Origin: Methanosarcina sp. MSH10X1
GTDB lineage: Archaea > Halobacteriota > Methanosarcinia > Methanosarcinales > Methanosarcinaceae
Direction: 5' to 3'
DNA length: 59,249 nt
Assembly: GCF_004099695.1 (NCBI RefSeq)
Contig: NZ_SCHL01000021.1
Location: 1 to 59,249 of the forward strand
Shown here: positions 1 to 59,249 of the stretch, in pieces
How positions within the stretch are numbered: position 1 is the stretch's first letter
Layout of the letters: each line of letters opens with the position of its first letter
The notes under the pieces: generated by a model
What the model saw: only the letters and a program-made list of their open reading frames with translations
Told to the model about the DNA's origin: nothing
The model's database searches: none
Position numbers and translations under genes: made by a program

Positions 1-2157
1 TGTATAGTTGCCTGCTGTAGAGTAAGTATGCACTGGATCCTGCTCTGTAGAATTAGATCCGTCACCAAAGCTCCAGTTTACTGTATCTGCGTTTTCAGAA
101 CTGTCGTTAAACTGGACAGGAAGTGGAGCATAACCTTCGCTGACATTGCTGGTGAAGTTTGCTACAGGAAATACTGTCCCTGGTTCTAGTGCCGGACCGA
201 GTGTACTGAAAGTTTCTGGAGAATACTGATTATTATACCCTGTCTTGAAATATCCAGCAGAGCGATCTATATTAGAGATTCGTATTTCGTCTACTCTCCC
301 TGTTACACCAGCATCTATTTCAGGAGTACTTAACCACAGAGAATCTGGTGAAATACTTACTGGTCCTATACAGCTTGTAGTATCTTTTGTATCAAAATTA
401 CCATCAATATAATAGTTCACAGTTCCAGTTGTTGCATTGTATGTTGCAGCTACATGATGCCAGCTATTATTAGGAATTATGGTTTGTCCAGTTGCTGTAT
501 ATTCCCAGGGTGTATTTGTTTTCATCTCAGTAGTTAGACGCGTGTTTGATGAAACAGTCTGTAGCACAAGACTGTGTGAATTATGTTTTGTCGCTATTTT
601 AGCATATTGTAGCGGGGACGAAGGTATGTTTATCCATCCTTCCATGGTTAATGCTGTAATTTCTGGATTTTGTTGCTCTGGTAATTTATCTAACATACTG
701 AGCGGAAATGTAGCTAATCCCTCACTAAAAACGTAATCTGCAGTCCCTCCTGTATAGTACATTTGAAGATCTGATGATGGAAAACTGTTTCTGTAAATAT
801 CGTTTGATAATATGGAGGGAGTGTCAAGATTATCGGATTCCCAGTCTGATGACGCATTGGCTGTAATTACGTATCCTAAATATGATCTTTCGCTTGGGTA
901 GAAAGTTGGGTTTTTATCTCTATACAGCTCAATGAATCCGGTTGTTAATGGAACCAGCATATAGTAATAATCACCATACTTGAACTCCTGTATACAATAC
1001 CTTCCACCTGTGAAAATAGGGTTATTCGGATCACTTGTCCAATGTATAAGGTCTGTAGAAGTTGCAAGTCCTGTCATTCTTGTATGGTCGCCGAGGTCAT
1101 TTACTGTATTATACCAAAGATAATAAACTGGACCTATCTTGATTAAACCCCAGGGATCAAAACCCTGGCCTACACCTGATTCCCATCCACTAGCAGAAGC
1201 GTTTAAAACAGGGTTACCGGCGTATTTGGTCCAGTTTTTCCCATCTGTTGAAGTTGCGAGCCCTATTTTATTCTCTATTCCAGACCTGCCTCTGAAAAGC
1301 ATATACCAGGTAGAGTTTTCTTTCCACACATATGGCACTTCAACTGCCGAGGAATCCCATGACCCAGTCTGACCAGGTAGTAAAGCAGGATCAGGATCAG
1401 ATACCCAGTGATTTCCATCAGTAGACGCTGCATGCATAATTTTTCCGCTAGGAACGTTATACCATGCGTCATACTGGCCAGGCCCGCTATACCACATGCT
1501 CCCAAACTCACCGTTTGGAATCATTGGATTATATAAGGATTTATTAAACTTACTTGGCTGATCGAATTGTATATAGTCTCCGTTGCCATTGAAATAAATT
1601 GAGTTGTTAATTTTCCCTGATACAAGGTTTGAACCGGTCATTCCACCAAACGCAGTTCCATTATACTGAAAACTTGTTGAATCAGCAAACTGAGGGGACG
1701 AACTGAGAGGGTCCGAGTCTAAATGCTGAACAAGCGAATAATTGTAAAATCCTCCATCATCCCATACTGCAGAGGTGTTTTGTGCATCTACTGCACCTGG
1801 ATTACCATAATACAGATATAACGTAGTATTTGTCGTGCTTGATAAAAATGGGACTTTGACCCAGATATTTGCATTACATGCACCATCTGAGATGGAAAAA
1901 CTTTCTTTTTCGAATGCTAACTGATCCCCATTTGATGAGAGAAAGTTTATGTCAGTTCCGTTTGGATTCGCCAGTTCTCCAATATCAGTATCGTTCTCTA
2001 TTACCACTAGCATAGGAAAATCTGTTAGATCAGAAGCTACTTTAGTGTGATCTATCGTGATTGTTTTGCATTGTGAATAGGTGTTTTGATCTGCGTAAGC
2101 GCATCCTGGCATTAAAAGAAATAAAATTAAAATAAATAAGATGTTTCTAATTTTCAT
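1..2157 (-). CDS. Secreted DUF2341/LamG/PKD protein with inserted GH43-like beta-propeller (partial, C-terminus outside window)
   Basis: The frame is open from an ATG at 2157 to the window edge, about 719 codons with no stop, so the C-terminus is missing. Residues 1-26 form a signal peptide (MKIRNILFILILILFLL, then an AYA-type cleavage site). Residues about 30-135 look like a DUF2341 domain. Residues about 160-200 give a LamG-type opening (FNGNGDYIQF). Residues about 205-455 carry repeated propeller blade motifs typical of GH43/GH32-like five-bladed folds (MHAASTDGNHW, GLATSTDGKNW, GLATSTDLIHW). LamG-like sequence resumes at about 495-625 (LTMEGWINIP, NNSWHHVAATY), and a PKD domain (WSFGDGS) starts near residue 655. 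By family knowledge such proteins are exported and bind or process polysaccharide; the substrate is unknown. It probably belongs to the surface or adhesin-like proteins common in Methanosarcina. Confidence 0.85.
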   Translation of the reverse strand, partial: MKIRNILFILILFLLMPGCAYADQNTYSQCKTITIDHTKVASDLTDFPMLVVIENDTDIGELANPNGTDINFLSSNGDQLAFEKESFSISDGACNANIWVKVPFLSSTTNTTLYLYYGNPGAVDAQNTSAVWDDGGFYNYSLVQHLDSDPLSSSPQFADSTSFQYNGTAFGGMTGSNLVSGKINNSIYFNGNGDYIQFDQPSKFNKSLYNPMIPNGEFGSMWYSGPGQYDAWYNVPSGKIMHAASTDGNHWVSDPDPALLPGQTGSWDSSAVEVPYVWKENSTWYMLFRGRSGIENKIGLATSTDGKNWTKYAGNPVLNASASGWESGVGQGFDPWGLIKIGPVYYLWYNTVNDLGDHTRMTGLATSTDLIHWTSDPNNPIFTGGRYCIQEFKYGDYYYMLVPLTTGFIELYRDKNPTFYPSERSYLGYVITANASSDWESDNLDTPSILSNDIYRNSFPSSDLQMYYTGGTADYVFSEGLATFPLSMLDKLPEQQNPEITALTMEGWINIPSSPLQYAKIATKHNSHSLVLQTVSSNTRLTTEMKTNTPWEYTATGQTIIPNNSWHHVAATYNATTGTVNYYIDGNFDTKDTTSCIGPVSISPDSLWLSTPEIDAGVTGRVDEIRISNIDRSAGYFKTGYNNQYSPETFSTLGPALEPGTVFPVANFTSNVSEGYAPLPVQFNDSSENADTVNWSFGDGSNSTEQDPVHTYSTAGNYT

Positions 2158-3406
2158 TGTTCTCACTGGTCCCAGCAATTTTTCATACAAGATGTGGAAT
2201 AAACAAATACAACTTTGTAATAAAATTACAGGTGTTGCCTTATTAAACTTACTATTGGACTTCAGCTCATCAAACAAAAAATAGAAATTTTTATTTGTCA
2301 AAAACGATTTTTCCAATTTATCAAGTAGTAGCCTTTCAAAAATTTATAAAATTCATAAAGGCAGCATTGCGCAAAAAGTGAAGATACTATTCAGAAAAAG
2401 GAAAAAGAAAGAATAATAAAATATCCTAGAAGTTGAATGTGGATAAAGATTTCTCAAGATTGAGTAGCTATGGAATGGGATATCTGTCTGCAGCCCGATA
2501 TAAGGAAATCAATGATGGAAGCAATATCAGAGTTAAGAATATTTTTGCCAAAGATTGCTGTATGTTGTTCGGATAAAGGAGTGCATTTTTTGATTTAAGT
2601 AATCGTGGTAGAAGAAAGAACAAGAGATCATTCTCTTCCAGATGCTCAGAGATTTGTCTGATGCTGACACTTCTTAAAGGCTAAAGAAAAGATAGAATTA
2701 GAATTGCATTGTATAGATATTTATTAACTTGGGAACAACCAGGGCAATGTGATGCAGCTAAAAAAATTAAAGTGTTTCGACAAACAAGCCAATTACCACT
2801 GAGCTAAAGATGAAGGGCTTGTAACTAACCGTTAAACGGTTGCCACGTATCTTACTCAATGATACTTTACTGCTGACACTCAAACTGCCTCACAACAAAT
2901 TTGTAGAAGCTAATGGCGTTTTTTAATCATGAGATGACCTTCCAACCCGCCATATCTTAGCAGTACAAATTCCCTTAGAATTAAAACATATGAATCTATG
3001 AGCGGGTATTCATATGTATGCTTGCCTAAACACTGATCTTTTACAATGCATATATTCAGGATCATCTAACCAACTATAAAACGAAATATATCGCTTTTGA
3101 CCTAGTCGAGTAATCCTCTCAAATTAAAGATAGATCAGAGATATCCAAGTGACAACCTATTAATATATGCACAGGCTTGAAATCCGGTTCTATCTGTTCT
3201 GCTGAGTGTATAAGGCTACCTTAGGGCAGTTGAGAAAAGAGCTGTAAGTGCTGAGTCCAATCCTTTTCTGTGATTAAACCCCAAGATATTTGAAAGCATA
3301 AATAATGGTAAACAATTCAGATGTCCATAATTATCTCCAGAATTTCATTCGGGTTTATAAGCATTAAAGTTCCCTCTTATTTTCCAGATCAGATTAACTT
3401 TTCAGA
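2158..3406. other. Long AT-rich spacer without an intact gene
   Basis: No credible coding region is visible in about 1.25 kb. It holds a degenerate tRNA-like D-arm on the minus strand near 2784-2820 and a perfect palindrome, AACCGTTAAACGGTT, at 2827-2841. The rest looks like decayed DNA. The spacer lies between the start of the secreted protein and the end of the ACT-domain gene. Confidence 0.5.
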
Positions 3407-3685
3407 TCAGATTCTATGCATAAATCGGAATGCATCTTCGTGCTGTACCTTGACCTCGACTCCTAGGCTCTTTCCTTCGGCTCCCATAGCTTTCTGGAAA
3501 GCCGTCAGGTCAAAATTCTCCTGTGGAGCTTCCGCAAGCACAATCATGGTAAAGATCCCCTGCATGATAGTCTGAGTGATATCAACGATATTTACGTTGA
3601 AACTTGCCATCACAGTAGTAATCCTGGCAACTATTCCTACCCGGTCGCTGCCTATAACCGTAATAATGAAACGACTTGATGCCAT
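3407..3685 (-). CDS. ACT domain protein (UPF0237 type)
   Basis: A 92-residue single ACT domain. The N-terminus (FIITVIGSDRVGIVARIT) is the typical first beta strand and ligand-loop helix, followed by VNIVDITQTIMQGIFTMIV. ACT domains bind amino acids or other small ligands and usually regulate metabolism. Length matches the stand-alone UPF0237 family. In many archaea and bacteria this gene sits directly before a DUF711 (PFL-like) gene, but no such partner follows here: the downstream side is the degenerate spacer. The ATG at 3685 is preceded by a GGCAGGAGAT-like ribosome binding site. Confidence 0.85.
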   Translation of the reverse strand: MASSRFIITVIGSDRVGIVARITTVMASFNVNIVDITQTIMQGIFTMIVLAEAPQENFDLTAFQKAMGAEGKSLGVEVKVQHEDAFRFMHRI

Positions 3686-3956
3686 TTTATATCTCCTGCC
3701 GCTCGGACCTTTTTTCCTTACAGTCCGATGCTTAGATAGTTAAATGTTATAAATTGAGAGATTTTACACAGTATAAATTGAGAGATTTTGTTCAGATTGA
3801 AGACCTGATAGATAATAAATTAAACCACTGTTTTAAAGTAAGAAAGCTCAGTAAATTGCCTACAGTTTAAAGTACTCAATTTGAAAACCAGATCCAGAAA
3901 GACCAGTTTATCAAACATTGCCTGGATCTGGAAGAAATCTATCTACGCCATAAATC

Positions 3957-4466
3957 TCAGGTGCTCTCATTAAAACAGAGCTCAGTAATTCTCTCAGCAA
4001 TGTCCTGGATATTTTCTCTACCTTTAAGTTTTATTGAGAAGTCGGCATATCTCCGGTACAGGACTATCCTTTCCTCAAAAAGTTCTTTCAGGCTCCGATC
4101 CCTTAGTCCCACTATACCTCTTTTTCTGGCATTGGGAAGCCTTCTTACAATGCTTCTGAAGGGAGCGTCCAGAAAGATTATTCTGGACATCTTTTTTAAG
4201 TGTTCCATGGTTTTTTCGGAATAAACCACACTCCCGCCAGGGGAAATAATGCAGTTGTCCACCTGCTCTAGCCTGAGAATAGCTTCTTCTTCAAACCTGA
4301 CAAGAGCCGAATCTCCCTCATTATCAATCAAAGTCTGGAGAGGCACTCCGGTATTTTCCATGATCAGGTGATCCACATCGATAAAAGTATAGCCAAGGCG
4401 CTTTGCAAGTACTCTCCCAATAGTACTTTTTCCCGCTCCTGCCATCCCGATTAATGTTATGTTCAT
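3957..4466 (-). CDS. AroK-type shikimate kinase-like protein
   Basis: A P-loop kinase of the bacterial AroK fold: Walker A GMAGAGKST at the N-terminus, the DVD pair that binds Mg and shikimate (FIDVDHL), an Arg in the shikimate-binding segment (VRFEEEA), a GG-containing loop (SPGGSVV), a lid region with Arg residues (RLPNARKRG) and a C-terminal RRY. The expected activity is ATP-dependent phosphorylation of shikimate or a related alcohol. Archaea normally use a GHMP-type shikimate kinase, so the real substrate may differ. An upstream GTG at 4505 would add 13 residues, but the ATG at 4466 places the P-loop at the usual distance and has a GAGAAGAG-like site upstream, so I prefer it. It stands alone between two spacers. 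Confidence 0.75.
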   Translation of the reverse strand: MNITLIGMAGAGKSTIGRVLAKRLGYTFIDVDHLIMENTGVPLQTLIDNEGDSALVRFEEEAILRLEQVDNCIISPGGSVVYSEKTMEHLKKMSRIIFLDAPFRSIVRRLPNARKRGIVGLRDRSLKELFEERIVLYRRYADFSIKLKGRENIQDIAERITELCFNEST

Positions 4467-5119
4467 TGCCACACTCTTCTCAGGTGTAAAAATAGGGAAA
4501 TCCACTATTTGAAGCTTCCCGGCAGGGAGCCAGTAGGCTTAAACTTTCCGGACAGAATACATTCTCCAGCTATATAAAACGTACAACGGTACAATCTACC
4601 TGAAAATGATCCAGAATGAAATCTTCAATTAAAAATAGCCGGGCAGGATGACCGTGAAAGCGGAAATCTGACCAAAAAAATATTTTCGCTCCTGCATCCC
4701 TGACCTAGCCTTAATACAATTTTCCGGAAACCGTTATGGCTCACACCTAATATCCCCTTCTGGCGGAACGGAACGGAAAAATCCGGATACTGCTTTAACA
4801 GGAGGAACTTGTCTGTCTGTAGACATTTTAATTTATGTAGAACTTATATTTAATACTATTCTTATAAATCGTGTTAATAAATTTGATCGCAGCATATTAT
4901 ATTATTAAGATAAATAAGTCACTAAAGATAAGATGCAAATAATGAAAATCCGGAACAGAATTGGCTTGAAGGAAATGAAACAATCAGAAGAGGTTGGCCA
5001 AATATTCTAAAAAGTTAAAGTGAATATCTGAGTAGCTGAAGTAAATTTTGAGGAATCAATGGATTGGGTGTAAAAGATAGCGGAGATTAAGGAATTGAGA
5101 AAGGATCTGGCTTAATCCT
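4467..5119. other. AT-rich intergenic spacer
   Basis: About 600 bases between the Trm56 gene end and the shikimate-kinase-like gene. I see no open frame with coding character, no tRNA and no strong hairpin. It is likely the upstream regulatory region of the kinase gene plus non-coding DNA. Confidence 0.4.
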
Positions 5120-5662
5120 TTATTTAGGCTCAGTTCCTGTGTTTTCTATAACCTGCTTACCCCTTTCTGCAGGCACAATTGTCAGCTCAGCATTGGGGAA
5201 TTCCCTTTCAAGCGGTTCGCCGTCTGCAATCCTGTCCATAGTGATTGCAACAGCAGCAACTTCGGAATGGGGCTGGCTCCCGACTGCAATGTTCCAGTCT
5301 GCAAGCTGGTAAATCTCAGGAGGGACTTTCTCCGCACCTACAACAATCATAAGCCTGTCACAATTTTTAAGCTCTTCAGTAACTCCGGGAAGGTTAACCC
5401 CGTACATAGAGAGGTGGCAGACTTTTCCGCCGTCTGCTTTCCATTCCCTGATTTCCTGCTTAAAATTGACATTATTCCTGATATAGAAGTTCCCGCCCCA
5501 GCGCCTGACCACATCCTCAAGGGTCTGTACTATTCCGGGGTCGTCCGAGGCAAGGAGCATACCCTCTGCACCAAGCAACCGGGCAGTTAAGCCCACATGA
5601 GTAGTGATTCTTTTATCTCTTTCCGGGCGGTGCCCGAGGCGCAGCAAAACAATCCTTTTCAT
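5120..5662 (-). CDS. trm56: tRNA (cytidine(56)-2'-O)-methyltransferase
   Basis: Archaeal SPOUT-class methyltransferase that 2'-O-methylates C56 in the T-loop of tRNA. The N-terminus (VLRLGHRPERDKRITTHV after MKRI) is characteristic of aTrm56, and the C-terminal SPOUT knot region contains VVGAEKVPPEIYQLADWNIAVG and SQPHSEVAALAV-like sequence used for S-adenosylmethionine binding. The frame runs up to 5701, but the internal ATG at 5662 matches the family start; the longer form would add 13 unlike residues. It begins about 50 bases after the AMP phosphorylase stop on the same strand, so the two are probably co-transcribed. Confidence 0.9.
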   Translation of the reverse strand: MKRIVLLRLGHRPERDKRITTHVGLTARLLGAEGMLLASDDPGIVQTLEDVVRRWGGNFYIRNNVNFKQEIREWKADGGKVCHLSMYGVNLPGVTEELKNCDRLMIVVGAEKVPPEIYQLADWNIAVGSQPHSEVAAVAITMDRIADGEPLEREFPNAELTIVPAERGKQVIENTGTEPK

Positions 5663-5714
5663 GCTCGTGCTAAAACCCTGCAAGGTATTAAAGGATTTCA
5701 CTGAAAAAGGAAAA

Positions 5715-7235
5715 TTACTGGAACCCGTAGGTTCCGGGAATTCTTCTCAGAAGCATGCCCTCAACAACTATCGGGTTTGTTCTCTGCGCCGTTGTCAATG
5801 CGGTTTCGAGTTTGAACTCTTTTTCAGCATAGATCGTAAGTATCGAATCTCCTTTTTTAACTCCTTCACCCATTTTCTTATGGATGGCAACCCCGGCTCC
5901 CTTGTCATTGGGGGCTCCTGCAAGCCTGGCAATCTCAATTATCCACTTATTGTCAAATTCGATAACATACCCATCTGCAGAAGCAAAGATGTCGGCAGTA
6001 TATTGCCCTACCTGGATATCATCCGATTTAATGTTCGGGTCTCCGCCCTGCGCTTCAATAATCTGTCTCATCTTTTCCAGGGCTTTTCCGCTCCGCAGGG
6101 TTTCAAGTGCAACCTCCTTTCCGTGGTCTCTTGGAGCCGCGCCTCCCATCTCAAGCAGAATACCTGCAAGGGCGGCACTCTTTTCAATAAGGCTATTCGG
6201 GCCTTCCATGCTTTCCAGCACTTTCATAGCCTCCCGGACCTCCAGCGAGGGACCGACTTTTCTTCCTATGGGCGAGGAACCGTAGGTAATTGCGCACTCG
6301 ACATTCATTCCAAGCCTGTGCCCCAGGTTAATAAGGTCTCTTGCAAGTTTTTGTCCTTCTTGTACAGTTGGAACTTTTGTACTTGGTCCTACAGGGATAT
6401 CCATTACCACATTGTCGGCTCCTATAGCTCCCTTTTTTGCCATAATCGAGGCAAGCATCTGATAATAAGGATCAATCGAGAGAGGGTATTCAACCCGTAT
6501 TAGCTTATCATCAGCAGGCGCGATACTGGTGGCTCCACCCCAGACAAGCGCACCTCCGACTTTTTCGGTTATTTCTTTAACTTCCTGGGAACTGAATTCT
6601 ACAGGACAGAGCACTTCCATGAGATCGGCAGTCCCGCCTGCCCCTGTGATTGCCCTGGAACTCGTCTTTGGAATGAGAAGCCCGTTTGCAGCGATAATAG
6701 GGACAACCAGCAGAGAGATTTTGTTTCCGGGTACTCCTCCTATCGAGTGTTTGTCCATAATAGGGTGAGTGTCAAATTCGATCGTATCTCCACTCTCTAT
6801 CATAGCTCTTGTCAGCCACTCGACCTCATCGTCCGTCATTCCGTGAATATAAGAAGATGTTATAAAAGCAGAGAGTTCGATATCACTGAGATTTTCCTCA
6901 ACGATATCGTTCACGAGCACTTTGATATCATCCTGCACAACAGGCCTTTTATCCATGATTTTCTTGATCACGGATACGGATTTTGAACGGAATGCCGGGA
7001 CAACCTCGACAGGCTTATCCCATTCCCGGAAGTGCTCGTATACTTCGAAGAAAACTCCCAGCGTACCCGGAGGAACCATATCGTCCGTTGTGTCCACAAT
7101 AGCGGAAATGCTTTCATGACCACGGATACGAACCCTATCCCCCGGATTAACCCCCAGTTCCTTCGCATCGGCAATATTAAGCAATACTTTGTGCTGCCCA
7201 ATTTTTATATTAAAATGTTCCAGCTTCAACTGCAT
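5715..7235 (-). CDS. deoA: AMP phosphorylase
   Basis: A 506-residue archaeal AMP phosphorylase: AMP plus phosphate gives adenine and ribose 1,5-bisphosphate, which feeds the isomerase and form III RuBisCO salvage route. An archaeal N-terminal domain (residues 1-85, including GVNPGDRVRIRG) precedes the thymidine phosphorylase-like core. Core motifs are the phosphate-binding KHSIGGVPGNK near residue 165, SSRAITGAGGTADLMEV near 195, and AADDK/IRVEYPLS-type sequence. The length is normal for the archaeal family and longer than bacterial thymidine phosphorylase. The Trm56 gene follows on the same strand. The start is an ATG with an upstream AGGAGTTTAC-type site. Confidence 0.95.
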   Translation of the reverse strand: MQLKLEHFNIKIGQHKVLLNIADAKELGVNPGDRVRIRGHESISAIVDTTDDMVPPGTLGVFFEVYEHFREWDKPVEVVPAFRSKSVSVIKKIMDKRPVVQDDIKVLVNDIVEENLSDIELSAFITSSYIHGMTDDEVEWLTRAMIESGDTIEFDTHPIMDKHSIGGVPGNKISLLVVPIIAANGLLIPKTSSRAITGAGGTADLMEVLCPVEFSSQEVKEITEKVGGALVWGGATSIAPADDKLIRVEYPLSIDPYYQMLASIMAKKGAIGADNVVMDIPVGPSTKVPTVQEGQKLARDLINLGHRLGMNVECAITYGSSPIGRKVGPSLEVREAMKVLESMEGPNSLIEKSAALAGILLEMGGAAPRDHGKEVALETLRSGKALEKMRQIIEAQGGDPNIKSDDIQVGQYTADIFASADGYVIEFDNKWIIEIARLAGAPNDKGAGVAIHKKMGEGVKKGDSILTIYAEKEFKLETALTTAQRTNPIVVEGMLLRRIPGTYGFQ

Positions 7236-7838
7236 GAGTAAACTCCTTCCGTTTCGTTCTTATTATAATTGTAAATCTGTCACTATAATTTATTTCCCCT
7301 GAATCCAGACTTTCTGTTTATTTCTTCAACCTGAAACTGACAGCCCTGCCTGAAGAATCCGGGAAGGTAAACAGTAATCGCACAGAGAAATGTGAACAAT
7401 AGATGTGGATAATAGATGTAAATAATGAATGTTAAACTAAGGTAACATATTAACCTTCATATTATTTTAAGTAATTCCGTAGAACTTTAAGGAAAGATGG
7501 GCTAAAAGATGTTTTAAAAGAAATTCGCAGTTAAAAGATGTTTTAAAAGGAAATTCACAGTTGTGCCTGTAGCCAGCTCCAGGCTGCTTAAATGGCGCCC
7601 ATCAGATGATATTATGGGATTTAGAAAATACTTCTCAAATTGAAAGAAGAACTGAGCGAAGAAAGAATAGAGATTAATGGGAACAAATTAAGCCGGAGTA
7701 ATACCTCCTTTTAATATCAGCAAATAATATCCCGGATATTAATTGTTCTCATCTGTATTCTCATTTAATTATTACTTAGTATATTCATCACCTTGCGGGT
7801 ATATTAAGTAACATTACTCAGGTCGTTCATTCGTCTGG
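7236..7838. other. Intergenic region with a short direct repeat
   Basis: About 600 bases upstream of AMP phosphorylase. A direct repeat of AGATGTTTTAAAAG followed by AAATTC(G/A)CAGTT occurs twice at about 7497-7562. No gene is visible. The part nearest 7235 should hold the promoter of the AMP phosphorylase-trm56 unit. Confidence 0.4.
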
Positions 7839-8066
7839 TTATTTTCCATAGTTGCGCCTGGATATGTGAACAAGCCCTTTCGCAACTCCCAGCGAGATAA
7901 CTCCTATCAGGGCTGCAGTTAAGAGCACCATAAACAGGTTTTCCTCGTCAGCAAATCTGAACATTAAATAGAATAAAATAACATTTATTACTGCTCCAAC
8001 GGCCAGCAAAGCTATTGCCGGTCCACCTAAAGCTTTTCCAGTATCCCTGCCCATTGTCCAATCCAT
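7839..8066 (-). CDS. Small two-helix membrane protein of unknown function
   Basis: A 75-residue protein with two predicted membrane helices, about residues 14-37 (AIALLAVGAVINVILFYLMF) and 44-65 (FMVLLTAALIGVISLGVAKG), a short acidic turn (ADEEN) between them and a basic C-terminus (RRNYGK). I do not recognise a family. It is preceded by a TATA-like AT-rich stretch and is followed by a spacer, so it is probably monocistronic. Confidence 0.6.
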   Translation of the reverse strand: MDWTMGRDTGKALGGPAIALLAVGAVINVILFYLMFRFADEENLFMVLLTAALIGVISLGVAKGLVHISRRNYGK

Positions 8067-8483
8067 CCTGAATAAATCGTCAAATTAAGGTTTAAGGCTT
8101 ATAAACCAGATTTAATAACTAAATTAAGTGGTTTTTAACAAAACGAACTCTTTTCACAACAGGACCCAGAAGCCGAAACTGGTGAATAACGGAAGCCTGC
8201 AGCTGAGCTTTATGGTTCCTGAGATTTATCAAAGAATTGGGGTAATTGCATATAAATCTTAGGTAATTGCGATCTCTCAAGTTAGAATAAACCGCAAATT
8301 CAACCTGAAAATAGGTTATCTAAAAAACAGTAAAGCAATAGTCCTCATTAAGCGATAAAACTTCAATTTTAATACGCTTTTTCAGTAAACGCATTATTTA
8401 TCAGAAGAGATATATTATTTTTCAGAAGAGATATATCAATCACAAAAAATATCTTACAAAATAGGGATACTTAAAAGCTCATA
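8067..8483. other. AT-rich spacer
   Basis: About 420 bases between two small genes. It contains a near-repeat, TTTTTCAGAAGAGATATAT-like, at about 8400-8436. No coding signal is visible. The side near 8067 serves as the upstream region of the small membrane protein. Confidence 0.35.
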
Positions 8484-8714
8484 TCAGAGAAATTCAAGGC
8501 ATAAAGACACGTAGTACTCTCTTGCAATCCTCTTGAGCCAATCGGGAACCAGAGAGTATCGGTCAACTATAAGCTCATTCAGGTAGTACAGGGACTCCTC
8601 AGTCTTAAAGTCACAGAGCCGCTTTACTGCCGTTCTCCTGCTCCATGCAGATCTTTCATCATCCAGGGCTTCAAGGTAAAGCTGGTATTCTTTGCTGTCT
8701 TCCATTACATTCAT
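8484..8714 (-). CDS. Small HEAT-like helical protein of unknown function
   Basis: A 76-residue, mostly helical soluble protein. The segment SAWSRRTAVKRLCDFKTEES followed by LYYLNELIVDRY and WLKRIAREYYVSLCLEF resembles one to two HEAT-type helix pairs, so it could be a binding partner or adaptor. No catalytic motif is seen. It lies alone between spacers. The start ATG at 8714 could be replaced by the ATG three codons in. Confidence 0.55.
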   Translation of the reverse strand: MNVMEDSKEYQLYLEALDDERSAWSRRTAVKRLCDFKTEESLYYLNELIVDRYSLVPDWLKRIAREYYVSLCLEFL

Positions 8715-9492
8715 AATTATCTACCAATCAATATAAATATTTGTATGAGCGTGCGGAATTAAAGTCTGATGCAGATATATCCGATCAAATGCCTTCTCCT
8801 GTGGCTTATTTTACTACTGGAAAGAATCAATAAGTTAAAAGGGATTGATAGATTAAAGGATAACCGATCAATTGCGGATAAAGGGAAAACTATAAAATTT
8901 TTATGTAAAAGGTAAATTATTAACGAAATCCGCATATAAAAAAGCTCATCAGGACCCCTTATGGAAAGTACAAGAACATTACCCGGATTTCATAAGAAAT
9001 AGAGAAATAGTAAGGTAGAATTCTCATACAGTGATCAGCTGATGAGAATTCCTGCACAAGGTTTTGTTCGCTATGCTTCAGTATGTAGACATTAGTCAAA
9101 AACAATATATAATTAACGGGAATTAAATTTTGAACCCGGAGAGATATTGGTTGACGTTGAAATGTTTAATGAGAACAATTATTTTAATCGCGTTACTAAT
9201 TTTTTGCTGGAGTAAATTATTTAGGGGGAAAGCGCAAAAATGGAAAAAGAAAAATTGAAAAAGGGCAGAAAAAAGGCTATAAATAGCCCTGAAATTATTT
9301 AAAAAGTTTCTAACTTTACTTTTCCTGACTGTGAAGCAAACTCTTTAACAGTAATTGACCAGATTTTCAGGTAATATTCGAATGTACCTGTGATTAGCCG
9401 AATAAATTACCGGTAAAATTGGCAGGAATTATAATTATAGTTTTAATAGGTTTACTGGTAGCAATTTAATGAGCGGTAGCAATTTAATAGCT
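8715..9492. other. Long AT-rich spacer with one inverted repeat
   Basis: About 780 bases with no gene that I can support. An inverted repeat pairs GAATTCTCAT (9018-9027) with ATGAGAATTC (9042-9051) around a 14-base loop. The end near 9493 is the 3' side of the permease gene. Confidence 0.4.
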
Positions 9493-10662
9493 TCATCTTG
9501 AGCTTATAGCTTTTACAGGATCGAGTTTTGCTGCTTGCTGAGCAGGATAGATCCCGGCAATTAAATTAAGAAGAAAAACCGCAACAATAATAAACAGAAT
9601 ATCCCGGAAGCGGACTACGATAGGAATGGTAGTAAGGCCACCGTAGAGCTCGGAAGAAGCACCTGGAATCTCATACTGGCCTATTGCCAGGGCTATCGCA
9701 ACCCCTGCAAGCGTGCCGACAAGGCCCCCCAGCAGACCGAGAATGCCGCTCTGAAGAATGAATATTGTCCTGATAGCCGAAACTGTGGCACCCATAGCCC
9801 GAAGCATTCCTATCTGGCGTGTTGCGCCAATAACCGAAAGATTCAGAGTACTTACCACACCGAAAGAAGCAATTATGACAATAAGGCCAAGCACGACGGT
9901 ATTGGAGGTACTTTCAATTGCAATAGTCCTGAGGATTTCAGGATTGGTTTCTGTCCAGCCTCTTGCCTCATAGCCTGTTTTTTCGATCTCGGCAGCTACT
10001 TCCCTGTCCCTGTCAAAATCCTGAAGCCTGACAGAAAGCCCGTTAATTACGTCCGGAACATCATAAAATTGCTGGGCGGTATCCAGGGAAGTATAAGTCA
10101 GGGATTCATCCAGAGGAGAGCCTGTATGAAAGATCCCGACAACTCTCAGGGAAAGAGAGTTCGCATTCGGAAAAGATACATCAATGGAATCGCCCAGATT
10201 AACCTCAAGCTTATCTGCCATTGTTGAGCCGATTACCACCGTGTTACTGGAATACTCAAGTTCCCTGAAATCCCCTTCCACCATATCGGCTTCAATATTA
10301 CTGATATTGTTTTCCTGTAAGGGCAGCACACCTCTTAGCTCGGCATTGAGGGAATTTGTCTTGAACCTGAAGGAAGCTTCTCCCGTAAGGAAGGGAGAAA
10401 TCGCAGAAACACCTTCAATTTTACCGATCTCGTCAACAAGCGTCCTGTAAAGGTAAATATAGTCTTCTCCTTCCTGCGGCGATACCGAAACGTGAGGAAG
10501 ACTATTTACGGTAGTGTCATAGAGCTCGCCCGTAAAACCAACCATAACCGCCTGGGAAACGGTAAGTACCATAACGGCAAGAGCTATCGCTCCGACTGAA
10601 AGAATTGTCTGGAATCTTCTTGCCCTAATCTGCCTGAGCGAAATAAAGAGTTCGTAGCGCAT
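9493..10662 (-). CDS. FtsX/MacB-type ABC transporter permease
   Basis: A 389-residue permease with the FtsX layout: one N-terminal membrane helix (about residues 20-42), a large extracytoplasmic MacB-like domain (about 45-255) and three C-terminal helices (about 265-290, 305-340, 355-380). Motifs include RRFQTILSVGAIALAVMV at the N-terminus, NLSVIGATRQIGMLRAMGA in the cytoplasmic coupling region and IAGIYPAQQAAKLDPVKAI at the C-terminus. Such proteins usually pair with a LolD-like ATPase and act in lipoprotein release, export or mechanotransmission. No ATPase gene is adjacent in this window. The upstream neighbour on the same strand encodes a surface protein, which may be functionally linked. 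Confidence 0.9.
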   Translation of the reverse strand: MRYELFISLRQIRARRFQTILSVGAIALAVMVLTVSQAVMVGFTGELYDTTVNSLPHVSVSPQEGEDYIYLYRTLVDEIGKIEGVSAISPFLTGEASFRFKTNSLNAELRGVLPLQENNISNIEADMVEGDFRELEYSSNTVVIGSTMADKLEVNLGDSIDVSFPNANSLSLRVVGIFHTGSPLDESLTYTSLDTAQQFYDVPDVINGLSVRLQDFDRDREVAAEIEKTGYEARGWTETNPEILRTIAIESTSNTVVLGLIVIIASFGVVSTLNLSVIGATRQIGMLRAMGATVSAIRTIFILQSGILGLLGGLVGTLAGVAIALAIGQYEIPGASSELYGGLTTIPIVVRFRDILFIIVAVFLLNLIAGIYPAQQAAKLDPVKAISSR

Positions 10663-10773
10663 TGGTTCACAGCTCTTTTTCCAGGCTTATCCTGTTAGCT
10701 TAATTTGCATTTTCTTCCCGGTTTATGCCTCTTTAAATTTTATATTTCTTTCAACCTTATATTTAAATGAAAT

Positions 10774-11955
10774 TCACCTTCGAGTTTTCCTAAGAAAAAC
10801 CGACATCAAGATAAGCCCTGAAATTCCTGCAATTGAAGAAAACCCGGGAATGCCATCTTCATCATTCTCGCCCGGAGTTACTGTCCCGTTGTCAGTATCA
10901 TTTACCGTATTTATACCTGAAGCCGGGGAAAGATCGGATTCAATTATGGTTTCCCTGCGCTCGATAATATCACCATCGTTTCCCAGAAGTTCGATATCAA
11001 GCCTGTAAACCCCTTCCGAAAGCCTATGGCTCCAGGCAACCTCAACGGTTTCATCATCGTCGTTCAGGAGCACCGGAACTCTTGTTCGGGTAGCTTCAAC
11101 CAGCCTGGAAGTTTCATTTCCTGAAGTTTCTGCCAGTTTATATACGGAAAAGACCAGATCTCCTTCAAAAGGCACCTGAGAACGGCCGAAAACCGTTGCA
11201 CTGGCTCCGGTCTCATCTTCGTATATATCGGTAATCTCGGCATCGTCCCTCGCAATGAACCGCTCGGTTGAGCTTATAAATTCCCTTCGAGGAGAATAGA
11301 CCTGTATCTTGACCCGGCCCACGTATTCCTTATTGTTCTCAAGAAGCGTACCCCAGGGAGCGGAAAAAATATCCGGAGCACTGGTAAGCGATAATTTCTC
11401 GGATTTTGTCGTATAAATGACATCAGAGCCACTTATAAGCATATATTCGATGTCAAAAAGTGAGGCTTCTTTTGGAGAGAGTGCGACACTGATTCCCTGG
11501 GAGTTAGGGACCAGATCATTAACCTGCATCCTTGGTGCAGAATTGCTGCCATAGGCAAAGTTATACTCCTCCTCTGAGAGAACCTGCCTTCCCTCAAGGA
11601 GCCTGACCTTCAGCGTATAAGCTCCGCGTTCAGGATTGCTTACGTTCCAGAAACCAACCTTTGTAACTCCTACACCCCCAGGAAGATTGCCAGCTAAAAT
11701 TACCTGCCTGTCAAGTGTCTTCTCACGCGTACCATCGGAACTTACAAGAAGCGCTTCAAGACTCAGGTCTGCTTCTGGCAGGGTCGAGTAAAGAGTCACG
11801 TCAAAGGACTCAATGTTGCTATAAAGTTCGGCTATGCGAACCGTATTTGCCTCTCCGGCAGGAGAGCCAGCTGCTGCAAACGCCGGAATGGCTGAAATAA
11901 TAAATAAAAGAAATAAAAAAAGCGCGGCTTTCATTGTCTTTTTTCCCCGATTCAA
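10774..11955 (-). CDS. Exported protein with PGF-CTERM-like sorting tail
   Basis: A 393-residue exported protein. Residues 1-28 are a signal peptide with AFA-type cleavage (LFLLFIISAIPAFA). The body is beta-rich with several immunoglobulin-like segments (for example GAYTLKVRLLEG and GVYRLDIELLGN). The C-terminus has an acidic linker, then IPGFSSIAGISGLIL and the basic end RKTRR, which fits PGF-CTERM signals processed by archaeosortase in archaea. The predicted location is the cell surface, lipid-linked. It lies 111 bases upstream of the FtsX-type permease on the same strand, suggesting a shared transcript. Its specific role is unknown. Confidence 0.75.
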   Translation of the reverse strand: MNRGKKTMKAALFLFLLFIISAIPAFAAAGSPAGEANTVRIAELYSNIESFDVTLYSTLPEADLSLEALLVSSDGTREKTLDRQVILAGNLPGGVGVTKVGFWNVSNPERGAYTLKVRLLEGRQVLSEEEYNFAYGSNSAPRMQVNDLVPNSQGISVALSPKEASLFDIEYMLISGSDVIYTTKSEKLSLTSAPDIFSAPWGTLLENNKEYVGRVKIQVYSPRREFISSTERFIARDDAEITDIYEDETGASATVFGRSQVPFEGDLVFSVYKLAETSGNETSRLVEATRTRVPVLLNDDDETVEVAWSHRLSEGVYRLDIELLGNDGDIIERRETIIESDLSPASGINTVNDTDNGTVTPGENDEDGIPGFSSIAGISGLILMSVFLRKTRR

Positions 11956-12359
11956 TTATCAAAAAGATTGTTTTGATGTTATTTAAAAGAAATGTAACTG
12001 AGTAAAGGGCGGTTTCTCAGTTTAGAGAAAAAGATAGAATCCGATCGGAGATTGAAGGCGGGAAGAAGAGCAAGAGGAGTCGAGACGAGAATAAAGAAAA
12101 ATAAAACTTCAGGAGGTAAAAACCTGAGATCCGACCAGTTTCTTGAAGTAAATAAACAAAACCTGCAATGAATCCGAAAGTATTTATTCTTTAGTTGAAG
12201 TATAAGAGGATGAATATTAAAAATACACAAGTTTACTTGATTTGCATCCTCAGGAGAAAACAACGGCCAGCTTATTAGTATTATAAAAGTAAGTATAAAA
12301 GTAAGTGCTAAAAAAGTAAGTGCTAAAAAATAATTGTTCGAGCAGAAGGTGTGGTAAAA
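11956..12359. other. Divergent intergenic region with tandem AAAAGTAAGT motifs
   Basis: About 400 bases between the divergently transcribed surface protein gene and cobyric acid synthase gene. Close to the latter, at about 12284-12332, TATAAAAGTAAG occurs twice, followed by two TGCTAAAAAAGTAAG-like units. The first could act as a TATA element. A long minus-strand frame here lacks coding character. Confidence 0.45.
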
Positions 12360-13817
12360 ATGGAAAAGAAAAGCGTCTTGATCCTGGGAACCGCCTCCCA
12401 TGTTGGGAAAAGTTCAGTTGTGACTGCTATATGCAGGATCCTGTCGAGGGAATACAGAGTTGCCCCCTTCAAGGCTCAGAACATGAGCCTGAATTCCTGG
12501 ATCACAAAAGACGGAAAGGAAATCGGAATTGCCCAGGCAATCCAGGCAAAAGCCGCAGGTACCGAGCCCACTGCCGATATGAATCCTGTTCTCCTTAAAC
12601 CCAAAGGAGACTGCGTTTCCCAGATAATCCTGCTGGGAGAACCTTATGCTGACAGGAGTGCAGGTCAATACTACGATTCCATTGCAGAAATGAATGAAGT
12701 CCTCGAAGGGGCTCTTGAAAGGCTTTGCAGGGAACACGATATTATAGTTATGGAAGGAGCGGGGGGAGCTGCCGAGATTAACCTTTACGAAAGAGATATT
12801 GTAAATGTCGGCACTGCAAGGCTCACGCAGGCTCCCATAATTCTTGTTGGGGATATAGAAAGAGGAGGCGTTTTTGCAAGCCTTTACGGTACAGTAGCAC
12901 TTCTTCCCGAGGATGTACGGAATAATGTCAAAGGCTTTATTATCAATAAATTCAGGGGCGACCTGGAAATCCTGAAACCGGGTCTCAAGCAGCTTGAGGA
13001 AAAAACAGGCATTCCGGTGCTTGGAGTCCTTCCTTATTTCAAGCTCAATATTCCTTCGGAGGATTCGGTCTCACTTGAGGATAAAGAGGAAGCAAAAAAC
13101 GAAAAACCGATTGAGATCGCGGTTATCCGCCTGCCCAGGATCTCAAATTTTACAGACTTCGAACCCCTGGAGAGATTTGCTAGACTCCGTTACGTGGAAC
13201 TTGGCGAAGACCTTGGTACCCCTGACGCGATTATGATTCCGGGCACAAAGAATACGGTTAATGACCTGCTCGATCTTAAGGCAAGCGGTATGGCTGGAAA
13301 AATTCAGGCGTTTAAAGGAAAAGTTCCCATTTTCGGGATCTGTGGCGGCTACCAGATACTCGGCAGGAAAATTTATGATTCCGGGGTCGAAAACGGAGTT
13401 GAGGCGGAATTCGAGGGTCTTGGACTTCTTGACACAGGGACGAAGTTCGGAGAATACAAAAAGAGAACAGTCCAGGTCACGAAGAGGGTTAACGCTTACG
13501 GTCCGATACTGGCTCCCATAGACGGAGAGGAAATCAAAGGATATGAAATCCATATGGGAATAACCGACTCCTACCGCAACATCTTCGGGGACGACGGTTC
13601 AATCGACGAAGCCGGTCTGGTAATCGGCACCTACCTGCACGGGCTCTTTGACAACAAAAATATGAGAGATGCTCTTATGCTATACCTTTACGAGAAAAAA
13701 GGGTTTGAATACAGACCTGAAAATGTCATGACCGAAAACGATGCCTACGAAGAACTTGCACAGGTAGTCGAACAGAATCTTGACATGGAGAAAGTCTACG
13801 AGATAATCGGAGTCTGA
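12360..13817 (+). CDS. cbiP: Cobyric acid synthase (glutamine-hydrolysing)
   Basis: A 485-residue CobQ/CbiP enzyme that amidates four side chains of adenosylcobyrinic a,c-diamide during corrinoid synthesis. The N-terminal dethiobiotin synthetase-like ATPase domain starts with LGTASHVGKSSVV and contains FKAQNMSLNSWIT and VMEGAGGAAEINL. The C-terminal class I glutaminase-like domain begins near residue 245 and has the nucleophile in FGICGGYQILG (about residue 330) and the catalytic His near YLHGLFDN. Length and motif order are normal. The ATG at 12360 has AGAAGGTG about ten bases upstream; a GTG three codons earlier would leave no space for it. Methanosarcina needs corrinoids for methyl transfer, which fits. 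Confidence 0.95.
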   Translation: MEKKSVLILGTASHVGKSSVVTAICRILSREYRVAPFKAQNMSLNSWITKDGKEIGIAQAIQAKAAGTEPTADMNPVLLKPKGDCVSQIILLGEPYADRSAGQYYDSIAEMNEVLEGALERLCREHDIIVMEGAGGAAEINLYERDIVNVGTARLTQAPIILVGDIERGGVFASLYGTVALLPEDVRNNVKGFIINKFRGDLEILKPGLKQLEEKTGIPVLGVLPYFKLNIPSEDSVSLEDKEEAKNEKPIEIAVIRLPRISNFTDFEPLERFARLRYVELGEDLGTPDAIMIPGTKNTVNDLLDLKASGMAGKIQAFKGKVPIFGICGGYQILGRKIYDSGVENGVEAEFEGLGLLDTGTKFGEYKKRTVQVTKRVNAYGPILAPIDGEEIKGYEIHMGITDSYRNIFGDDGSIDEAGLVIGTYLHGLFDNKNMRDALMLYLYEKKGFEYRPENVMTENDAYEELAQVVEQNLDMEKVYEIIGV

Positions 13818-14410
13818 AAAACAGGTACGTGTAAGGCAGCTAAATGCCGCAAGCATTATGATTATCAGGTACTGCCAGGCAGAAAACCTGATAAAGCTTA
13901 TTTTTAGAAAAAATGTTTCAGAAAAGATGTTTCATAAAAGGTGTTTCAGAAAAGGTATTGAGCGGTTTTCAGGAGAGTATTAAGGATAGTTGGAACAAAA
14001 AACTATTTATTGGGGGACTAAGTACAGTATTCGCGGAAGGTATAACCGACCTCCGAGAACCGCTCAATAATAAATATTTTACTGCTAATTATTTATGCAT
14101 TGTGAATTTGTTCTACTATAGTTTCCAATTTTAATATTTATGTTAAAACTCTCCTCATACCTCCAGGCCGTAGAGCATATCACCCTGTCTATCAGCTTTT
14201 TTCCTCATTTTCAGTGCTCTTAACTCACTGTATATACAAACTACAAGCCTTTTCAGCAGAAAATCCTTTATTAAAGGCTCGCATCCACGAAAAACCAGAA
14301 AAATGGAAAAACGTTTTCTACAAAACTGTTGTTCTGCGACCGTTGACCCGAAACCGTTGCGCCGGTTTATCACGCTCCGGTTAAGCCGTTTTAGATAAAG
14401 CATGCGTTTT
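13818..14410. other. Spacer with long-range inverted repeat, possible structured RNA
   Basis: The 3' region of the cobyric acid synthase gene. An 11-base arm ATTGAGCGGTT (13957-13967) pairs with AACCGCTCAAT (14058-14068), enclosing about 90 bases that include the smaller complementary pieces GGAGGT/ACCTCC-like around 14036-14053. An AT-rich tract follows. No protein gene is supported. This could be a small RNA or a terminator-like structure. Confidence 0.35.
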
Positions 14411-14700
14411 TGATCAAACTTTTTTTGAAAAAGTTTGCGCTCAAGCCTTTTTGTAAAAGGCTTGCATTTCGCCGGTCGATCACGCTTCAGCTATGCTGGT
14501 TTAGATAAATCATGAGTTTTCGCTCAAGCCTTTTTTGAAAAGGCTTGCGCTCAAACATTTTTTTTGAAAAAGGCTTGCGTTTCGCCGGTCGATCACGCCG
14601 TTGCCAGGGGTTTTCGCTCAAGCCTTTTTTGAAAAGGCTTGCGATCAAGCAGTTTTTTGAAAAAGTTTGCGTTGTGCCGGTTTATCGCGCCCCGAGCGAT
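14411..14700. repeat. Cluster of hairpin-forming repeats downstream of the Ala-DH family gene
   Basis: Six hairpins of similar design occur in about 290 bases: 14415-14437, 14442-14464, 14525-14547, 14552-14577, 14619-14641 and 14646-14669. A typical unit is CAAGCCTTTT, a three-base loop, then AAAAGGCTTG. Between them the spacer CGCCGGTCGATCACGC recurs at 14470-14485 and 14583-14598, with diverged forms at about 14360 and 14675. The cluster starts directly after the stop of the minus-strand gene, so its transcript would read into these hairpins. Confidence 0.8.
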
Positions 14701-15681
14701 TTAGAACATCTGGACCTGCCTGCCGAGTCCTTTACCTGTGGCTCTCTCATAAACAAGGTGAGCGCTTGCAACGTCCTGAATTGCAAGGCCTGTCGAGTCA
14801 AAGATTGTGATTTCCTCGTCGCTTGTTCTGCCTGGTTTCAGGCTGGCAATCACCTCGCCGAGTTGGGAATGAATATCATTTTCCGAAATATAGTGTTTTG
14901 AGAGAGGGACATTTACTTCTCCGGAATGGAGCGCCTGAACCATATCATCCACAATTATCTTGGACCGGATTAAAAGCTCTGGGTCAAGTTCCTCTTTTCC
15001 GACCGCATCAGCTCCTATTGCGTTTATATGTGTGCCTTCTTTAATCCACTGAGCCTTTATGATAGGTTTTCTGGTTGGGGTGGTAGTGACAAGAATATCG
15101 CAATCACAAACCTTCTCAATACTGTCCTCATAACGGATTTCACAGGGAGTAATATCTGCCATTTCCCGGATAAACTGTTGAGAACTTTCTTTTGTTCTGG
15201 AGGTGACTCTTACCAGCTCGGGCTCAAAAACCTCACAGAGAGCTTCGAGCTGGGTTTTTGCCTGGTTTCCGGTTCCTACCATGCCTATAACCTTTGAATC
15301 CTTTCTTGCAAGGTATTTTGCGGCAATCCCCCCGGCAGCCCCGGTACGGATATCGGTCAGGTAGGTTCCGTCCATAATTGCTACAGGAGCGCCTGTTTCC
15401 GGAGAAATGAGGACAATAAGCGCCATTACCGTGGGAAGCCCACGAGCCGGGTTTCCGGGGTGGACGTTTACAATTTTCACGCCGGTAATATTCTCTTCTT
15501 CAAGATATGCGGGCATTGTCCGCAGGTCACCATTATAAGCCGTATAATATAGGTATGATTTGGGAGGCATCTGGACCCTGCCAAGTCCATGCTGCCTGAA
15601 AGCCCGTTCCACGACCTGCATATCAGAACTCATATCCATAACACTTTTTACTTCTTCCTGAGCCAGCCATAAGACTTCCAT
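14701..15681 (-). CDS. Alanine dehydrogenase / ornithine cyclodeaminase family protein
   Basis: A 326-residue member of the mu-crystallin/ornithine cyclodeaminase superfamily, which includes archaeal alanine dehydrogenase (NAD-dependent pyruvate amination). Substrate-site residues are in PPKSYLYY and VKIVNVHPGNP, and the Rossmann dinucleotide fold begins at IGMVGTGNQAKTQL (about residue 132). DGTYLTDIRTGAAGG is a family signature. The family is functionally mixed, so alanine dehydrogenase, ornithine cyclodeaminase or an imine reductase are all possible. The gene is followed by hairpin repeats and is divergent from the DUF434 gene. Confidence 0.85.
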   Translation of the reverse strand: MEVLWLAQEEVKSVMDMSSDMQVVERAFRQHGLGRVQMPPKSYLYYTAYNGDLRTMPAYLEEENITGVKIVNVHPGNPARGLPTVMALIVLISPETGAPVAIMDGTYLTDIRTGAAGGIAAKYLARKDSKVIGMVGTGNQAKTQLEALCEVFEPELVRVTSRTKESSQQFIREMADITPCEIRYEDSIEKVCDCDILVTTTPTRKPIIKAQWIKEGTHINAIGADAVGKEELDPELLIRSKIIVDDMVQALHSGEVNVPLSKHYISENDIHSQLGEVIASLKPGRTSDEEITIFDSTGLAIQDVASAHLVYERATGKGLGRQVQMF

Positions 15682-15820
15682 AATATAACCCTCCAGCCTG
15701 AACCGTGAGCTGGCTCACAGCTGAAAACCAAGATAAAATTGAACAGAACCGAAACAAAAACCAAACAGGCAAACCAACGACCTGATATCGCACATGATCA
15801 TTTTTATTTGAGCAAATATG

Positions 15821-15829
15821 TATATATAA
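15821..15829 (+). promoter_or_regulatory. Likely TATA box of the DUF434 gene
   Basis: TATATATAA within a very AT-rich stretch about 55 bases before the chosen ATG and about 40 before its ribosome binding site. This spacing is right for an archaeal promoter with a short leader. Confidence 0.5.
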
Positions 15830-15882
15830 CATATATCTTCACTCATTTAAAGAACTCCCTTCCCAAAAGGAGACAATCATTA

Positions 15883-16608
15883 ATGAGAGATATGCATGGA
15901 AGTTCAGATGAATTCTCCGGCTCCTGTTTGAAAGAGGAATTGCTCAAAGAAAGACTGCTCAGGCCTGCGCGGGATATCCGGAGCATACTCCGGTGGGGTT
16001 ATCCCAAGTTCTCCACTATTCGCTTTGTAGCTGATTACTTTCAGCTCAGCCCGGAAGAACGGCATATTCTCACAAGGGTAATTATGCCTCCCGACAGAGT
16101 AATATCCAGAGTCAATAAAAAAATCGCCTGTACAGCCATAAAAGATAGAAAGCTCCTCCTTGACGGTTATAATGTTCTTCTCAGTGTGGACAACCTGATA
16201 AAAGAAGGGCCCATGTGGTTCTGCGATGATGGGTATATCCGTGATACCCGATACTATTTCAGCAGGGCAAAACAGGCGGAAGATATCGGAGAAGCTCTCG
16301 CTGCGGTCCTGGAGTTTCTTTCCGAAAACGGTCCGGAATCAGTAATCTTTCTTTTTGACGCCCAGATAAGCCGGAGCGGGGAGCTTGCAGGTCTCACCCG
16401 ACATAAATTGAAAGAATATAAAATTTCAGGCGAGGCAAAGACCTCAAAAACCGCGGATTTCGAGCTGAAAACGAAAGGTGGAAATCCGGAAAATAATATA
16501 ATTGTGGCAACTTCCGACGGAATTATTATAGATTCGGTCAAAGAGGTACTGGATATTCCTGCCTGCCTGATGGAAAAAATAGGAATTGAACCAATCAGGC
16601 TATATTGA
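15883..16608 (+). CDS. DUF434 domain protein
   Basis: A 241-residue cytoplasmic protein with the archaeal DUF434 organisation: an N-terminal helical part (DIRSILRWGYPKFSTIRFV) and a C-terminal Rossmann-like part (LLLDGYNVLLSVDNLI, VIFLFDAQISRSG, IIVATSDGIIID). The acidic residues in DGYNVLL, FDAQ and TSDG are reminiscent of PIN/NYN-type nuclease folds; that is inference only. The frame is open from 15739, but the ATG at 15883 is preceded by AAAGGAGA with nine bases spacing and lies downstream of a TATA box, so the upstream 48 codons are rejected. It converges with the TPR gene, with only four bases between stops. Confidence 0.8.
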   Translation: MRDMHGSSDEFSGSCLKEELLKERLLRPARDIRSILRWGYPKFSTIRFVADYFQLSPEERHILTRVIMPPDRVISRVNKKIACTAIKDRKLLLDGYNVLLSVDNLIKEGPMWFCDDGYIRDTRYYFSRAKQAEDIGEALAAVLEFLSENGPESVIFLFDAQISRSGELAGLTRHKLKEYKISGEAKTSKTADFELKTKGGNPENNIIVATSDGIIIDSVKEVLDIPACLMEKIGIEPIRLY

Positions 16609-16612
16609 TCGG

Positions 16613-17665
16613 TTACCAGGCAGTTCTCTTGAAAGACTCAACCTGCCTGTAAATTTCTTCGGCTTCCGCGTACTGCCCTTTTTCTTTTAGCAAATCAGCG
16701 TACCCCCGCAGGGTTCCGAAATGCCCGGGATCAAGCTCAAGCGCTTTTTTGTACTGGACTTCAGCCTCGTGCCTGTGCCCGAACCTGGCAAGCAGCCTGG
16801 CATATTCACAGTGAGCTTCGACGTCTTCAGGGCTCAGTTTAAGGGCACACCTGAAATGTACCCTTGCCCCATGAATGAACCCATGCTCTGCAAGCAGACG
16901 GGCATAGAAAAGATGCGGACGAGGGTCATCAGGATCGGCTTTGAGGGCTATTATGTAATGTTTTTCGGCATCGAGGGGTTCACCTTTTTCTTCAAGAAGG
17001 CGAGCATAGCGGAAATTGGATTCCACATGGTCAGGCTCAAGCTTAAGAGCCTGAGTATAATGGTAACTTGCCTCTGTTCTTTCCCCGCGTCTGGAAAACA
17101 GTATCCCGTACCCGCAGTGAGCGTTTACGTTCTCCGGGTCAAGAAGCAGGGCTCGGCTATACATTTCTTCGGCTTCGTCCATCTTGCTGAGCCTGTAGAG
17201 CAGGCAGCCGTAATTGCAAAGCGTTTCTACATGAAAAGGATTGAGTTCCAGAACTTTTTCGTACTGAACTCGTGCAGTTTCAGTTTCTCCCTTTCTCGCC
17301 AGAACTGCCCCGTATCCGCAAAGAGCTTCGGTATTTTCAGCATTCTCCCTGAGCACTTCTTTGAATTCTCGTACAGCAAGTTCGTCAAATCCAATCAAAA
17401 AAGCCGTTTTTCCCGCTTCCATAAGCGTGTCTTTCCGGACTCTTCCTGAGGATAGCGACGCACAGGCTCTGGAAATTACATATTTCTCCCTGTGCATCGA
17501 ATCTTTACCAAAAATAGATGAAAGTTTTAGCAGGGTTTCCTGAGAAAGCGCATGCTCAGTTGAGAAGGAAACGACAAACTCAATGATCTTGTCAAGGTCA
17601 CAGCTATCGGCTTCAACTTCTTCGATTACACGAAAAACCAGCCTGTCTACAGCATCAATCTCCAT
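16613..17665 (-). CDS. TPR protein, paralogue A
   Basis: A 350-residue soluble protein. Residues 1-85 form a helical, non-TPR N-terminal domain. About eight tetratricopeptide repeats follow from residue 90 to 345, each with the usual pattern (for example YGAVLARKGETETARVQYEK, then VLELNPFH). TPRs mediate protein binding; no enzymatic part is present. A paralogue with a similar N-terminal domain is encoded at 19785-20974. Between the two are a coiled-coil protein and a PPP phosphatase. The ATG at 17665 has CAGGAGGTTTTAGGC directly upstream, a strong ribosome binding site. Confidence 0.9.
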   Translation of the reverse strand: MEIDAVDRLVFRVIEEVEADSCDLDKIIEFVVSFSTEHALSQETLLKLSSIFGKDSMHREKYVISRACASLSSGRVRKDTLMEAGKTAFLIGFDELAVREFKEVLRENAENTEALCGYGAVLARKGETETARVQYEKVLELNPFHVETLCNYGCLLYRLSKMDEAEEMYSRALLLDPENVNAHCGYGILFSRRGERTEASYHYTQALKLEPDHVESNFRYARLLEEKGEPLDAEKHYIIALKADPDDPRPHLFYARLLAEHGFIHGARVHFRCALKLSPEDVEAHCEYARLLARFGHRHEAEVQYKKALELDPGHFGTLRGYADLLKEKGQYAEAEEIYRQVESFKRTAW

Positions 17666-17779
17666 GCCTAAAACCTCCTGAAATTTACCTCTAAAGAGAC
17701 TTTACCCGGCTGGATATAAATAGTTGGCTGTATAACTCTGTTATAAAATTCATATGTTAAATCTCTACAATATTGAAAA

Positions 17780-17900
17780 CAACAAGAGGGTAAAATCAAG
17801 AAAATTGAGAAAATTAAGGAAATAAGAAATTAGAAAATCAAGAAAATTGAGAAAATTAAGGAAATAAGAAAATCAAGAAGATTAAGAAAGCGAGAAAGGG
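17780..17900. repeat. AT-rich simple repeat in the spacer before TPR paralogue A
   Basis: A block of imperfect units such as AAGAAAATTGAGAAAATTAA and GGAAATAAGAAA, repeated two to three times. It is purine-rich on the plus strand. The surrounding 310-base spacer holds no gene. Confidence 0.6.
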
Positions 17901-17975
17901 AGGATTAAATTAACTACCCTCCCTGAACATTAATCTGAAAGCTCTTAACTTATTCAAATCCTGCTCCTTTCTTTA

Positions 17976-18365
17976 TTACACCCGGCTTACATGCAGACTG
18001 TATCGCGTTTCTACATCATATGTACCCTTAAGTTCCTCTTCGGTCAGGATTCCTTTTTCTATCAATCTGCTTAGGGTTTTCCTGTCAACCGATTCGACTA
18101 TATCCCAGAGGTCTCTCTCCATAAGATAGGATTTTAATCTGTTGACGCGCCAGAGTTTCCATTCAACCTTATGCCGCCTTAGTTCCACATTACCTATTCT
18201 CAATACATCGATATCTTTTTCCGTCAGGGTATTGAGGATACGAGTTCTCAGCTCCTCTCTGCGCTTTTCCAGAACTGAGATTGCAGAGACAACATCATCA
18301 TATTCAAGTACAACATCCGTAAGATCCATGTCTTCAGGATCCTGCTCATTGATATCAAGTTCCAT
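17976..18365 (-). CDS. Small coiled-coil protein of unknown function
   Basis: A 129-residue charged protein. The N-terminus is acidic (ELDINEQDPEDMDLTDVVLE). Residues about 27-52 form a likely coiled coil (VVSAISVLEKRREELRTRIL). The C-terminal half (residues 60-129) has winged-helix-like helical spacing, including LRRHKVEWKLWRVNRLKSYL and LSRLIEKGILTEEELKG. This might bind nucleic acid or a partner protein; I do not recognise the family. The TPR gene follows about 310 bases downstream on the same strand. Confidence 0.65.
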   Translation of the reverse strand: MELDINEQDPEDMDLTDVVLEYDDVVSAISVLEKRREELRTRILNTLTEKDIDVLRIGNVELRRHKVEWKLWRVNRLKSYLMERDLWDIVESVDRKTLSRLIEKGILTEEELKGTYDVETRYSLHVSRV

Positions 18366-18450
18366 ATTTTGCCCCCCTGTTTATGCCGATAAAATTTTCA
18401 TAATTCGATTTAGTTGACTGGATCTTTAATCAGCTGAATTTTTAATTCAC

Positions 18451-18560
18451 TGGACTTTTAATTGATTTAGACTGGACTTTTAATTGATTTAGACTGGACT
18501 TTTAATTGATTTAGACTGGACTTTTAATTGATTTAGACTGGATTTTTAATTGATTAGACC
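18451..18560. repeat. 22-bp tandem repeat, about five copies
   Basis: TGGACTTTTAATTGATTTAG plus AC repeats with exact 22-base period at 18451, 18473, 18495 and 18517; a fifth copy from 18539 has a substitution and a deletion. Diverged units extend to about 18600 and upstream to about 18420. It sits in the 436-base gap between the start of the coiled-coil gene and the PPP phosphatase gene, which are transcribed divergently. Confidence 0.85.
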
Positions 18561-18801
18561 TCTAACTGACTGGACTTCTAATTAGCTTCTAATTGACTGA
18601 TTTTCAAGCTTATTAATACTTGATTTTAGACTTTGACACTTATAAGCCTGCCTTTGCAAAAGAAGATTGAGAACCTGATGGCATATACGAGTGCTTGAAG
18701 CATTTCTTCTTGAAGCCTGGAAATGTTTATCGCATAAAAATCCCCTCTCCTATAAGTAAGAAATCTGGCCTCCCCTGGAGGCTCTTGAATCGAGGTGGGC
18801 C

Positions 18802-19608
18802 GTGGTATCAGGAAAGGCTTCAAGGAAAATTGCCGCAAAAGAAGAACTTCTACGCTTTCTTCCGGAAATAAACCGAATTTTTGATTCCGAACCTGCCGTG
18901 CTTCGAATTAATTCCGAACCGGTAATGATTGTTGGGGACATTCACGGAGACCTGGAATCCCTCGAATTCGTGCTAAAAAGAAGAGAAGAAATGAATTGTA
19001 AAAATCTTCTTTTCCTCGGAGATTATGTGGACAGAGGACCGCAGGGTACCGAAGTCCTTATAAGGCTTTTCCGGTTGAAGCTTGAAGACCCTGAACATAT
19101 ATTCCTGCTCAGAGGAAATCACGAAACTGTGGATATGAATCTCTACTATGGTTTTTTTGAAGAGATAGGGTTCGACCGGGCTTTTCTCCTGAGGGTAAGC
19201 GGCACATATGATAAAATGCCGATAGCAGCCGTACTTTCGAGGCATACTTTCTGCGTGCATGGCGGAATCAATGGGACCGGCAGCCTTGATGAAATCAGAA
19301 AGGAAGAGTCATTTCCCTATCTCTGGAATGATCCTTCGAACCGTCCCGGAATCACCGCTTCAACCAGAGGTTCGACTGTAAAGGAGTTCGGGCCGGACAT
19401 TGTGGATGGATTTTTAAAAACAAATAACCTGAAAAGAATAGTAAGAGGCCATACAGCCCTTGATAAAGGATATAGATGGTGTTTTGACGGAAAACTCCTC
19501 TCCCTCTTTTCCTGCCCGGACTATGTAGGATTCGGAAATGCTGCGGCTCTTGCCCTCTTTGAGAAAGGAGAAATAGAGCTTTTTGTCTTCGAGGAGGGAG
19601 AGGAATAA
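18802..19608 (+). CDS. PPP-family serine/threonine protein phosphatase
   Basis: A 268-residue metallophosphoesterase of the PPP type (PP1/PP2A/PP5 superfamily). All metal-binding signatures are present: GDIHGD at residues 45-50, GDYVDRG at 73-79, RGNHE at 104-108, HGG at 153-155 and a later RGHT histidine. It should remove phosphate from Ser/Thr residues of cellular proteins. It has no membrane or targeting segment. The start is a GTG with GAGGTGGG just upstream. It sits between two genes for paralogous TPR proteins; in eukaryotic PP5 a TPR domain is fused to this type of phosphatase, which makes a functional link conceivable. Confidence 0.95.
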   Translation: MVSGKASRKIAAKEELLRFLPEINRIFDSEPAVLRINSEPVMIVGDIHGDLESLEFVLKRREEMNCKNLLFLGDYVDRGPQGTEVLIRLFRLKLEDPEHIFLLRGNHETVDMNLYYGFFEEIGFDRAFLLRVSGTYDKMPIAAVLSRHTFCVHGGINGTGSLDEIRKEESFPYLWNDPSNRPGITASTRGSTVKEFGPDIVDGFLKTNNLKRIVRGHTALDKGYRWCFDGKLLSLFSCPDYVGFGNAAALALFEKGEIELFVFEEGEE

Positions 19609-19784
19609 GAAATTTTACTCGTGTTGAACGTTCTTTCCTGAAAACCGTACTGAAAATATGTCCCGAGAATCTAAATCTGTATCCTCGGGATTAATTAAAA
19701 GTAAAAAAAGAAAATGCCGGATTGGATGTTAATTTGGGCAGGAAAGAAGTTAGGGAAACCTTATAAAAACCCGAACTTTTTATT

Positions 19785-20974
19785 TTAGTCCAGAATAATC
19801 CAGGTTTCTGTCATCTTGCTTCCTATGTCAGGATCGAGCTGCATAGCCTTCATGTATTCCTTTTTGGCTTCGTCAAAGCGCCCCATCTTTCTCATAAGAA
19901 GGCCGTAACTGTATAGTGAAGGGGAGGATAATACGGGTTCAGGGCGAGAGCCTTATTATATTCATCCTCGGCTTCGTCAAAACGCCCGGTTTCCGAAAGA
20001 AGATTTCCGTAGCTATAGTGTCCTTCAGCACTTTCAGGATCCAGGCTGAGCGCTTTCTTATATTCCATCTCAGCCTCGTACCGTCTTCCAAAGCGGGCAA
20101 GGAGATTTGCATAATTGGAATGGACTTTTGCGTCGTTCTGGTCAAGGGCAAGAGCTTCCAGGTACTGTGCTTCGGCTTCTGAGACCCTGCCTTCTCTTGC
20201 AAGGAGGTTTCCATAGTTAAAAAGAGTCCGTCTGTGCCTGGGATTTAGAGAGAGAGCTTCTCTATACTCGATCTCGGCTTCTGAGAAACGTCCCAGGAAA
20301 GAAAGCAGGACTCCGCAGTTGTGGCGAAGGCTTGGGTCTTCAGGGTCCAGCTTTATTGCAAGCCTGTACTCCTTCTCAGCATCCCTTAGCCTTCCCAGCT
20401 CAAAGAGCAGGTTTGCGTACCCCCCTCGCGCAGGGACGTAGTCAGGGTCGACCATAAGCGCCCTTGAGTAGTACTCTTCGGCTTCCCTTACATACCCGTA
20501 CTCGGTCAGGATGTAGGCGTACCCTGCATTTGCTTTTACATGCTCTGGTGAGGTTTCAAGCACCATTTTATATTCCTTCTCAGCATCCTCAGTCTTTCCA
20601 AGTTCCAGAAGAAGTTCGGCATAGGCACATCTTGCATCTCCGTTCTCTGGACTTTCTTTTAGAACCTCCAGATAACTTGCCTCCGCTTCAGGGAAAAAGC
20701 CCAGAAGATGCGCTGCAGTACCCAGTGCAAAGCAGGCATCCTCACGTAGTTTTCCGGAAGCCCTTATATAACAGGCTTCTGCAAAAACATATTCTTCCAT
20801 AACCATTTTCTGCTGCCTGCAGGCATTGGAAAGATCAAGCAAAGTATTGGGGGAAAAAGATTTTTTTTCAGCAAGCTCCAGGGCAAAATCAACTGCAGAA
20901 GACAGATTTTTCTGATCGGATCCGATTATTCCAATAACATCATATATAAAGTCATCAATTGCATCGAAGTCCAT
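19785..20974 (-). CDS. TPR protein, paralogue B (3' end frameshifted)
   Basis: The uninterrupted frame covers 19892-20974 (360 residues): a helical N-terminal domain similar to paralogue A, then TPR units from about residue 90 (for example YANLLARFGRRYEAEMEYKK). The frame ends abruptly in a non-TPR tail (HYTVTAFL). One frame over, the sequence from about 19920 to a TAA at 19785 encodes a normal TPR continuation: YSYGLLMRKMGRFDEAKKEY, then MKAMQLDPDIGSKM. A single base lost in the C-run (GGGG on the plus strand, about 19920-19923) explains this. Either the gene is truncated by one repeat in this strain or the assembly has an indel. The start ATG at 20974 has GAGGTG upstream. Confidence 0.85.
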
Positions 20975-21538
20975 AAATCCGGCACCTCAGAAAAGTGATT
21001 GTTTTTAGGGGATAAGTGTAACTATCTGTGTAACATCCGGACTATATTTTAGATTTGATAGAATATATTAGTGCGTGAGTAGTGCGTGGGGTCTGGGGTA
21101 TAATATTATTTCATTAATAGTGCGTTAGATTACGAACATAATATTATACCTATCATATAACAGACTATCCCCTTTTCTCGCTAAATAAAACAGCTGCCTG
21201 CTTAAAACAACGGAACTTTCCTGATAGAACAGGCTTTACAAGATAAAAGTAGCCCTGTTAAAACAAGAGAATCCGAAAAAATAAATGTATATTTATAAAA
21301 ACCTGATGATTATTTATCTTAGATAAAAGGGAAATTAAAGCATATAAATAAAAAGTCTATGGAATTAACCAGCCTGCCAGTAGAGCGAATAATAAGCTTG
21401 GAATATGAATATTAAACAATGTAGACTGAAAATGGATAAAATAGCCACTCGGTTCTGGATAAGAATCAGTTCTGCCAGTATAGTTAACCTGATCGGTTAA
21501 TACTGGTGCCAGTTCTCTTTCTACTCCTTGTTTACATT
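20975..21538. other. Spacer with 13-bp inverted repeat
   Basis: About 560 bases upstream of TPR paralogue B. GGTATAATATTAT (21097-21109) is inverted as ATAATATTATACC (21138-21150), separated by 28 bases. GTGCGT occurs three times nearby (21071-21126). This could be an operator or two facing TATA-like elements. The minus-strand frame at 21357-21713 overlaps the next gene and shows no coding character. Confidence 0.45.
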
Positions 21539-21826
21539 CTATTTGTGGTTCGGTCCTGAACTTAGTGATAAACCTGAAACGAGACCGATAGCCACACCTA
21601 TAGACATTCCGAGGATGTAACCAGTGGTCTGAGAATCCATTGCCGGACCGAGAACAAAACTTCCAAATAGAATTCCAAGGACTGCCCCGGCTCCAATTCC
21701 CGGCGCCATCCATCTCCCGCGAGGCTGCTCTGCTCTCTCTCCTTTTACTCCGTCTTTTCTACTCCTGGCTTCATTCATAGCTTTCCATCCTTTTTGCCTG
21801 TCTGTGTGCTTTTCTCCTGCTGGCAT
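21539..21826 (-). CDS. Small glycine-rich membrane protein
   Basis: A 95-residue protein with a charged N-terminal third (residues 1-38, many Lys, Arg and Glu) and two Gly-rich membrane helices (about 42-62, GIGAGAVLGILFGSFVLGPA; and 68-90, GYILGMSIGVAIGLVSGLSL). This resembles small glycine-zipper proteins. No specific function can be given. The start could be the ATG at codon 17 (MNEARSRKDG). Confidence 0.6.
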   Translation of the reverse strand: MPAGEKHTDRQKGWKAMNEARSRKDGVKGERAEQPRGRWMAPGIGAGAVLGILFGSFVLGPAMDSQTTGYILGMSIGVAIGLVSGLSLSSGPNHK

Positions 21827-22125
21827 TGGAAATTAGTTAGCTGTTGATCCTTCGTGTAATGTCCCGCCGGTATTGCGAATTTAGCCCCGCAGCCGGTATA
21901 CAGATTAACTATCAAGTGTTTATATCGTATAGTAGGTACACTTCATATATTCTTTTATAAGTCCTCTGGAAACTGAATCCTTTGGGGAATGACCCAAAAG
22001 AAAATATATGATAAAGGCAGTAGCACCTCTCTGTAAGACTTAAAAAATACCCAAATTACTGCTAACTTACTTGAGAATCATTAATAAGTATATCTCAGTA
22101 ATAGTAAATATCCAAAATTCTGAAA

Positions 22126-22539
22126 ATGATCAGCATGTTTTTTAAACTCTTCTCCATTTTCCTGATTATTCCCATTATTGAGCTTTATCTGCTCATTAAA
22201 ATCGGAGGAATGATCGGGGCTTTAAACACCGTGCTAATTATTCTGATAACCGCAACCCTTGGCGCCTACCTTGCAAAATCCCAGGGTTTTCGCGTACTCC
22301 GCGAAATCCAGGAGGCTACGAGCAGGGGTTACATGCCCGGAAACGAGCTCCTGCACGGACTATTCGTACTGGTTGGCAGCTTTGCCCTTCTAACTCCGGG
22401 TTTCCTGTCCGATATAATAGGGCTCTCCATGCTTGTTCCCCAGATCAGGGAGATCTATGTGGGAATAGCAAAAGGGGTTATAAGAAAAAAGATACAGAAT
22501 GGACAGTGGCAGATGAGAATGTATACAAATTTTCGATGA
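22126..22539 (+). CDS. FxsA family membrane protein
   Basis: A 137-residue protein that matches FxsA: an N-terminal helix (FKLFSIFLIIPIIELYLLIK), the conserved GxxxxxxxxLxTAxxGAxLAKSQG pattern (TLGAYLAKSQG), a third helix with FALLTPGFLSDIIGL and a cytoplasmic tail. In Escherichia coli FxsA affects exclusion of phage T7 by the F plasmid; its biochemical role in archaea is unknown. It converges with the lrgB-like gene with only a dozen bases between stops. Confidence 0.85.
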   Translation: MISMFFKLFSIFLIIPIIELYLLIKIGGMIGALNTVLIILITATLGAYLAKSQGFRVLREIQEATSRGYMPGNELLHGLFVLVGSFALLTPGFLSDIIGLSMLVPQIREIYVGIAKGVIRKKIQNGQWQMRMYTNFR

Positions 22540-22551
22540 CCGGGATGCCGT

Positions 22552-23268
22552 TTAAGATATAAATCTGAAGACGTAAAGCAGCAGGGGAACCAGGAAAACC
22601 GTAACTAACCCTGCAATTCCTATTGCAAGCCCGCTCATTGCTCCTTCGGTTTCTCCAAGTTCTATTGCCCTTGTTGTTCCGAGCGCGTGGGATGCAGTGC
22701 CAATTGCAATGCCGACTGCAACTTCGTCTTTTATCCGGAAGCAGCGGCAGATATAAGGACCCAGGACAGCCCCTGCAATCCCGGTAAACACAATTGCAGC
22801 TACTGTTATTGCAGGCAGACCGCCTATCTGTTTTGAGATTTCTATTCCTACGGGTGTGGTTACGGATTTAGGGGCAAGTGATCGGGTTATGATCTCATCA
22901 AGCCCCAAGAGGGTAGAGAGGGTGAAAATACTTGAAACTCCGGCTATACAGCCTGCAGTTATTCCTGCAAGAATGGGAAGGGCATCATTTTTTAAGAGCT
23001 GGATTTTCCTGTAAAGAGGCACAGCAAGCACTACCGTAGCAGGCCCGAGGAAAAAGGAAATGTAATCGCCCCCGAGGTTATAAATCTCAAAATCGATTCC
23101 GAAGTACAGAAGGAAGGCCATCACAAGTACCGACGCCACAAGCAATGGATTAAGGATGGAAAGCCGGGTCTTCTTATACAGGTGTGTACCTATCCGGAAA
23201 GCTACTAAAGACAGTAAGATCCCAAACAGGGGCGTATTAAGAAATTCATTCAGGGAATCTGCCTGCAA
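22552..23268 (-). CDS. lrgB: LrgB/CidB family membrane protein
   Basis: A 238-residue protein with six to seven membrane helices and typical LrgB motifs (TPVGIEISKQIGG, AIGTASHALGTTRAIELG, EGAMSGLAIGIAG). In bacteria the LrgAB/CidAB pair influences murein hydrolase export and pyruvate or glycolate-type metabolite transport; archaea lack murein, so a metabolite transport role is more likely here. It starts with TTG two bases after the stop of the LrgA-like gene, with a ribosome binding site (AGAGGTGAG) inside that gene, so the two are translationally coupled. Confidence 0.9.
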   Translation of the reverse strand: MQADSLNEFLNTPLFGILLSLVAFRIGTHLYKKTRLSILNPLLVASVLVMAFLLYFGIDFEIYNLGGDYISFFLGPATVVLAVPLYRKIQLLKNDALPILAGITAGCIAGVSSIFTLSTLLGLDEIITRSLAPKSVTTPVGIEISKQIGGLPAITVAAIVFTGIAGAVLGPYICRCFRIKDEVAVGIAIGTASHALGTTRAIELGETEGAMSGLAIGIAGLVTVFLVPLLLYVFRFIS

Positions 23269-23270
23269 CT

Positions 23271-23750
23271 TTAACTCACCTCTTCTGCTCCTTTCTCGCA
23301 GGCATTTACTCTTTTTGATTTAGTCCCGAATCTGCTGTCATTGCCTTCAATACCTTTATCACCCTCATCGCCTTCCTTTTCTGTACAGCAGGCTGTGTTT
23401 GCCGGCTTTTTCCCGAGAGACCTTTGAACAAATTCCACTGTAAGCCCTGTTACAGCAAGGGTCACAGCAGTGGAGATAAGGGAAATCACAAGAATAGCAG
23501 TCCATTTTCCTTCAAGCAGGGCGAAGCAGGTTATCAGGCTGACCCCTGCGGGAAGGAAGAAAAAAGCCAGGTTCTCAAGGAAAAAATCGCTTATTTTGCC
23601 TATCATGTTGAGTTTAATTACACCTGAGTACAGTCCGAAGAAGAGGATGAGCATTCCTATGACATTACCTGGGACCAGCAGCCCTGTCACTTTCTGTATC
23701 AGCTCGCCCAGAAAAAATATACCCAGAATAATTGAAAATTGTTTTAGCAA
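23271..23750 (-). CDS. lrgA: LrgA/CidA family membrane protein
   Basis: A 159-residue protein with four membrane helices in the first 115 residues (for example VPGNVIGMLILFFGLYSG and FFLPAGVSLI, both family signatures) and a long charged, Gly/Glu/Asp-rich cytoplasmic tail (residues 116-159) that is longer than in most family members. It is the partner of the LrgB-like protein encoded next on the strand. The start appears to be TTG at 23750, preceded by GGTGGAGGG. Confidence 0.9.
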   Translation of the reverse strand: MLKQFSIILGIFFLGELIQKVTGLLVPGNVIGMLILFFGLYSGVIKLNMIGKISDFFLENLAFFFLPAGVSLITCFALLEGKWTAILVISLISTAVTLAVTGLTVEFVQRSLGKKPANTACCTEKEGDEGDKGIEGNDSRFGTKSKRVNACEKGAEEVS

Positions 23751-23935
23751 AATTACTTTTTCCCTCCACCTATTGGGTTGGACTATAAAATTCCAGTATA
23801 TTAAGTCTTTGGTTTACCGGAAGATCCCGTATTCTAGTTTCTCAATAAACTGAGTTCGGTTGCTATTCAAAAGGGCAGAAATATAGTGAAGACAGGTTAA
23901 TGCCAATTTATCAATAACAACTATTTGCCTGACTG

Positions 23936-24214
23936 TCAATACGGGTCTGAACGGTCTTCGGGTAACGAACCATTGTCACTCACATCCTTCACCCGTTCTT
24001 TTTCTATTTTTTCAGCATCGGCAAGAATCTCTATCTGGTATCCCTTTCCCGATAGGTAATCAATCAGCTCGTCCGGGAGTACTCCCTGGATTTCAAATAA
24101 GCCGTCAGCAAGTTGCTTTGCCGTCTGCCCGAATACATCAAGGTCATACAGGCGCTGGAGGTCACGCAACCGATCCCATGTATCGGTATGAATTCTTACA
24201 ATATAATGGCCCAC
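23936..24214 (-). CDS. Free-standing prodomain-like protein, paralogue of the M14 carboxypeptidase N-terminus
   Basis: A 92-residue protein aligning over its first 80 residues with residues 1-79 of the neighbouring carboxypeptidase: both begin M-x-x-Y-x-VRI, share KLR/RLRDL, the segment AA(R)KLA-D-x-F/L-x-x-x-GVL, a GY(Q/T) turn and end with ERV(K/Q)(D/E)VS. It has no peptidase domain and ends with an acidic tail. In other peptidases, prodomain-like proteins can act as inhibitors or folding helpers; such a role is my inference. It is encoded 61 bases downstream of the peptidase gene on the same strand, so probably co-expressed. The start is GTG at 24214. Confidence 0.75.
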   Translation of the reverse strand: MGHYIVRIHTDTWDRLRDLQRLYDLDVFGQTAKQLADGLFEIQGVLPDELIDYLSGKGYQIEILADAEKIEKERVKDVSDNGSLPEDRSDPY

Positions 24215-24275
24215 GTGAATCAGTCCTTCCCCCGGGGATGTCTATTCCTGGAATAAATCCCTATAATATCGTTGC

Positions 24276-25634
24276 TTACTGCCCGGCTGCAGCCAGGCAA
24301 AGTTCACTCATGGCAGCACAAACATCCTGGATGATATGGCTCATTTCACTTAAGGGTGGAACGAATTCCTCCCCGAACTCGATGGTATAAGCATGGACCT
24401 TCCTGTTAAGCCCGTTTACGATATGGCGGCTGAAGGCATAGTCATCTGATGTCGCTGATGTTGGATAGAGCCCGACAGACTGTTGAATTGTGTATCTTTT
24501 GCCGCGTACAGCCTCCAGTGCGCTGTTCATACGATTAGCGAGATTTATAATCATATCCTTATCCTGCGCGGATATAAACTCTCCATAAAGCGTATCGTTC
24601 AGATTCCCGCGTTTTCCGTTATATACAGGATTCGAAAAGTTCTGTCCGGGATCGGTAGTCTGGTTATTATCATCTCCCCAGTTATGCAGTATAAGCCCCC
24701 CGTAACTGTGCACATCCACGTAATAACCGATATTCGGAAAGGTGTCGAAGAGATGGCGTACATTACTGGATTCAGGCTCGGAAAATGCACTTTGCCCCTT
24801 ATACGTGAAACTGGATGGACTGGAAGAGGTTCCAATCCCACTGTCCCACAGGAAATCAAAATTCCGGTTTAAATCCACACCCTGAGAGGAAGCCCCTGCA
24901 GCAGTGTTCGGGTTGCGGTTCTTACGCCACCAGAAATGCTGAGGATCGCCAGAATTTGGATTATAGGTCTGGCTGTAGTGCTTGCCATCCGGATTCACAT
25001 CAGGGAAAACAAAAATATCAAGGTTTTCAAGAATTGCACGGACCTGAGTTACAGGGAAACTCTTCCCTCCGTAGGTTAGCTCGCTGCCGGCACTATAAGC
25101 ATTGATGAGATTGACGAGGAAGTTTACGCAAATATCCGAACCACCCCATTCCCGCGCATGCATACTGCCCGTGAAAAGTACACCGGTTCTGCCCGTATTC
25201 GTTCCGACACGTACTCGGACAGCATGGGATATCCTGTTCTCCCAGGTGCGGTTCGGGAGTTTGATAAGAGTTACGAGATCGGGGTGCAGAGCCTTGAGGT
25301 TAATAAGCGCGGACTCTACCTCGTCTGCGGTCATATAGCCCATTACTGCACGCTTTTCAAATCCCGAGAGCCCTGCAACTTCAGCGAAGCGGTTGATGTG
25401 CGAAACTTCCTGCACACGTTCTTCAGCTACCCTGGACAGATCGGAAACAGACTCGACGGTGTAACCCGCCGCCCCAACCTGCCGAATCTCTTCCTCCGTT
25501 AAAACACCCGGAACCATAAAGCGGTCAGCAGCCAGTTTTCGTGCAGCACGATACTTTAAATCAAGCTCGAATTTATCAAGCTCCCTCAATTTTTCAGGAG
25601 TTTTAGCGGTTATTCGGACTGAATAGATTGCCAT
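24276..25634 (-). CDS. M14 family zinc carboxypeptidase
   Basis: A 452-residue metallocarboxypeptidase. Residues 1-80 are a small prodomain-like region. The catalytic domain has the zinc ligands His159 and Glu162 in SMHAREWGG, the substrate-binding GVDLNRNFDF, the third zinc ligand His in DVHSYGG and the catalytic Glu in YTIEFGEEF. It removes C-terminal residues from peptides or cleaves related amide bonds. No signal peptide is seen, so it is cytoplasmic or exported by another route. The ATG at 25634 has GGGGGTATT upstream. A paralogue of its N-terminal domain is encoded next. Confidence 0.92.
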   Translation of the reverse strand: MAIYSVRITAKTPEKLRELDKFELDLKYRAARKLAADRFMVPGVLTEEEIRQVGAAGYTVESVSDLSRVAEERVQEVSHINRFAEVAGLSGFEKRAVMGYMTADEVESALINLKALHPDLVTLIKLPNRTWENRISHAVRVRVGTNTGRTGVLFTGSMHAREWGGSDICVNFLVNLINAYSAGSELTYGGKSFPVTQVRAILENLDIFVFPDVNPDGKHYSQTYNPNSGDPQHFWWRKNRNPNTAAGASSQGVDLNRNFDFLWDSGIGTSSSPSSFTYKGQSAFSEPESSNVRHLFDTFPNIGYYVDVHSYGGLILHNWGDDNNQTTDPGQNFSNPVYNGKRGNLNDTLYGEFISAQDKDMIINLANRMNSALEAVRGKRYTIQQSVGLYPTSATSDDYAFSRHIVNGLNRKVHAYTIEFGEEFVPPLSEMSHIIQDVCAAMSELCLAAAGQ

Positions 25635-25813
25635 TTAAAATACCCCCGTCAGGAATCCCCGTATCCTCACTAATGCCCGGTGCCCAGCATTCCCGGGTGC
25701 CATATCTCCTGACGCTTTTTCAGATCTGAATTCGTAGATATATTGATTATTGTATAAATGGACTGGTGATGGTATCAGGGAGGTGAAATATACAATAAAT
25801 TCATATTGCGCAA

Positions 25814-25834
25814 ACCCCTATTTTCATAGGGGGT
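25814..25834 (+). promoter_or_regulatory. Hairpin occluding the nifS ribosome binding site
   Basis: CCCCTAT (25815-25821) pairs with ATAGGGG (25826-25832) around a TTTC loop. The 3' arm AGGGGGT is the only purine-rich ribosome binding site before the ATG at 25839. The structure could limit translation of nifS. Confidence 0.45.
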
Positions 25835-25838
25835 CCTG

Positions 25839-27029
25839 ATGGTAGAAAAGCGCTTTGTTTACATGGATCACGCAGCCACTACCTTTACAAAACCAGAAGT
25901 GGTTGAAGCTATGCTGCCTTTTTTGGAGGAACATTTCGGAAATCCTTCTTCTCTGTATTCAATAGGAAGAGAAGGCAAGGAGGCAGTGGAAACCGCCCGT
26001 GAGCAGCTTGCAAAGGCTCTGGGTGCCAATCCTGAAGAAATATACTTTACTTCAGGGGGAACCGAGTCCGATAACTGGGCTATCAAGGGGACGGCTTTTT
26101 CCAGGCGAAGGAATGGAAAACATATCATAACGACGCCAATCGAGCACCATGCCGTGCTTTACCCCTGTGAGTACCTGGAAACGCAGGGATTTGATGTGAC
26201 CTACCTGCCTGTAGACAGGTATGGGCTTGTAGATCCTGCTGAGGTTGAAGCTGCACTCAGGGAGGATACTATTCTTATCTCGGTAATGTATGCAAATAAT
26301 GAGATCGGCACAATAGAGCCTATTTCTGAGATAGGTGAGATCGCAAGAGAGCATGAGATTCCTTTCCATACCGATGCCGTGCAGGTCATAGGTAAACTCC
26401 CACTTGACATGAAAACGCAAGATAAAAACGTTGACATGCTTTCCCTTTCCGCTCATAAGTTCTACGGACCCAAGGGAATAGGAGCGCTATATCTGCGGGA
26501 AGGAACAGAAATCGACAATTATATGCACGGAGGCGGCCAGGAGCGCAAAAAGCGAGCAGGAACCGAGAACGTTGCGGGTATTGTCGGATTGGGAAAGGCA
26601 ATCGAACTTGCAGCAGCGAATGTTGATAATCATAATGAAAACATGAGAAAAATGAGAGACCGGCTCCTTGCCGGACTTCTGGAAATCCCCAGCTGCAGGT
26701 TAAACGGACATCCGGAAAAGCGCCTTCCAGACAACCTGAATCTCAGTTTTGAGTATATTGAAGGCGAATCTTTGCTTCTTATGCTTGATGGGATGGGAAT
26801 CTGCTGTTCTACAGGGAGTGCCTGCTCCTCAGGTTCTCTTGATCCCTCGCACGTGCTCAGGGCAATAGAGTTGCCTCCGGAAATAGCTCAGGGCACACTT
26901 CGCCTGACCCTTGGGGATCAAAATTCCGAAGAAGACATTGATTATGTGCTTGAAGTCCTGCCTGAAATCGTCGAAAAGTTAAGAGCCATATCTCCTTTTT
27001 ATAAGCCCGAGAATATATGTGAAAAATAA
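25839..27029 (+). CDS. nifS: Cysteine desulfurase (NifS/IscS)
   Basis: A 396-residue class V PLP enzyme that converts cysteine to alanine and delivers persulfide sulfur for Fe-S cluster assembly. The N-terminus MDHAATT, EHHAVL, and SLSAHKFYGPKG with the PLP lysine at residue 207 are all present. The active-site cysteine is residue 329 in STGSACSSGSL, the long-loop arrangement of group I enzymes. The scaffold gene follows after 34 bases, forming a nifS-nifU pair. The start codon is preceded by a purine-rich site within a hairpin. Confidence 0.95.
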   Translation: MVEKRFVYMDHAATTFTKPEVVEAMLPFLEEHFGNPSSLYSIGREGKEAVETAREQLAKALGANPEEIYFTSGGTESDNWAIKGTAFSRRRNGKHIITTPIEHHAVLYPCEYLETQGFDVTYLPVDRYGLVDPAEVEAALREDTILISVMYANNEIGTIEPISEIGEIAREHEIPFHTDAVQVIGKLPLDMKTQDKNVDMLSLSAHKFYGPKGIGALYLREGTEIDNYMHGGGQERKKRAGTENVAGIVGLGKAIELAAANVDNHNENMRKMRDRLLAGLLEIPSCRLNGHPEKRLPDNLNLSFEYIEGESLLLMLDGMGICCSTGSACSSGSLDPSHVLRAIELPPEIAQGTLRLTLGDQNSEEDIDYVLEVLPEIVEKLRAISPFYKPENICEK

Positions 27030-27063
27030 AAACGTATAAGATAGTAAGAACGGGGGAAATACT

Positions 27064-27453
27064 GTGTATAATAAAAAAGTTATGGATCATTTCATGAATC
27101 CCAGAAACGTAGGGGAAATTGAGGATGCCGATGGCATCGGAGAAGCAGGAAACCCACACGGTGACCATATGAAAGTTTTCCTGAAAATCCGGGACGACCG
27201 TGTTGAGGACGTGAAGTTCAAGACTTTCGGTTGTGCGGCAGCAATCGCATCCAGCAGCATGGCGACTGAAATGATAAAAGGAAAGACTCTGAAAGAGGCG
27301 TGGGACCTGACAAACGAAGCAGTCGCAGAGGCTCTCGAAGGCCTTCCTCCAGGCAAACTGGAGTGTTCAGTCGTTTCCAGGGAAGCTATCCACAGAGCAA
27401 TCAATGAATACCGGAAAAAGCAAGGGCTGGAAGCATTACCTGAGCAAGCCTGA
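27064..27453 (+). CDS. nifU: NifU/IscU-type Fe-S scaffold, altered first ligand
   Basis: A 129-residue IscU-fold protein: VMDHFMNPRNVGEIEDADG at the N-terminus, FGCAAAIASSSMATEMIKGK with the second conserved Cys, and KLECSVVSREA with the third. The first conserved site, normally N-P-x-C-G-D, reads NPHGDHM here: one residue shorter and His where Cys is expected. The usual His before the third Cys (HCS) is Glu (ECS). It therefore keeps two of three scaffold cysteines, and cluster ligation must differ or use His. It follows nifS by 34 bases and starts with GTG preceded by GGGGGAAA. Confidence 0.9.
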   Translation: MYNKKVMDHFMNPRNVGEIEDADGIGEAGNPHGDHMKVFLKIRDDRVEDVKFKTFGCAAAIASSSMATEMIKGKTLKEAWDLTNEAVAEALEGLPPGKLECSVVSREAIHRAINEYRKKQGLEALPEQA

Positions 27454-27612
27454 TAAAAAGGGAATAAAACAAACCCAAGCCGCCAGAATAATGGAGAACC
27501 AGTTATCCCGGAAGGAACTGCCGCAAAGCCCGAGAAACTTTAAACATCTGCAGCATTCCGCATTTGTGGAACTTATCGTAAACTTGATCTGGTGTTCTCC
27601 CGATCATACTCC

Positions 27613-28599
27613 ATGAAAAAAGTAGGGATTATAATCACAGACCCGGAGGACTGGACAGCCAGAGCGCTTACTGAAGACGCGAGAAAAAAAGGTTTTTCTC
27701 CTTTTGTCCTGGATCTCAGGAGAGCAGAAGTTAGCATTAATTCGACAACTGGCGAATTAGCAGCTAAGAAATCAACAGCTATCTTTAGAGTTGGAGATAT
27801 ACGGCTCTGTGATCTTGACGCGATAATTGTGAGGGATGCGGGTGCAGGCAGCTTTGAGGGCTTGTCTTTCAGGTTTGATATTCTCAGGGAGCTGGAAGCC
27901 GAAGGAATACCTGTTGTCAATTCCGCTGAAGCTGTCCGGAATGCTGCAAATAAATACCATGCTTCCTATCTGCTGGCAAAAGCCGGACTGCCTGTGCCCG
28001 AAACTGTGGCTGTTCAGAGTGTGGAGACGGCCCTGAAGGTGATATCAGAATTCGAAGATGCTGTCATAAAGCCTGTATTCGGATATAAAGGAAAGGATAT
28101 TGCAAGAGTAAAAAACGGTGAAGTAAGGTTTTCGGATAGAAAAATAGAACCCTCATGCCCGGAAGAAATTCTCAATCAGCTGCTTGAAGCAAGGGGTATG
28201 CTTTACATTCAGGAATTTATAGAGAATCCGGGAAGAGATATCAGAGCCTTTGTTGTTGATGGCACGGCGATAGGAGCAATTTACCGCAAAGCAGCATCCG
28301 GCTCATGGGTCAACAATCTGAGCCGGGGAGGAAGTGCTGACCGGTGTGTGCTTACGGAAGAACAAAAAGAAATTGCTGAGAAAGCGGCCCTCGCAGTAGG
28401 CACGACTTTTGCAGGCGTTGATATTATAGAAGGTTTGAATGAGAAGCTTAATAATGAAATTAAGGCTCATTCCAGCCAGACAGGGTTAAAACCTAGAGTT
28501 CTTGAAGTTAATGGAACACCATCAGGGAAAGGTATTTTTGATGCCTGGGGGATAAATCCTGCAGAATATATTATGGAATACATTAGAAACATTTTATGA
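27613..28599 (+). CDS. mptN: RimK-like ATP-grasp ligase, probable tetrahydromethanopterin:glutamate ligase
   Basis: A 328-residue ATP-grasp enzyme of the RimK family. The central and C-terminal domains include [19 protein letters not shown], the ATP-binding [11 protein letters not shown], a [16 protein letters not shown] strand and the Mg-binding end [15 protein letters not shown]. Methanosarcina makes tetrahydrosarcinapterin by adding glutamate to tetrahydromethanopterin with a RimK-like MptN; length and archaeal features fit, but other RimK homologues (CofF, LysX types) cannot be excluded. The ATG at 27613 is preferred over an in-frame start at 27592. About 160 bases separate it from nifU. 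Confidence 0.75.
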
Positions 28600-28806
28600 A
28601 AGAATTATAAATGATATCAACATATATGATATAATCAAACCATTAGACGAAAGTATTCTGGAGTTTTAAGATTTACTTCGGAGCCGGATCGACCATGATA
28701 GAAATATTTGGAATGCGAATGTAGAACCGATATTTGAATAAATCCGGATACTCCCATCAAAAACCTTTAAGAAATAGATGGACCTTGAATAAACCCGAGG
28801 CAAAGG

Positions 28807-29154
28807 ATGAGTGAATATAAACAGTGTATTGTTACCAGGGACGATCTGAAGCTTTCCAAAGGCAAGTTTGCAGTACAGGTAGCTCATGCTGCCGTTTCTG
28901 CTTCCGAATGGGCAAGCAAGAATGATCTTGAGAAGTGGAAGGAAGGCGGGCAAAAAAAAGTTGTCCTGAAAGTCCCTACCCTTAAAGACCTTTACGAGCT
29001 TAAGGAAAAGGCAAGACGGGAAGGGCTCCCTACTGCCCTAATACAGGATGCGGGGCTTACGGAAATTCCGTCTGGAACAGTCACAGTTCTGGGAATAGGT
29101 CCGGCAAAGGAAGAGCTTATAGATAAAGTTACGCGGGACCTTAAACTTGTTTAA
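28807..29154 (+). CDS. pth2: Peptidyl-tRNA hydrolase, archaeal/eukaryotic type (Pth2)
   Basis: A 115-residue Pth2 enzyme that releases tRNA from peptidyl-tRNA. Signatures are [21 protein letters not shown] at the N-terminus (catalytic Lys and His region), [34 protein letters not shown] and VLGIGPA. The length is standard. An archaeal TATA-like tract (ATATATGATATAATC) lies about 185 bases upstream, at 28620-28636. Confidence 0.95.
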
Positions 29155-29341
29155 GTGCCGGGAGCCTGAAAATCAGGTTTTGAAAGGCTGAAATTAGATT
29201 AAGCCGAATAGAAGTTATCTGTACGATAGCTCCTCCGATCAGGAAAGAGGCTCTGCCCGTGTTTAGTTCAGGGCAACCTTTCTGAAAGAAAACTTGACCA
29301 AAGAATAGAGGTTTTGTCGGTATTCGGTTCAGGAGGGCAGT

Positions 29342-30583
29342 ATGAAGGATTCAGGGGTTTCAGGAAAAGATGCAGCTTCAGTGACTGCCGTTTTATGCGT
29401 ATTTCTTATAATTGCCACATTTACCGGGATACTGTCTTCGGATTCAATTGAGAATCTAAAAGATGAAGTAGCGGGTTATATCGCCTCAGGATTTGAACCA
29501 GGAAGCCCGGAAAATACTTTTACGCCTGAGCCGGCTTTATTTACTTCCCCGGCAATACCCACTTATTCTCCCAGGAAAAACGAACTCACGCCAGTATTGA
29601 GAACTCCGTTACAGCCTGGTTTTTCCCTGAGCAGCAATTATCAGACCTCAGAGTTTTTCCAGGGAGAGCCGGGCTATATAAGAATCAGCATTAAAAACGA
29701 AGGAAGAAATCCCATTTTTATTGACAGGTACGGGGTCTCGGTTAATTCCTCCGAAAGCCGGATTTATTCCGAGGACTGCGGTGCTTTGATTTCTCCAGGT
29801 GAGGAGGCGAATCTCGGAGTAATCGTTGTTCAGGTCCCTGCAGAAGAAAAAGCCAGTTTCAAAATAGTCCTCTCGCTGCTTGCCTCGACCTCGGAAGGCA
29901 AATGGCACGAATATGATCACTATTTCCTGAAAGATTTCACTGTAAACCTGAAGCCAACTCCAGAAAAATCGATTCCAGCGTACCGATATAATCCAGCTTC
30001 TTACTTTGAGACCATAAACCGACTTGTTGAGCCAGCCGAACCTGATGTAAGGAGTAAGGCAGCCGAAGTGGCTCGCTCATATCCGGGAGCATATAATATG
30101 TATCAGGTATGTGCCCTCTTTGACATGGTAAAAGAGAAAATAGAGTATATCAGCGACCCGAGAGGCAATGATATCTGGGAACCTGCTAATGTCACTCTAA
30201 GAATAGGAGCCGGTGACTGTGAAGACCAGGCAATTCTTCTGTCATCCCTGCTTGAGGCTGTAGGGGGCACAACCCGGGTTTACCTGACCAACAGCCATGC
30301 CTTTGCAGCGGTTTATATAGGAAATGGTACCGCTGCAACAGATGCTTCAGTCAAGGGAGTCAGGGCTTATTACGGAGACGTCGATGTGAATTACCTGACC
30401 GACGAATACGGTTCCTGGTTAATGCTCGACCCGACGTCAAGCCTTTATGCAGGTGGGCTCCCCGGAAAAACGGCTCAAGCAAGAGTTAAGGCAGCTGAAG
30501 AGGATGAAACATACAGAAGCTGGACTTTCGTAAATACAAGCGAAGTAAGAGTTATTGATATCAATCCAAGATGGCCTTTATAA
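29342..30583 (+). CDS. Membrane-anchored transglutaminase-like protein
   Basis: A 413-residue protein with an N-terminal membrane anchor (residues about 10-32, ASVTAVLCVFLIIATFTGIL), a Pro-rich linker (about 45-90), an immunoglobulin-like segment (about 105-195) and a C-terminal transglutaminase-like domain. Its catalytic triad can be read as Cys in GAGDCEDQAILLSSLL, His in NSHAFAAVYI and Asp in LMLDPTSSL. Archaeal members are probably peptidases or amide hydrolases acting outside the cell; the substrate is unknown. The ATG at 29342 has AGGAGGGCAG directly upstream. truD follows after a short gap. Confidence 0.85.
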   Translation: MKDSGVSGKDAASVTAVLCVFLIIATFTGILSSDSIENLKDEVAGYIASGFEPGSPENTFTPEPALFTSPAIPTYSPRKNELTPVLRTPLQPGFSLSSNYQTSEFFQGEPGYIRISIKNEGRNPIFIDRYGVSVNSSESRIYSEDCGALISPGEEANLGVIVVQVPAEEKASFKIVLSLLASTSEGKWHEYDHYFLKDFTVNLKPTPEKSIPAYRYNPASYFETINRLVEPAEPDVRSKAAEVARSYPGAYNMYQVCALFDMVKEKIEYISDPRGNDIWEPANVTLRIGAGDCEDQAILLSSLLEAVGGTTRVYLTNSHAFAAVYIGNGTAATDASVKGVRAYYGDVDVNYLTDEYGSWLMLDPTSSLYAGGLPGKTAQARVKAAEEDETYRSWTFVNTSEVRVIDINPRWPL

Positions 30584-30619
30584 TTTCAGTAGATATTGAT
30601 TGAGGAGAGTTTTTTATCC

Positions 30620-31936
30620 ATGCAAGTGCCGGAAATTGAAAAACAGATAGGAGTAAACCTTTACTCCACAGATACCGACGGCCTCGGAGGGCAGCTTCGC
30701 CAGGAAGTAGAGGATTTCATTGTTAAGGAGGTTACGAATCGGGAGGAAGGACAGGAAGGAAAATACCTTATTCTTGAACTTACAAAGCGCGACTGGGATA
30801 CGCATCACCTGACCCGGACTCTTGCAAAAATTCTTCAAATAAGCCAGAAACGGATCAGCGTTGCAGGCACAAAGGACAAACGTGCTCTTACCACTCAGAA
30901 AATCAGCATTTTTGATGTCGGCGCCTCCGAAATTGAGAAGATCCATTTAAAAGACGTGGAGTTGAAAGTCCTGGGACGTTCCCGTAGATCCGTAGAACTC
31001 GGAGACCTGTGGGGAAACGATTTCATAATTGCAATCCGGAATATAGCCTCTTCGCCTGAGGAGGCGCGCAAACTGCTCGAAAAGACTACAAACGGAATTC
31101 TGGTCCAGGGAGGAGTTCCGAACTTCTTCGGAATCCAGCGCTTCGGTTCTGTGCGCCCTGTTACACATCTGGTCGGAAAAGCCATTGTGGAGGGAGATTT
31201 TGAGAAAGCTGCCCTGCTTTATATTGCCGAACCTTTTCCTGATGAGCCGGAAGAAACAAAAAAAGCTCGCCAGTTTGTCAAGGAGACCCGGGATTTCAGG
31301 GAAGGCTTGAAAACCTACCCCATCCGCCTCGGGCATGAAAGAGCTATGATGAACCATTTGATAGCAAATCCTGATGACTTCGCAGGCTCTTTTCTGGTGC
31401 TCCCGAAAAACCTTTACAGAATGTTCGTACACGGCTACCAGTCCTATATATATAATACAATCCTGTGCAGACGAATCGAAAAAGGTCTTTCCCTGAACCA
31501 GGCTGTGGAAGGCGATATTGTCTGTTTTAAGAATGAGCTCGGTCTGCCGGACTCCTCAAAAACCGAAAAAGTAGAAGCCGAAACTGTAACTGCCATGAAC
31601 CGCCTGATTAAGAGAAACCGGGCTTTCATAACCGCTCCCCTTCCGGGTTATGGCACGGCGTTTGCTTCAGGCCTGCCGGGAGAAATCGAGCAGGAGGTTC
31701 TCGGAGAACTCAGAGTTCCCCTCCAGGGCTTTAATATTGAGGAAATTCCCGAGATGAGTTCGAAAGGCACAAGACGGGAAATCCTCCTTCAGGTCGAACC
31801 GAAGTTTGAGGTTGACGAGGATGACCTGAACCCCGGAAAATCAAAAGCTGTGCTTGAATTCATGCTGCCGAAAGGAAGTTATGCAACAATCGTACTCAGG
31901 GAATACATGAAGGTAGACCCCCTGCAGATGAGCTGA
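30620..31936 (+). CDS. truD: tRNA pseudouridine synthase D
   Basis: A 438-residue TruD-family enzyme (pseudouridine 13 in tRNA). The catalytic Asp is in GTKDKRALTTQ; VPNFFGIQRFGSVRP and LGHERAMMNHL are family signatures, and an insertion domain lies in the second half as usual for archaeal TruD. The frame is open from a TTG at 30596, but the ATG at 30620 is preceded by GAGGAGAG at good distance and is preferred. It lies 36 bases after the transglutaminase-like gene. Confidence 0.95.
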   Translation: MQVPEIEKQIGVNLYSTDTDGLGGQLRQEVEDFIVKEVTNREEGQEGKYLILELTKRDWDTHHLTRTLAKILQISQKRISVAGTKDKRALTTQKISIFDVGASEIEKIHLKDVELKVLGRSRRSVELGDLWGNDFIIAIRNIASSPEEARKLLEKTTNGILVQGGVPNFFGIQRFGSVRPVTHLVGKAIVEGDFEKAALLYIAEPFPDEPEETKKARQFVKETRDFREGLKTYPIRLGHERAMMNHLIANPDDFAGSFLVLPKNLYRMFVHGYQSYIYNTILCRRIEKGLSLNQAVEGDIVCFKNELGLPDSSKTEKVEAETVTAMNRLIKRNRAFITAPLPGYGTAFASGLPGEIEQEVLGELRVPLQGFNIEEIPEMSSKGTRREILLQVEPKFEVDEDDLNPGKSKAVLEFMLPKGSYATIVLREYMKVDPLQMS

Positions 31937-32144
31937 AACTGAGAAATCAGGTACAATCGAATACTTTAAGTTTTCTTTTGTGTATGTACTTCCTTTTTTT
32001 CTTTTTTATTGCTTCTTGACACGTTTAAGTGCCGTGAAAGTTAAGCTCGCCTGGGCAGCAGCTCTTTTAAAATTTAAGAATATAAGAATTGAAATAAGCC
32101 CGGACAGGATACCTCTACCTATAATGCTTCAGGTAAAATCCGGA

Positions 32145-33416
32145 TCAAGATTTATTTACATAAAGCGCCGCAGCTAACATGCTTAACACTGCGAACACCG
32201 ACCCAGACTCTGGAATAGTCCTGCGCTTCGGTTCACCCCCGGCTGTTTTGCCGATTTTTTCAGATTCTCTATATATTTCCTGCTCTGGCTCTGAGTTTTC
32301 CTCTATATTTTTTATTACTTTCGGCAAAATTTCCTCATCCAAAGGAAATTCTACATAGCTGAATATAACAGGCACATCGGCAACTCCAATCTCTTTTCCC
32401 GCCAGGTCAAATATCTCGTAAATATCATCAAGAGTTGAATTGTTAACTTCCGAGCCTTCCAGAATTCCTACTCCTACACGGTTCTCAATGCTCAAGCCAT
32501 AGCTTACAACCGGCCCCTTGGGATAAGTGTAAGGCTCCATATATTTTCTTGCAAGGGTGCAGATTCTACGGAGCTGGTCATACCATTCTCGCCTCTGGTC
32601 TTCAATATAGAATTCGGGCTCTCTTCCGTAAGTTGTAATTAATGTATTTTTCTTTTGAGCTTCAAGGCTTTTAAGCCCCAGTTTTGCAAATACGCGAACT
32701 GTTTCATCTTCATCGTTCAAAGCGGTCGTAAGCGGCTCAACTGCGCGTTCGTCTCCAATTCTACCGAGAGCTTCAGCCGCACGCACCCGGACACTGGAAT
32801 CTTCATTACCAAGGGCTATGATTAAAGGCTCTATTGCTGGCTCACCCATCAGACCAAGGTTATAGCCCAGGTCTGCTCGAAGTTCCGGTTTTTCTTTGAG
32901 TGCCTGAATCATGGGCTGAACTGCTCTTTCATCTTTTATTCCTGCAAGGACGGCAATGACCTTCATCTGGAGGAACACATTTTCGTTCTCGTCCTGCAAG
33001 ATCTTAATAAGAGGCTCTACGGCAGGCTCTCCTATTTCTACAAGAGCGTTAGTTGCAGCACTTTCAACTTCCCACTCCTGATCCGTCAGCAATTTAATGA
33101 GTGGCTTTACAGCTTTTTCATCCTTTATTTTGCCGAGAGTAATAGCTGCATTTTCACGGATCTCCGGGTCTCTGGAATCCAGTGACAGGATTAAAGGTTC
33201 TACTGCAGGCTCTCCAGCTTCAACCAGGGTTTTTACGGAATCCGCTTTAAGATTCACATCCTAAGAGTTAAAATTCTGAATTAAAGTCTCGACTTCCTGT
33301 TTATCTAAGGCAGCGCTGGCTACTTGAACACTGGAAAATGTAAGCAACTGGATAACCATCAGCGTGAACAATATAAAAACGATTATTAAAGGAATTCCCA
33401 ACCTTCTAACCTTCAT
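32145..33416 (-). CDS. Exported HEAT-repeat protein with an in-frame TAG (possible pyrrolysine codon)
   Basis: The frame from the ATG at 33416 encodes a signal peptide (residues 1-36, MVIQLLTFSSVQVASAA at its end) and 15 further residues, then a TAG at 33261-33263 (codon 52), and continues in the same frame for 372 codons to a TGA at 32145. After the TAG come about six HEAT/PBS-lyase-like repeats (AVEPLI...LGKI pattern, up to about residue 245), a globular C-terminal domain and a hydrophobic tail (PESGSVFAVLSMLAAALY, basic/polar end) resembling a surface sorting signal. Methanosarcina can read UAG as pyrrolysine, so the full reading may be one protein. Otherwise it is a nonsense mutation, or translation begins at a GTG at 33257 without a signal peptide. 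Confidence 0.75.
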
Positions 33417-33542
33417 TTGATCACCTGATCCATATTTATTCAGAGCGCAAAAACTTTAAACAGGAATACTGGTTGGATGATCATAAATTAAAGACTGAAA
33501 TAAAAACTAAATTAAAAAGTAAATTAAAAATTTTAATAATTT

Positions 33543-34085
33543 TTATTCTGTTACTGTGACCATATTAAGAGATACCAGTCTCTTTACTTCTTCTTTCGGG
33601 AGAAGATACCCATTGTAACCGTCAAGTTTTGGGTCTGCCGGATTTACCCCGTATTTTTCAATATAGTCTGCCTCTGCTTCCTTTATGATTCCTGACATTT
33701 CCTGTTCGCTCATTACCACATCATAATCCACACCTTCTTTCAAGCCTTCTGAAGGTTCGCCTGTTTCAGTGACCAGCACTCTTGTGGTACTGTGCAAAAC
33801 TGTGCCTTCCAGGTAATTTGGGAGTTCTCCCCTGGCAAATTTGAGGTCATTCTCTGTAATATTGTGTCTTCGATACAATTCCTGCAGTTCTTCATCCGTA
33901 TAACTTAGATTACCAGATGTATCAGTTGTCGCTTCAGCTTTAACCTGAGTCTCTTCATCGGTGTGATTATTATTATCGAAATAAATCACTTTAAACGCTA
34001 CCTGGTTATGATATTCATAATAAATGCCCAGGATTACAGCAATACATACGAGGGCTATGACCATGATTATTTTTCTTTTATTCAT
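33543..34085 (-). CDS. Exported or membrane-anchored protein of unknown function
   Basis: A 180-residue protein with an N-terminal membrane anchor (residues 2-22, NKRKIIMVIALVCIAVILGI). An acidic outer region follows, with two helical parts, EELQELYRRHNITENDLKFA and EQEMSGIIKEAEADYIEKYG. I do not recognise the family. The ATG at 34085 is chosen; a TTG five codons upstream is in frame but less likely. A 38-base direct repeat copies its translation start 71 bases upstream. Confidence 0.65.
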   Translation of the reverse strand: MNKRKIIMVIALVCIAVILGIYYEYHNQVAFKVIYFDNNNHTDEETQVKAEATTDTSGNLSYTDEELQELYRRHNITENDLKFARGELPNYLEGTVLHSTTRVLVTETGEPSEGLKEGVDYDVVMSEQEMSGIIKEAEADYIEKYGVNPADPKLDGYNGYLLPKEEVKRLVSLNMVTVTE

Positions 34086-34164
34086 GTTGTGGGACCTCAA
34101 CAGACTGTTAGCGATACAACCTGATTTATGACCATGATTATTTTTCTTTTATTCATGTTGTGGG
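34056..34164. repeat. 38-bp direct repeat duplicating the start of the downstream gene
   Basis: Copies at 34056-34093 and 34127-34164 are identical over 38 bases. Each includes an ATG and the first codons MNKRKIIMVI on the minus strand. The outer copy opens a 19-codon frame (34097-34156) that ends at a TGA 12 bases before the real ATG. Confidence 0.85.
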
Positions 34165-34503
34165 CTCGGAAATACATGAATCCTGTAGATAAGTTTTAAA
34201 AAGTTATCTAGCTCTGAACATATATATTTTTCTTATTCTGATAAAGAGTTTAACAAATTTAATGGAACTTAGAGGAGGATATTTCTCATTATTTCTGGGC
34301 ATAAACATAAAAAACAGCTGCAATTTTTAAAATTCAACATAAAGTTTGATAAATTCCATCGGAATCAGGAGATTTCCGTGGAATTTAAACCAGTAAAAAG
34401 GAGATAAAAACTCTGAAATTAAAGTTTTTAAATACTTACTAAACACTTACTATTGCCTTGAATATTTACTATTGCCTTTAATATTTACTATTGCCTGACT
34501 GCA
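34165..34503. other. AT-rich spacer with 19-bp tandem repeat
   Basis: No gene visible. Near the end, ATTTACTATTGCCTTTAAT-like units occur three times with 19-base period at about 34445-34501, directly after the stop of the next minus-strand gene. Confidence 0.5.
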
Positions 34504-34806
34504 TTAAACTCGATTATTCAGTTTTTCAGCGGTCTTATACGCGTCATAGATTCCATAGGCCCACGTAACTGGATAGGTAATAAACCCGATAAGGATAAAA
34601 CAAAGAAAAACATTTATTACCTGGATGCAAATAAGCAGCATTCCCTTCACAATTTCGCCATTATAAATCTGGCCGAGTCCTGAAAAAAAGAATGATGCTA
34701 CGGCAGCAAGTCCAGGGTTCTTCATAACTTTTACATTTTGTCCGGCAACAATGATTTCAGGATTCTGCACCTGAATATTCTGGTTTTGAGCATTTGTTGT
34801 TTCCAT
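34504..34806 (-). CDS. TM2-domain-like small membrane protein
   Basis: A 100-residue protein. Residues 1-27 are a polar, Gln/Asn-rich tail (NAQNQNIQVQNPEIIV). Two membrane helices follow, with the TM2 signature between and around them: NPGLAAVASFFFSGLGQIYN, then MLLICIQVINVFLCFILIGF, and a C-terminal WAYGIYDAYKTAE. TM2 proteins have no defined biochemical function. The gene has the start ATG at 34806 with GGGGAGTGAAT upstream. Confidence 0.8.
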   Translation of the reverse strand: METTNAQNQNIQVQNPEIIVAGQNVKVMKNPGLAAVASFFFSGLGQIYNGEIVKGMLLICIQVINVFLCFILIGFITYPVTWAYGIYDAYKTAEKLNNRV

Positions 34807-35259
34807 CTATTCACTCCCCAATTACTCTAATTATTATCCTGGTTTTCCAAGAATTAACTTGGTTAAACTTACTTTCTCTTTTTTGACTGTGAATAGTCAA
34901 TATCTCAGAATGTATATAAACTTACTCAGTGAGAAATCACTCAGATAGCAAGAAATTAATAAAGTTTTCATTATTTATTAACCATATAAAATTCTAACTA
35001 ATAAAAAAGTCAAATGTTAATTAGATTGAAATAAATCTCTTAATAAAGAGAATATGTCAGTATATAGCGCAAGGGCAGAGGGGTTGAGAAGTACTGGAAC
35101 CTAGAAAAAGGGAATAAGAAAAGTAAGATAATAAAAAGGTGACAGAGGAATTTAAAATTGTTTTATGAGAGTTTTAATTAAAAATTGGTGGGAGAGGGGT
35201 GAATAATCCCCGGATCTTCTCACACGCTATATAGAAAAGAATATCTATTTAGTCAGGAA
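34807..35259. other. AT-rich spacer
   Basis: About 450 bases with no supported gene. The part near 34807 holds the leader of the TM2-like gene, with AT-rich possible promoter elements such as TATATAAAC at 34912. Confidence 0.35.
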
Positions 35260-35394
35260 TTATTTTTTCTTCTTTTCCTTTGCAAGCTTCTTTTTGGCGT
35301 CCTTGCTACCTGCAGAAGCCATTTTTTCCAGCTCTTCCATCTTTTCTCTCTTAGCGATCTTCTTCTTATCCATATCTTTTTTAGACATTGCCAT
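35260..35394 (-). CDS. Small Lys-rich protein
   Basis: A 44-residue, strongly basic helical peptide (AMSKKDMDKKKIAKREK, then EELEKMASAGSKDAKKKLAK and a poly-Lys end). The frame is open to 35442, giving 60 residues, but the ATG at 35394 avoids an unlike N-terminus. Short Lys-rich proteins can bind nucleic acid or ribosomes; no function is claimed. It lies downstream of CTP synthase. Confidence 0.5.
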   Translation of the reverse strand: MAMSKKDMDKKKIAKREKMEELEKMASAGSKDAKKKLAKEKKKK

Positions 35395-35646
35395 AGTGCA
35401 TACCTTCATAGTATTCAATGAATGCAAAATCCGTACAGGCATTACTGATTTGAAATGCCTTAAACAGATGTCGCGTAATTCCTCATTCTCAGTTTTAAAA
35501 GTATTTATCAGTTTCCCGCGAGATAAAAATTCTTCAGCAGAGTATCAGGTTGAATCAAAGCTTCGAATTTATTCAGTGCGGGATTAAAAAGAATATGACA
35601 AAGGGAATTCGAAATCGTAGATTCCCTTAAATAATTTTTACCTGCA

Positions 35647-37680
<2,034 letters not shown>

Positions 37681-38436
37681 TTAACCTTCTTCTGCGATTT
37701 TTAGCAGGATATACGTCATAAATGTCACAAAAAAGATTGAAAACATAAGCGACTGGACAAAACTAACTTTAAATTGCAGGCTAGCTGGCAGAATAAAGTA
37801 AAGGAAGAATAAGCCTGTAAGCAATAAAAAGCCTCCAAAAGCCATGCTAAGAGGAAGTTTTTCATTCCCACTTACATTTCTGTGGGTCTTTCTTCCCGCA
37901 GGAGCCGGAAAGCCTCCTGTGAAGCTTTTACGAATAAAAGATGAGAACCCACCAGACCCTTTTCCGCTTCCTGACTTCGGGCGAGAGACTCTCTTTACAG
38001 GCAGTATAACCTGGGGATTTTGAGAACTCAATTCCTCGTCTTCATCTCCTGTATAGACCTCGTCCTTCGAGTGTTCCTGCGGCTTTGATTCAACTTTGCC
38101 GAGCTGAACCTGAAAACCTTTCTTCCTTGAGCCGTAGCCTGCTGTGATATAGATCTGCCCTTTTGTAAGTATCCTGCCCTCGGGGGGGATTCTTGCAACT
38201 GCGGAAACATACTCTTTTTGAAGCACATACGGATTATCCCTCAGAAAAGTGATCTGGCCTTTCAATTCTTCACTTACTGAAAAATGGATATGAGTAGGGG
38301 ACCCGTAGTTTGTGATCAGGATTTCAAAGGTTTCTTCTCCGCCGGGAGAAAGAGAAATCTCGACACTTTCTTTTTCAAACTCGATTGAGTTTATTTCCTG
38401 TCGGTTGATAATAACATTCTGGAATATCTGCTGCAA
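37681..38436 (-). CDS. Membrane protein of unknown function, DUF7524-like
   Basis: A 251-residue protein. The N-terminal part is a beta-sandwich-like domain (residues 15-110; ITNYGSPTHIHFSVSEEL and NPYVLQKEYVSAVARIPP), then a long polar, Ser/Gly-rich linker (about 115-190), and two C-terminal membrane helices (FGGFLLLTGLFFLYFILPAS and LMFSIFFVTFMTYILLKIA). This matches what I recall of the archaeal DUF7524 family; I am not certain. The likely start is a TTG at 38436, preceded by GTGAGGG, 14 bases after the stop of the Trm112-like gene, so both form an operon. Confidence 0.65.
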   Translation of the reverse strand: MQQIFQNVIINRQEINSIEFEKESVEISLSPGGEETFEILITNYGSPTHIHFSVSEELKGQITFLRDNPYVLQKEYVSAVARIPPEGRILTKGQIYITAGYGSRKKGFQVQLGKVESKPQEHSKDEVYTGDEDEELSSQNPQVILPVKRVSRPKSGSGKGSGGFSSFIRKSFTGGFPAPAGRKTHRNVSGNEKLPLSMAFGGFLLLTGLFFLYFILPASLQFKVSFVQSLMFSIFFVTFMTYILLKIAEEG

Positions 38437-38450
38437 GTTTAACCCTCACA

Positions 38451-38636
38451 TCAGTGCCTGAGGTCAGGAGGAAGCAAATTCGGGATTCCCTCATCTATTG
38501 GATAGTGCTCCTTGCATACGGGGCAGTATAGGGTTCCGGATATGACCTCTTCTTTATTTTCTTCGACAACGTTCAAAATCAGGTCGCCCTTACATACAGG
38601 GCAGGCCAGAATATCCATAAGATCTTTTTTCACCAA
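38451..38636 (-). CDS. Trm112-like zinc-ribbon protein
   Basis: A 61-residue protein of the Trm112/UPF0434 family: LMDILACPVCKGDLIL with the first Cys pair, LYCPVCKEHYPIDEGIPNLLP with the second. Trm112 proteins activate and stabilise methyltransferases that modify tRNA, rRNA or translation factors. The partner is not encoded nearby. It is the first gene of a short operon with the DUF7524-like gene. Confidence 0.85.
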   Translation of the reverse strand: MVKKDLMDILACPVCKGDLILNVVEENKEEVISGTLYCPVCKEHYPIDEGIPNLLPPDLRH

Positions 38637-39158
38637 AATTCACCGTTAAAGCCGCTTTTCCGATAGGGGAAGAGAGAATTTTACTTAGGGTCGGAATAGT
38701 TTATTATTTTTTTCATTCTTTCTTAATCCCGTGAGCATTAAATTATCCCGCTATCTACGGTATTCAATTCATCCTCCTATTTTAATGTAATCTATATATT
38801 TGCAGGCACTTATGATTTGAGTGATTATAAGTTTTATCAAATGTATTTCTTTATATATGAGAAAAAATGCGGATTTTAAAAAAGTATATAAAATAATAAC
38901 GTTTAACGTTTGATAACTCTGGAGGATTTTTTGATTAGCTGGCTTTTAGCTTACATAGCACTCACTATCAAAAAATAAGGTATTCGACATTAGGAAACCT
39001 GGAATTCAAGATTGGAAAACTTAGAACCATCCGGGCTATTTATTTCAGGAATACAGTTTAAAATATATCAGTAGAATTAAAAATTCTCTATTAGAATCCT
39101 GAAACCGGAACAAGCCCCGGAAAGTTCAGGGAATATAAAGAAGACTGTGGGATATGAG
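38637..39158. other. Upstream region of the cooS-cooF operon with a possible leader ORF
   Basis: A TATA-like element, TATATAAAA at 38885-38893, precedes AACGTTTAACGTTT (38900-38911) and GGAGG at 38921-38925. Directly after it, TTG at 38931 opens a 15-codon frame ending at 38978 that encodes a hydrophobic peptide (ISWLLAYIALTIKK). The transcript probably continues to cooS. Confidence 0.4.
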
Positions 39159-41042
39159 ATGAAACAGGAAATATACGAAAAAAGCATTGACCCTGCAACC
39201 CGGACCATGCTGCAGAAAGCCGAGGAAGAAGGTATTGATACTGCCTGGGAAAGATATGAGAAGCAACTACCTCAGTGCAGTTTCGGACAGCTCGGAGTCT
39301 GCTGCCGGAATTGCAATATGGGCCCGTGCCGGATAGATCCTTTCGGGGAAGAAGCTGATAGGGGGATTTGCGGTGCTACTGCAGATATCATTGTTGCAAG
39401 AAATCTTCTGAGATCAATTGCTGCAGGTGCAGCAGCTCATTCCGATCATGCGAGAGATGCAGTACTGGCCTTTAAGAAGATGAGTGAAGGAGAGGCTGTA
39501 AGCTACAGGATAAAAGATACAGCAAAACTGTTATCCCTCGCATCGGAATATGGAATTTCCTGCGAAGGGGAAAGCCTGGAGGAAGTGGCAACCAGACTCG
39601 CTGATATCCTGCTTCTGGAATTTGGAAAACAGGAAGGGCCCATCCTGTGCACCAGAAGAGCCCCCGAGATAAGGCTCAAACTCTGGGCCGAGCTTGGAAT
39701 AGAGCCAAGAGGAATCGATCGGGAAATAGTAGAATGCATGCACAGGACGCACATGGGTGTGGATAATAATGCGGTTCATATTCTGCTCCAGGGACTGCGC
39801 ACAGGACTATCGGATGGCTGGGGAGGCTCGATGATCGCCACCGATATTCAGGACATACTTTTCGGAACCCCGCAGCCGAGAAGAAGCACCGTTAATCTGG
39901 GAGTACTGTCAATGGACAAAGTAAATGTGATCGTTCACGGGCATGAACCGGTTCTTTCAGAAATGATAGTCGAAGCCGCCGAAGATCCCGAACTTCTTGA
40001 ACTTGCACAGGAAAAGGGTGCGGCAGGTATAAATGTTGCAGGGATTTGCTGTACTGGCAATGAAACCCTGATGCGGCACGGGACCCCCATAGCAGGAAAC
40101 TTCCTCCAGCAGGAACTGGCAGTAATTACAGGCGCTGTGGAAGCTATGGTAGTGGATGTCCAGTGTGTTATGCCCTCGCTTGGAGAGCTTACGGGATGCT
40201 ACCACACAAAGTTTATATCTACATCCCCAAAAGCCGATTTTCCTAATACCTTGAGAATGGAATTCCACGAGGACAGGGCTTATGAAACCGCAAAAGAAAT
40301 CATAAGGACGGCCGTTGAGAACTTCCCTAACAGGGTTCCGGAAAAGGTTGCCATACCTGAAGCTAAGCAGGAATGCATTGTCGGTTTCAGTGTCGAAGCC
40401 ATCCTTAATGCGCTTGGCGGAAGTCCTGATCCCCTTATTGAGGCGATAAAAAGCGGAGCAGTTAGGGGAATCGGGGCTGTTGTAGGCTGTAACAATATAA
40501 AAGTGAAGCACAATGACAGTCACGTTAATCTTGTCAGGGAACTGATTAAAAACAATGTGCTTGTAGTCACAACCGGCTGCAATGCAATTGCGTGTGCCGA
40601 AGCAGGGCTGCTTTTACCGGAAGCTTCCGAACTTGCAGGCGAAGGGCTGAAAGCCGTCTGTAAAGCCCTTGGCGTACCTCCGGTCCTGCACATGGGCTCC
40701 TGTGTTGATATCAGCCGTATCCTTGTACTTTCATCTGCGCTTGCAAACCGCCTGGGTGTGGACATAAGCGATCTTCCGGCAGCAGGAGCAGCCCCTGAAT
40801 GGATGAGCGAAAAAGCGGTCAGTATCGGGGCTTATGTGGTTTCGTCAGGCGTATTTACTGTGCTAGGCACTGTTCCGGCGGTTCTTGGAAGCCAGGCTGT
40901 TACGTCCCTGCTCACAGAAGGCTTAAACGATGTGATCGGGGCGAGTTTTGCAGTTGAATCCGATCCTTTTAAAGCCGCAGACCTGATGCTTAAGCACATT
41001 GACGGGAAAAGAAAGGCTCTGGGCCTGACCTCAGAGAGATGA
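39159..41042 (+). CDS. cooS: Carbon monoxide dehydrogenase, catalytic subunit (monofunctional)
   Basis: A 627-residue Ni-Fe CO dehydrogenase that interconverts CO and CO2. N-terminal clusters are ligated through CSFGQLGVCCRNCNMGPC (B and D clusters). C-cluster ligands are recognisable as His in VHGHEPVLSEM and Cys residues in GICCTGNETL, DVQCVMPSLG, AVVGCNN, TTGCNA and MGSCVDISR. The length fits the CooS family rather than CdhA. In Methanosarcina CooS supports CO use or removal. The ATG at 39159 is preferred over a GTG at 39147. cooF follows after six bases. Confidence 0.95.
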   Translation: MKQEIYEKSIDPATRTMLQKAEEEGIDTAWERYEKQLPQCSFGQLGVCCRNCNMGPCRIDPFGEEADRGICGATADIIVARNLLRSIAAGAAAHSDHARDAVLAFKKMSEGEAVSYRIKDTAKLLSLASEYGISCEGESLEEVATRLADILLLEFGKQEGPILCTRRAPEIRLKLWAELGIEPRGIDREIVECMHRTHMGVDNNAVHILLQGLRTGLSDGWGGSMIATDIQDILFGTPQPRRSTVNLGVLSMDKVNVIVHGHEPVLSEMIVEAAEDPELLELAQEKGAAGINVAGICCTGNETLMRHGTPIAGNFLQQELAVITGAVEAMVVDVQCVMPSLGELTGCYHTKFISTSPKADFPNTLRMEFHEDRAYETAKEIIRTAVENFPNRVPEKVAIPEAKQECIVGFSVEAILNALGGSPDPLIEAIKSGAVRGIGAVVGCNNIKVKHNDSHVNLVRELIKNNVLVVTTGCNAIACAEAGLLLPEASELAGEGLKAVCKALGVPPVLHMGSCVDISRILVLSSALANRLGVDISDLPAAGAAPEWMSEKAVSIGAYVVSSGVFTVLGTVPAVLGSQAVTSLLTEGLNDVIGASFAVESDPFKAADLMLKHIDGKRKALGLTSER

Positions 41043-41048
41043 TTCAGA

Positions 41049-41558
41049 ATGAAAGATATAGTTATTCGGCCTGAACGCTGTCTGGGCTGCCGCTCCTGTG
41101 AGATTGCCTGTGCCGTTGCACATTCCGAGAGCAAGAATCTCTTTTCAGCTATAGGAGAAAAGCCGGCACCCAAAAAACGCATCAATCTGGAGTATGTCCC
41201 TGACCTTGAAATCTCTCTTCCCATTACCTGCCGCCACTGTGAGGATGCTCCCTGTGTTTCGGTTTGCCCTACAAAAGCTCTCTGCCAGGATGAAACTACC
41301 AGCACGGTAAGTTACACCCCTGAACGCTGTGTAAACTGCTGGACCTGTTCTACGGTATGCCCCCGTTTCATTTCTCTATACCAGATGATTCTCGTTATGG
41401 GCTGCTGGACCAGTTCCATGGTGTCGAATCGTGGAATAATTAGCAGGCAAATTAAAGCAGGAATAAAATGTGATCTTTGCGAGGGCAGGGACCAGCCTGC
41501 CTGCGTAGAGGCCTGCCCGACACATGCCCTTACTCTTTTCGAGAGGGAAGAAGATTAA
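41049..41558 (+). CDS. cooF: CooF-type four-cluster ferredoxin
   Basis: A 169-residue electron carrier for CooS. Four complete cysteine sets are visible: C11, C14, C17, C21; C61, C64, C69, C73; C94, C97, C100, C104; C141, C144, C152, C156, for four [4Fe-4S] clusters. The linker between residues 105 and 140 is longer than I expect for CooF and has unusual composition (YQMILVMGCWTSSMV); a neighbouring frame reads fluently there, so two compensating indels are possible. It is directly downstream of cooS and co-transcribed. Confidence 0.9.
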   Translation: MKDIVIRPERCLGCRSCEIACAVAHSESKNLFSAIGEKPAPKKRINLEYVPDLEISLPITCRHCEDAPCVSVCPTKALCQDETTSTVSYTPERCVNCWTCSTVCPRFISLYQMILVMGCWTSSMVSNRGIISRQIKAGIKCDLCEGRDQPACVEACPTHALTLFEREED

Positions 41559-41728
41559 AGGATGAAAGGACACGCAGATGCTCAGAAATTCTTAAAAAAC
41601 CAGAATCTACTGGTGCATCCCGCTCAAGACAATTGACCCTGCTTGCGCCACCGCCCTCTTTATCAATAAGCGTATATAAAGTAGTGTTGCCCTATTAATG
41701 TGAAGAACTTAATAATGGGAAGTGAGGC

Positions 41729-42184
41729 ATGACTAGTAGTGTTTACACGAAGATAATGGTTGCAACCGACGGTTCGGAACCTGTCAGAAGAGCAGTCGAA
41801 ACAGCAGTCGAAATCGCAAAAATAAGCGGAGCAAAACTTTATGGTGTGTATGTGATCGCCTATTGGAGACCTTTGATAGCCTATCCCAGGGATGTTGGGT
41901 GGGAAAGGGCCACTCTCGAACACTTCAGAGCCGAAGGCAAGGAAGCAACGGCTTATGTCGAAAACTCTGCAAAAGCTGAAAATATCGAGGTAGAATCCGT
42001 ACTCCTGGAAGGAGATCCTGCAAGTGAGATTGTCGATTTTGCAGAAGAAAATAATATTGACCTTATTGTCATGGGTACACACGGAAGAACAGGATTCCAG
42101 AAATTCCTGCTCGGAAGCGTGGCTGAAAGAGTGGTAAGGCACTCTAAAAAAGCAGTACTCGTCGTAAGGGGAAAAACTGTATAA
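41729..42184 (+). CDS. Universal stress protein (UspA family), copy 1
   Basis: A 151-residue single Usp domain. The N-terminus KIMVATDGSEPVRRAVETAV and the ATP-binding signature MGTHGRTG followed by FLLGSVAERVVRHSKKAVLVV are complete, so it probably binds ATP. Its role is in stress or energy sensing, unspecific by family. It lies 170 bases after cooF and 95 bases before the Gate protein gene. A close paralogue is at 44038. Confidence 0.92.
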   Translation: MTSSVYTKIMVATDGSEPVRRAVETAVEIAKISGAKLYGVYVIAYWRPLIAYPRDVGWERATLEHFRAEGKEATAYVENSAKAENIEVESVLLEGDPASEIVDFAEENNIDLIVMGTHGRTGFQKFLLGSVAERVVRHSKKAVLVVRGKTV

Positions 42185-42279
42185 AAAGGCAAATTATATA
42201 AACATTAAAATTTTTCAGAAAAGGAATTCCGGAACTTTTCCGGATATATTGATTTACCTTTCTGTACAAATAACTGGTA

Positions 42280-43215
42280 ATGATAGACCTTTTAATCGAG
42301 GTACTGGATTTTGCGCTTCCCGTACTTGCAATGATTTTTGTGGGGCTCGTAGGCACAGGCATACTTGTAGAGCTGGGCCTCATGCAAAAATTCTCCAGGC
42401 TTGTGAGCCCTATTTTTGCCTACACCAACCTGCCTGATACCTGCGCTTCAGCCTTCCTTGTGTCAATAGGGTCTACGGTAGCTGCAAATAGTATGCTTTC
42501 CCAGGCAAAAAAAGAAAATTGTCTGGAGGATAGGGAGGTCCTGCTCTGTTCAATGATGAATGCTACCCCTGCCTATTTCCGGGAACTTTTTACCTACCAG
42601 ATTCCGGTTGTCCTGCCTGCACTCGGCTTTGTAGTTGGAGGATTTTACTCCCTTGTATTCATAGTTACTGCCGTAGTCAAAATCCTGGTAATTGCAGTTG
42701 CAAGCAAACTTTTCCTTAAAGGCAATTCCTGCAGGGCTCCTGAACCGCAAGCCCGGAAGAAAGTATCCTTGAGAACTGCGGTTTACAGGGCTTTCAGGAA
42801 AGAGTTCAGGGCTTTTTTAAGAATTGCAGGGGTTTACCTTTTTGCAACTACAATTGTCTTCATACTTCAGGAACAGGGAGTTTTTGAAGTTTTCAGCGTA
42901 CTGCCTCTTGCTGAACTTTTTAAGATCCCAGCCGTATCAATTGTCCCGTTGACAAGCTACGTAGCCAGCCCTATCCTTGGAATTTCACTTCTGGGTCCGA
43001 TGATTCATTCAGGTGAGATTACGAACATACAGGCAATGATTGTGCTCATGCTTGGCAGCATGTTTATGCTCCCGATTTTTGCGCTTCGCAGCCAGATCCC
43101 AAGTAAAGTAGCGATTTTCGGTACGCGCCTTGGTGTTCAGATTGTCGTATACTCAACCGTAATAAGCCTGCTTGTGAGGCTCGCAATCCTGCTATTGCTG
43201 TTAAGCGCCGCATAA
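42280..43215 (+). CDS. Nucleoside-recognition (Gate) domain membrane protein
   Basis: A 311-residue protein with about eight membrane helices. Two Gate-type halves are visible (LVGTGILVELGLMQKFSRL and, in the second half, PLTSYVASPILGISLLG), with the SIGSTVAANSMLS segment in the first. These proteins are related to nucleoside transporters and spore maturation proteins A/B and probably move a small solute or ion. The substrate is unknown. It may share a transcript with the upstream stress protein. Confidence 0.82.
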   Translation: MIDLLIEVLDFALPVLAMIFVGLVGTGILVELGLMQKFSRLVSPIFAYTNLPDTCASAFLVSIGSTVAANSMLSQAKKENCLEDREVLLCSMMNATPAYFRELFTYQIPVVLPALGFVVGGFYSLVFIVTAVVKILVIAVASKLFLKGNSCRAPEPQARKKVSLRTAVYRAFRKEFRAFLRIAGVYLFATTIVFILQEQGVFEVFSVLPLAELFKIPAVSIVPLTSYVASPILGISLLGPMIHSGEITNIQAMIVLMLGSMFMLPIFALRSQIPSKVAIFGTRLGVQIVVYSTVISLLVRLAILLLLLSAA

Positions 43216-44037
43216 TACAGGAGTGTCGGTACAGAAGCTATCTATAGAGAAATTATCGGCACAGGAACTACGGTACAGATATTGTCGAAAAATTTTTTAG
43301 AGAATAAAATAGAGAAAAAAATTAAAAAGGACCGTTCAGAAGGAAAGAAAAATAGAGAAAAAGTAACTAAAGATTACTTGTATAAACTTAACAAAGATAT
43401 TAAAAACACAGTAGTGAACGGGGGTTTTTGGAGGAGGTTAAAATATGTTGGATATAATTATTGTCAATAAGATTTGATTTTGAGCTTTACCCGTTCACTA
43501 TTCTCCTCTGACGATCAAGCTATATATAAGTATTTTGGTGCGTCAAAAAGATATCAGCCTTTTGTGCCAGAATATTAAGAATTTATTGAATTCAAATGGC
43601 TTTTTATCCGCATATAGACAATTAAAATATATTGAAACAGATTGAAAACGAAGTAAGTCAGCGTTTAAACAGCGTTAATACGACATTGAAACAATAATGT
43701 CAATGTATAAAAATAACATTATAAAATTATTGTATAGTTATTAAGTTTAAGCATTTATTTGTTCCATAAGAATTCCAGACGAACAACAGAAAGCTTCCAG
43801 AGTTTTCTAATTATAAGATAGTATAATAATATAAGAATATAATATGGAATACGATTAAAAAATAGTATAAGGAATATGAAAAAATTCGAGTTATAAAAAA
43901 TGTGATGCAAGAGTTATATAGGTGATAATAAAATTAAATTCAGGAATAATAATATCTGGAAATAAACTGGAAAGAATATCCGGAAAGAATATCCGGAAAT
44001 GATAGAGTAGAAATTTGCAGCTTAATGAGGGTTTAAT
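43216..44037. other. Long AT-rich spacer with inverted repeat and a strong micro-ORF signal
   Basis: An 11-base arm TAGTGAACGGG (43412-43422) is inverted as CCCGTTCACTA (43490-43500). Between the arms, GGAGGAGGT (43430-43438) is followed six bases later by an ATG and a 10-codon frame, MLDIIIVNKI, at 43445-43477. A Lys-rich 62-codon frame at 43282-43470 overlaps but looks non-coding. The remainder is AT-rich with TATATATAAG at 43519 and no gene. Confidence 0.45.
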
Positions 44038-44487
44038 ATGGATGGCAGAACTTACAAAAAAATAATGATTGCAACCGATGGTTCGAGGCATGTGAGGAAA
44101 GCGATTGAGGCGGGAATTGAGCTTGCCAGACTCACCGGAGGCAGGCTCTATACTGTATACGTAATCGCTCCTGCAGGCTATTCTCCGAGAGATTTCGGGT
44201 GGGAAGAGTCATTGAGAGAATTTCTGGAGACTGAAGCGAAGAAAGCCGTTACTTTTGTTGAAGATGCCGGGAGAGCCGTCGGTCTTGAAGTAGAACCCTT
44301 AATTCTTGAAGGTCACCCTGCAGACAAAATTCTGGAATTTGCAGAACAGGAAGGCATGGACCTGATAGTTATGGGTACACTCGGAAGAACCGGACTTGAC
44401 AGGTTCCTGCTGGGGAGCGTAGCTGAAAAGGTAGTAAGGCACTCAAAAGTGCCGGTCATGGTGGTAAAAGGAGAAGCTGGAGAATAA
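44038..44487 (+). CDS. Universal stress protein (UspA family), copy 2
   Basis: A 149-residue Usp domain very similar to copy 1: KIMIATDGSRHVRKAIEAGI at the start and MGTLGRTG with FLLGSVAEKVVRHSKVPVMVV at the end, both needed for ATP binding. The two genes likely arose by duplication, with the Gate gene between them. It is preceded by a long AT-rich spacer and has AATGAGGGTTT before the ATG. Its own promoter is likely. Confidence 0.92.
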   Translation: MDGRTYKKIMIATDGSRHVRKAIEAGIELARLTGGRLYTVYVIAPAGYSPRDFGWEESLREFLETEAKKAVTFVEDAGRAVGLEVEPLILEGHPADKILEFAEQEGMDLIVMGTLGRTGLDRFLLGSVAEKVVRHSKVPVMVVKGEAGE

Positions 44488-44600
44488 GAACCAGGCGAAG
44501 CTGCAGGATAAAAACCCGATAATTCGTTAAAATGAATTTTTTAAACGAATTTTTCCGGGAAGTAAGTAATACTAATAATACTAATTTTCGAGAATTATTG

Positions 44601-44790
44601 AAAAATCAGTTACTAAAAACCCGTTACTAAAAATCGGTTACTAAAAATCGGTTACTAAAAATCGGTTACTAAAAAATCAGTTACTAAAAATCGGTTACTA
44701 AAAATCGGTTACTAAAAACCCGTTACTAAAAATCGGTTACTAAAAAATCAGTTACGAAAAATCGGTTACTAAAAAATCAGTTACGAAAAA
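44601..44790. repeat. 14-15-bp tandem repeat (about 13 copies)
   Basis: Units of the type GGTTACTAAAAATC alternate with CAGTTACTAAAAAAT and CCGTTACTAAAAAC over 190 bases. The array fills most of the 325-base gap between the stress protein gene and the convergent pmbA gene. Confidence 0.9.
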
Positions 44791-44814
44791 AGAAAGGGCT
44801 TTTCAAGAGCCCTT
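44785..44814 (-). terminator. Terminator hairpin of the lon-tldD-pmbA unit
   Basis: On the minus strand AAGGGCT, a seven-base loop and AGCCCTT are followed by a T-rich tract. The hairpin starts within the TAA stop of pmbA. Confidence 0.6.
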
Positions 44815-46123
44815 AACTTATAACACTAAGGTCCGATACCCGGATAGAAGGTGTAATTATTCCTCCGACTTTTCTGACATCAAAGCCTGCCCCTGTGATT
44901 TGTCTCAAGAGCTCGAAAGCATTGCCCGAGATCATGAGCGACTTTATAGGCTTATCAAGAGCTCCGTCTTTAATCGTAAAGGCATTTCTGGCTTCTACGG
45001 AGAAGTCTCCTGAAATTGAGTTCGCCGTGTGAGCCCCGATTACTGTACTTACAAAAACCCCGGACTGGGTATTAGCAATAATATCGGTCTGAGGGTAATC
45101 AATAATAAAGTTCCTGATCCCTACGGAAGGGGGGCTTGTATAAGAAGACCTTGAGCCATTTCCTGTGCTCTTTACGCCTGCTTTCCCTGCGGTATAACTG
45201 TCATAGAGGTAAGTCTCAAGCACACCTTTCTCGATTACAGTAGTACGCTGTGAAGGAACACCCTCATCGTCCGAAGCCGAAGTTTCAATCCCTGCCTCAA
45301 TGAGCCCATCATCGTAGATATTCAGTTCCGGAACTGCCAGTTCTTCCCCGAGTTTATCTATCAAACCCGATCTTCCCTTCTGAATATTGTCCGCATCAAG
45401 GGAAGGAGCAAGCGCTTCCTCGATAATGTCGGATAAAGCAAACGGATGGAAGATCACATCTGTCTTTTGAGATTCGACTTTTATTCCGCCATTGGATTTC
45501 AGCGCAAGTTCGGCTGCATTCTTTCCCAAAGCAAAGAAGTCAATATCAAGGGAACGCGAAACCGCAAAATCATAGGCTGTCGAAGTCTGCCCATTTACAG
45601 TAATGACATCCACAAAACCAGAAACTGCTGTTGATTCTTCTTCGATTTCTATGCCGTTTGTGTTCAGGATAAGCTGCCTGCCCTTTGCCCGAGTAAAGCC
45701 CCCTGAAGTCGGAAGTGTGCCCGGAACTTCTTTCGTGCCTTCTATGAGGGCCAGGGCATACTCAATACACGCTTCAAGTTCCAGAGCCTCGACCTTTTTA
45801 TCGTAGATGCCAGAGACCGTGGGATATTTCCCGTTAGAAGGAAGACCTACCCAGTCAGGGTCGCTTTCCCTGACCCTGGCTTCGGCAACTGCAACCTCTA
45901 CAGCATTTTCTATCTGGGCTGCCGAATTCGTACTGGCGAAACCAACGGCTCCGTTTACTATAGCCCGGACTCCTATGCCTTCCGAGAAACGGTCCTTAGC
46001 GTTCTCTATGGCGTCCTTTTTAAAATTCACGCCTGTTGAGTGATTTGCAGCGTAATAGACCTCAGCTTCTTCAGCCCCTGCTTTTTCTGCAAACCTGAGA
46101 GCTTTCCTTGCAAGCTCGTACAT
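44813..46123 (-). CDS. pmbA: TldD/PmbA family protein, PmbA subunit
   Basis: A 436-residue PmbA (TldE) subunit, the non-catalytic partner of TldD in a heterodimeric metalloprotease that degrades unfolded or modified peptides. Typical segments are AEVYYAANHSTGVNFKKDAI, RFSEGIGVRAIVNGAVGFAS, DDEGVPSQRTTVIEKGVLET and the C-terminal FSVEARNAFTIKDGAL. No HExxxH motif, as expected for PmbA. The frame extends to 46210, but the ATG at 46123 has GGAGGTG just upstream, overlapping the end of tldD, so translation is coupled. Confidence 0.93.
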   Translation of the reverse strand: MYELARKALRFAEKAGAEEAEVYYAANHSTGVNFKKDAIENAKDRFSEGIGVRAIVNGAVGFASTNSAAQIENAVEVAVAEARVRESDPDWVGLPSNGKYPTVSGIYDKKVEALELEACIEYALALIEGTKEVPGTLPTSGGFTRAKGRQLILNTNGIEIEEESTAVSGFVDVITVNGQTSTAYDFAVSRSLDIDFFALGKNAAELALKSNGGIKVESQKTDVIFHPFALSDIIEEALAPSLDADNIQKGRSGLIDKLGEELAVPELNIYDDGLIEAGIETSASDDEGVPSQRTTVIEKGVLETYLYDSYTAGKAGVKSTGNGSRSSYTSPPSVGIRNFIIDYPQTDIIANTQSGVFVSTVIGAHTANSISGDFSVEARNAFTIKDGALDKPIKSLMISGNAFELLRQITGAGFDVRKVGGIITPSIRVSDLSVIS

Positions 46124-46125
46124 CT

Positions 46126-47469
46126 TCAGGCACCTCCTACCAGAGCTTTTGAGATCGTCAGGTGAGGAGAACCGTCGGATACGGACACAAGCTGCCCGGC
46201 TTTTCCGCATCTGCCTGCGGTCATTTTCAGATCGTTACCCACAAGAGCTACATGGTTGAGAATTTCAAGGGTTTTGCCGGAGAGAGAAACGTCCCGTATG
46301 AGTTCGGTGAGTTCTCCGTTCTTTATAAGGTATCCTTTTTCGGCATTGAACTGGAAAATTCCTTCTCCGGTGTTAACCTGTCCTCCTCTGGACCCTATAA
46401 GATACATCCCGTTCTTTACTTCTTCGAGCATCTCTTCAAACCTGGCATCCCCGTTATCTATGAAGGTATTGCTCATCCTGACAACAGGCATGGAATAGCC
46501 CTGAGCTCTACAGTTCCCAGGCGTTCCCCCCAGTTTCGCTGCAGTTTCCCTTGAATGGAGATAAGAATTAAAGACTCCGTTCTTGATTATTTCTGTCCTT
46601 TTTGATTGTGCTCCTTCAGCGTCAAAAGGATAATACCCAAACTCATGCAGGGTAGGGTCATCGATAATCGTAATAAGAGGAGATGCAATCTGTTCTCCAA
46701 TTCTGTTTTCAAGAATGGAATCTCCTTCAAGGACGAGATCGGCCTCGGATGCGTGCCCAACGGCTTCATGGGCAAAGACGCCAGCCAGTTCCTGGTCAAG
46801 AATTACAGGCATTTCTCCTCCTTTAGGGGTTTTCGCATTGAGGAGTTCAACTGCAGTATTCCCTGCCTTGCCGGCAAGTTCCAGAACATTCTCTTTCTTA
46901 AAAAGCTCATATCCGTACCCAAAGCGGCTTTCCCTTCCTGCCTGGTATACTCCGTTCTCGGAAGCAACCGCAGAGACCGCAAAGCCGACGTTCAGAAGCT
47001 CATACCCCGATTCAATACCATCGGAACTCCTGTATTCGACTTTAAACTCGGACTCCAGATACATTACCTTGGTACTGTTGATGCCCTTTACTTTCGCACT
47101 GGTTTCTATGCTCTTTAAAAGATCGACTTTCTCCTCAATAGAAACGTCTCTCGGATCAATCCTGATTTCGGGAAGGTTCTTTACTTCAGGAGGATTTACG
47201 ACCGCAAGTTCTACTTCTTCCTTGGGAGTGCCGTCGTTCATAGAAAAAGCGAGTTTTGAGGCAGCTTCGATACCTTTTTTAAGGTCGATATCTCCCTCTA
47301 CGGAGGTATAGCCCCAGGAGCCTCCGCAGAGAGCCCTTATGCCGGCTCCCTTTGTGAAGTTTCTGGAAATTTCCTCGATCTTTCCGTTATCCAGAATAAT
47401 TGAGGTGGAACTGCCCTCAATTATCCTGCAGTCATAAAATTTAATATCCTGCATGTTAATATCCTGCAT
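46126..47469 (-). CDS. tldD: TldD metalloprotease subunit
   Basis: A 447-residue TldD: the zinc motif HEAVGH is in VFAHEAVGHASEAD, followed by a downstream Cys ligand region in the C-terminal barrel (NCRAQGYSMPVVRMSNTFI). N-terminal GAGIRALCGGSWGYTS is the family signature. It acts with PmbA. The start is uncertain: a 15-base direct repeat gives two ATGs, MQDINMQDIK, at 47469 and 47454; a TTG at 47496 is possible too. It begins inside or just after the end of the Lon gene, so the three genes form one unit. Confidence 0.93.
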   Translation of the reverse strand: MQDINMQDIKFYDCRIIEGSSTSIILDNGKIEEISRNFTKGAGIRALCGGSWGYTSVEGDIDLKKGIEAASKLAFSMNDGTPKEEVELAVVNPPEVKNLPEIRIDPRDVSIEEKVDLLKSIETSAKVKGINSTKVMYLESEFKVEYRSSDGIESGYELLNVGFAVSAVASENGVYQAGRESRFGYGYELFKKENVLELAGKAGNTAVELLNAKTPKGGEMPVILDQELAGVFAHEAVGHASEADLVLEGDSILENRIGEQIASPLITIIDDPTLHEFGYYPFDAEGAQSKRTEIIKNGVFNSYLHSRETAAKLGGTPGNCRAQGYSMPVVRMSNTFIDNGDARFEEMLEEVKNGMYLIGSRGGQVNTGEGIFQFNAEKGYLIKNGELTELIRDVSLSGKTLEILNHVALVGNDLKMTAGRCGKAGQLVSVSDGSPHLTISKALVGGA

Positions 47470-47483
47470 AATACCTGTCCTGA

Positions 47484-49580
47484 TCAGTTCCTGCACCCAA
47501 AAAGATTCTTAGCCTGTACGGAAGCGGGTGAAACCTCAGGAATATCGAAGCTGAGCCTTGTGATACTTCGGAGTTTTTCAATAATTGAGTTCTTTCTCGG
47601 CCCCACAAGGCTGTGTTCCATTACCTCCGCAATAGTGGAAACAGGGATAATCTGAATCTTTTCCCGGTATGATTTTTCAATGAGCACATCTGCTTCATTT
47701 GCTTTCGGGATGATGACTTTCTTCATACCCGCCTGGGCTGCAGCCTCAATCTTATAGGTAACTCCGCCTACTGGCAGGACATCTCCCCTGACTGAAAGGG
47801 AGCCTGTCATTGCAACAGTCTGGTCAACAGGAATCTTTTCGATGGCAGATATGACAGCCGTTGCAATGGAAACCGATGCACTGTCGCCTTCCACGCCTTC
47901 GTAGGTTCCTACAAACTGGATATGGACATCGTGTCTGGAGATATCCGTACCTGTCATATTTTTTATGACAGCAGAGACGTTTTGCACCGCTTCCTTTGCG
48001 ATCGTTTTGAGCTTACCTGTTGCTATAATCCGGCCCTCGGATCCGGAAATTGCAGGGGTGACTTCGGACACGATAGGAAGTACGATCCCGGAGTCCCCGC
48101 CCATAACTGCAAGTCCGTTAACCCTGCCCACAGCAGAACCTCTTCTGAGGAAGGATTCATATTCCTTGCGCTGCTCCAGGTAGCTGTCTGCAAGCTGCTG
48201 CTCAATGGATCTTGCGATTCTTTTTGCAGCAAGTACGTGTTCTGAGGTTGTTAATTGAGCTCCTTCAGAGTGGGCAATATCTCCTGCCACACGTACGAGC
48301 CCGCCAAGGTCACGCAGTTTCAGGGTAAGATGTCCTTTCCTGCCTGCCCGCCTTCTGGCTTCCCGGATTACTTCCTCCACTGCACCTTCATCAAAGTGAG
48401 GGATGTGCCCGTCCCGGACAACTTCCTGGGCAACAAAACGGACCATTTTCTTCCGGTTCTCGGCACTATCTTCCATGGAGTCCCGCATGTAGACTTCGTA
48501 ACCGTAACCTTTTATCCTTGACCTGAGCGCAGGATGCATCTTCTGCACGGCGTCCAAGTTCCCTGCAGAAACCATAATAAAATCACAGGGCACTGGCTCG
48601 GTTTTTACAAGAGCGCCTGAGCTTCTCTCGGACTGCCCGGTAATAGGATATTCCTTTTCCTGGAGCGCAGTCAGGAGGCTCTGCTGGGATTCCAGCCTGA
48701 GAGTATTGATTTCGTCAATAAAGAGCACACCTTTGTGAGCCTTGTGGATATCTCCTGCCTCCACCCTGTCGTGAGCAGGAGTCTCAAGCCCGCCTGACTG
48801 GAACGGGTCGTGTCTTACATCCCCAAGCAGAGCGCCTGCGTGAGCTCCGGTTGCATCGATGTATGGTGCGTGCTCTTTATCATAATTGGAAACCGCCATC
48901 TTCGGAATCATCATTTCTTCTTTAGGCAAGAACTGGCGGGTCAGCATGAGAATCATTATGCCTGCAATAATGCCCCATAGTAATTGGGCAACAAAATAAG
49001 AGTAGATAATAATGCCCACAACAAAAAGCATCATGAGCATATTTCTGGCCTGGGCTTTCTTCCTGGCTTCCATCTTGTGAGCCATGACGATTTCTCTGCC
49101 TTTTCCGGCAGGAACCTCCCTGATTTTAGGGTTGTTCAGGTCTTCCATGTTAGGATATACAAGAATATCCTTGAGCTCTTCTTTAGGAAGAAGTTCTGCC
49201 ATTGCTTTTGCAAGCAGGGATTTCCCTGTACCTGGGGTCCCTATCATCATAATGTGCCGTCTCTGGCTGGCTGCCTTTTTCACAACTTCTACGGCATGCT
49301 CCTGCCCCAGCACCTGGTCAATTAGAAGTTTGGGTACATCTATATTAGAAGTATTTTCAAACAGGAAGCCGATGTCAACATCTTCATCCATGTCCTGACC
49401 GGATTCAGACTCGGCTTTAACCTGGTTGGGTTCAGGCCCAGTCATACCCTTACCGGACTCATCCCTCTTCTGGTCGGCCGCAGACTTGTCTACGTCCTGA
49501 ACGGGCTCGCCTATATCTTGAGCGGGTTCGTCCATCTTCCCCGAAGACTCGTCTATGTTCTGATTACTATTATACACCAT
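47484..49580 (-). CDS. lonB: Archaeal Lon protease (LonB), membrane-anchored
   Basis: A 698-residue AAA+ protease. A 65-residue acidic, repetitive N-terminal extension (EPVQDVDKSAADQ) precedes the ATPase. Walker A is GTPGTGKS at 114-121; a membrane hairpin at residues 181-213 (FVVGIIIYSYFVAQLLWGII) is inserted in the AAA domain as in all archaeal LonB; Walker B is VLFIDEI. The protease domain carries the Ser in VEGDSASVS and the Lys in TYKIEAAAQAG (Ser-Lys dyad). It degrades misfolded and membrane proteins at the cell membrane. tldD and pmbA follow on the same transcript. Confidence 0.95.
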   Translation of the reverse strand: MVYNSNQNIDESSGKMDEPAQDIGEPVQDVDKSAADQKRDESGKGMTGPEPNQVKAESESGQDMDEDVDIGFLFENTSNIDVPKLLIDQVLGQEHAVEVVKKAASQRRHIMMIGTPGTGKSLLAKAMAELLPKEELKDILVYPNMEDLNNPKIREVPAGKGREIVMAHKMEARKKAQARNMLMMLFVVGIIIYSYFVAQLLWGIIAGIMILMLTRQFLPKEEMMIPKMAVSNYDKEHAPYIDATGAHAGALLGDVRHDPFQSGGLETPAHDRVEAGDIHKAHKGVLFIDEINTLRLESQQSLLTALQEKEYPITGQSERSSGALVKTEPVPCDFIMVSAGNLDAVQKMHPALRSRIKGYGYEVYMRDSMEDSAENRKKMVRFVAQEVVRDGHIPHFDEGAVEEVIREARRRAGRKGHLTLKLRDLGGLVRVAGDIAHSEGAQLTTSEHVLAAKRIARSIEQQLADSYLEQRKEYESFLRRGSAVGRVNGLAVMGGDSGIVLPIVSEVTPAISGSEGRIIATGKLKTIAKEAVQNVSAVIKNMTGTDISRHDVHIQFVGTYEGVEGDSASVSIATAVISAIEKIPVDQTVAMTGSLSVRGDVLPVGGVTYKIEAAAQAGMKKVIIPKANEADVLIEKSYREKIQIIPVSTIAEVMEHSLVGPRKNSIIEKLRSITRLSFDIPEVSPASVQAKNLFGCRN

Positions 49581-50095
49581 GGTTAGCTCACATATTCGAA
49601 CGTTGTTAAATAGACGTTACTAAACAATATTTATATTTGACGTTTTCGAAAAATAATGGGATTAGTGATAAAATGATTGGTAAAAGCGGGTGTCACAATA
49701 ACGAATTCCTGAAGTTACTGTACCCCATCCATACTTCGGCTAATTATATAAACTTACGGTATATAAAATTAACCTACCACTGTATATACAATATATAGAA
49801 ACCTCTTGTTATATACTATTCGCTAGTTGCGCATTTGGCTCGAAAACGCAACAAAAATTAATTTTCAAATCGGTGTTTAAGAAGTCTCAAGTCATTTATG
49901 ATATCTCCCCTATATATACATTGAGCATGGTCCGCGGATTCAAAACTGACTCAGAGCCGAAATGAGATGTCAAAATTAGTTCAGACTGGTTCAGACTGGC
50001 TCAGGCTGAAATAAATCTAATGAAGCCATATCCCTGCAGCTGCTCATAAACCGGTATCGACATCTATTTAAAAAAACAAGAGGCTTTTTTCTCTT
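49581..50095. other. Divergent promoter region between lonB and a TPR gene
   Basis: A 515-base AT-rich region. Several TATA-like stretches occur, such as TTATATA at 49745-49751 and TATATAC (49783-49789). A short repeat, TTCAGACTGG, is present twice at about 49981-50000. No coding frame. It drives lonB leftward and the TPR gene rightward. A heat-shock-type promoter is possible but not shown. Confidence 0.45.
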
Positions 50096-50920
50096 ATGTC
50101 CGGAAGCAAGGTAAGAAATCTTCTCCTTCTGAAGCAAATTCATAGTGCTGTAGCCCAGATCAAAAAAGGCAAGCTGGATAAAGCCCTTGAAACCCTAGAT
50201 AAAGCCGAAGACTCCGCAAAAAGAGCAAAATCTACTGACGCCCTTTATTATGTTCTTTTTACGCGTGGAAGTATCCTTTATACTGCGGCTAAATATGATG
50301 AAGCCCTTGAAACCTATGAAAGGGCACTTAATGCAGGCTCAGAACTCCTTAAAGCCGACCCCGAGAATATTGATTACCAGCACTATATGGGCACAACCCT
50401 GAGCAATACCGGAAACCTGCTTAAAAAGAAAGGTGAAATTTCACAAGCTGCCGAATACTATACCCGTGCCTGTAAGACATATGTAAACCTTCTGGAGAAA
50501 GAGCCTGAAAATGCAGTTTTCCGATCCTATGCCGGCGAGAACCTGAATAATTATGCGGTTCTCCTCACGGACATGAGCTCTTTTGAAGAAGCCTGTGAGG
50601 TGCTCAGGCAGGCAATTGAGCTTTACGAAAAGCTCCTCGAAGAAAAGCCAGAAAACCTCGGCTACCAGGCCGAGCTTTCAGTCGCGCTCAGCCAGTTTGG
50701 AAATTGCCTCATCCGCCAGGGCCCGGAAAAGCGCGACTCTGCAAAACCGTACCTTGAAAAAGCCCTTGCCATGCAGGAAAACCTTCTAGCCCAGCAGCCC
50801 GAAAATGAGAACATTAAGGAAGCCATTGCTTTGACCCGTGAAAGGCTGGAAAGACTGGAAAAAGTAGAAAAGCAGGAAAATCCGGAGAAACCGGATAAGC
50901 CTGATAATTCCGAACATTAA
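50096..50920 (+). CDS. TPR protein
   Basis: A 274-residue soluble protein. Helical repeats of the long TPR type run from about residue 10 to 255, for example VLFTRGSILYTAAKYDEALE and NTGNLLKKKGEISQAAEYYT, with longer connecting segments (LLKADPENIDYQHYMG). The C-terminal tail is charged (EKVEKQENPEKPDKPDN). No enzyme domain. Its stop overlaps the stop of the convergent membrane protein gene by three bases. The ATG lies at about the start of the transcript. Confidence 0.85.
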   Translation: MSGSKVRNLLLLKQIHSAVAQIKKGKLDKALETLDKAEDSAKRAKSTDALYYVLFTRGSILYTAAKYDEALETYERALNAGSELLKADPENIDYQHYMGTTLSNTGNLLKKKGEISQAAEYYTRACKTYVNLLEKEPENAVFRSYAGENLNNYAVLLTDMSSFEEACEVLRQAIELYEKLLEEKPENLGYQAELSVALSQFGNCLIRQGPEKRDSAKPYLEKALAMQENLLAQQPENENIKEAIALTRERLERLEKVEKQENPEKPDKPDNSEH

Positions 50921-51396
50921 AGATTGTTATTCGAAAATAGCAGCATATGCACATAAAGTAAAATCAAGAGGCCTGCAACGATTCCCCAGATGAACTGAAA
51001 GGTAAAGTACGAATAAATAACCAGCCCCAGCACGAAAAGGGTAACAGCAATATTTGCAAGCCTGACTTTCCTTTTCATCCGGGGATCGTGCGGAGTTCCG
51101 GCTTCTTCTTCTTCCAGGTAACATTCCGTGAAGTGACTTCTTTCCCATTTCAGCAGGAAGTAAAGCCTCAGGATAAGGACATCGATAACTATGCCCCAGA
51201 GAAGCTGCCCGATATAAAAGGTATAAAAGAGGATAGCTGCGAGAAAGATACCCACAAGTATAAGGTAAATTTTTTCTCGTTTTCTGATTTCAGGAATCTC
51301 GATTCTACCCTTCCCCCAACACTCCTTATCTTTTTCTTCCTTTATTTCTCCATTAACGTTATTTACCTTTTCCCAGACGCCCATTTCAGAGATCAA
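50917..51396 (-). CDS. Membrane protein with two Lon-type transmembrane hairpins
   Basis: A 159-residue protein with four membrane segments in two hairpins: residues about 46-83 (FYTFYIGQLLWGIVIDVLIL) and 115-154 (IYSYFTFQFIWGIVAGLLIL), with a charged loop between. Both hairpins closely resemble the membrane hairpin of the LonB encoded two genes away (IIIYSYFVAQLLWGIIAGIM). No protease or ATPase domain is present. I do not recognise a family beyond this similarity. It may interact with Lon in the membrane; this is inference. The real start may be the ATG at 51396 or an ATG four codons in. Confidence 0.75.
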   Translation of the reverse strand: MISEMGVWEKVNNVNGEIKEEKDKECWGKGRIEIPEIRKREKIYLILVGIFLAAILFYTFYIGQLLWGIVIDVLILRLYFLLKWERSHFTECYLEEEEAGTPHDPRMKRKVRLANIAVTLFVLGLVIYSYFTFQFIWGIVAGLLILLYVHMLLFSNNNL

Positions 51397-51716
51397 TTAA
51401 CATCAAATTATTAAAAAAATAGTTAAAAAACATGGGTTAATTTTCGGGCGGCAAAAAAATTAAATGATAAAAAACCCGAACGCAGCAACTGTAATCAGTC
51501 GCCTGAGTCCGAATTATCCACGCTCCATCGGCGCGGCTTTTCCCGGTATACAGAGGATAAGAATCAATAATCTCTTGTTCTCACGGTTTTTGCTACAACT
51601 ACAGCACAAAAAACACAATGTTTAAGCTATCCTGAATTTATTCTTTTACTGTGTCAGGGCGTTTGAGAGATTCAACAGAAGAAAATTTTCAAAAGACCTC
51701 ATTTTCAATGTAAGAA
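51397..51716. other. Spacer
   Basis: About 320 bases with no coding signal; serves as the upstream region of the Lon-hairpin protein gene and borders a decayed TPR gene. Confidence 0.35.
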
Positions 51717-51922
51717 GGTAACCCCAAGGAAGCCTTAAAAGAGCTTAGAAAAGCCGAAGAAGCTATAAACTCCTCGAAAACGACCCCGAAAACATAGCCT
51801 ACCAATCAGATGTAGGAGCTATACTCAACAATTTAGGAACCTTGCTTTCTGATATGGGGCGCATTGAAGAGGCAAAACAAAGATATGAGAAAGCACTCGA
51901 TATGCGTGAAAAGCTCCGTTAA
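51717..51922 (+). pseudogene. TPR gene remnant
   Basis: Two adjacent frames together encode TPR-like sequence: first GNPKEALKELRKAEEAINSS, then, shifted near 51767, KLLENDPENIAYQSDVGAIL followed by NNLGTLLSDMGRIEEAKQRY and a TAA at 51920-51922. No start or complete repeat set remains. The wording resembles the TPR gene at 50096, so it is a decayed paralogue. Confidence 0.75.
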
Positions 51923-52107
51923 AGACACTACCCTCCTGCCACGATTAACAAGTACTCAAAATGTCAAAAAAGGTAAGAAGGCTGGTGATTACCTGAAAAT
52001 CTCCTTAGTGGCTTAACTTCGAGCCTATCCAGAAACTCAAAATTTGATTTTCTAACCCATTCTGGAACAGTCGATGGAATTCTATTTTTATAGATTATAG
52101 AGTAAGG

Positions 52108-52539
52108 TTATTCTCTCAAAGTCCCGACAACAGGATAACCCTTTAATATTTCAGCTCCATGCGGTGTCTGGTCTATTTTTCCAGTTATGTCTGTCCCAGC
52201 ATTGCATCCTTTATGACTGCCATTTATCCAGATATTCTCATCAGTGACATCATAAACCTGACCCTGATAGGAAGCGTATGCCTTCCCATTTTTACCGTTG
52301 TACTCTGCAAGTTCTTGAAGTGTAAATTCTTTCATCTCAGATTTGTTTGTTGCATTCTGCATTTCGGTTGCAGTCTGTATTTCAGTTGCCTCTTCTCCAG
52401 TTGGAGTGACTGCTTCAACAGGAGTTACAGCTTGTTCTGGTGTTCCAGTTTCATTTTGAGTTACCGGTTTATTTTCCGTGCATCCTATTGTCAGGAATAT
52501 GCTGAGTAAAACTATCAATATAATCAGAACTTTTCTCAT
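52108..52539 (-). CDS. Cytochrome b5-like heme/steroid-binding domain lipoprotein
   Basis: A 143-residue exported protein. A lipobox-type signal (LLSIFLTIGCTEN, Cys20) suggests lipid anchoring. A Thr/Glu-rich linker follows (residues 25-70). The C-terminal domain (75-143) is of the small cytochrome b5/MAPR type: FTLQELAEYNGKNGKAYASY, GQVYDVTDENIWINGSH, GTDITGKI, PHGAEILKGYPVVGTL. Such domains bind heme or related ligands. It may be an electron carrier at the outer membrane face. It is flanked by spacers, likely monocistronic. Confidence 0.85.
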   Translation of the reverse strand: MRKVLIILIVLLSIFLTIGCTENKPVTQNETGTPEQAVTPVEAVTPTGEEATEIQTATEMQNATNKSEMKEFTLQELAEYNGKNGKAYASYQGQVYDVTDENIWINGSHKGCNAGTDITGKIDQTPHGAEILKGYPVVGTLRE

Positions 52540-52838
52540 TATTTCCCCCCATACAGCACAATTTTCTTTCTATTTACTCAGTTCCAAAACGAGAAAGAAA
52601 TTCTTCGAATTTCTGAAATTTAATACAAATTGATCTAAAGGTATTATTTTATTTCATGGAGCTTACGCACTCAAGATATAAAAATAAAGTACAGTAAACA
52701 TTAAATGATGTAATTTTTCGATTCTAACGTCCTGGAAAAAACATATGAATCCGATATAGTTGTAGAATTAAGTTTAATTTTAAGACATGCTCATCATGAG
52801 GATAAAAATAAGTTTTGGGATAGTCTCTTTAAGTAAAT
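52540..52838. other. AT-rich spacer upstream of the cytochrome b5-like gene
   Basis: About 300 bases, AT-rich, with no coding frame. It should hold the promoter of the lipoprotein gene. Confidence 0.35.
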
Positions 52839-53048
52839 TTAAGTAAACAGGTCGAAAATATTTCCCAGCATGTTGCTGTCAGCCTGGTAGAATTCGGTGT
52901 ATTTACAGCGTTTGCAGGTGACGTGGGTGAATTTCTTGTTCTGGAGGTCTAGGAGTTTACTGAGAAAACCGCCTGTGGTGCGGATTTCGCCGGTCTCGTA
53001 AGAATTATTACCGCATTTGGGGCACACGAAGTTAATATTTCTGCTCAT
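52839..53048 (-). CDS. Small zinc-ribbon protein
   Basis: A 69-residue protein with two CxxC knuckles: FVCPKCGNNSYETGEI and HVTCKRCKYTEFYQ, spaced by about 30 residues including GGFLSKLLDLQNKKF. This fits predicted nucleic-acid-binding zinc ribbons (COG3478 type). Function unknown. Confidence 0.8.
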   Translation of the reverse strand: MSRNINFVCPKCGNNSYETGEIRTTGGFLSKLLDLQNKKFTHVTCKRCKYTEFYQADSNMLGNIFDLFT

Positions 53049-53250
53049 TTTCTGGTCTCGTTATTTTGTAGTTTGATTATTTTATGATCCTGTTATTTTT
53101 CGGTCTCTTTATTTCCCGGCCTTGTTATTATTTGATCTGGCTGGAATTTGTCAGTTAGTCAGGAGTAGCTTTACACTGGCATTATTTAATATTATTGCAG
53201 AAATAGAGGAAAGAAATATTAGACTAAAGAATAATTACTGCGTAAGAGCC

Positions 53251-53712
53251 ATGAAAATAAAAGCTATAATCACGATTGCGCTTATAATCTCGGCTGCCCT
53301 GATGGCTGCAAAGTTATCTCCGGGGATTATTAATACTGATCAGTTCAGGGAAGGAAAGTATATCCATCTGGACAGTATGGAAATTGCCTTCAGTAAAACT
53401 GATGCGAAAATTAGTATTGAGTACCATTTAAGCCCTTTTGCCCAGGCGTATATATTTCTTTTCGGGAGCAAGCATCTGGAGCCCAAGATAGAGGAGATTT
53501 TTTTTGACTTTGAGAATGTGAAAGTTAAGGAGATAGGGAGAAGCAGTGCTTTGATTCAGGTGAAAGGCGTCTCCAGAAGGAGTGATGAATATTACCTGCA
53601 CGAGTCCCGGGAATTTGGAATGGCGCCTGATACCCTAACTGTGATTTATCCAGAGGGCGCCAGGAGAAATATTCAACACGCAAAATTCACCCCGAATACA
53701 TTTTATGTTTGA
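53251..53712 (+). CDS. Exported protein of unknown function
   Basis: A 153-residue protein with an N-terminal signal or anchor (residues 1-22, KIKAIITIALIISAALMAA). The rest is a soluble, probably beta-rich domain (MEIAFSKTDAKISIEYHLSP, ENVKVKEIGRSSALIQVKGV). The frame extends upstream to 53122, but the ATG at 53251 gives a normal signal peptide. I do not recognise the family. Confidence 0.6.
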   Translation: MKIKAIITIALIISAALMAAKLSPGIINTDQFREGKYIHLDSMEIAFSKTDAKISIEYHLSPFAQAYIFLFGSKHLEPKIEEIFFDFENVKVKEIGRSSALIQVKGVSRRSDEYYLHESREFGMAPDTLTVIYPEGARRNIQHAKFTPNTFYV

Positions 53713-54092
53713 GAAAGGTCCGGTATAGCTTAGATTAGCTTTTAACTGGCTTCTAATTAACCTTTAACTGGCTTCTAATTAACCTTTAACTGGATTTAAT
53801 CAGCTTTTAACTGGCTTTTAATTAACCTCTGATCGAAATTCCCGGATTCCGGATCCAATGCTCAAATAGCGCTTCCATTTCCAGAAGCCTTTAAATTTCC
53901 TTTTATCTCTGCTTATCTCTCCACAGTTGATCTATTCTTCTCGTCTTAAGCTTTAAGAGGAGCTGTTCTTCCTTTCCGAAGAAAGTAATTTCCGGCTAAG
54001 GACATTTATTCAGACACATGGCACAAAAAGGTGATTTTATACACATTTCAGGAATATATATTTAATAAGAAACCCAATTTTCTTTGATAGCC
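53713..54092. repeat. Spacer with 22-bp tandem repeat
   Basis: At about 53748-53830 the unit TTTAACTGGCTTCTAATTAA plus CC is repeated with 22-base period about three times, followed by diverged copies. The remainder is AT-rich; a likely TATA element, ATATATTTAATAAG, lies at 54054-54067 upstream of the cysteate synthase gene. Confidence 0.7.
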
Positions 54093-55343
54093 ATGGGAAG
54101 ATTCAACCTAAAATGTCTCAAGTGTGGAAGAGAATATGGTCAGGAATACAGGCTCACCTGTGAAAATGACAACTCTCTTTTGCGGGCGGACTATTACGAA
54201 AAAACGCTGGAACTAAGAAACCAGCCCGGAATCGGAAGGTTCCATTCCTGGCTCCCAATTCAGGAAGAGCTTACTACGGATGCAGGACCCATAACTTACA
54301 AAAGCGAAGCCCTTGCCAGGGAATTGGGGCTTTCAAACCTTTATATAGGATTCAGTGGGTACTGGCCCGAAAAAGGGGCTTTCGTTAGAACCTGCAGTTT
54401 CAAAGAACTCGAAGCCTACCCGACCATGCAGCTCCTGAAAGAAACCGGTGGAAAAGCTATAGTCCTTGCCTCTGCCGGAAATACAGGTAGGGCATTTGCT
54501 CACGTATCGGCTTTGACAGGCACTGATGTCTACATAGTTGTGCCGGATTCCGGAGTTTCAAAGTTATGGTTGCCCGAGGAACCGACCGAATCTATTCATC
54601 TTATACGCATGAGCCCTGGAAATGATTACACGGATGCTATCAATCTTGCAGGCAGGCTTGCAAAACTGCCTGGCATGGTTCCCGAAGGCGGAGCGAGAAA
54701 CGTTGCCAGAAGAGACGGGATGGGCACTGTAATGCTGGATGCAGCCATGACAATAGGGAAAATTCCTGACCATTATTTCCAGGCTGTCGGAAGCGGTACT
54801 GGAGGAATTTCAGCCTGGGAAGCCGCATTACGTCTCAAGGAAGACGGGCGGTACGGGCGAAAACTTCCGAAACTCCAGCTTGCCCAGAACCTTCCGTTTG
54901 TGCCCATGTATAATGCCTGGCAGGAAAGAAGAAGAGAGATAATTCCCGAACTTGACATGAATGATGCAAAGAAACGGATCGAAGAAACCTACGCCACCGT
55001 ACTTACCAACCGGGCTCCCCCGTACGGAGTTACAGGCGGACTCTATGACGCACTTGTTGATACTGACGGAATAATGTATGCAGTTACAAGAGAAGAAGCC
55101 CTTGAGGCTAAGGCTCTTTTTGAGTCACTTGAAGGTATTGATATCCTATCTCCCTCAGCAGTGGCGGCAGCCTCCCTGTTAAAAGCTGTACAAGCCGGAA
55201 AAATCTCAAGAGACGAAACTATTCTCCTGAATATTGCAGGCGGAGGATACAGTCGCCTGAAAGAGGACTTTGACCTTTTCCAGATCCCGCCGGTAGCTAC
55301 TGCGAGGGACCCGGATGTGGCTCTCGAAGAACTTAACATCTGA
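54093..55343 (+). CDS. Cysteate synthase
   Basis: A 416-residue PLP enzyme of fold type II, derived from threonine synthase, that makes L-cysteate from O-phosphoserine and sulfite, the first step of coenzyme M synthesis in Methanosarcinales. An N-terminal zinc-ribbon-like part (CLKCGREY, LTCEND) precedes the core. The PLP lysine is Lys104 in TCSFKELEAYP, the phosphate loop is GSGTGGISAW, and ASAGNTGRAFAHV is the substrate loop. The neighbouring sulfopyruvate decarboxylase gene supports this against plain threonine synthase. The ATG at 54093 is chosen. Confidence 0.9.
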   Translation: MGRFNLKCLKCGREYGQEYRLTCENDNSLLRADYYEKTLELRNQPGIGRFHSWLPIQEELTTDAGPITYKSEALARELGLSNLYIGFSGYWPEKGAFVRTCSFKELEAYPTMQLLKETGGKAIVLASAGNTGRAFAHVSALTGTDVYIVVPDSGVSKLWLPEEPTESIHLIRMSPGNDYTDAINLAGRLAKLPGMVPEGGARNVARRDGMGTVMLDAAMTIGKIPDHYFQAVGSGTGGISAWEAALRLKEDGRYGRKLPKLQLAQNLPFVPMYNAWQERRREIIPELDMNDAKKRIEETYATVLTNRAPPYGVTGGLYDALVDTDGIMYAVTREEALEAKALFESLEGIDILSPSAVAAASLLKAVQAGKISRDETILLNIAGGGYSRLKEDFDLFQIPPVATARDPDVALEELNI

Positions 55344-55460
55344 TTGGGAAAAGAACTGAGTTTGGAAAGAGATCCAATCAGGAAACTATCCGAATTTAGA
55401 AAATATCTGAATTTGGAGAAGCGACAGAAAAATTAGAGAAGAAACTGAAGAGGTGGTTTC

Positions 55461-56633
55461 ATGGCAAGCCCGGAAGAAGAAGTCATAGCAATCATGAAAA
55501 AAGCAGGTATAGACCTTGCTGCAACCCTGCCCTGTGACAGGATCAAGAACCTGCTTCCCCTGATTTCGGAGAATTTTCCTGAAATCCGGTTGACGAGAGA
55601 AGAGAATGGGGTGGGCATCTGTGCCGGAGCTTACCTTGCAGGGGGTAAACCCATGATGCTCATCCAGAGCACAGGGCTGGGAAATATGATTAACGCCCTG
55701 GAATCCCTGAATATAATATGTAAGATCCCCCTGCCTGTCCTGACAAGCTGGCGAGGGGTCTATGGCGAAGGTATAGAGGCACAGGTTCCGCTTGGTGTCC
55801 ACCTGCCTGCAATCCTTGAGGGGGCAGGACTGGAATATACAATAATTGATGAACCCGAAAAGCTTCCTTTCCTTGAAAACGTAATAAAAGATGCCTTTGA
55901 GAATTTAAGGCCGCATATAGCCCTGATCTCACCCAAGATCTGGGAAAAATCGGACTGCTGTGCCTGGGAAATCGCAGGAATGCCGGAAAAGCCGGAGATT
56001 ATGGAAAGGACATGCAGATTTAATTTTACAGGGGAGACACTCAAGCCAGTCATGCTAAGGAACGATGCAATTTGTGCAATTGCTTCCGAACTCGATGGGG
56101 AAATTACGGTAACAAATCTGGGAGTACCCTGTAAGGAACTCTATGCCTGCAAGGACAGAGATCTTAATTTCTATATGTTCGGCTCAATGGGGCTTGTCTC
56201 GTCAATAGGGCTTGGTCTTGCTCTTCAAACCGAGAAAACCGTCGTGACCTTTGATGGGGACGGCAGCCTGCTTATGAATCCTAATGCCCTGCTCGAAATT
56301 GCCAGAGAAGCCCCGAAGAACCTGATAATTGTCTGCCTTGACAACGGCGCATATGGCTCCACGGGCTCGCAGGAAACCTGTGCCCTTCGCTATATCGACC
56401 TGGAAATTCTTGCAAATGCCTGCGGGATTCAGAACACGGCTAAAACAAACAGCAGAGAGGGGCTAATTGAAACCTTCAGGAAGTTTCGGGACATACAGGA
56501 ACTTTCCTTTATCCATGTAATCCTGAAACCCGGGAATACAAAAGCCCCTAACATTCCCCTGAGCCCTGAGGAAGTTACAAAACGCTTTAAAGAGGCTTTA
56601 AAAGCTGAGAGTATAAAGAAACTTAAAAAATAG
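55461..56633 (+). CDS. comDE: Sulfopyruvate decarboxylase, fused ComD-ComE
   Basis: A 390-residue thiamine diphosphate enzyme that decarboxylates sulfopyruvate to sulfoacetaldehyde in coenzyme M synthesis. The N-terminal half (ComD) has the TPP-activating Glu in RLTREENGVGICAGAYLAGG and MLIQSTGLGNMINAL; the C-terminal half (ComE) has the TPP-Mg motif GDGSLLMN followed by VCLDNGAYGSTGSQ. In Methanocaldococcus these are two genes; the fusion is typical for Methanosarcina. The stop is TAG, rare here; read-through would add only eight codons. GAGGTGG precedes the ATG. Confidence 0.93.
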   Translation: MASPEEEVIAIMKKAGIDLAATLPCDRIKNLLPLISENFPEIRLTREENGVGICAGAYLAGGKPMMLIQSTGLGNMINALESLNIICKIPLPVLTSWRGVYGEGIEAQVPLGVHLPAILEGAGLEYTIIDEPEKLPFLENVIKDAFENLRPHIALISPKIWEKSDCCAWEIAGMPEKPEIMERTCRFNFTGETLKPVMLRNDAICAIASELDGEITVTNLGVPCKELYACKDRDLNFYMFGSMGLVSSIGLGLALQTEKTVVTFDGDGSLLMNPNALLEIAREAPKNLIIVCLDNGAYGSTGSQETCALRYIDLEILANACGIQNTAKTNSREGLIETFRKFRDIQELSFIHVILKPGNTKAPNIPLSPEEVTKRFKEALKAESIKKLKK

Positions 56634-56875
56634 AAAGGCTGCCCAGGGAAGCCTTAAAGGCAGGGGACTAAAAATCTTTTAGGATAGGAGCTATGAAAAC
56701 AGATAACCAGAAAAATAACAATCACAATTGAGGAGTGCTAAAGGAGAGAAGGGCGTGAGAAAACATGCCGGACGGCAATTGCTTACTCTAGCCTTATTTT
56801 CTCCAAACCGGGATTTTTCAGCATACCGATCTGAAGTTTTTACTTCGAGTTTCTGACTTTCAACAAGCTTTTTTA

Positions 56876-58192
56876 TTACCCTCTCCAGCTTATTTTTTCT
56901 ACAGGCTCAGTGAGCCTGAACCTTCCGGTGAGGACTTTCCCTTTGAGCTCTTCGGCTGCTATAATTGCCCTTGCGCGATCGGACTGGCGTAGCGTGACCT
57001 TAATATCCCTAGGGCATCCCCCGGTTGCACACCTGACAGAGCCCAGGTTTGCAGTAAAGGCTTCCCCTCTGCATCTTGAGATGCATAGTCCGCAGTTAAA
57101 GCAAAACTCCGGGCGGTGTACGGCTCCGTTTTCTTCCCTGCTGACGGCACCCATGGGACAGGCTTCAATTACAAGGCAATCTTTGCAATTAATACATTTT
57201 CCGGGCTCGTATTCTATATTCAGGTCGGCATTATCCCATACATCGCCATAAGTGATCTCGCAGAGCGGGATCCGACCTGCAAGGTCTACAAGCTTAAGCG
57301 GAATTTCCTTATCGAGCTTCAGGATATTTTCCAGCATACCTTCGTGAAGTATCGGGATCGGGACAGCCCAGGTATTGATAATTTCAGGACCGGCAGATGT
57401 TACAAAACCTCCCATGTATTCAGGGAGCATGTCGTGCATGTCCGCAAAACCTGTGAGGTTAGGATTATCCGGAGCGCTTCGGGTGCCAGCACCCGTAACA
57501 AATCCATCCGCTCCGTTGAGTAGCACCCTTGTCCCGATCCCTATAGTCTCAAGCCCGGGATCGTTTTCTATTGGATTTAACTCGCCGCAGCCACAAAAGG
57601 TCATCTCTTTAAATTCACCTTCAAACGGCAGGGCATGGAAGATAGTATTAATGGGTTCTTTTCCGGGATTTACAAACGCCCGGTAATTTTTAAAGGCATG
57701 TCTTGTTGCATGGAGTTTCGCATAGGGGATTTCAGATAGCCGCGTTTCCACTGAAAAACGATTTCCTTCACTTGTAGTTACATCAACTTTAATGGTCTTT
57801 CCTTCTACCATCTCCCTGAATAAATGCCCGCCTCCGTAATCGGGATTTAACTCACTGTGAGCTGTCCCGAGTACGATCAGGTCCAGTACTCCAAGCCTTT
57901 CGTTGGGGCAGGGCCCTACAACGGCAGGTACGCCGTTAAGCAGGACTTCAGACGCCCTGACAAACGAGTCGGGCTCTGAGACTTTGAACGAAAGTACGGC
58001 ATATGTTCCGCTCATAATGCCGCGCGTTGCAGTAGTTACAACATCCACATCTTCAAACCCTATTTCCTCCCCTGCCCGAATTCTCGCGCTAATTTCTGTG
58101 GCCGTAAGGACTACAGCGTCTCCGGCATCAATTTTATCCTGTATTTCCGGGATTGTGCGGGACGTCCCTGTATCATCGAATGCTCCGTTCAT
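56876..58192 (-). CDS. Methanogenesis marker 16 metalloprotein (DUF39 plus ferredoxin domain)
   Basis: A 438-residue protein. The N-terminal 320 residues are a DUF39-type domain (VVTTATRGIMSGTYAVLSF, PCPNERLGVLDL, FCGCGELNPIEND) related to proteins of homocysteine synthesis from aspartate semialdehyde. The C-terminus carries two [4Fe-4S] ferredoxin motifs (CINCKDCLVIEACPMGA and CFNCGLCISRC) and a further conserved Cys in CATGGCPRDI. It is a marker protein restricted to methanogens; its exact reaction is not established. It converges with the coenzyme M genes, which suggests a link to thiol metabolism. Confidence 0.88.
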   Translation of the reverse strand: MNGAFDDTGTSRTIPEIQDKIDAGDAVVLTATEISARIRAGEEIGFEDVDVVTTATRGIMSGTYAVLSFKVSEPDSFVRASEVLLNGVPAVVGPCPNERLGVLDLIVLGTAHSELNPDYGGGHLFREMVEGKTIKVDVTTSEGNRFSVETRLSEIPYAKLHATRHAFKNYRAFVNPGKEPINTIFHALPFEGEFKEMTFCGCGELNPIENDPGLETIGIGTRVLLNGADGFVTGAGTRSAPDNPNLTGFADMHDMLPEYMGGFVTSAGPEIINTWAVPIPILHEGMLENILKLDKEIPLKLVDLAGRIPLCEITYGDVWDNADLNIEYEPGKCINCKDCLVIEACPMGAVSREENGAVHRPEFCFNCGLCISRCRGEAFTANLGSVRCATGGCPRDIKVTLRQSDRARAIIAAEELKGKVLTGRFRLTEPVEKISWRG

Positions 58193-58582
58193 GTTACCCT
58201 CAACCGGGATATTGAGTTCATCCTATTTTAGAAGCATGTTTGATCTAATGATTATAGATGGGAGACTCTGAAAATAAGATTTGGAATCGAATTAGAATTG
58301 TACATTAAAGGGAAGAATGTGATGAGTAAGCAGGTAAGAGGAAGTAAGGATGGAGAATTAAAAGTATAGAAGAGTATTCAAGAGTTGAGCAGGGCTAAAA
58401 ATCTGAGCCAGAATTGAAAAGTATGAGGCAGCAGCGGAAAATCGGCTATCAGAATGTAAAGTTCTTTATTTTCTGGAGGCTGATTTGAGTAAAAAAAGCC
58501 CGGACCACCCAAAACTTATATAAATGATGATGCGTACTATGGAGTTGCACTTTGGTGCGAAAAACGGAAACAAATAACGACT
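58193..58582. other. Region upstream of the tRNA cluster
   Basis: About 390 bases separating the marker 16 gene start from the tRNA genes. No protein gene is seen. The last 80 bases hold the tRNA promoter. Confidence 0.4.
58515..58523 (+). promoter_or_regulatory. TATA box of the tRNA operon
   Basis: CTTATATAA about 65 bases before tRNA-Val. The spacing allows a transcription start about 25 bases downstream and a short 5' leader. Confidence 0.65.
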
Positions 58583-58656
58583 GGGCTCGTGGTCTAGACG
58601 GTTATGACGTCGCCTTGACATGGCGGAGGTCCTGAGTTCGAATCTCAGCGGGCCCA
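58583..58656 (+). tRNA. tRNA-Val (GAC), copy 1
   Basis: The acceptor arm GGGCTCG pairs with CGGGCCC; the anticodon loop TTGACAT gives GAC; the T-arm has GTTCGAATC. CCA is not encoded. It is the first gene of a Val-Phe-Gly set. Confidence 0.95.
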
Positions 58657-58664
58657 CTCAAAAA

Positions 58665-58722
58665 CTTTCCGGAGATTTTTCCGGAAAGCAAAAAACAGGC
58701 TACCATTCTCAGGTGAATGGTA
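58665..58722 (+). other. Two spacer hairpins between tRNA-Val and tRNA-Phe
   Basis: CTTTCCGGA/TCCGGAAAG at 58665-58688 and TACCATTC/GAATGGTA at 58701-58722. Both recur in the second copy. They may separate or guide processing of the tRNA precursors. Confidence 0.5.
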
Positions 58723-58732
58723 AATTTTGCCT

Positions 58733-58807
58733 GCCCAGGTAGCTCAGTGGGAGAGCGCTGCCCTGAAGAGGCAGTTGTCCCCGGTTCGAATCCGGGTCTG
58801 GGCACCA
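58733..58807 (+). tRNA. tRNA-Phe (GAA), copy 1
   Basis: Acceptor GCCCAGG with CTGGGC, D-arm GCTCAGTGGGAGAGC, anticodon loop CTGAAGA giving GAA, T-arm GGTTCGAATCC. The 3' CCA is encoded. Confidence 0.96.
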
Positions 58808-58811
58808 GAGC

Positions 58812-58883
58812 ACATCAGTAGTGTAGCGGTCATCACCGGGCGTTGCCAACGCTCGAACCCGGGTTCGAATCCCGGCTGATGTA
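58812..58883 (+). tRNA. tRNA-Gly (GCC), copy 1
   Basis: Acceptor ACATCAG pairs with CTGATGT; anticodon loop TTGCCAA gives GCC; T-arm GGGTTCGAATCCC. It starts only four bases after tRNA-Phe. The first base pair is A-U, unusual because most tRNAs start with G. Confidence 0.9.
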
Positions 58884-58945
58884 TAACTTTTTTAAAAACA
58901 AATGCTCCGGAGAAGTATTTCCTGAAGCAGAAACAATAACATAAA

Positions 58946-59019
58946 GGGCTCGTGGTCTAGACGGTTATGACGTCGCCTTGACATGGCGGAGGTCCTGAGT
59001 TCGAATCTCAGCGGGCCCA
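58946..59019 (+). tRNA. tRNA-Val (GAC), copy 2
   Basis: Identical to copy 1, offset by 363 bases. Confidence 0.95.
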
Positions 59020-59095
59020 CTCAAAAACTTTCCGGAGATTTTTCCGGAAAGCAGAAAACAGGCTACCATTCTCAGGTGAATGGTAAATTTTGCCT

Positions 59096-59170
59096 GCCCA
59101 GGTAGCTCAGTGGGAGAGCGCTGCCCTGAAGAGGCAGTTGTCCCCGGTTCGAATCCGGGTCTGGGCACCA
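59096..59170 (+). tRNA. tRNA-Phe (GAA), copy 2
   Basis: Identical to copy 1, with encoded CCA, offset by 363 bases. Confidence 0.96.
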
Positions 59171-59174
59171 GAGC

Positions 59175-59246
59175 ACATCAGTAGTGTAGCGGTCATCACC
59201 GGGCGTTGCCAACGCTCGAACCCGGGTTCGAATCCCGGCTGATGTA
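59175..59246 (+). tRNA. tRNA-Gly (GCC), copy 2
   Basis: Identical to copy 1, offset by 363 bases. The window ends three bases later, so further copies could follow. Confidence 0.9.
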
Positions 59247-59249
59247 TAA

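Follow-up and report, generated by a model that had tools for sequence, protein, structure and literature searches.

Organization of the locus

The window analyzed here, a 59,249-nucleotide stretch of the genome of Methanosarcina sp. MSH10X1, contains a gene for an M14 peptidase and, 61 bases downstream on the same strand, a gene for a protein of 92 residues. The features of this locus are collected in Table 1.

Table 1. Features of the peptidase locus (positions within the window)
Feature	Position	Strand	Basis
Free prodomain-like protein, 92 aa, GTG start	23936..24214	(-)	ORF, genome search, orthologues, Foldseek
Spacer of 61 bases separating the peptidase stop codon from the small gene, with a GGAAGGA ribosome-binding-like stretch	24215..24275	(-)	sequence and orthologue comparison
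M14 (carboxypeptidase A/B type) peptidase, 452 aa, ATG start, without export signal	24276..25634	(-)	PF00246
Prodomain-like N-terminal domain of the peptidase, residues 1-80	25395..25634	(-)	homology to small protein, Paraburkholderia N-domains, and free Streptomyces protein
Linker with NRFA motif, residues 81-98	25341..25394	(-)	sequence alignment
M14 catalytic domain, residues 99-452	24279..25340	(-)	PF00246 at 24318-25316; catalytic motifs invariant in 9 relatives
GGGGG ribosome-binding-like run, 8 bases 5′ of peptidase start codon	25643..25647	(-)	orthologues

A sequence-only reading of this region had claimed that the small protein resembles the peptidase N-terminus over about 80 residues and lacks a catalytic part, and both observations were borne out. 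When all six frames of the 3.56 Mb genome were searched, residues 2-80 of the small protein matched the N-terminus of the peptidase with 36% identity over 79 residues (E 1.2e-9), and the only other match in the genome had an E value of 0.26. The local alignment score of the two proteins is 126, compared with a maximum of 59 among 2000 shuffles of the small protein. All three motifs, the YxVRI start, the internal GVL motif, and the ERV(K/Q)(D/E)VS end, are present in the alignment. By Pfam search, no catalytic part was found in the small protein, and PF00246 accounts for the remainder of the peptidase. Judged by sequence, the small protein and the N-terminal domain of the peptidase are paralogues that have diverged from each other. 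The linker with the NRFA motif is common to the peptidase and to the free bacterial subunits described below, and it is missing from the archaeal free copy.

The small gene is directly followed by an LrgA/LrgB membrane gene pair (PF03788 and PF04172; 22552-23750). This pair is also found at the same place in genome G013, and the equivalent stretches of G006 and G028 gave no match to it. Elsewhere in the window, positions 16613-17665 and 19892-20974 encode two paralogous proteins that are about 36-38% identical, as seen from cross-matches.

Catalytic residues, predicted specificity, and probable location of the peptidase

PF00246 covers residues 107-439 of the peptidase (E 1.7e-56; 192 bits versus a cut-off of 21.6), which makes the enzyme a member of peptidase family M14. 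Residues H159, E162, H309, E419, N256-R257, and Y390 are invariant in all nine aligned relatives. We take them to be the zinc ligands (HxxE...H, that is HARE plus a second His), the catalytic Glu, and the substrate-binding Asn-Arg and Tyr. They can be aligned with solved carboxypeptidases where the profile alignment reaches, with E419 lying outside it. D397 is aligned opposite an Ile of CPA4 and presumably corresponds to position 255 in carboxypeptidase A numbering. In M14 enzymes, an Asp at this position indicates a carboxypeptidase B-like preference for C-terminal Lys or Arg. The peptidase carries this Asp and is predicted to have such a specificity.

Neither protein contains a hydrophobic stretch suitable as signal peptide or membrane segment in the six archaeal orthologues of each: the best 19-residue hydropathy starting within the first 25 residues is at most 0.23 for the small proteins and at most 0.71 for the peptidases. 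Because such an export or membrane stretch is absent from both, the pair is probably cytosolic.

At the start position of the peptidase, two of the six orthologues have ACG and two have ATA (L018, L019, L021, and L022; genomes G006, G028, G005, and G026). The conserved protein sequence reaches up to this codon, and a G-rich run is found at a similar place about 8 bases 5′ of it in all six orthologues. The small genes, unlike these peptidase orthologues, start with GTG or ATG. Weak start codons may possibly be in use for the peptidase orthologues; they would be compatible with a need for restraint of the enzyme but prove nothing in this respect.

Co-occurrence of the two genes in Methanosarcina

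We examined the distribution of both genes in 30 Methanosarcina genomes, 23 of which have a completeness of 90% or more and a contamination of 5% or less. Six genomes contain the peptidase, and the same six harbor an intact small gene, in every case directly downstream of the peptidase gene with a gap of 57-340 bases. No intact copy of either gene was found in the remaining 24 genomes. On a tree of the TruD gene from all 30 genomes (a single-gene tree with two partial rows), the presence of the pair changes at least four times, both genes together each time, which argues that the association does not reflect one inherited block. Several losses after a single old gain would also yield this pattern, and the joint presence and absence could partly result from co-transfer of neighboring genes.

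The surroundings of the pair fall into three contexts: a gene for an aminotransferase (PF00266; NifS-like by eye) in G000, G006, and G028 as well as at the relic site of G013, in G001 and G026 a gene judged by eye to be acetyl-CoA-synthetase-like, and a different location in G005. Given these differing surroundings and the number of changes on the TruD tree, it is unlikely that the two genes stay together merely by common descent of one locus. At the syntenic site in G013, between the aminotransferase gene and lrgA, the peptidase gene is missing and a frame change disrupts the small gene (L056:8705-8973). In G014, a disrupted frame holds a fragment of 28 residues that is similar to the small protein (E 2.2e-4; L057:7889-7969). 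The sequence-only reading had regarded small genes in genomes without any M14 peptidase as evidence against a functional pair; among the 30 genomes of the genus, only this one broken copy and this one short fragment were found.

The family sample (111 genomes) yielded only one borderline match outside Methanosarcina (26 positions, E 0.009, in G098), and the phylum sample (392 genomes) yielded none. Six distant M14 enzymes were also found outside the genus, but none of them aligns before profile position 96, and they thus lack the N-terminal domain. In a search of genome contigs, the single small protein gave no match and the alignment gave one, L042, which is the same 3282-base contig that carries the pair in G026. 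Viral contigs contained no match to the small protein, the peptidase, or the peptidase alignment.

Orthologous small proteins are 61-75% identical. For residues 1-76, dN/dS could be computed for 13 pairs: it falls within 0.07-0.18 in 12 of them and reaches 0.43 in the closest pair. Two further pairs were saturated and left out. Over all 15 pairs, the corresponding values are 0.11-0.22 for the domain encoded in cis and 0.06-0.21 for the catalytic domain. A tree of the domains including five bacterial ones, which is based on a short alignment and has long branches, separates cis domains (support 99/97) and free copies (only 68/89) into different groups. This topology would fit a single duplication that preceded the divergence of the present Methanosarcina copies.

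Fused and split forms in bacteria

The nearest relatives of the peptidase found outside the genus are encoded on Paraburkholderia plasmids (nine records; 39-42% identity across 99% of the length) in a bacterial survey covering plasmid records only. The N-terminal domain is also present in the three Paraburkholderia peptidases examined. When it was used as query, it matched nine places in the nine records, all of them peptidase N-termini, so that no free copy was found on these plasmids. The small protein itself had no match at E≤1 in the plasmid records (tblastn).

Two further records show the domain as a separate product. In Streptomyces sp. BHT-5-2, the N-domain is encoded by an ORF located 1 base before a catalytic-only M14 ORF, and in Caballeronia insecticola a separate N-domain ORF lies just upstream of such an ORF and overlaps it. 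In both records, the catalytic ORF opens where the linker ends in other relatives. The free Streptomyces protein is linked to the archaeal family with an hhalign probability of 93.5%. The Caballeronia protein matches the Streptomyces one (E 6e-12) but reaches a probability of only 3.9% against the archaeal profile; it would belong to the family transitively only. Either record taken singly could be a frameshift error. For both this is unlikely, since they come from two phyla, share the same MSYLN opening point, and have a common NRF-DP... tail in the free products. As far as these sequences indicate, some bacteria produce the domain separately from the catalytic part, others produce it as a fusion, and Methanosarcina has a fused as well as a free version.

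At its C-terminal end, the catalytic-only ORF of C. insecticola also encodes a von Willebrand A domain (L050:4013-6904). An annotated trypsin-like protease gene is located directly upstream of the M14 gene in Paraburkholderia largidicola (L049:2579-3895), and in one Methanosarcina genome a trypsin-like protease gene, with a weak Pfam match just below the cut-off, lies near the M14 gene (L053:10635-11114). Such a trypsin-like neighbor could possibly be an activating protease.

Predicted fold of the small protein

The AlphaFold2 model of the small protein, calculated from four alignment rows, is of moderate quality (pLDDT 71.8, pTM 0.52) and shows a ferredoxin-like arrangement of strand-helix-helix-strand-helix-strand-helix. 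A Foldseek search with this model against 350,542 PDB chains ranked the prosegment of an animal procarboxypeptidase A first (1pyt_A; E 0.057, probability 1.00, TM 0.58) and another one second (1pca; E 0.12), both as weak matches, and 12 of the 50 matches listed were procarboxypeptidases. With VIA-align, prosegments reached Z values of 5.5-6.3 (1aye, 6.3; 1pyt, 6.0), level with unrelated proteins of ferredoxin-like fold, among them HisG (6.8) and SBDS (6.4); values of this size can reflect a common arrangement only. The model of the full-length peptidase, based on two alignment rows, has a mean pLDDT of 37.

The Pfam model for the M14 prosegment, which we take to be Propep_M14 (PF02244), matched none of the 16 domain sequences and not the whole peptidase at E≤10, and a 16-row domain profile found no prosegments among the PDB sequences. 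The full-length profile, in turn, aligns in register across the border between prosegment and enzyme in 2boa, 5om9, and 1pca. Since the register provides a link to the prosegments and sequence profiles do not, we term the domain prodomain-like and do not assign it to the Pfam family. A kinship with the animal prosegments is suggested by predicted fold and position alone.

A putative inhibitor acting in trans

Based on these observations, we favor, at somewhat better than even confidence, a cytosolic procarboxypeptidase accompanied by a second, free prodomain that would serve as its dedicated inhibitor. The peptidase would carry one N-terminal prodomain in cis, like the pancreatic procarboxypeptidases, and the small gene would encode a second one that arose by duplication and has neither linker nor catalytic part. 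This free prodomain would bind across the active-site face of the catalytic domain, hold the enzyme inactive in the cell, and possibly aid its folding. Physical binding, inhibition, and a trigger for release are what we infer. Binding in trans is the simplest reading of the paralogy, the joint inheritance, the decay without the enzyme, the separate bacterial domains, and the prosegment-like predicted fold. The earlier idea of a prodomain-like domain forming a functional pair with the peptidase is supported by the predicted fold, the co-occurrence, the repeated joint gain or loss, the decay in G013, and the split bacterial genes. Against an inhibitor speak the cis domain, next to which a second copy may look redundant, and the structural evidence, with a moderate model, Foldseek E values of at least 0.057, prosegments tied with unrelated folds, and no link by sequence profiles.

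Some of the same data would also suit a free domain that acts chiefly as a foldase, helping the catalytic domain to fold or stay soluble in trans like the propeptides of subtilases, with inhibition as a side effect or absent. The split bacterial enzymes lack a cis domain and could need the separate adjacent one for folding, and its position just before the enzyme gene suits co-translational chaperoning. In Methanosarcina, however, the cis domain is already there and the free domain is encoded after the enzyme. Moreover, inhibition is the best-known role of procarboxypeptidase prosegments, and we regard a foldase as rather unlikely. The same low probability is assigned to a general binding or oligomerization module, which would contact substrate, ligand, or another subunit in both the enzyme and its partner and would make the free copy an adaptor or structural subunit instead of an inhibitor. 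Ferredoxin-like folds commonly bind ligands or dimerize, the regulatory domain of HisG equals the prosegments in VIA-align score, and the bacterial enzymes with split genes could consist of two permanently joined subunits. Yet the blind Foldseek search puts M14 prosegments first, the domain occupies the prosegment position before an M14 catalytic domain, and the genus, family, and phylum samples contained no genome with an intact small gene but no enzyme.

As a partial paralogue adjoining its source, the small gene could finally be a non-functional by-product of duplication. This is very unlikely because the gene is under purifying selection, as judged from the orthologue identities and the dN/dS values given above, including the higher one of the closest pair; it is also kept in each of the six genomes that have the peptidase, in several different surroundings.

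Comparison with known propeptide-like inhibitors

If the free copy acts as an inhibitor, the pair points to an activity inside methanogen cells that trims C-termini and needs restraint. More tentatively, and with somewhat less than even confidence, the findings could be generalized to cytosolic M14 carboxypeptidases of bacteria and archaea that form a class controlled by a prodomain in trans. This prodomain would be an obligate separate subunit in some bacteria and, in Methanosarcina, a second lock over the cis domain, much as in an enzyme-antidote pair. This would be the first family of metallocarboxypeptidase inhibitors derived from a propeptide. In the open-licence literature, we found no free propeptide-mimic inhibitors of M14 metallocarboxypeptidases and none in archaea.

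The Methanosarcina peptidase resembles the animal procarboxypeptidases A/B (M14A zymogens; PDB 1pyt, 1aye, 1nsa) in having an N-terminal domain of about 80-95 residues, predicted to be ferredoxin-like, before the M14 catalytic domain. It differs from them in that sequence similarity of the prodomains is undetectable, an export signal is lacking in the pair, and an extra free copy of the domain is present. With regard to this free copy, the closest parallel in organization is SUB1-ProM of Plasmodium, which PMC6993865 describes as a stand-alone propeptide-like protein encoded beside subtilase genes that inhibits SUB1. Both are small, lack a catalytic part, and lie next to protease genes. The target of SUB1-ProM is a secreted serine protease of another clan, and its inhibition was measured, whereas we infer it for Methanosarcina.

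Stand-alone inhibitors of MEROPS family I9 include POIA1 and the yeast proteinase B inhibitor (PMC6993865). Like the model of the small protein, they have a free propeptide-like fold of similar size (POIA1, 1v5i_B, VIA-align Z 5.8), but they target subtilases and not an M14 metallopeptidase, and no sequence similarity was seen. In family I29, CTLA-2 alpha, crammer, and BCPI are stand-alone propeptide-like inhibitors of cathepsins (PMC4089206). Here, the likeness lies in the principle of a free propeptide-like protease inhibitor, and the targets are cysteine proteases. As a free homologue of an N-domain without catalytic part, the small protein follows the stand-alone propeptide-like principle of I9 and I29, provided that the N-domain is a propeptide, as its predicted fold and position suggest. 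The occurrence of fused, split, and fused-plus-free forms within one enzyme family offers a ready system for the transition from a cis prodomain to a trans inhibitor. Known free propeptide-mimic inhibitors act on serine and cysteine proteases, and the M14 case would add metallocarboxypeptidases to their targets.

Follow-up and report, generated by a model that had tools for sequence, protein, structure and literature searches.

Within the 59,249-nt stretch of DNA analysed here (the window), the minus strand carries a gene for an exported HEAT-repeat protein which is interrupted by one in-frame amber codon. The gene starts at an ATG (33416-33414), and 2 nt before this lies a Shine-Dalgarno sequence, AGGTGATC (33419..33426), an 8-nt exact match to GGAGGTGATC. 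The first 51 codons (33264..33416; MKVRRLGIPLIIVFILFTLMVIQLLTFSSVQVASA/ALDKQEVETLIQNFNS) align with the N-termini of the orthologues, and encode a hydrophobic signal peptide, whose last residues are ASA, and then the first 15-16 mature residues. Codon 52 of 423 is TAG (33261..33263), and as a stop it cuts off most of the protein. The frame then runs on for 371 codons (32148..33260), encoding the HEAT repeats, a C-terminal domain and a hydrophobic C-terminal tail, to a terminal TGA (32145..32147). When re-derived, the coordinates of the frame leading from the ATG into the TAG matched those of the first-pass annotation. The open frame which it described from there to the TGA is also present, its count of 372 codons including the TGA itself.

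Over the 423 codons this copy contains no second stop or frameshift, and both the Shine-Dalgarno sequence and the signal peptide are retained. The tryptic peptide over the TAG comprises residues 40-57 and reads QEVETLIQNFNS-X-DVNLK, where X is the TAG position.

An internal ORF of 370 codons can be read from a GTG (33255..33257, minus strand) which begins 3 nt past the TAG, and it is conceivable that a ribosome terminating at the TAG reinitiates there, leaving the upstream part dead and producing a cytoplasmic HEAT protein. The GTG, however, has no Shine-Dalgarno sequence (no anti-SD match), and as a start it is not conserved, the position being GTA, GTG or TTA in other species, where it falls inside a signal-peptide protein. 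The product would also have no hydrophobic N-terminus and would lose export; the first-pass annotation had likewise seen no signal peptide in the protein without its upstream part. We regard such a restart as very unlikely.

In Pfam searches the read-through protein matches HEAT-repeat families only (HEAT_2, PF13646, E=2e-34; HEAT_PBS, PF03130, E=4e-23) and has no similarity to methylamine methyltransferases; for HEAT-repeat membership it scores 118.1 bits against a curated cut-off of 27.7. The best HEAT_2 stretch, residues 43-125, spans the TAG. An AlphaFold2 model that used the alignment of the orthologues gives confident helical repeats (pLDDT mostly above 80) and a poorly modelled C-terminal third, and in this model residues 51-53 are predicted to lie in the loop joining helices 39-50 and 54-67. 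A fold search confirmed only HEAT-like repeats, the best matches being designed alphaRep proteins. The C-terminal tail found no match among the curated sorting-signal models of NCBIfam. Compared with the copy in another Methanosarcina species (G006), this tail (32148-32370, minus strand; codons 350-423) has a dS of about 1.4 and a dN of about 0.59, and the remainder of the gene a dS of about 0.4 and a dN of about 0.07-0.10. The alignment suggests either recombination or a poorly constrained tail that is hard to align.

Codon 52 and the gene in other Methanosarcina species

Orthologues were sought in 31 Methanosarcina species genomes, some of them incomplete, including the source genome (G000). 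The gene is present in 13 of the 31, that is, in 12 of the 30 other species, and no close orthologue was found in the remaining 18, which include some of the incomplete genomes. At the aligned codon eight orthologues have CAG (Gln; G003, G004, G005, G006, G007, G015, G028 and G030) and four have TCG (Ser; G001, G002, G014 and G016). None of the 12 has TAG, and on these codons we reject a conserved pyrrolysine site. The first-pass annotation had proposed a possible new pyrrolysine protein, and had named in advance, as a result that would refute it, a sense codon at this position in the orthologues of most strains; with a sense codon in 12 of 12, that reading is not supported as a conserved or selected feature. 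It had left the choice between pyrrolysine read-through and a nonsense mutation, and here the nonsense option is supported and a conserved or selected pyrrolysine site is not.

Nine other species encode the HEAT protein in one unbroken frame, and the continuity of the frame across the TAG is therefore not due to chance. The closest copy, that of G006, reads AAT TCT CAG GAT where the source genome reads AAC TCT TAG GAT, and one C-to-T transition accounts for the difference at codon 52. TCG is also one change away from TAG, but since the closest copy has CAG, the immediate ancestor of the TAG was probably CAG.

A base-calling or assembly error from CAG to TAG would have the same appearance. CAG is the expected codon, and the source species is represented by a single assembly, a draft of 3.56 Mb in 55 contigs. 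This assembly is nevertheless 99.95% complete with 0.17% contamination, and the HEAT gene contains no other lesion. At such quality an assembly seldom contains single-base errors, and we consider an error here highly improbable.

Damage to the gene is seen in several relatives. The frame of the G006 copy is shifted near codon 68, where a 1-nt insertion gives GGAGGAGCC in place of GGAGAGCC, and is broken again near codon 264 by a 65-bp insertion, which holds a TGA and a duplication of 32 bp. An internal TAA lies at codon 143 of the G003 copy, and the G002 copy is split into two frames. In G029, TruD and PyrG are found at the syntenic locus with no HEAT gene between them. The median amino-acid identity of G029 and G006 is 95%, and that of either with the source genome is 89-90%. 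Given the broken copies, the absence from G029 and the 18 of 31 genomes without a close orthologue, loss or inactivation is common in this family, and the lesions include a frameshift and a TAA, which are beyond rescue by pyrrolysine. Judged by this comparison of genomes, the HEAT gene is dispensable.

Upstream, the gene is adjoined by a 185-aa ORF of unknown function (33543..34100, minus strand). In G029 and in G008 the TruD-PyrG interval lacks this ORF as well as the HEAT gene, and G006 has both. The pair may come and go together.

Decoding of UAG and signals of read-through

The source genome can in principle decode UAG as pyrrolysine, because it has an intact pylTSBCD set together with TAG-containing mtmB and mttB. 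PylS scores above its curated cut-off, and pylT (L059:5252-5323, anticodon cta) lies directly upstream of pylS. Downstream of pylS are open frames for pylB, pylC and pylD, these three being named from their order and sequence. Both mtmB and mttB contain the expected single in-frame TAG.

The mtbB gene (dimethylamine methyltransferase) is missing from the assembly in its full length. Contigs C26, C28 and C32 (bases 2-73) open with the identical last 24 codons of mtbB, and these ends are probably collapsed repeats at contig ends.

As a gene stop TAG is used sparingly, as the first-pass annotation had stated: it ends one of the 37 ORF-called genes in the window, and 17 of 693 genes (about 2.5%) in 955 kb of the source genome. 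This rarity, and the continuation of the frame beyond the TAG, would speak for a functional, selected site which needs the chemistry of pyrrolysine, as in MtmB, MtbB and MttB. These enzymes resemble the HEAT gene in having an in-frame TAG after which the frame continues, in Methanosarcina that encode pyl, but their TAG position is conserved within each family and is catalytic, whereas that of the HEAT gene is shared by no orthologue. The residue concerned is Gln or Ser in a predicted inter-helix loop, the protein is unlike the methyltransferases, and a search for a PYLIS-like structure gave none: a stretch of 106 nt that surrounds and follows the TAG folds no better than shuffled sequences (z = -0.57). 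As PYLIS is not required (PMC2933860; PMC9499178), the absence of such a structure is weak evidence either way. Taken with the orthologues, a selected pyrrolysine site is extremely improbable.

Constraint on the frame was estimated with a codon model over codons 53-350 in 13 sequences, which gave an overall dN/dS of 0.26. On the terminal branch of the source genome dN/dS is 0.28 against a background of 0.26 (2dlnL = 0.06), and no decay is visible. The G006 copy is certainly broken, and its branch shows no relaxation either (dN/dS 0.17, 2dlnL 1.46). Since a broken copy is equally unrelaxed, the preserved frame in the source genome shows only that the amber is young. We considered whether constraint past the TAG could prove read-through and rejected this, as a test which yields an equally low branch dN/dS for the broken copy is powerless; the preserved frame speaks neither for read-through nor against it.

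Parts of G000, G006 and G029 were also scanned for lone in-gene stops, that is, single stops with conserved coding flanks. Two TAG, one TAA and no TGA were found, where mutational opportunity gives an expected TAG share of 0.415. In these parts of three genomes there is no clear TAG excess, the counts being too small.

Interpretation of the amber codon

Taken together, the comparisons make it probable that the TAG is a recent, lineage-specific nonsense mutation from CAG in an exported HEAT gene with which the lineage can dispense, and that any pyrrolysine read-through is incidental and low-level. The broken G006 copy, the absence from the G029 locus, the TAA in G003, the split frame in G002 and the CAG of G006 all speak for this reading. 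So do the sense codons of all 12 orthologues, the presence of the gene in only 13 of 31 genomes, the minor use of TAG as a stop, the ordinary folding after the TAG and the lack of a clear TAG excess among lone in-gene stops. Against it stands a copy that is otherwise lesion-free, with dN/dS at background, although the broken G006 copy tests alike.

On this nonsense reading, a CAG-to-TAG transition would have placed the amber at codon 52, and most ribosomes setting out from the ATG would stop there, releasing a signal-peptide stub of 51 residues. Because the cell makes Pyl-tRNA(CUA), a minority of ribosomes would probably place pyrrolysine there, in the loop that joins the first two helices of the repeats, and complete the protein. 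This read-through would be incidental rather than selected, the product presumably having no role of its own. Incidental insertion is plausible because pylTSBCD is intact, mtmB and mttB contain TAG, and an ordinary UAG introduced in M. acetivorans showed 20-30% apparent suppression, with full-length product (PMC2933860). The HEAT gene resembles an ordinary single-nonsense pseudogene: it is dispensable and patchily distributed, it has a single premature stop, and related copies carry frameshifts or TAA. It differs in that its stop is the one codon which the host can partly suppress, and the lesion may be leaky.

A precedent for such incidental insertion is Thg1, the tRNA-His guanylyltransferase, which has an amber in M. 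acetivorans only; this is translated as pyrrolysine and is dispensable for activity (PMC2933860). A prediction study of 2013 described the same neutral route to pyrrolysine for other genes (PMC3639795). The HEAT gene likewise has an amber in one lineage at a codon which is sense in its orthologues, in a genome encoding pylTSBCD, and like Thg1 it lies outside methylamine metabolism. The amber might by analogy be read well enough to keep the exported HEAT protein functional, a variable position in a loop being able to tolerate pyrrolysine. The decoding set and tRNA-Pyl are intact, the modelled site appears to be a helix-helix loop which already varies between Gln and Ser, the frame past the TAG is unbroken and its dN/dS is that of the background, and both the suppression and the Thg1 amber are on record for M. 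acetivorans. Pyrrolysine has, however, been physically seen in Thg1, whereas the HEAT amber is known from the sequence, and the Thg1 gene is kept in 30 of the 31 Methanosarcina genomes searched. The nearest relatives have the HEAT gene either in broken form or not at all, so that a need to retain its function is barely indicated. The dN/dS test lacks power, and lone in-gene stops show no clear TAG excess over TAA. We thus find a neutral pyrrolysine protein of the Thg1 kind rather unlikely here. By analogy, the HEAT amber would fit the neutral-acquisition kind, with less reason than in Thg1 to think that the product is kept.

If the amber is a plain nonsense mutation, the matter is one of annotation only: the entry should give a gene interrupted by an amber, and neither a pyrrolysine protein nor a leaderless HEAT protein of its own. 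A read-through amber would be a further example bearing on how well pyl-encoding archaea tolerate ambers at ordinary sense positions. Useful suppression by Pyl-tRNA, giving an exported HEAT protein with pyrrolysine in a loop as part of a diffuse, neutral Methanosarcina pyrrolysine proteome, is in our judgement doubtful. Equally doubtful, and tied to read-through of the HEAT gene, is the extension of such a proteome to the Thg1 amber and to those in the transglutaminase-like proteins of G000 (L187) and G001 and a radical-SAM-like protein of G006.

L187 (G000:C33:84900-86100) encodes a transglutaminase-like protein, about 204 aa long, with a lone TAG at G000:C33:85401-85403. This position is Lys or Arg in all 19 other species examined, and the flanks are 83-93% identical. 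The orthologue in G001 (L203) has its TAG at a different codon, 12, which is Gln elsewhere, and from the alignment these two appear to be independent sporadic ambers in one family. In G006, a protein with a CNYCY motif (G006:C1:2182150-2183091), radical-SAM-like by reading of this motif, has a lone TAG near 2182429 in place of Trp. It is over 90% identical to its G029 counterpart around the TAG, and the frame is open in 20 other species.
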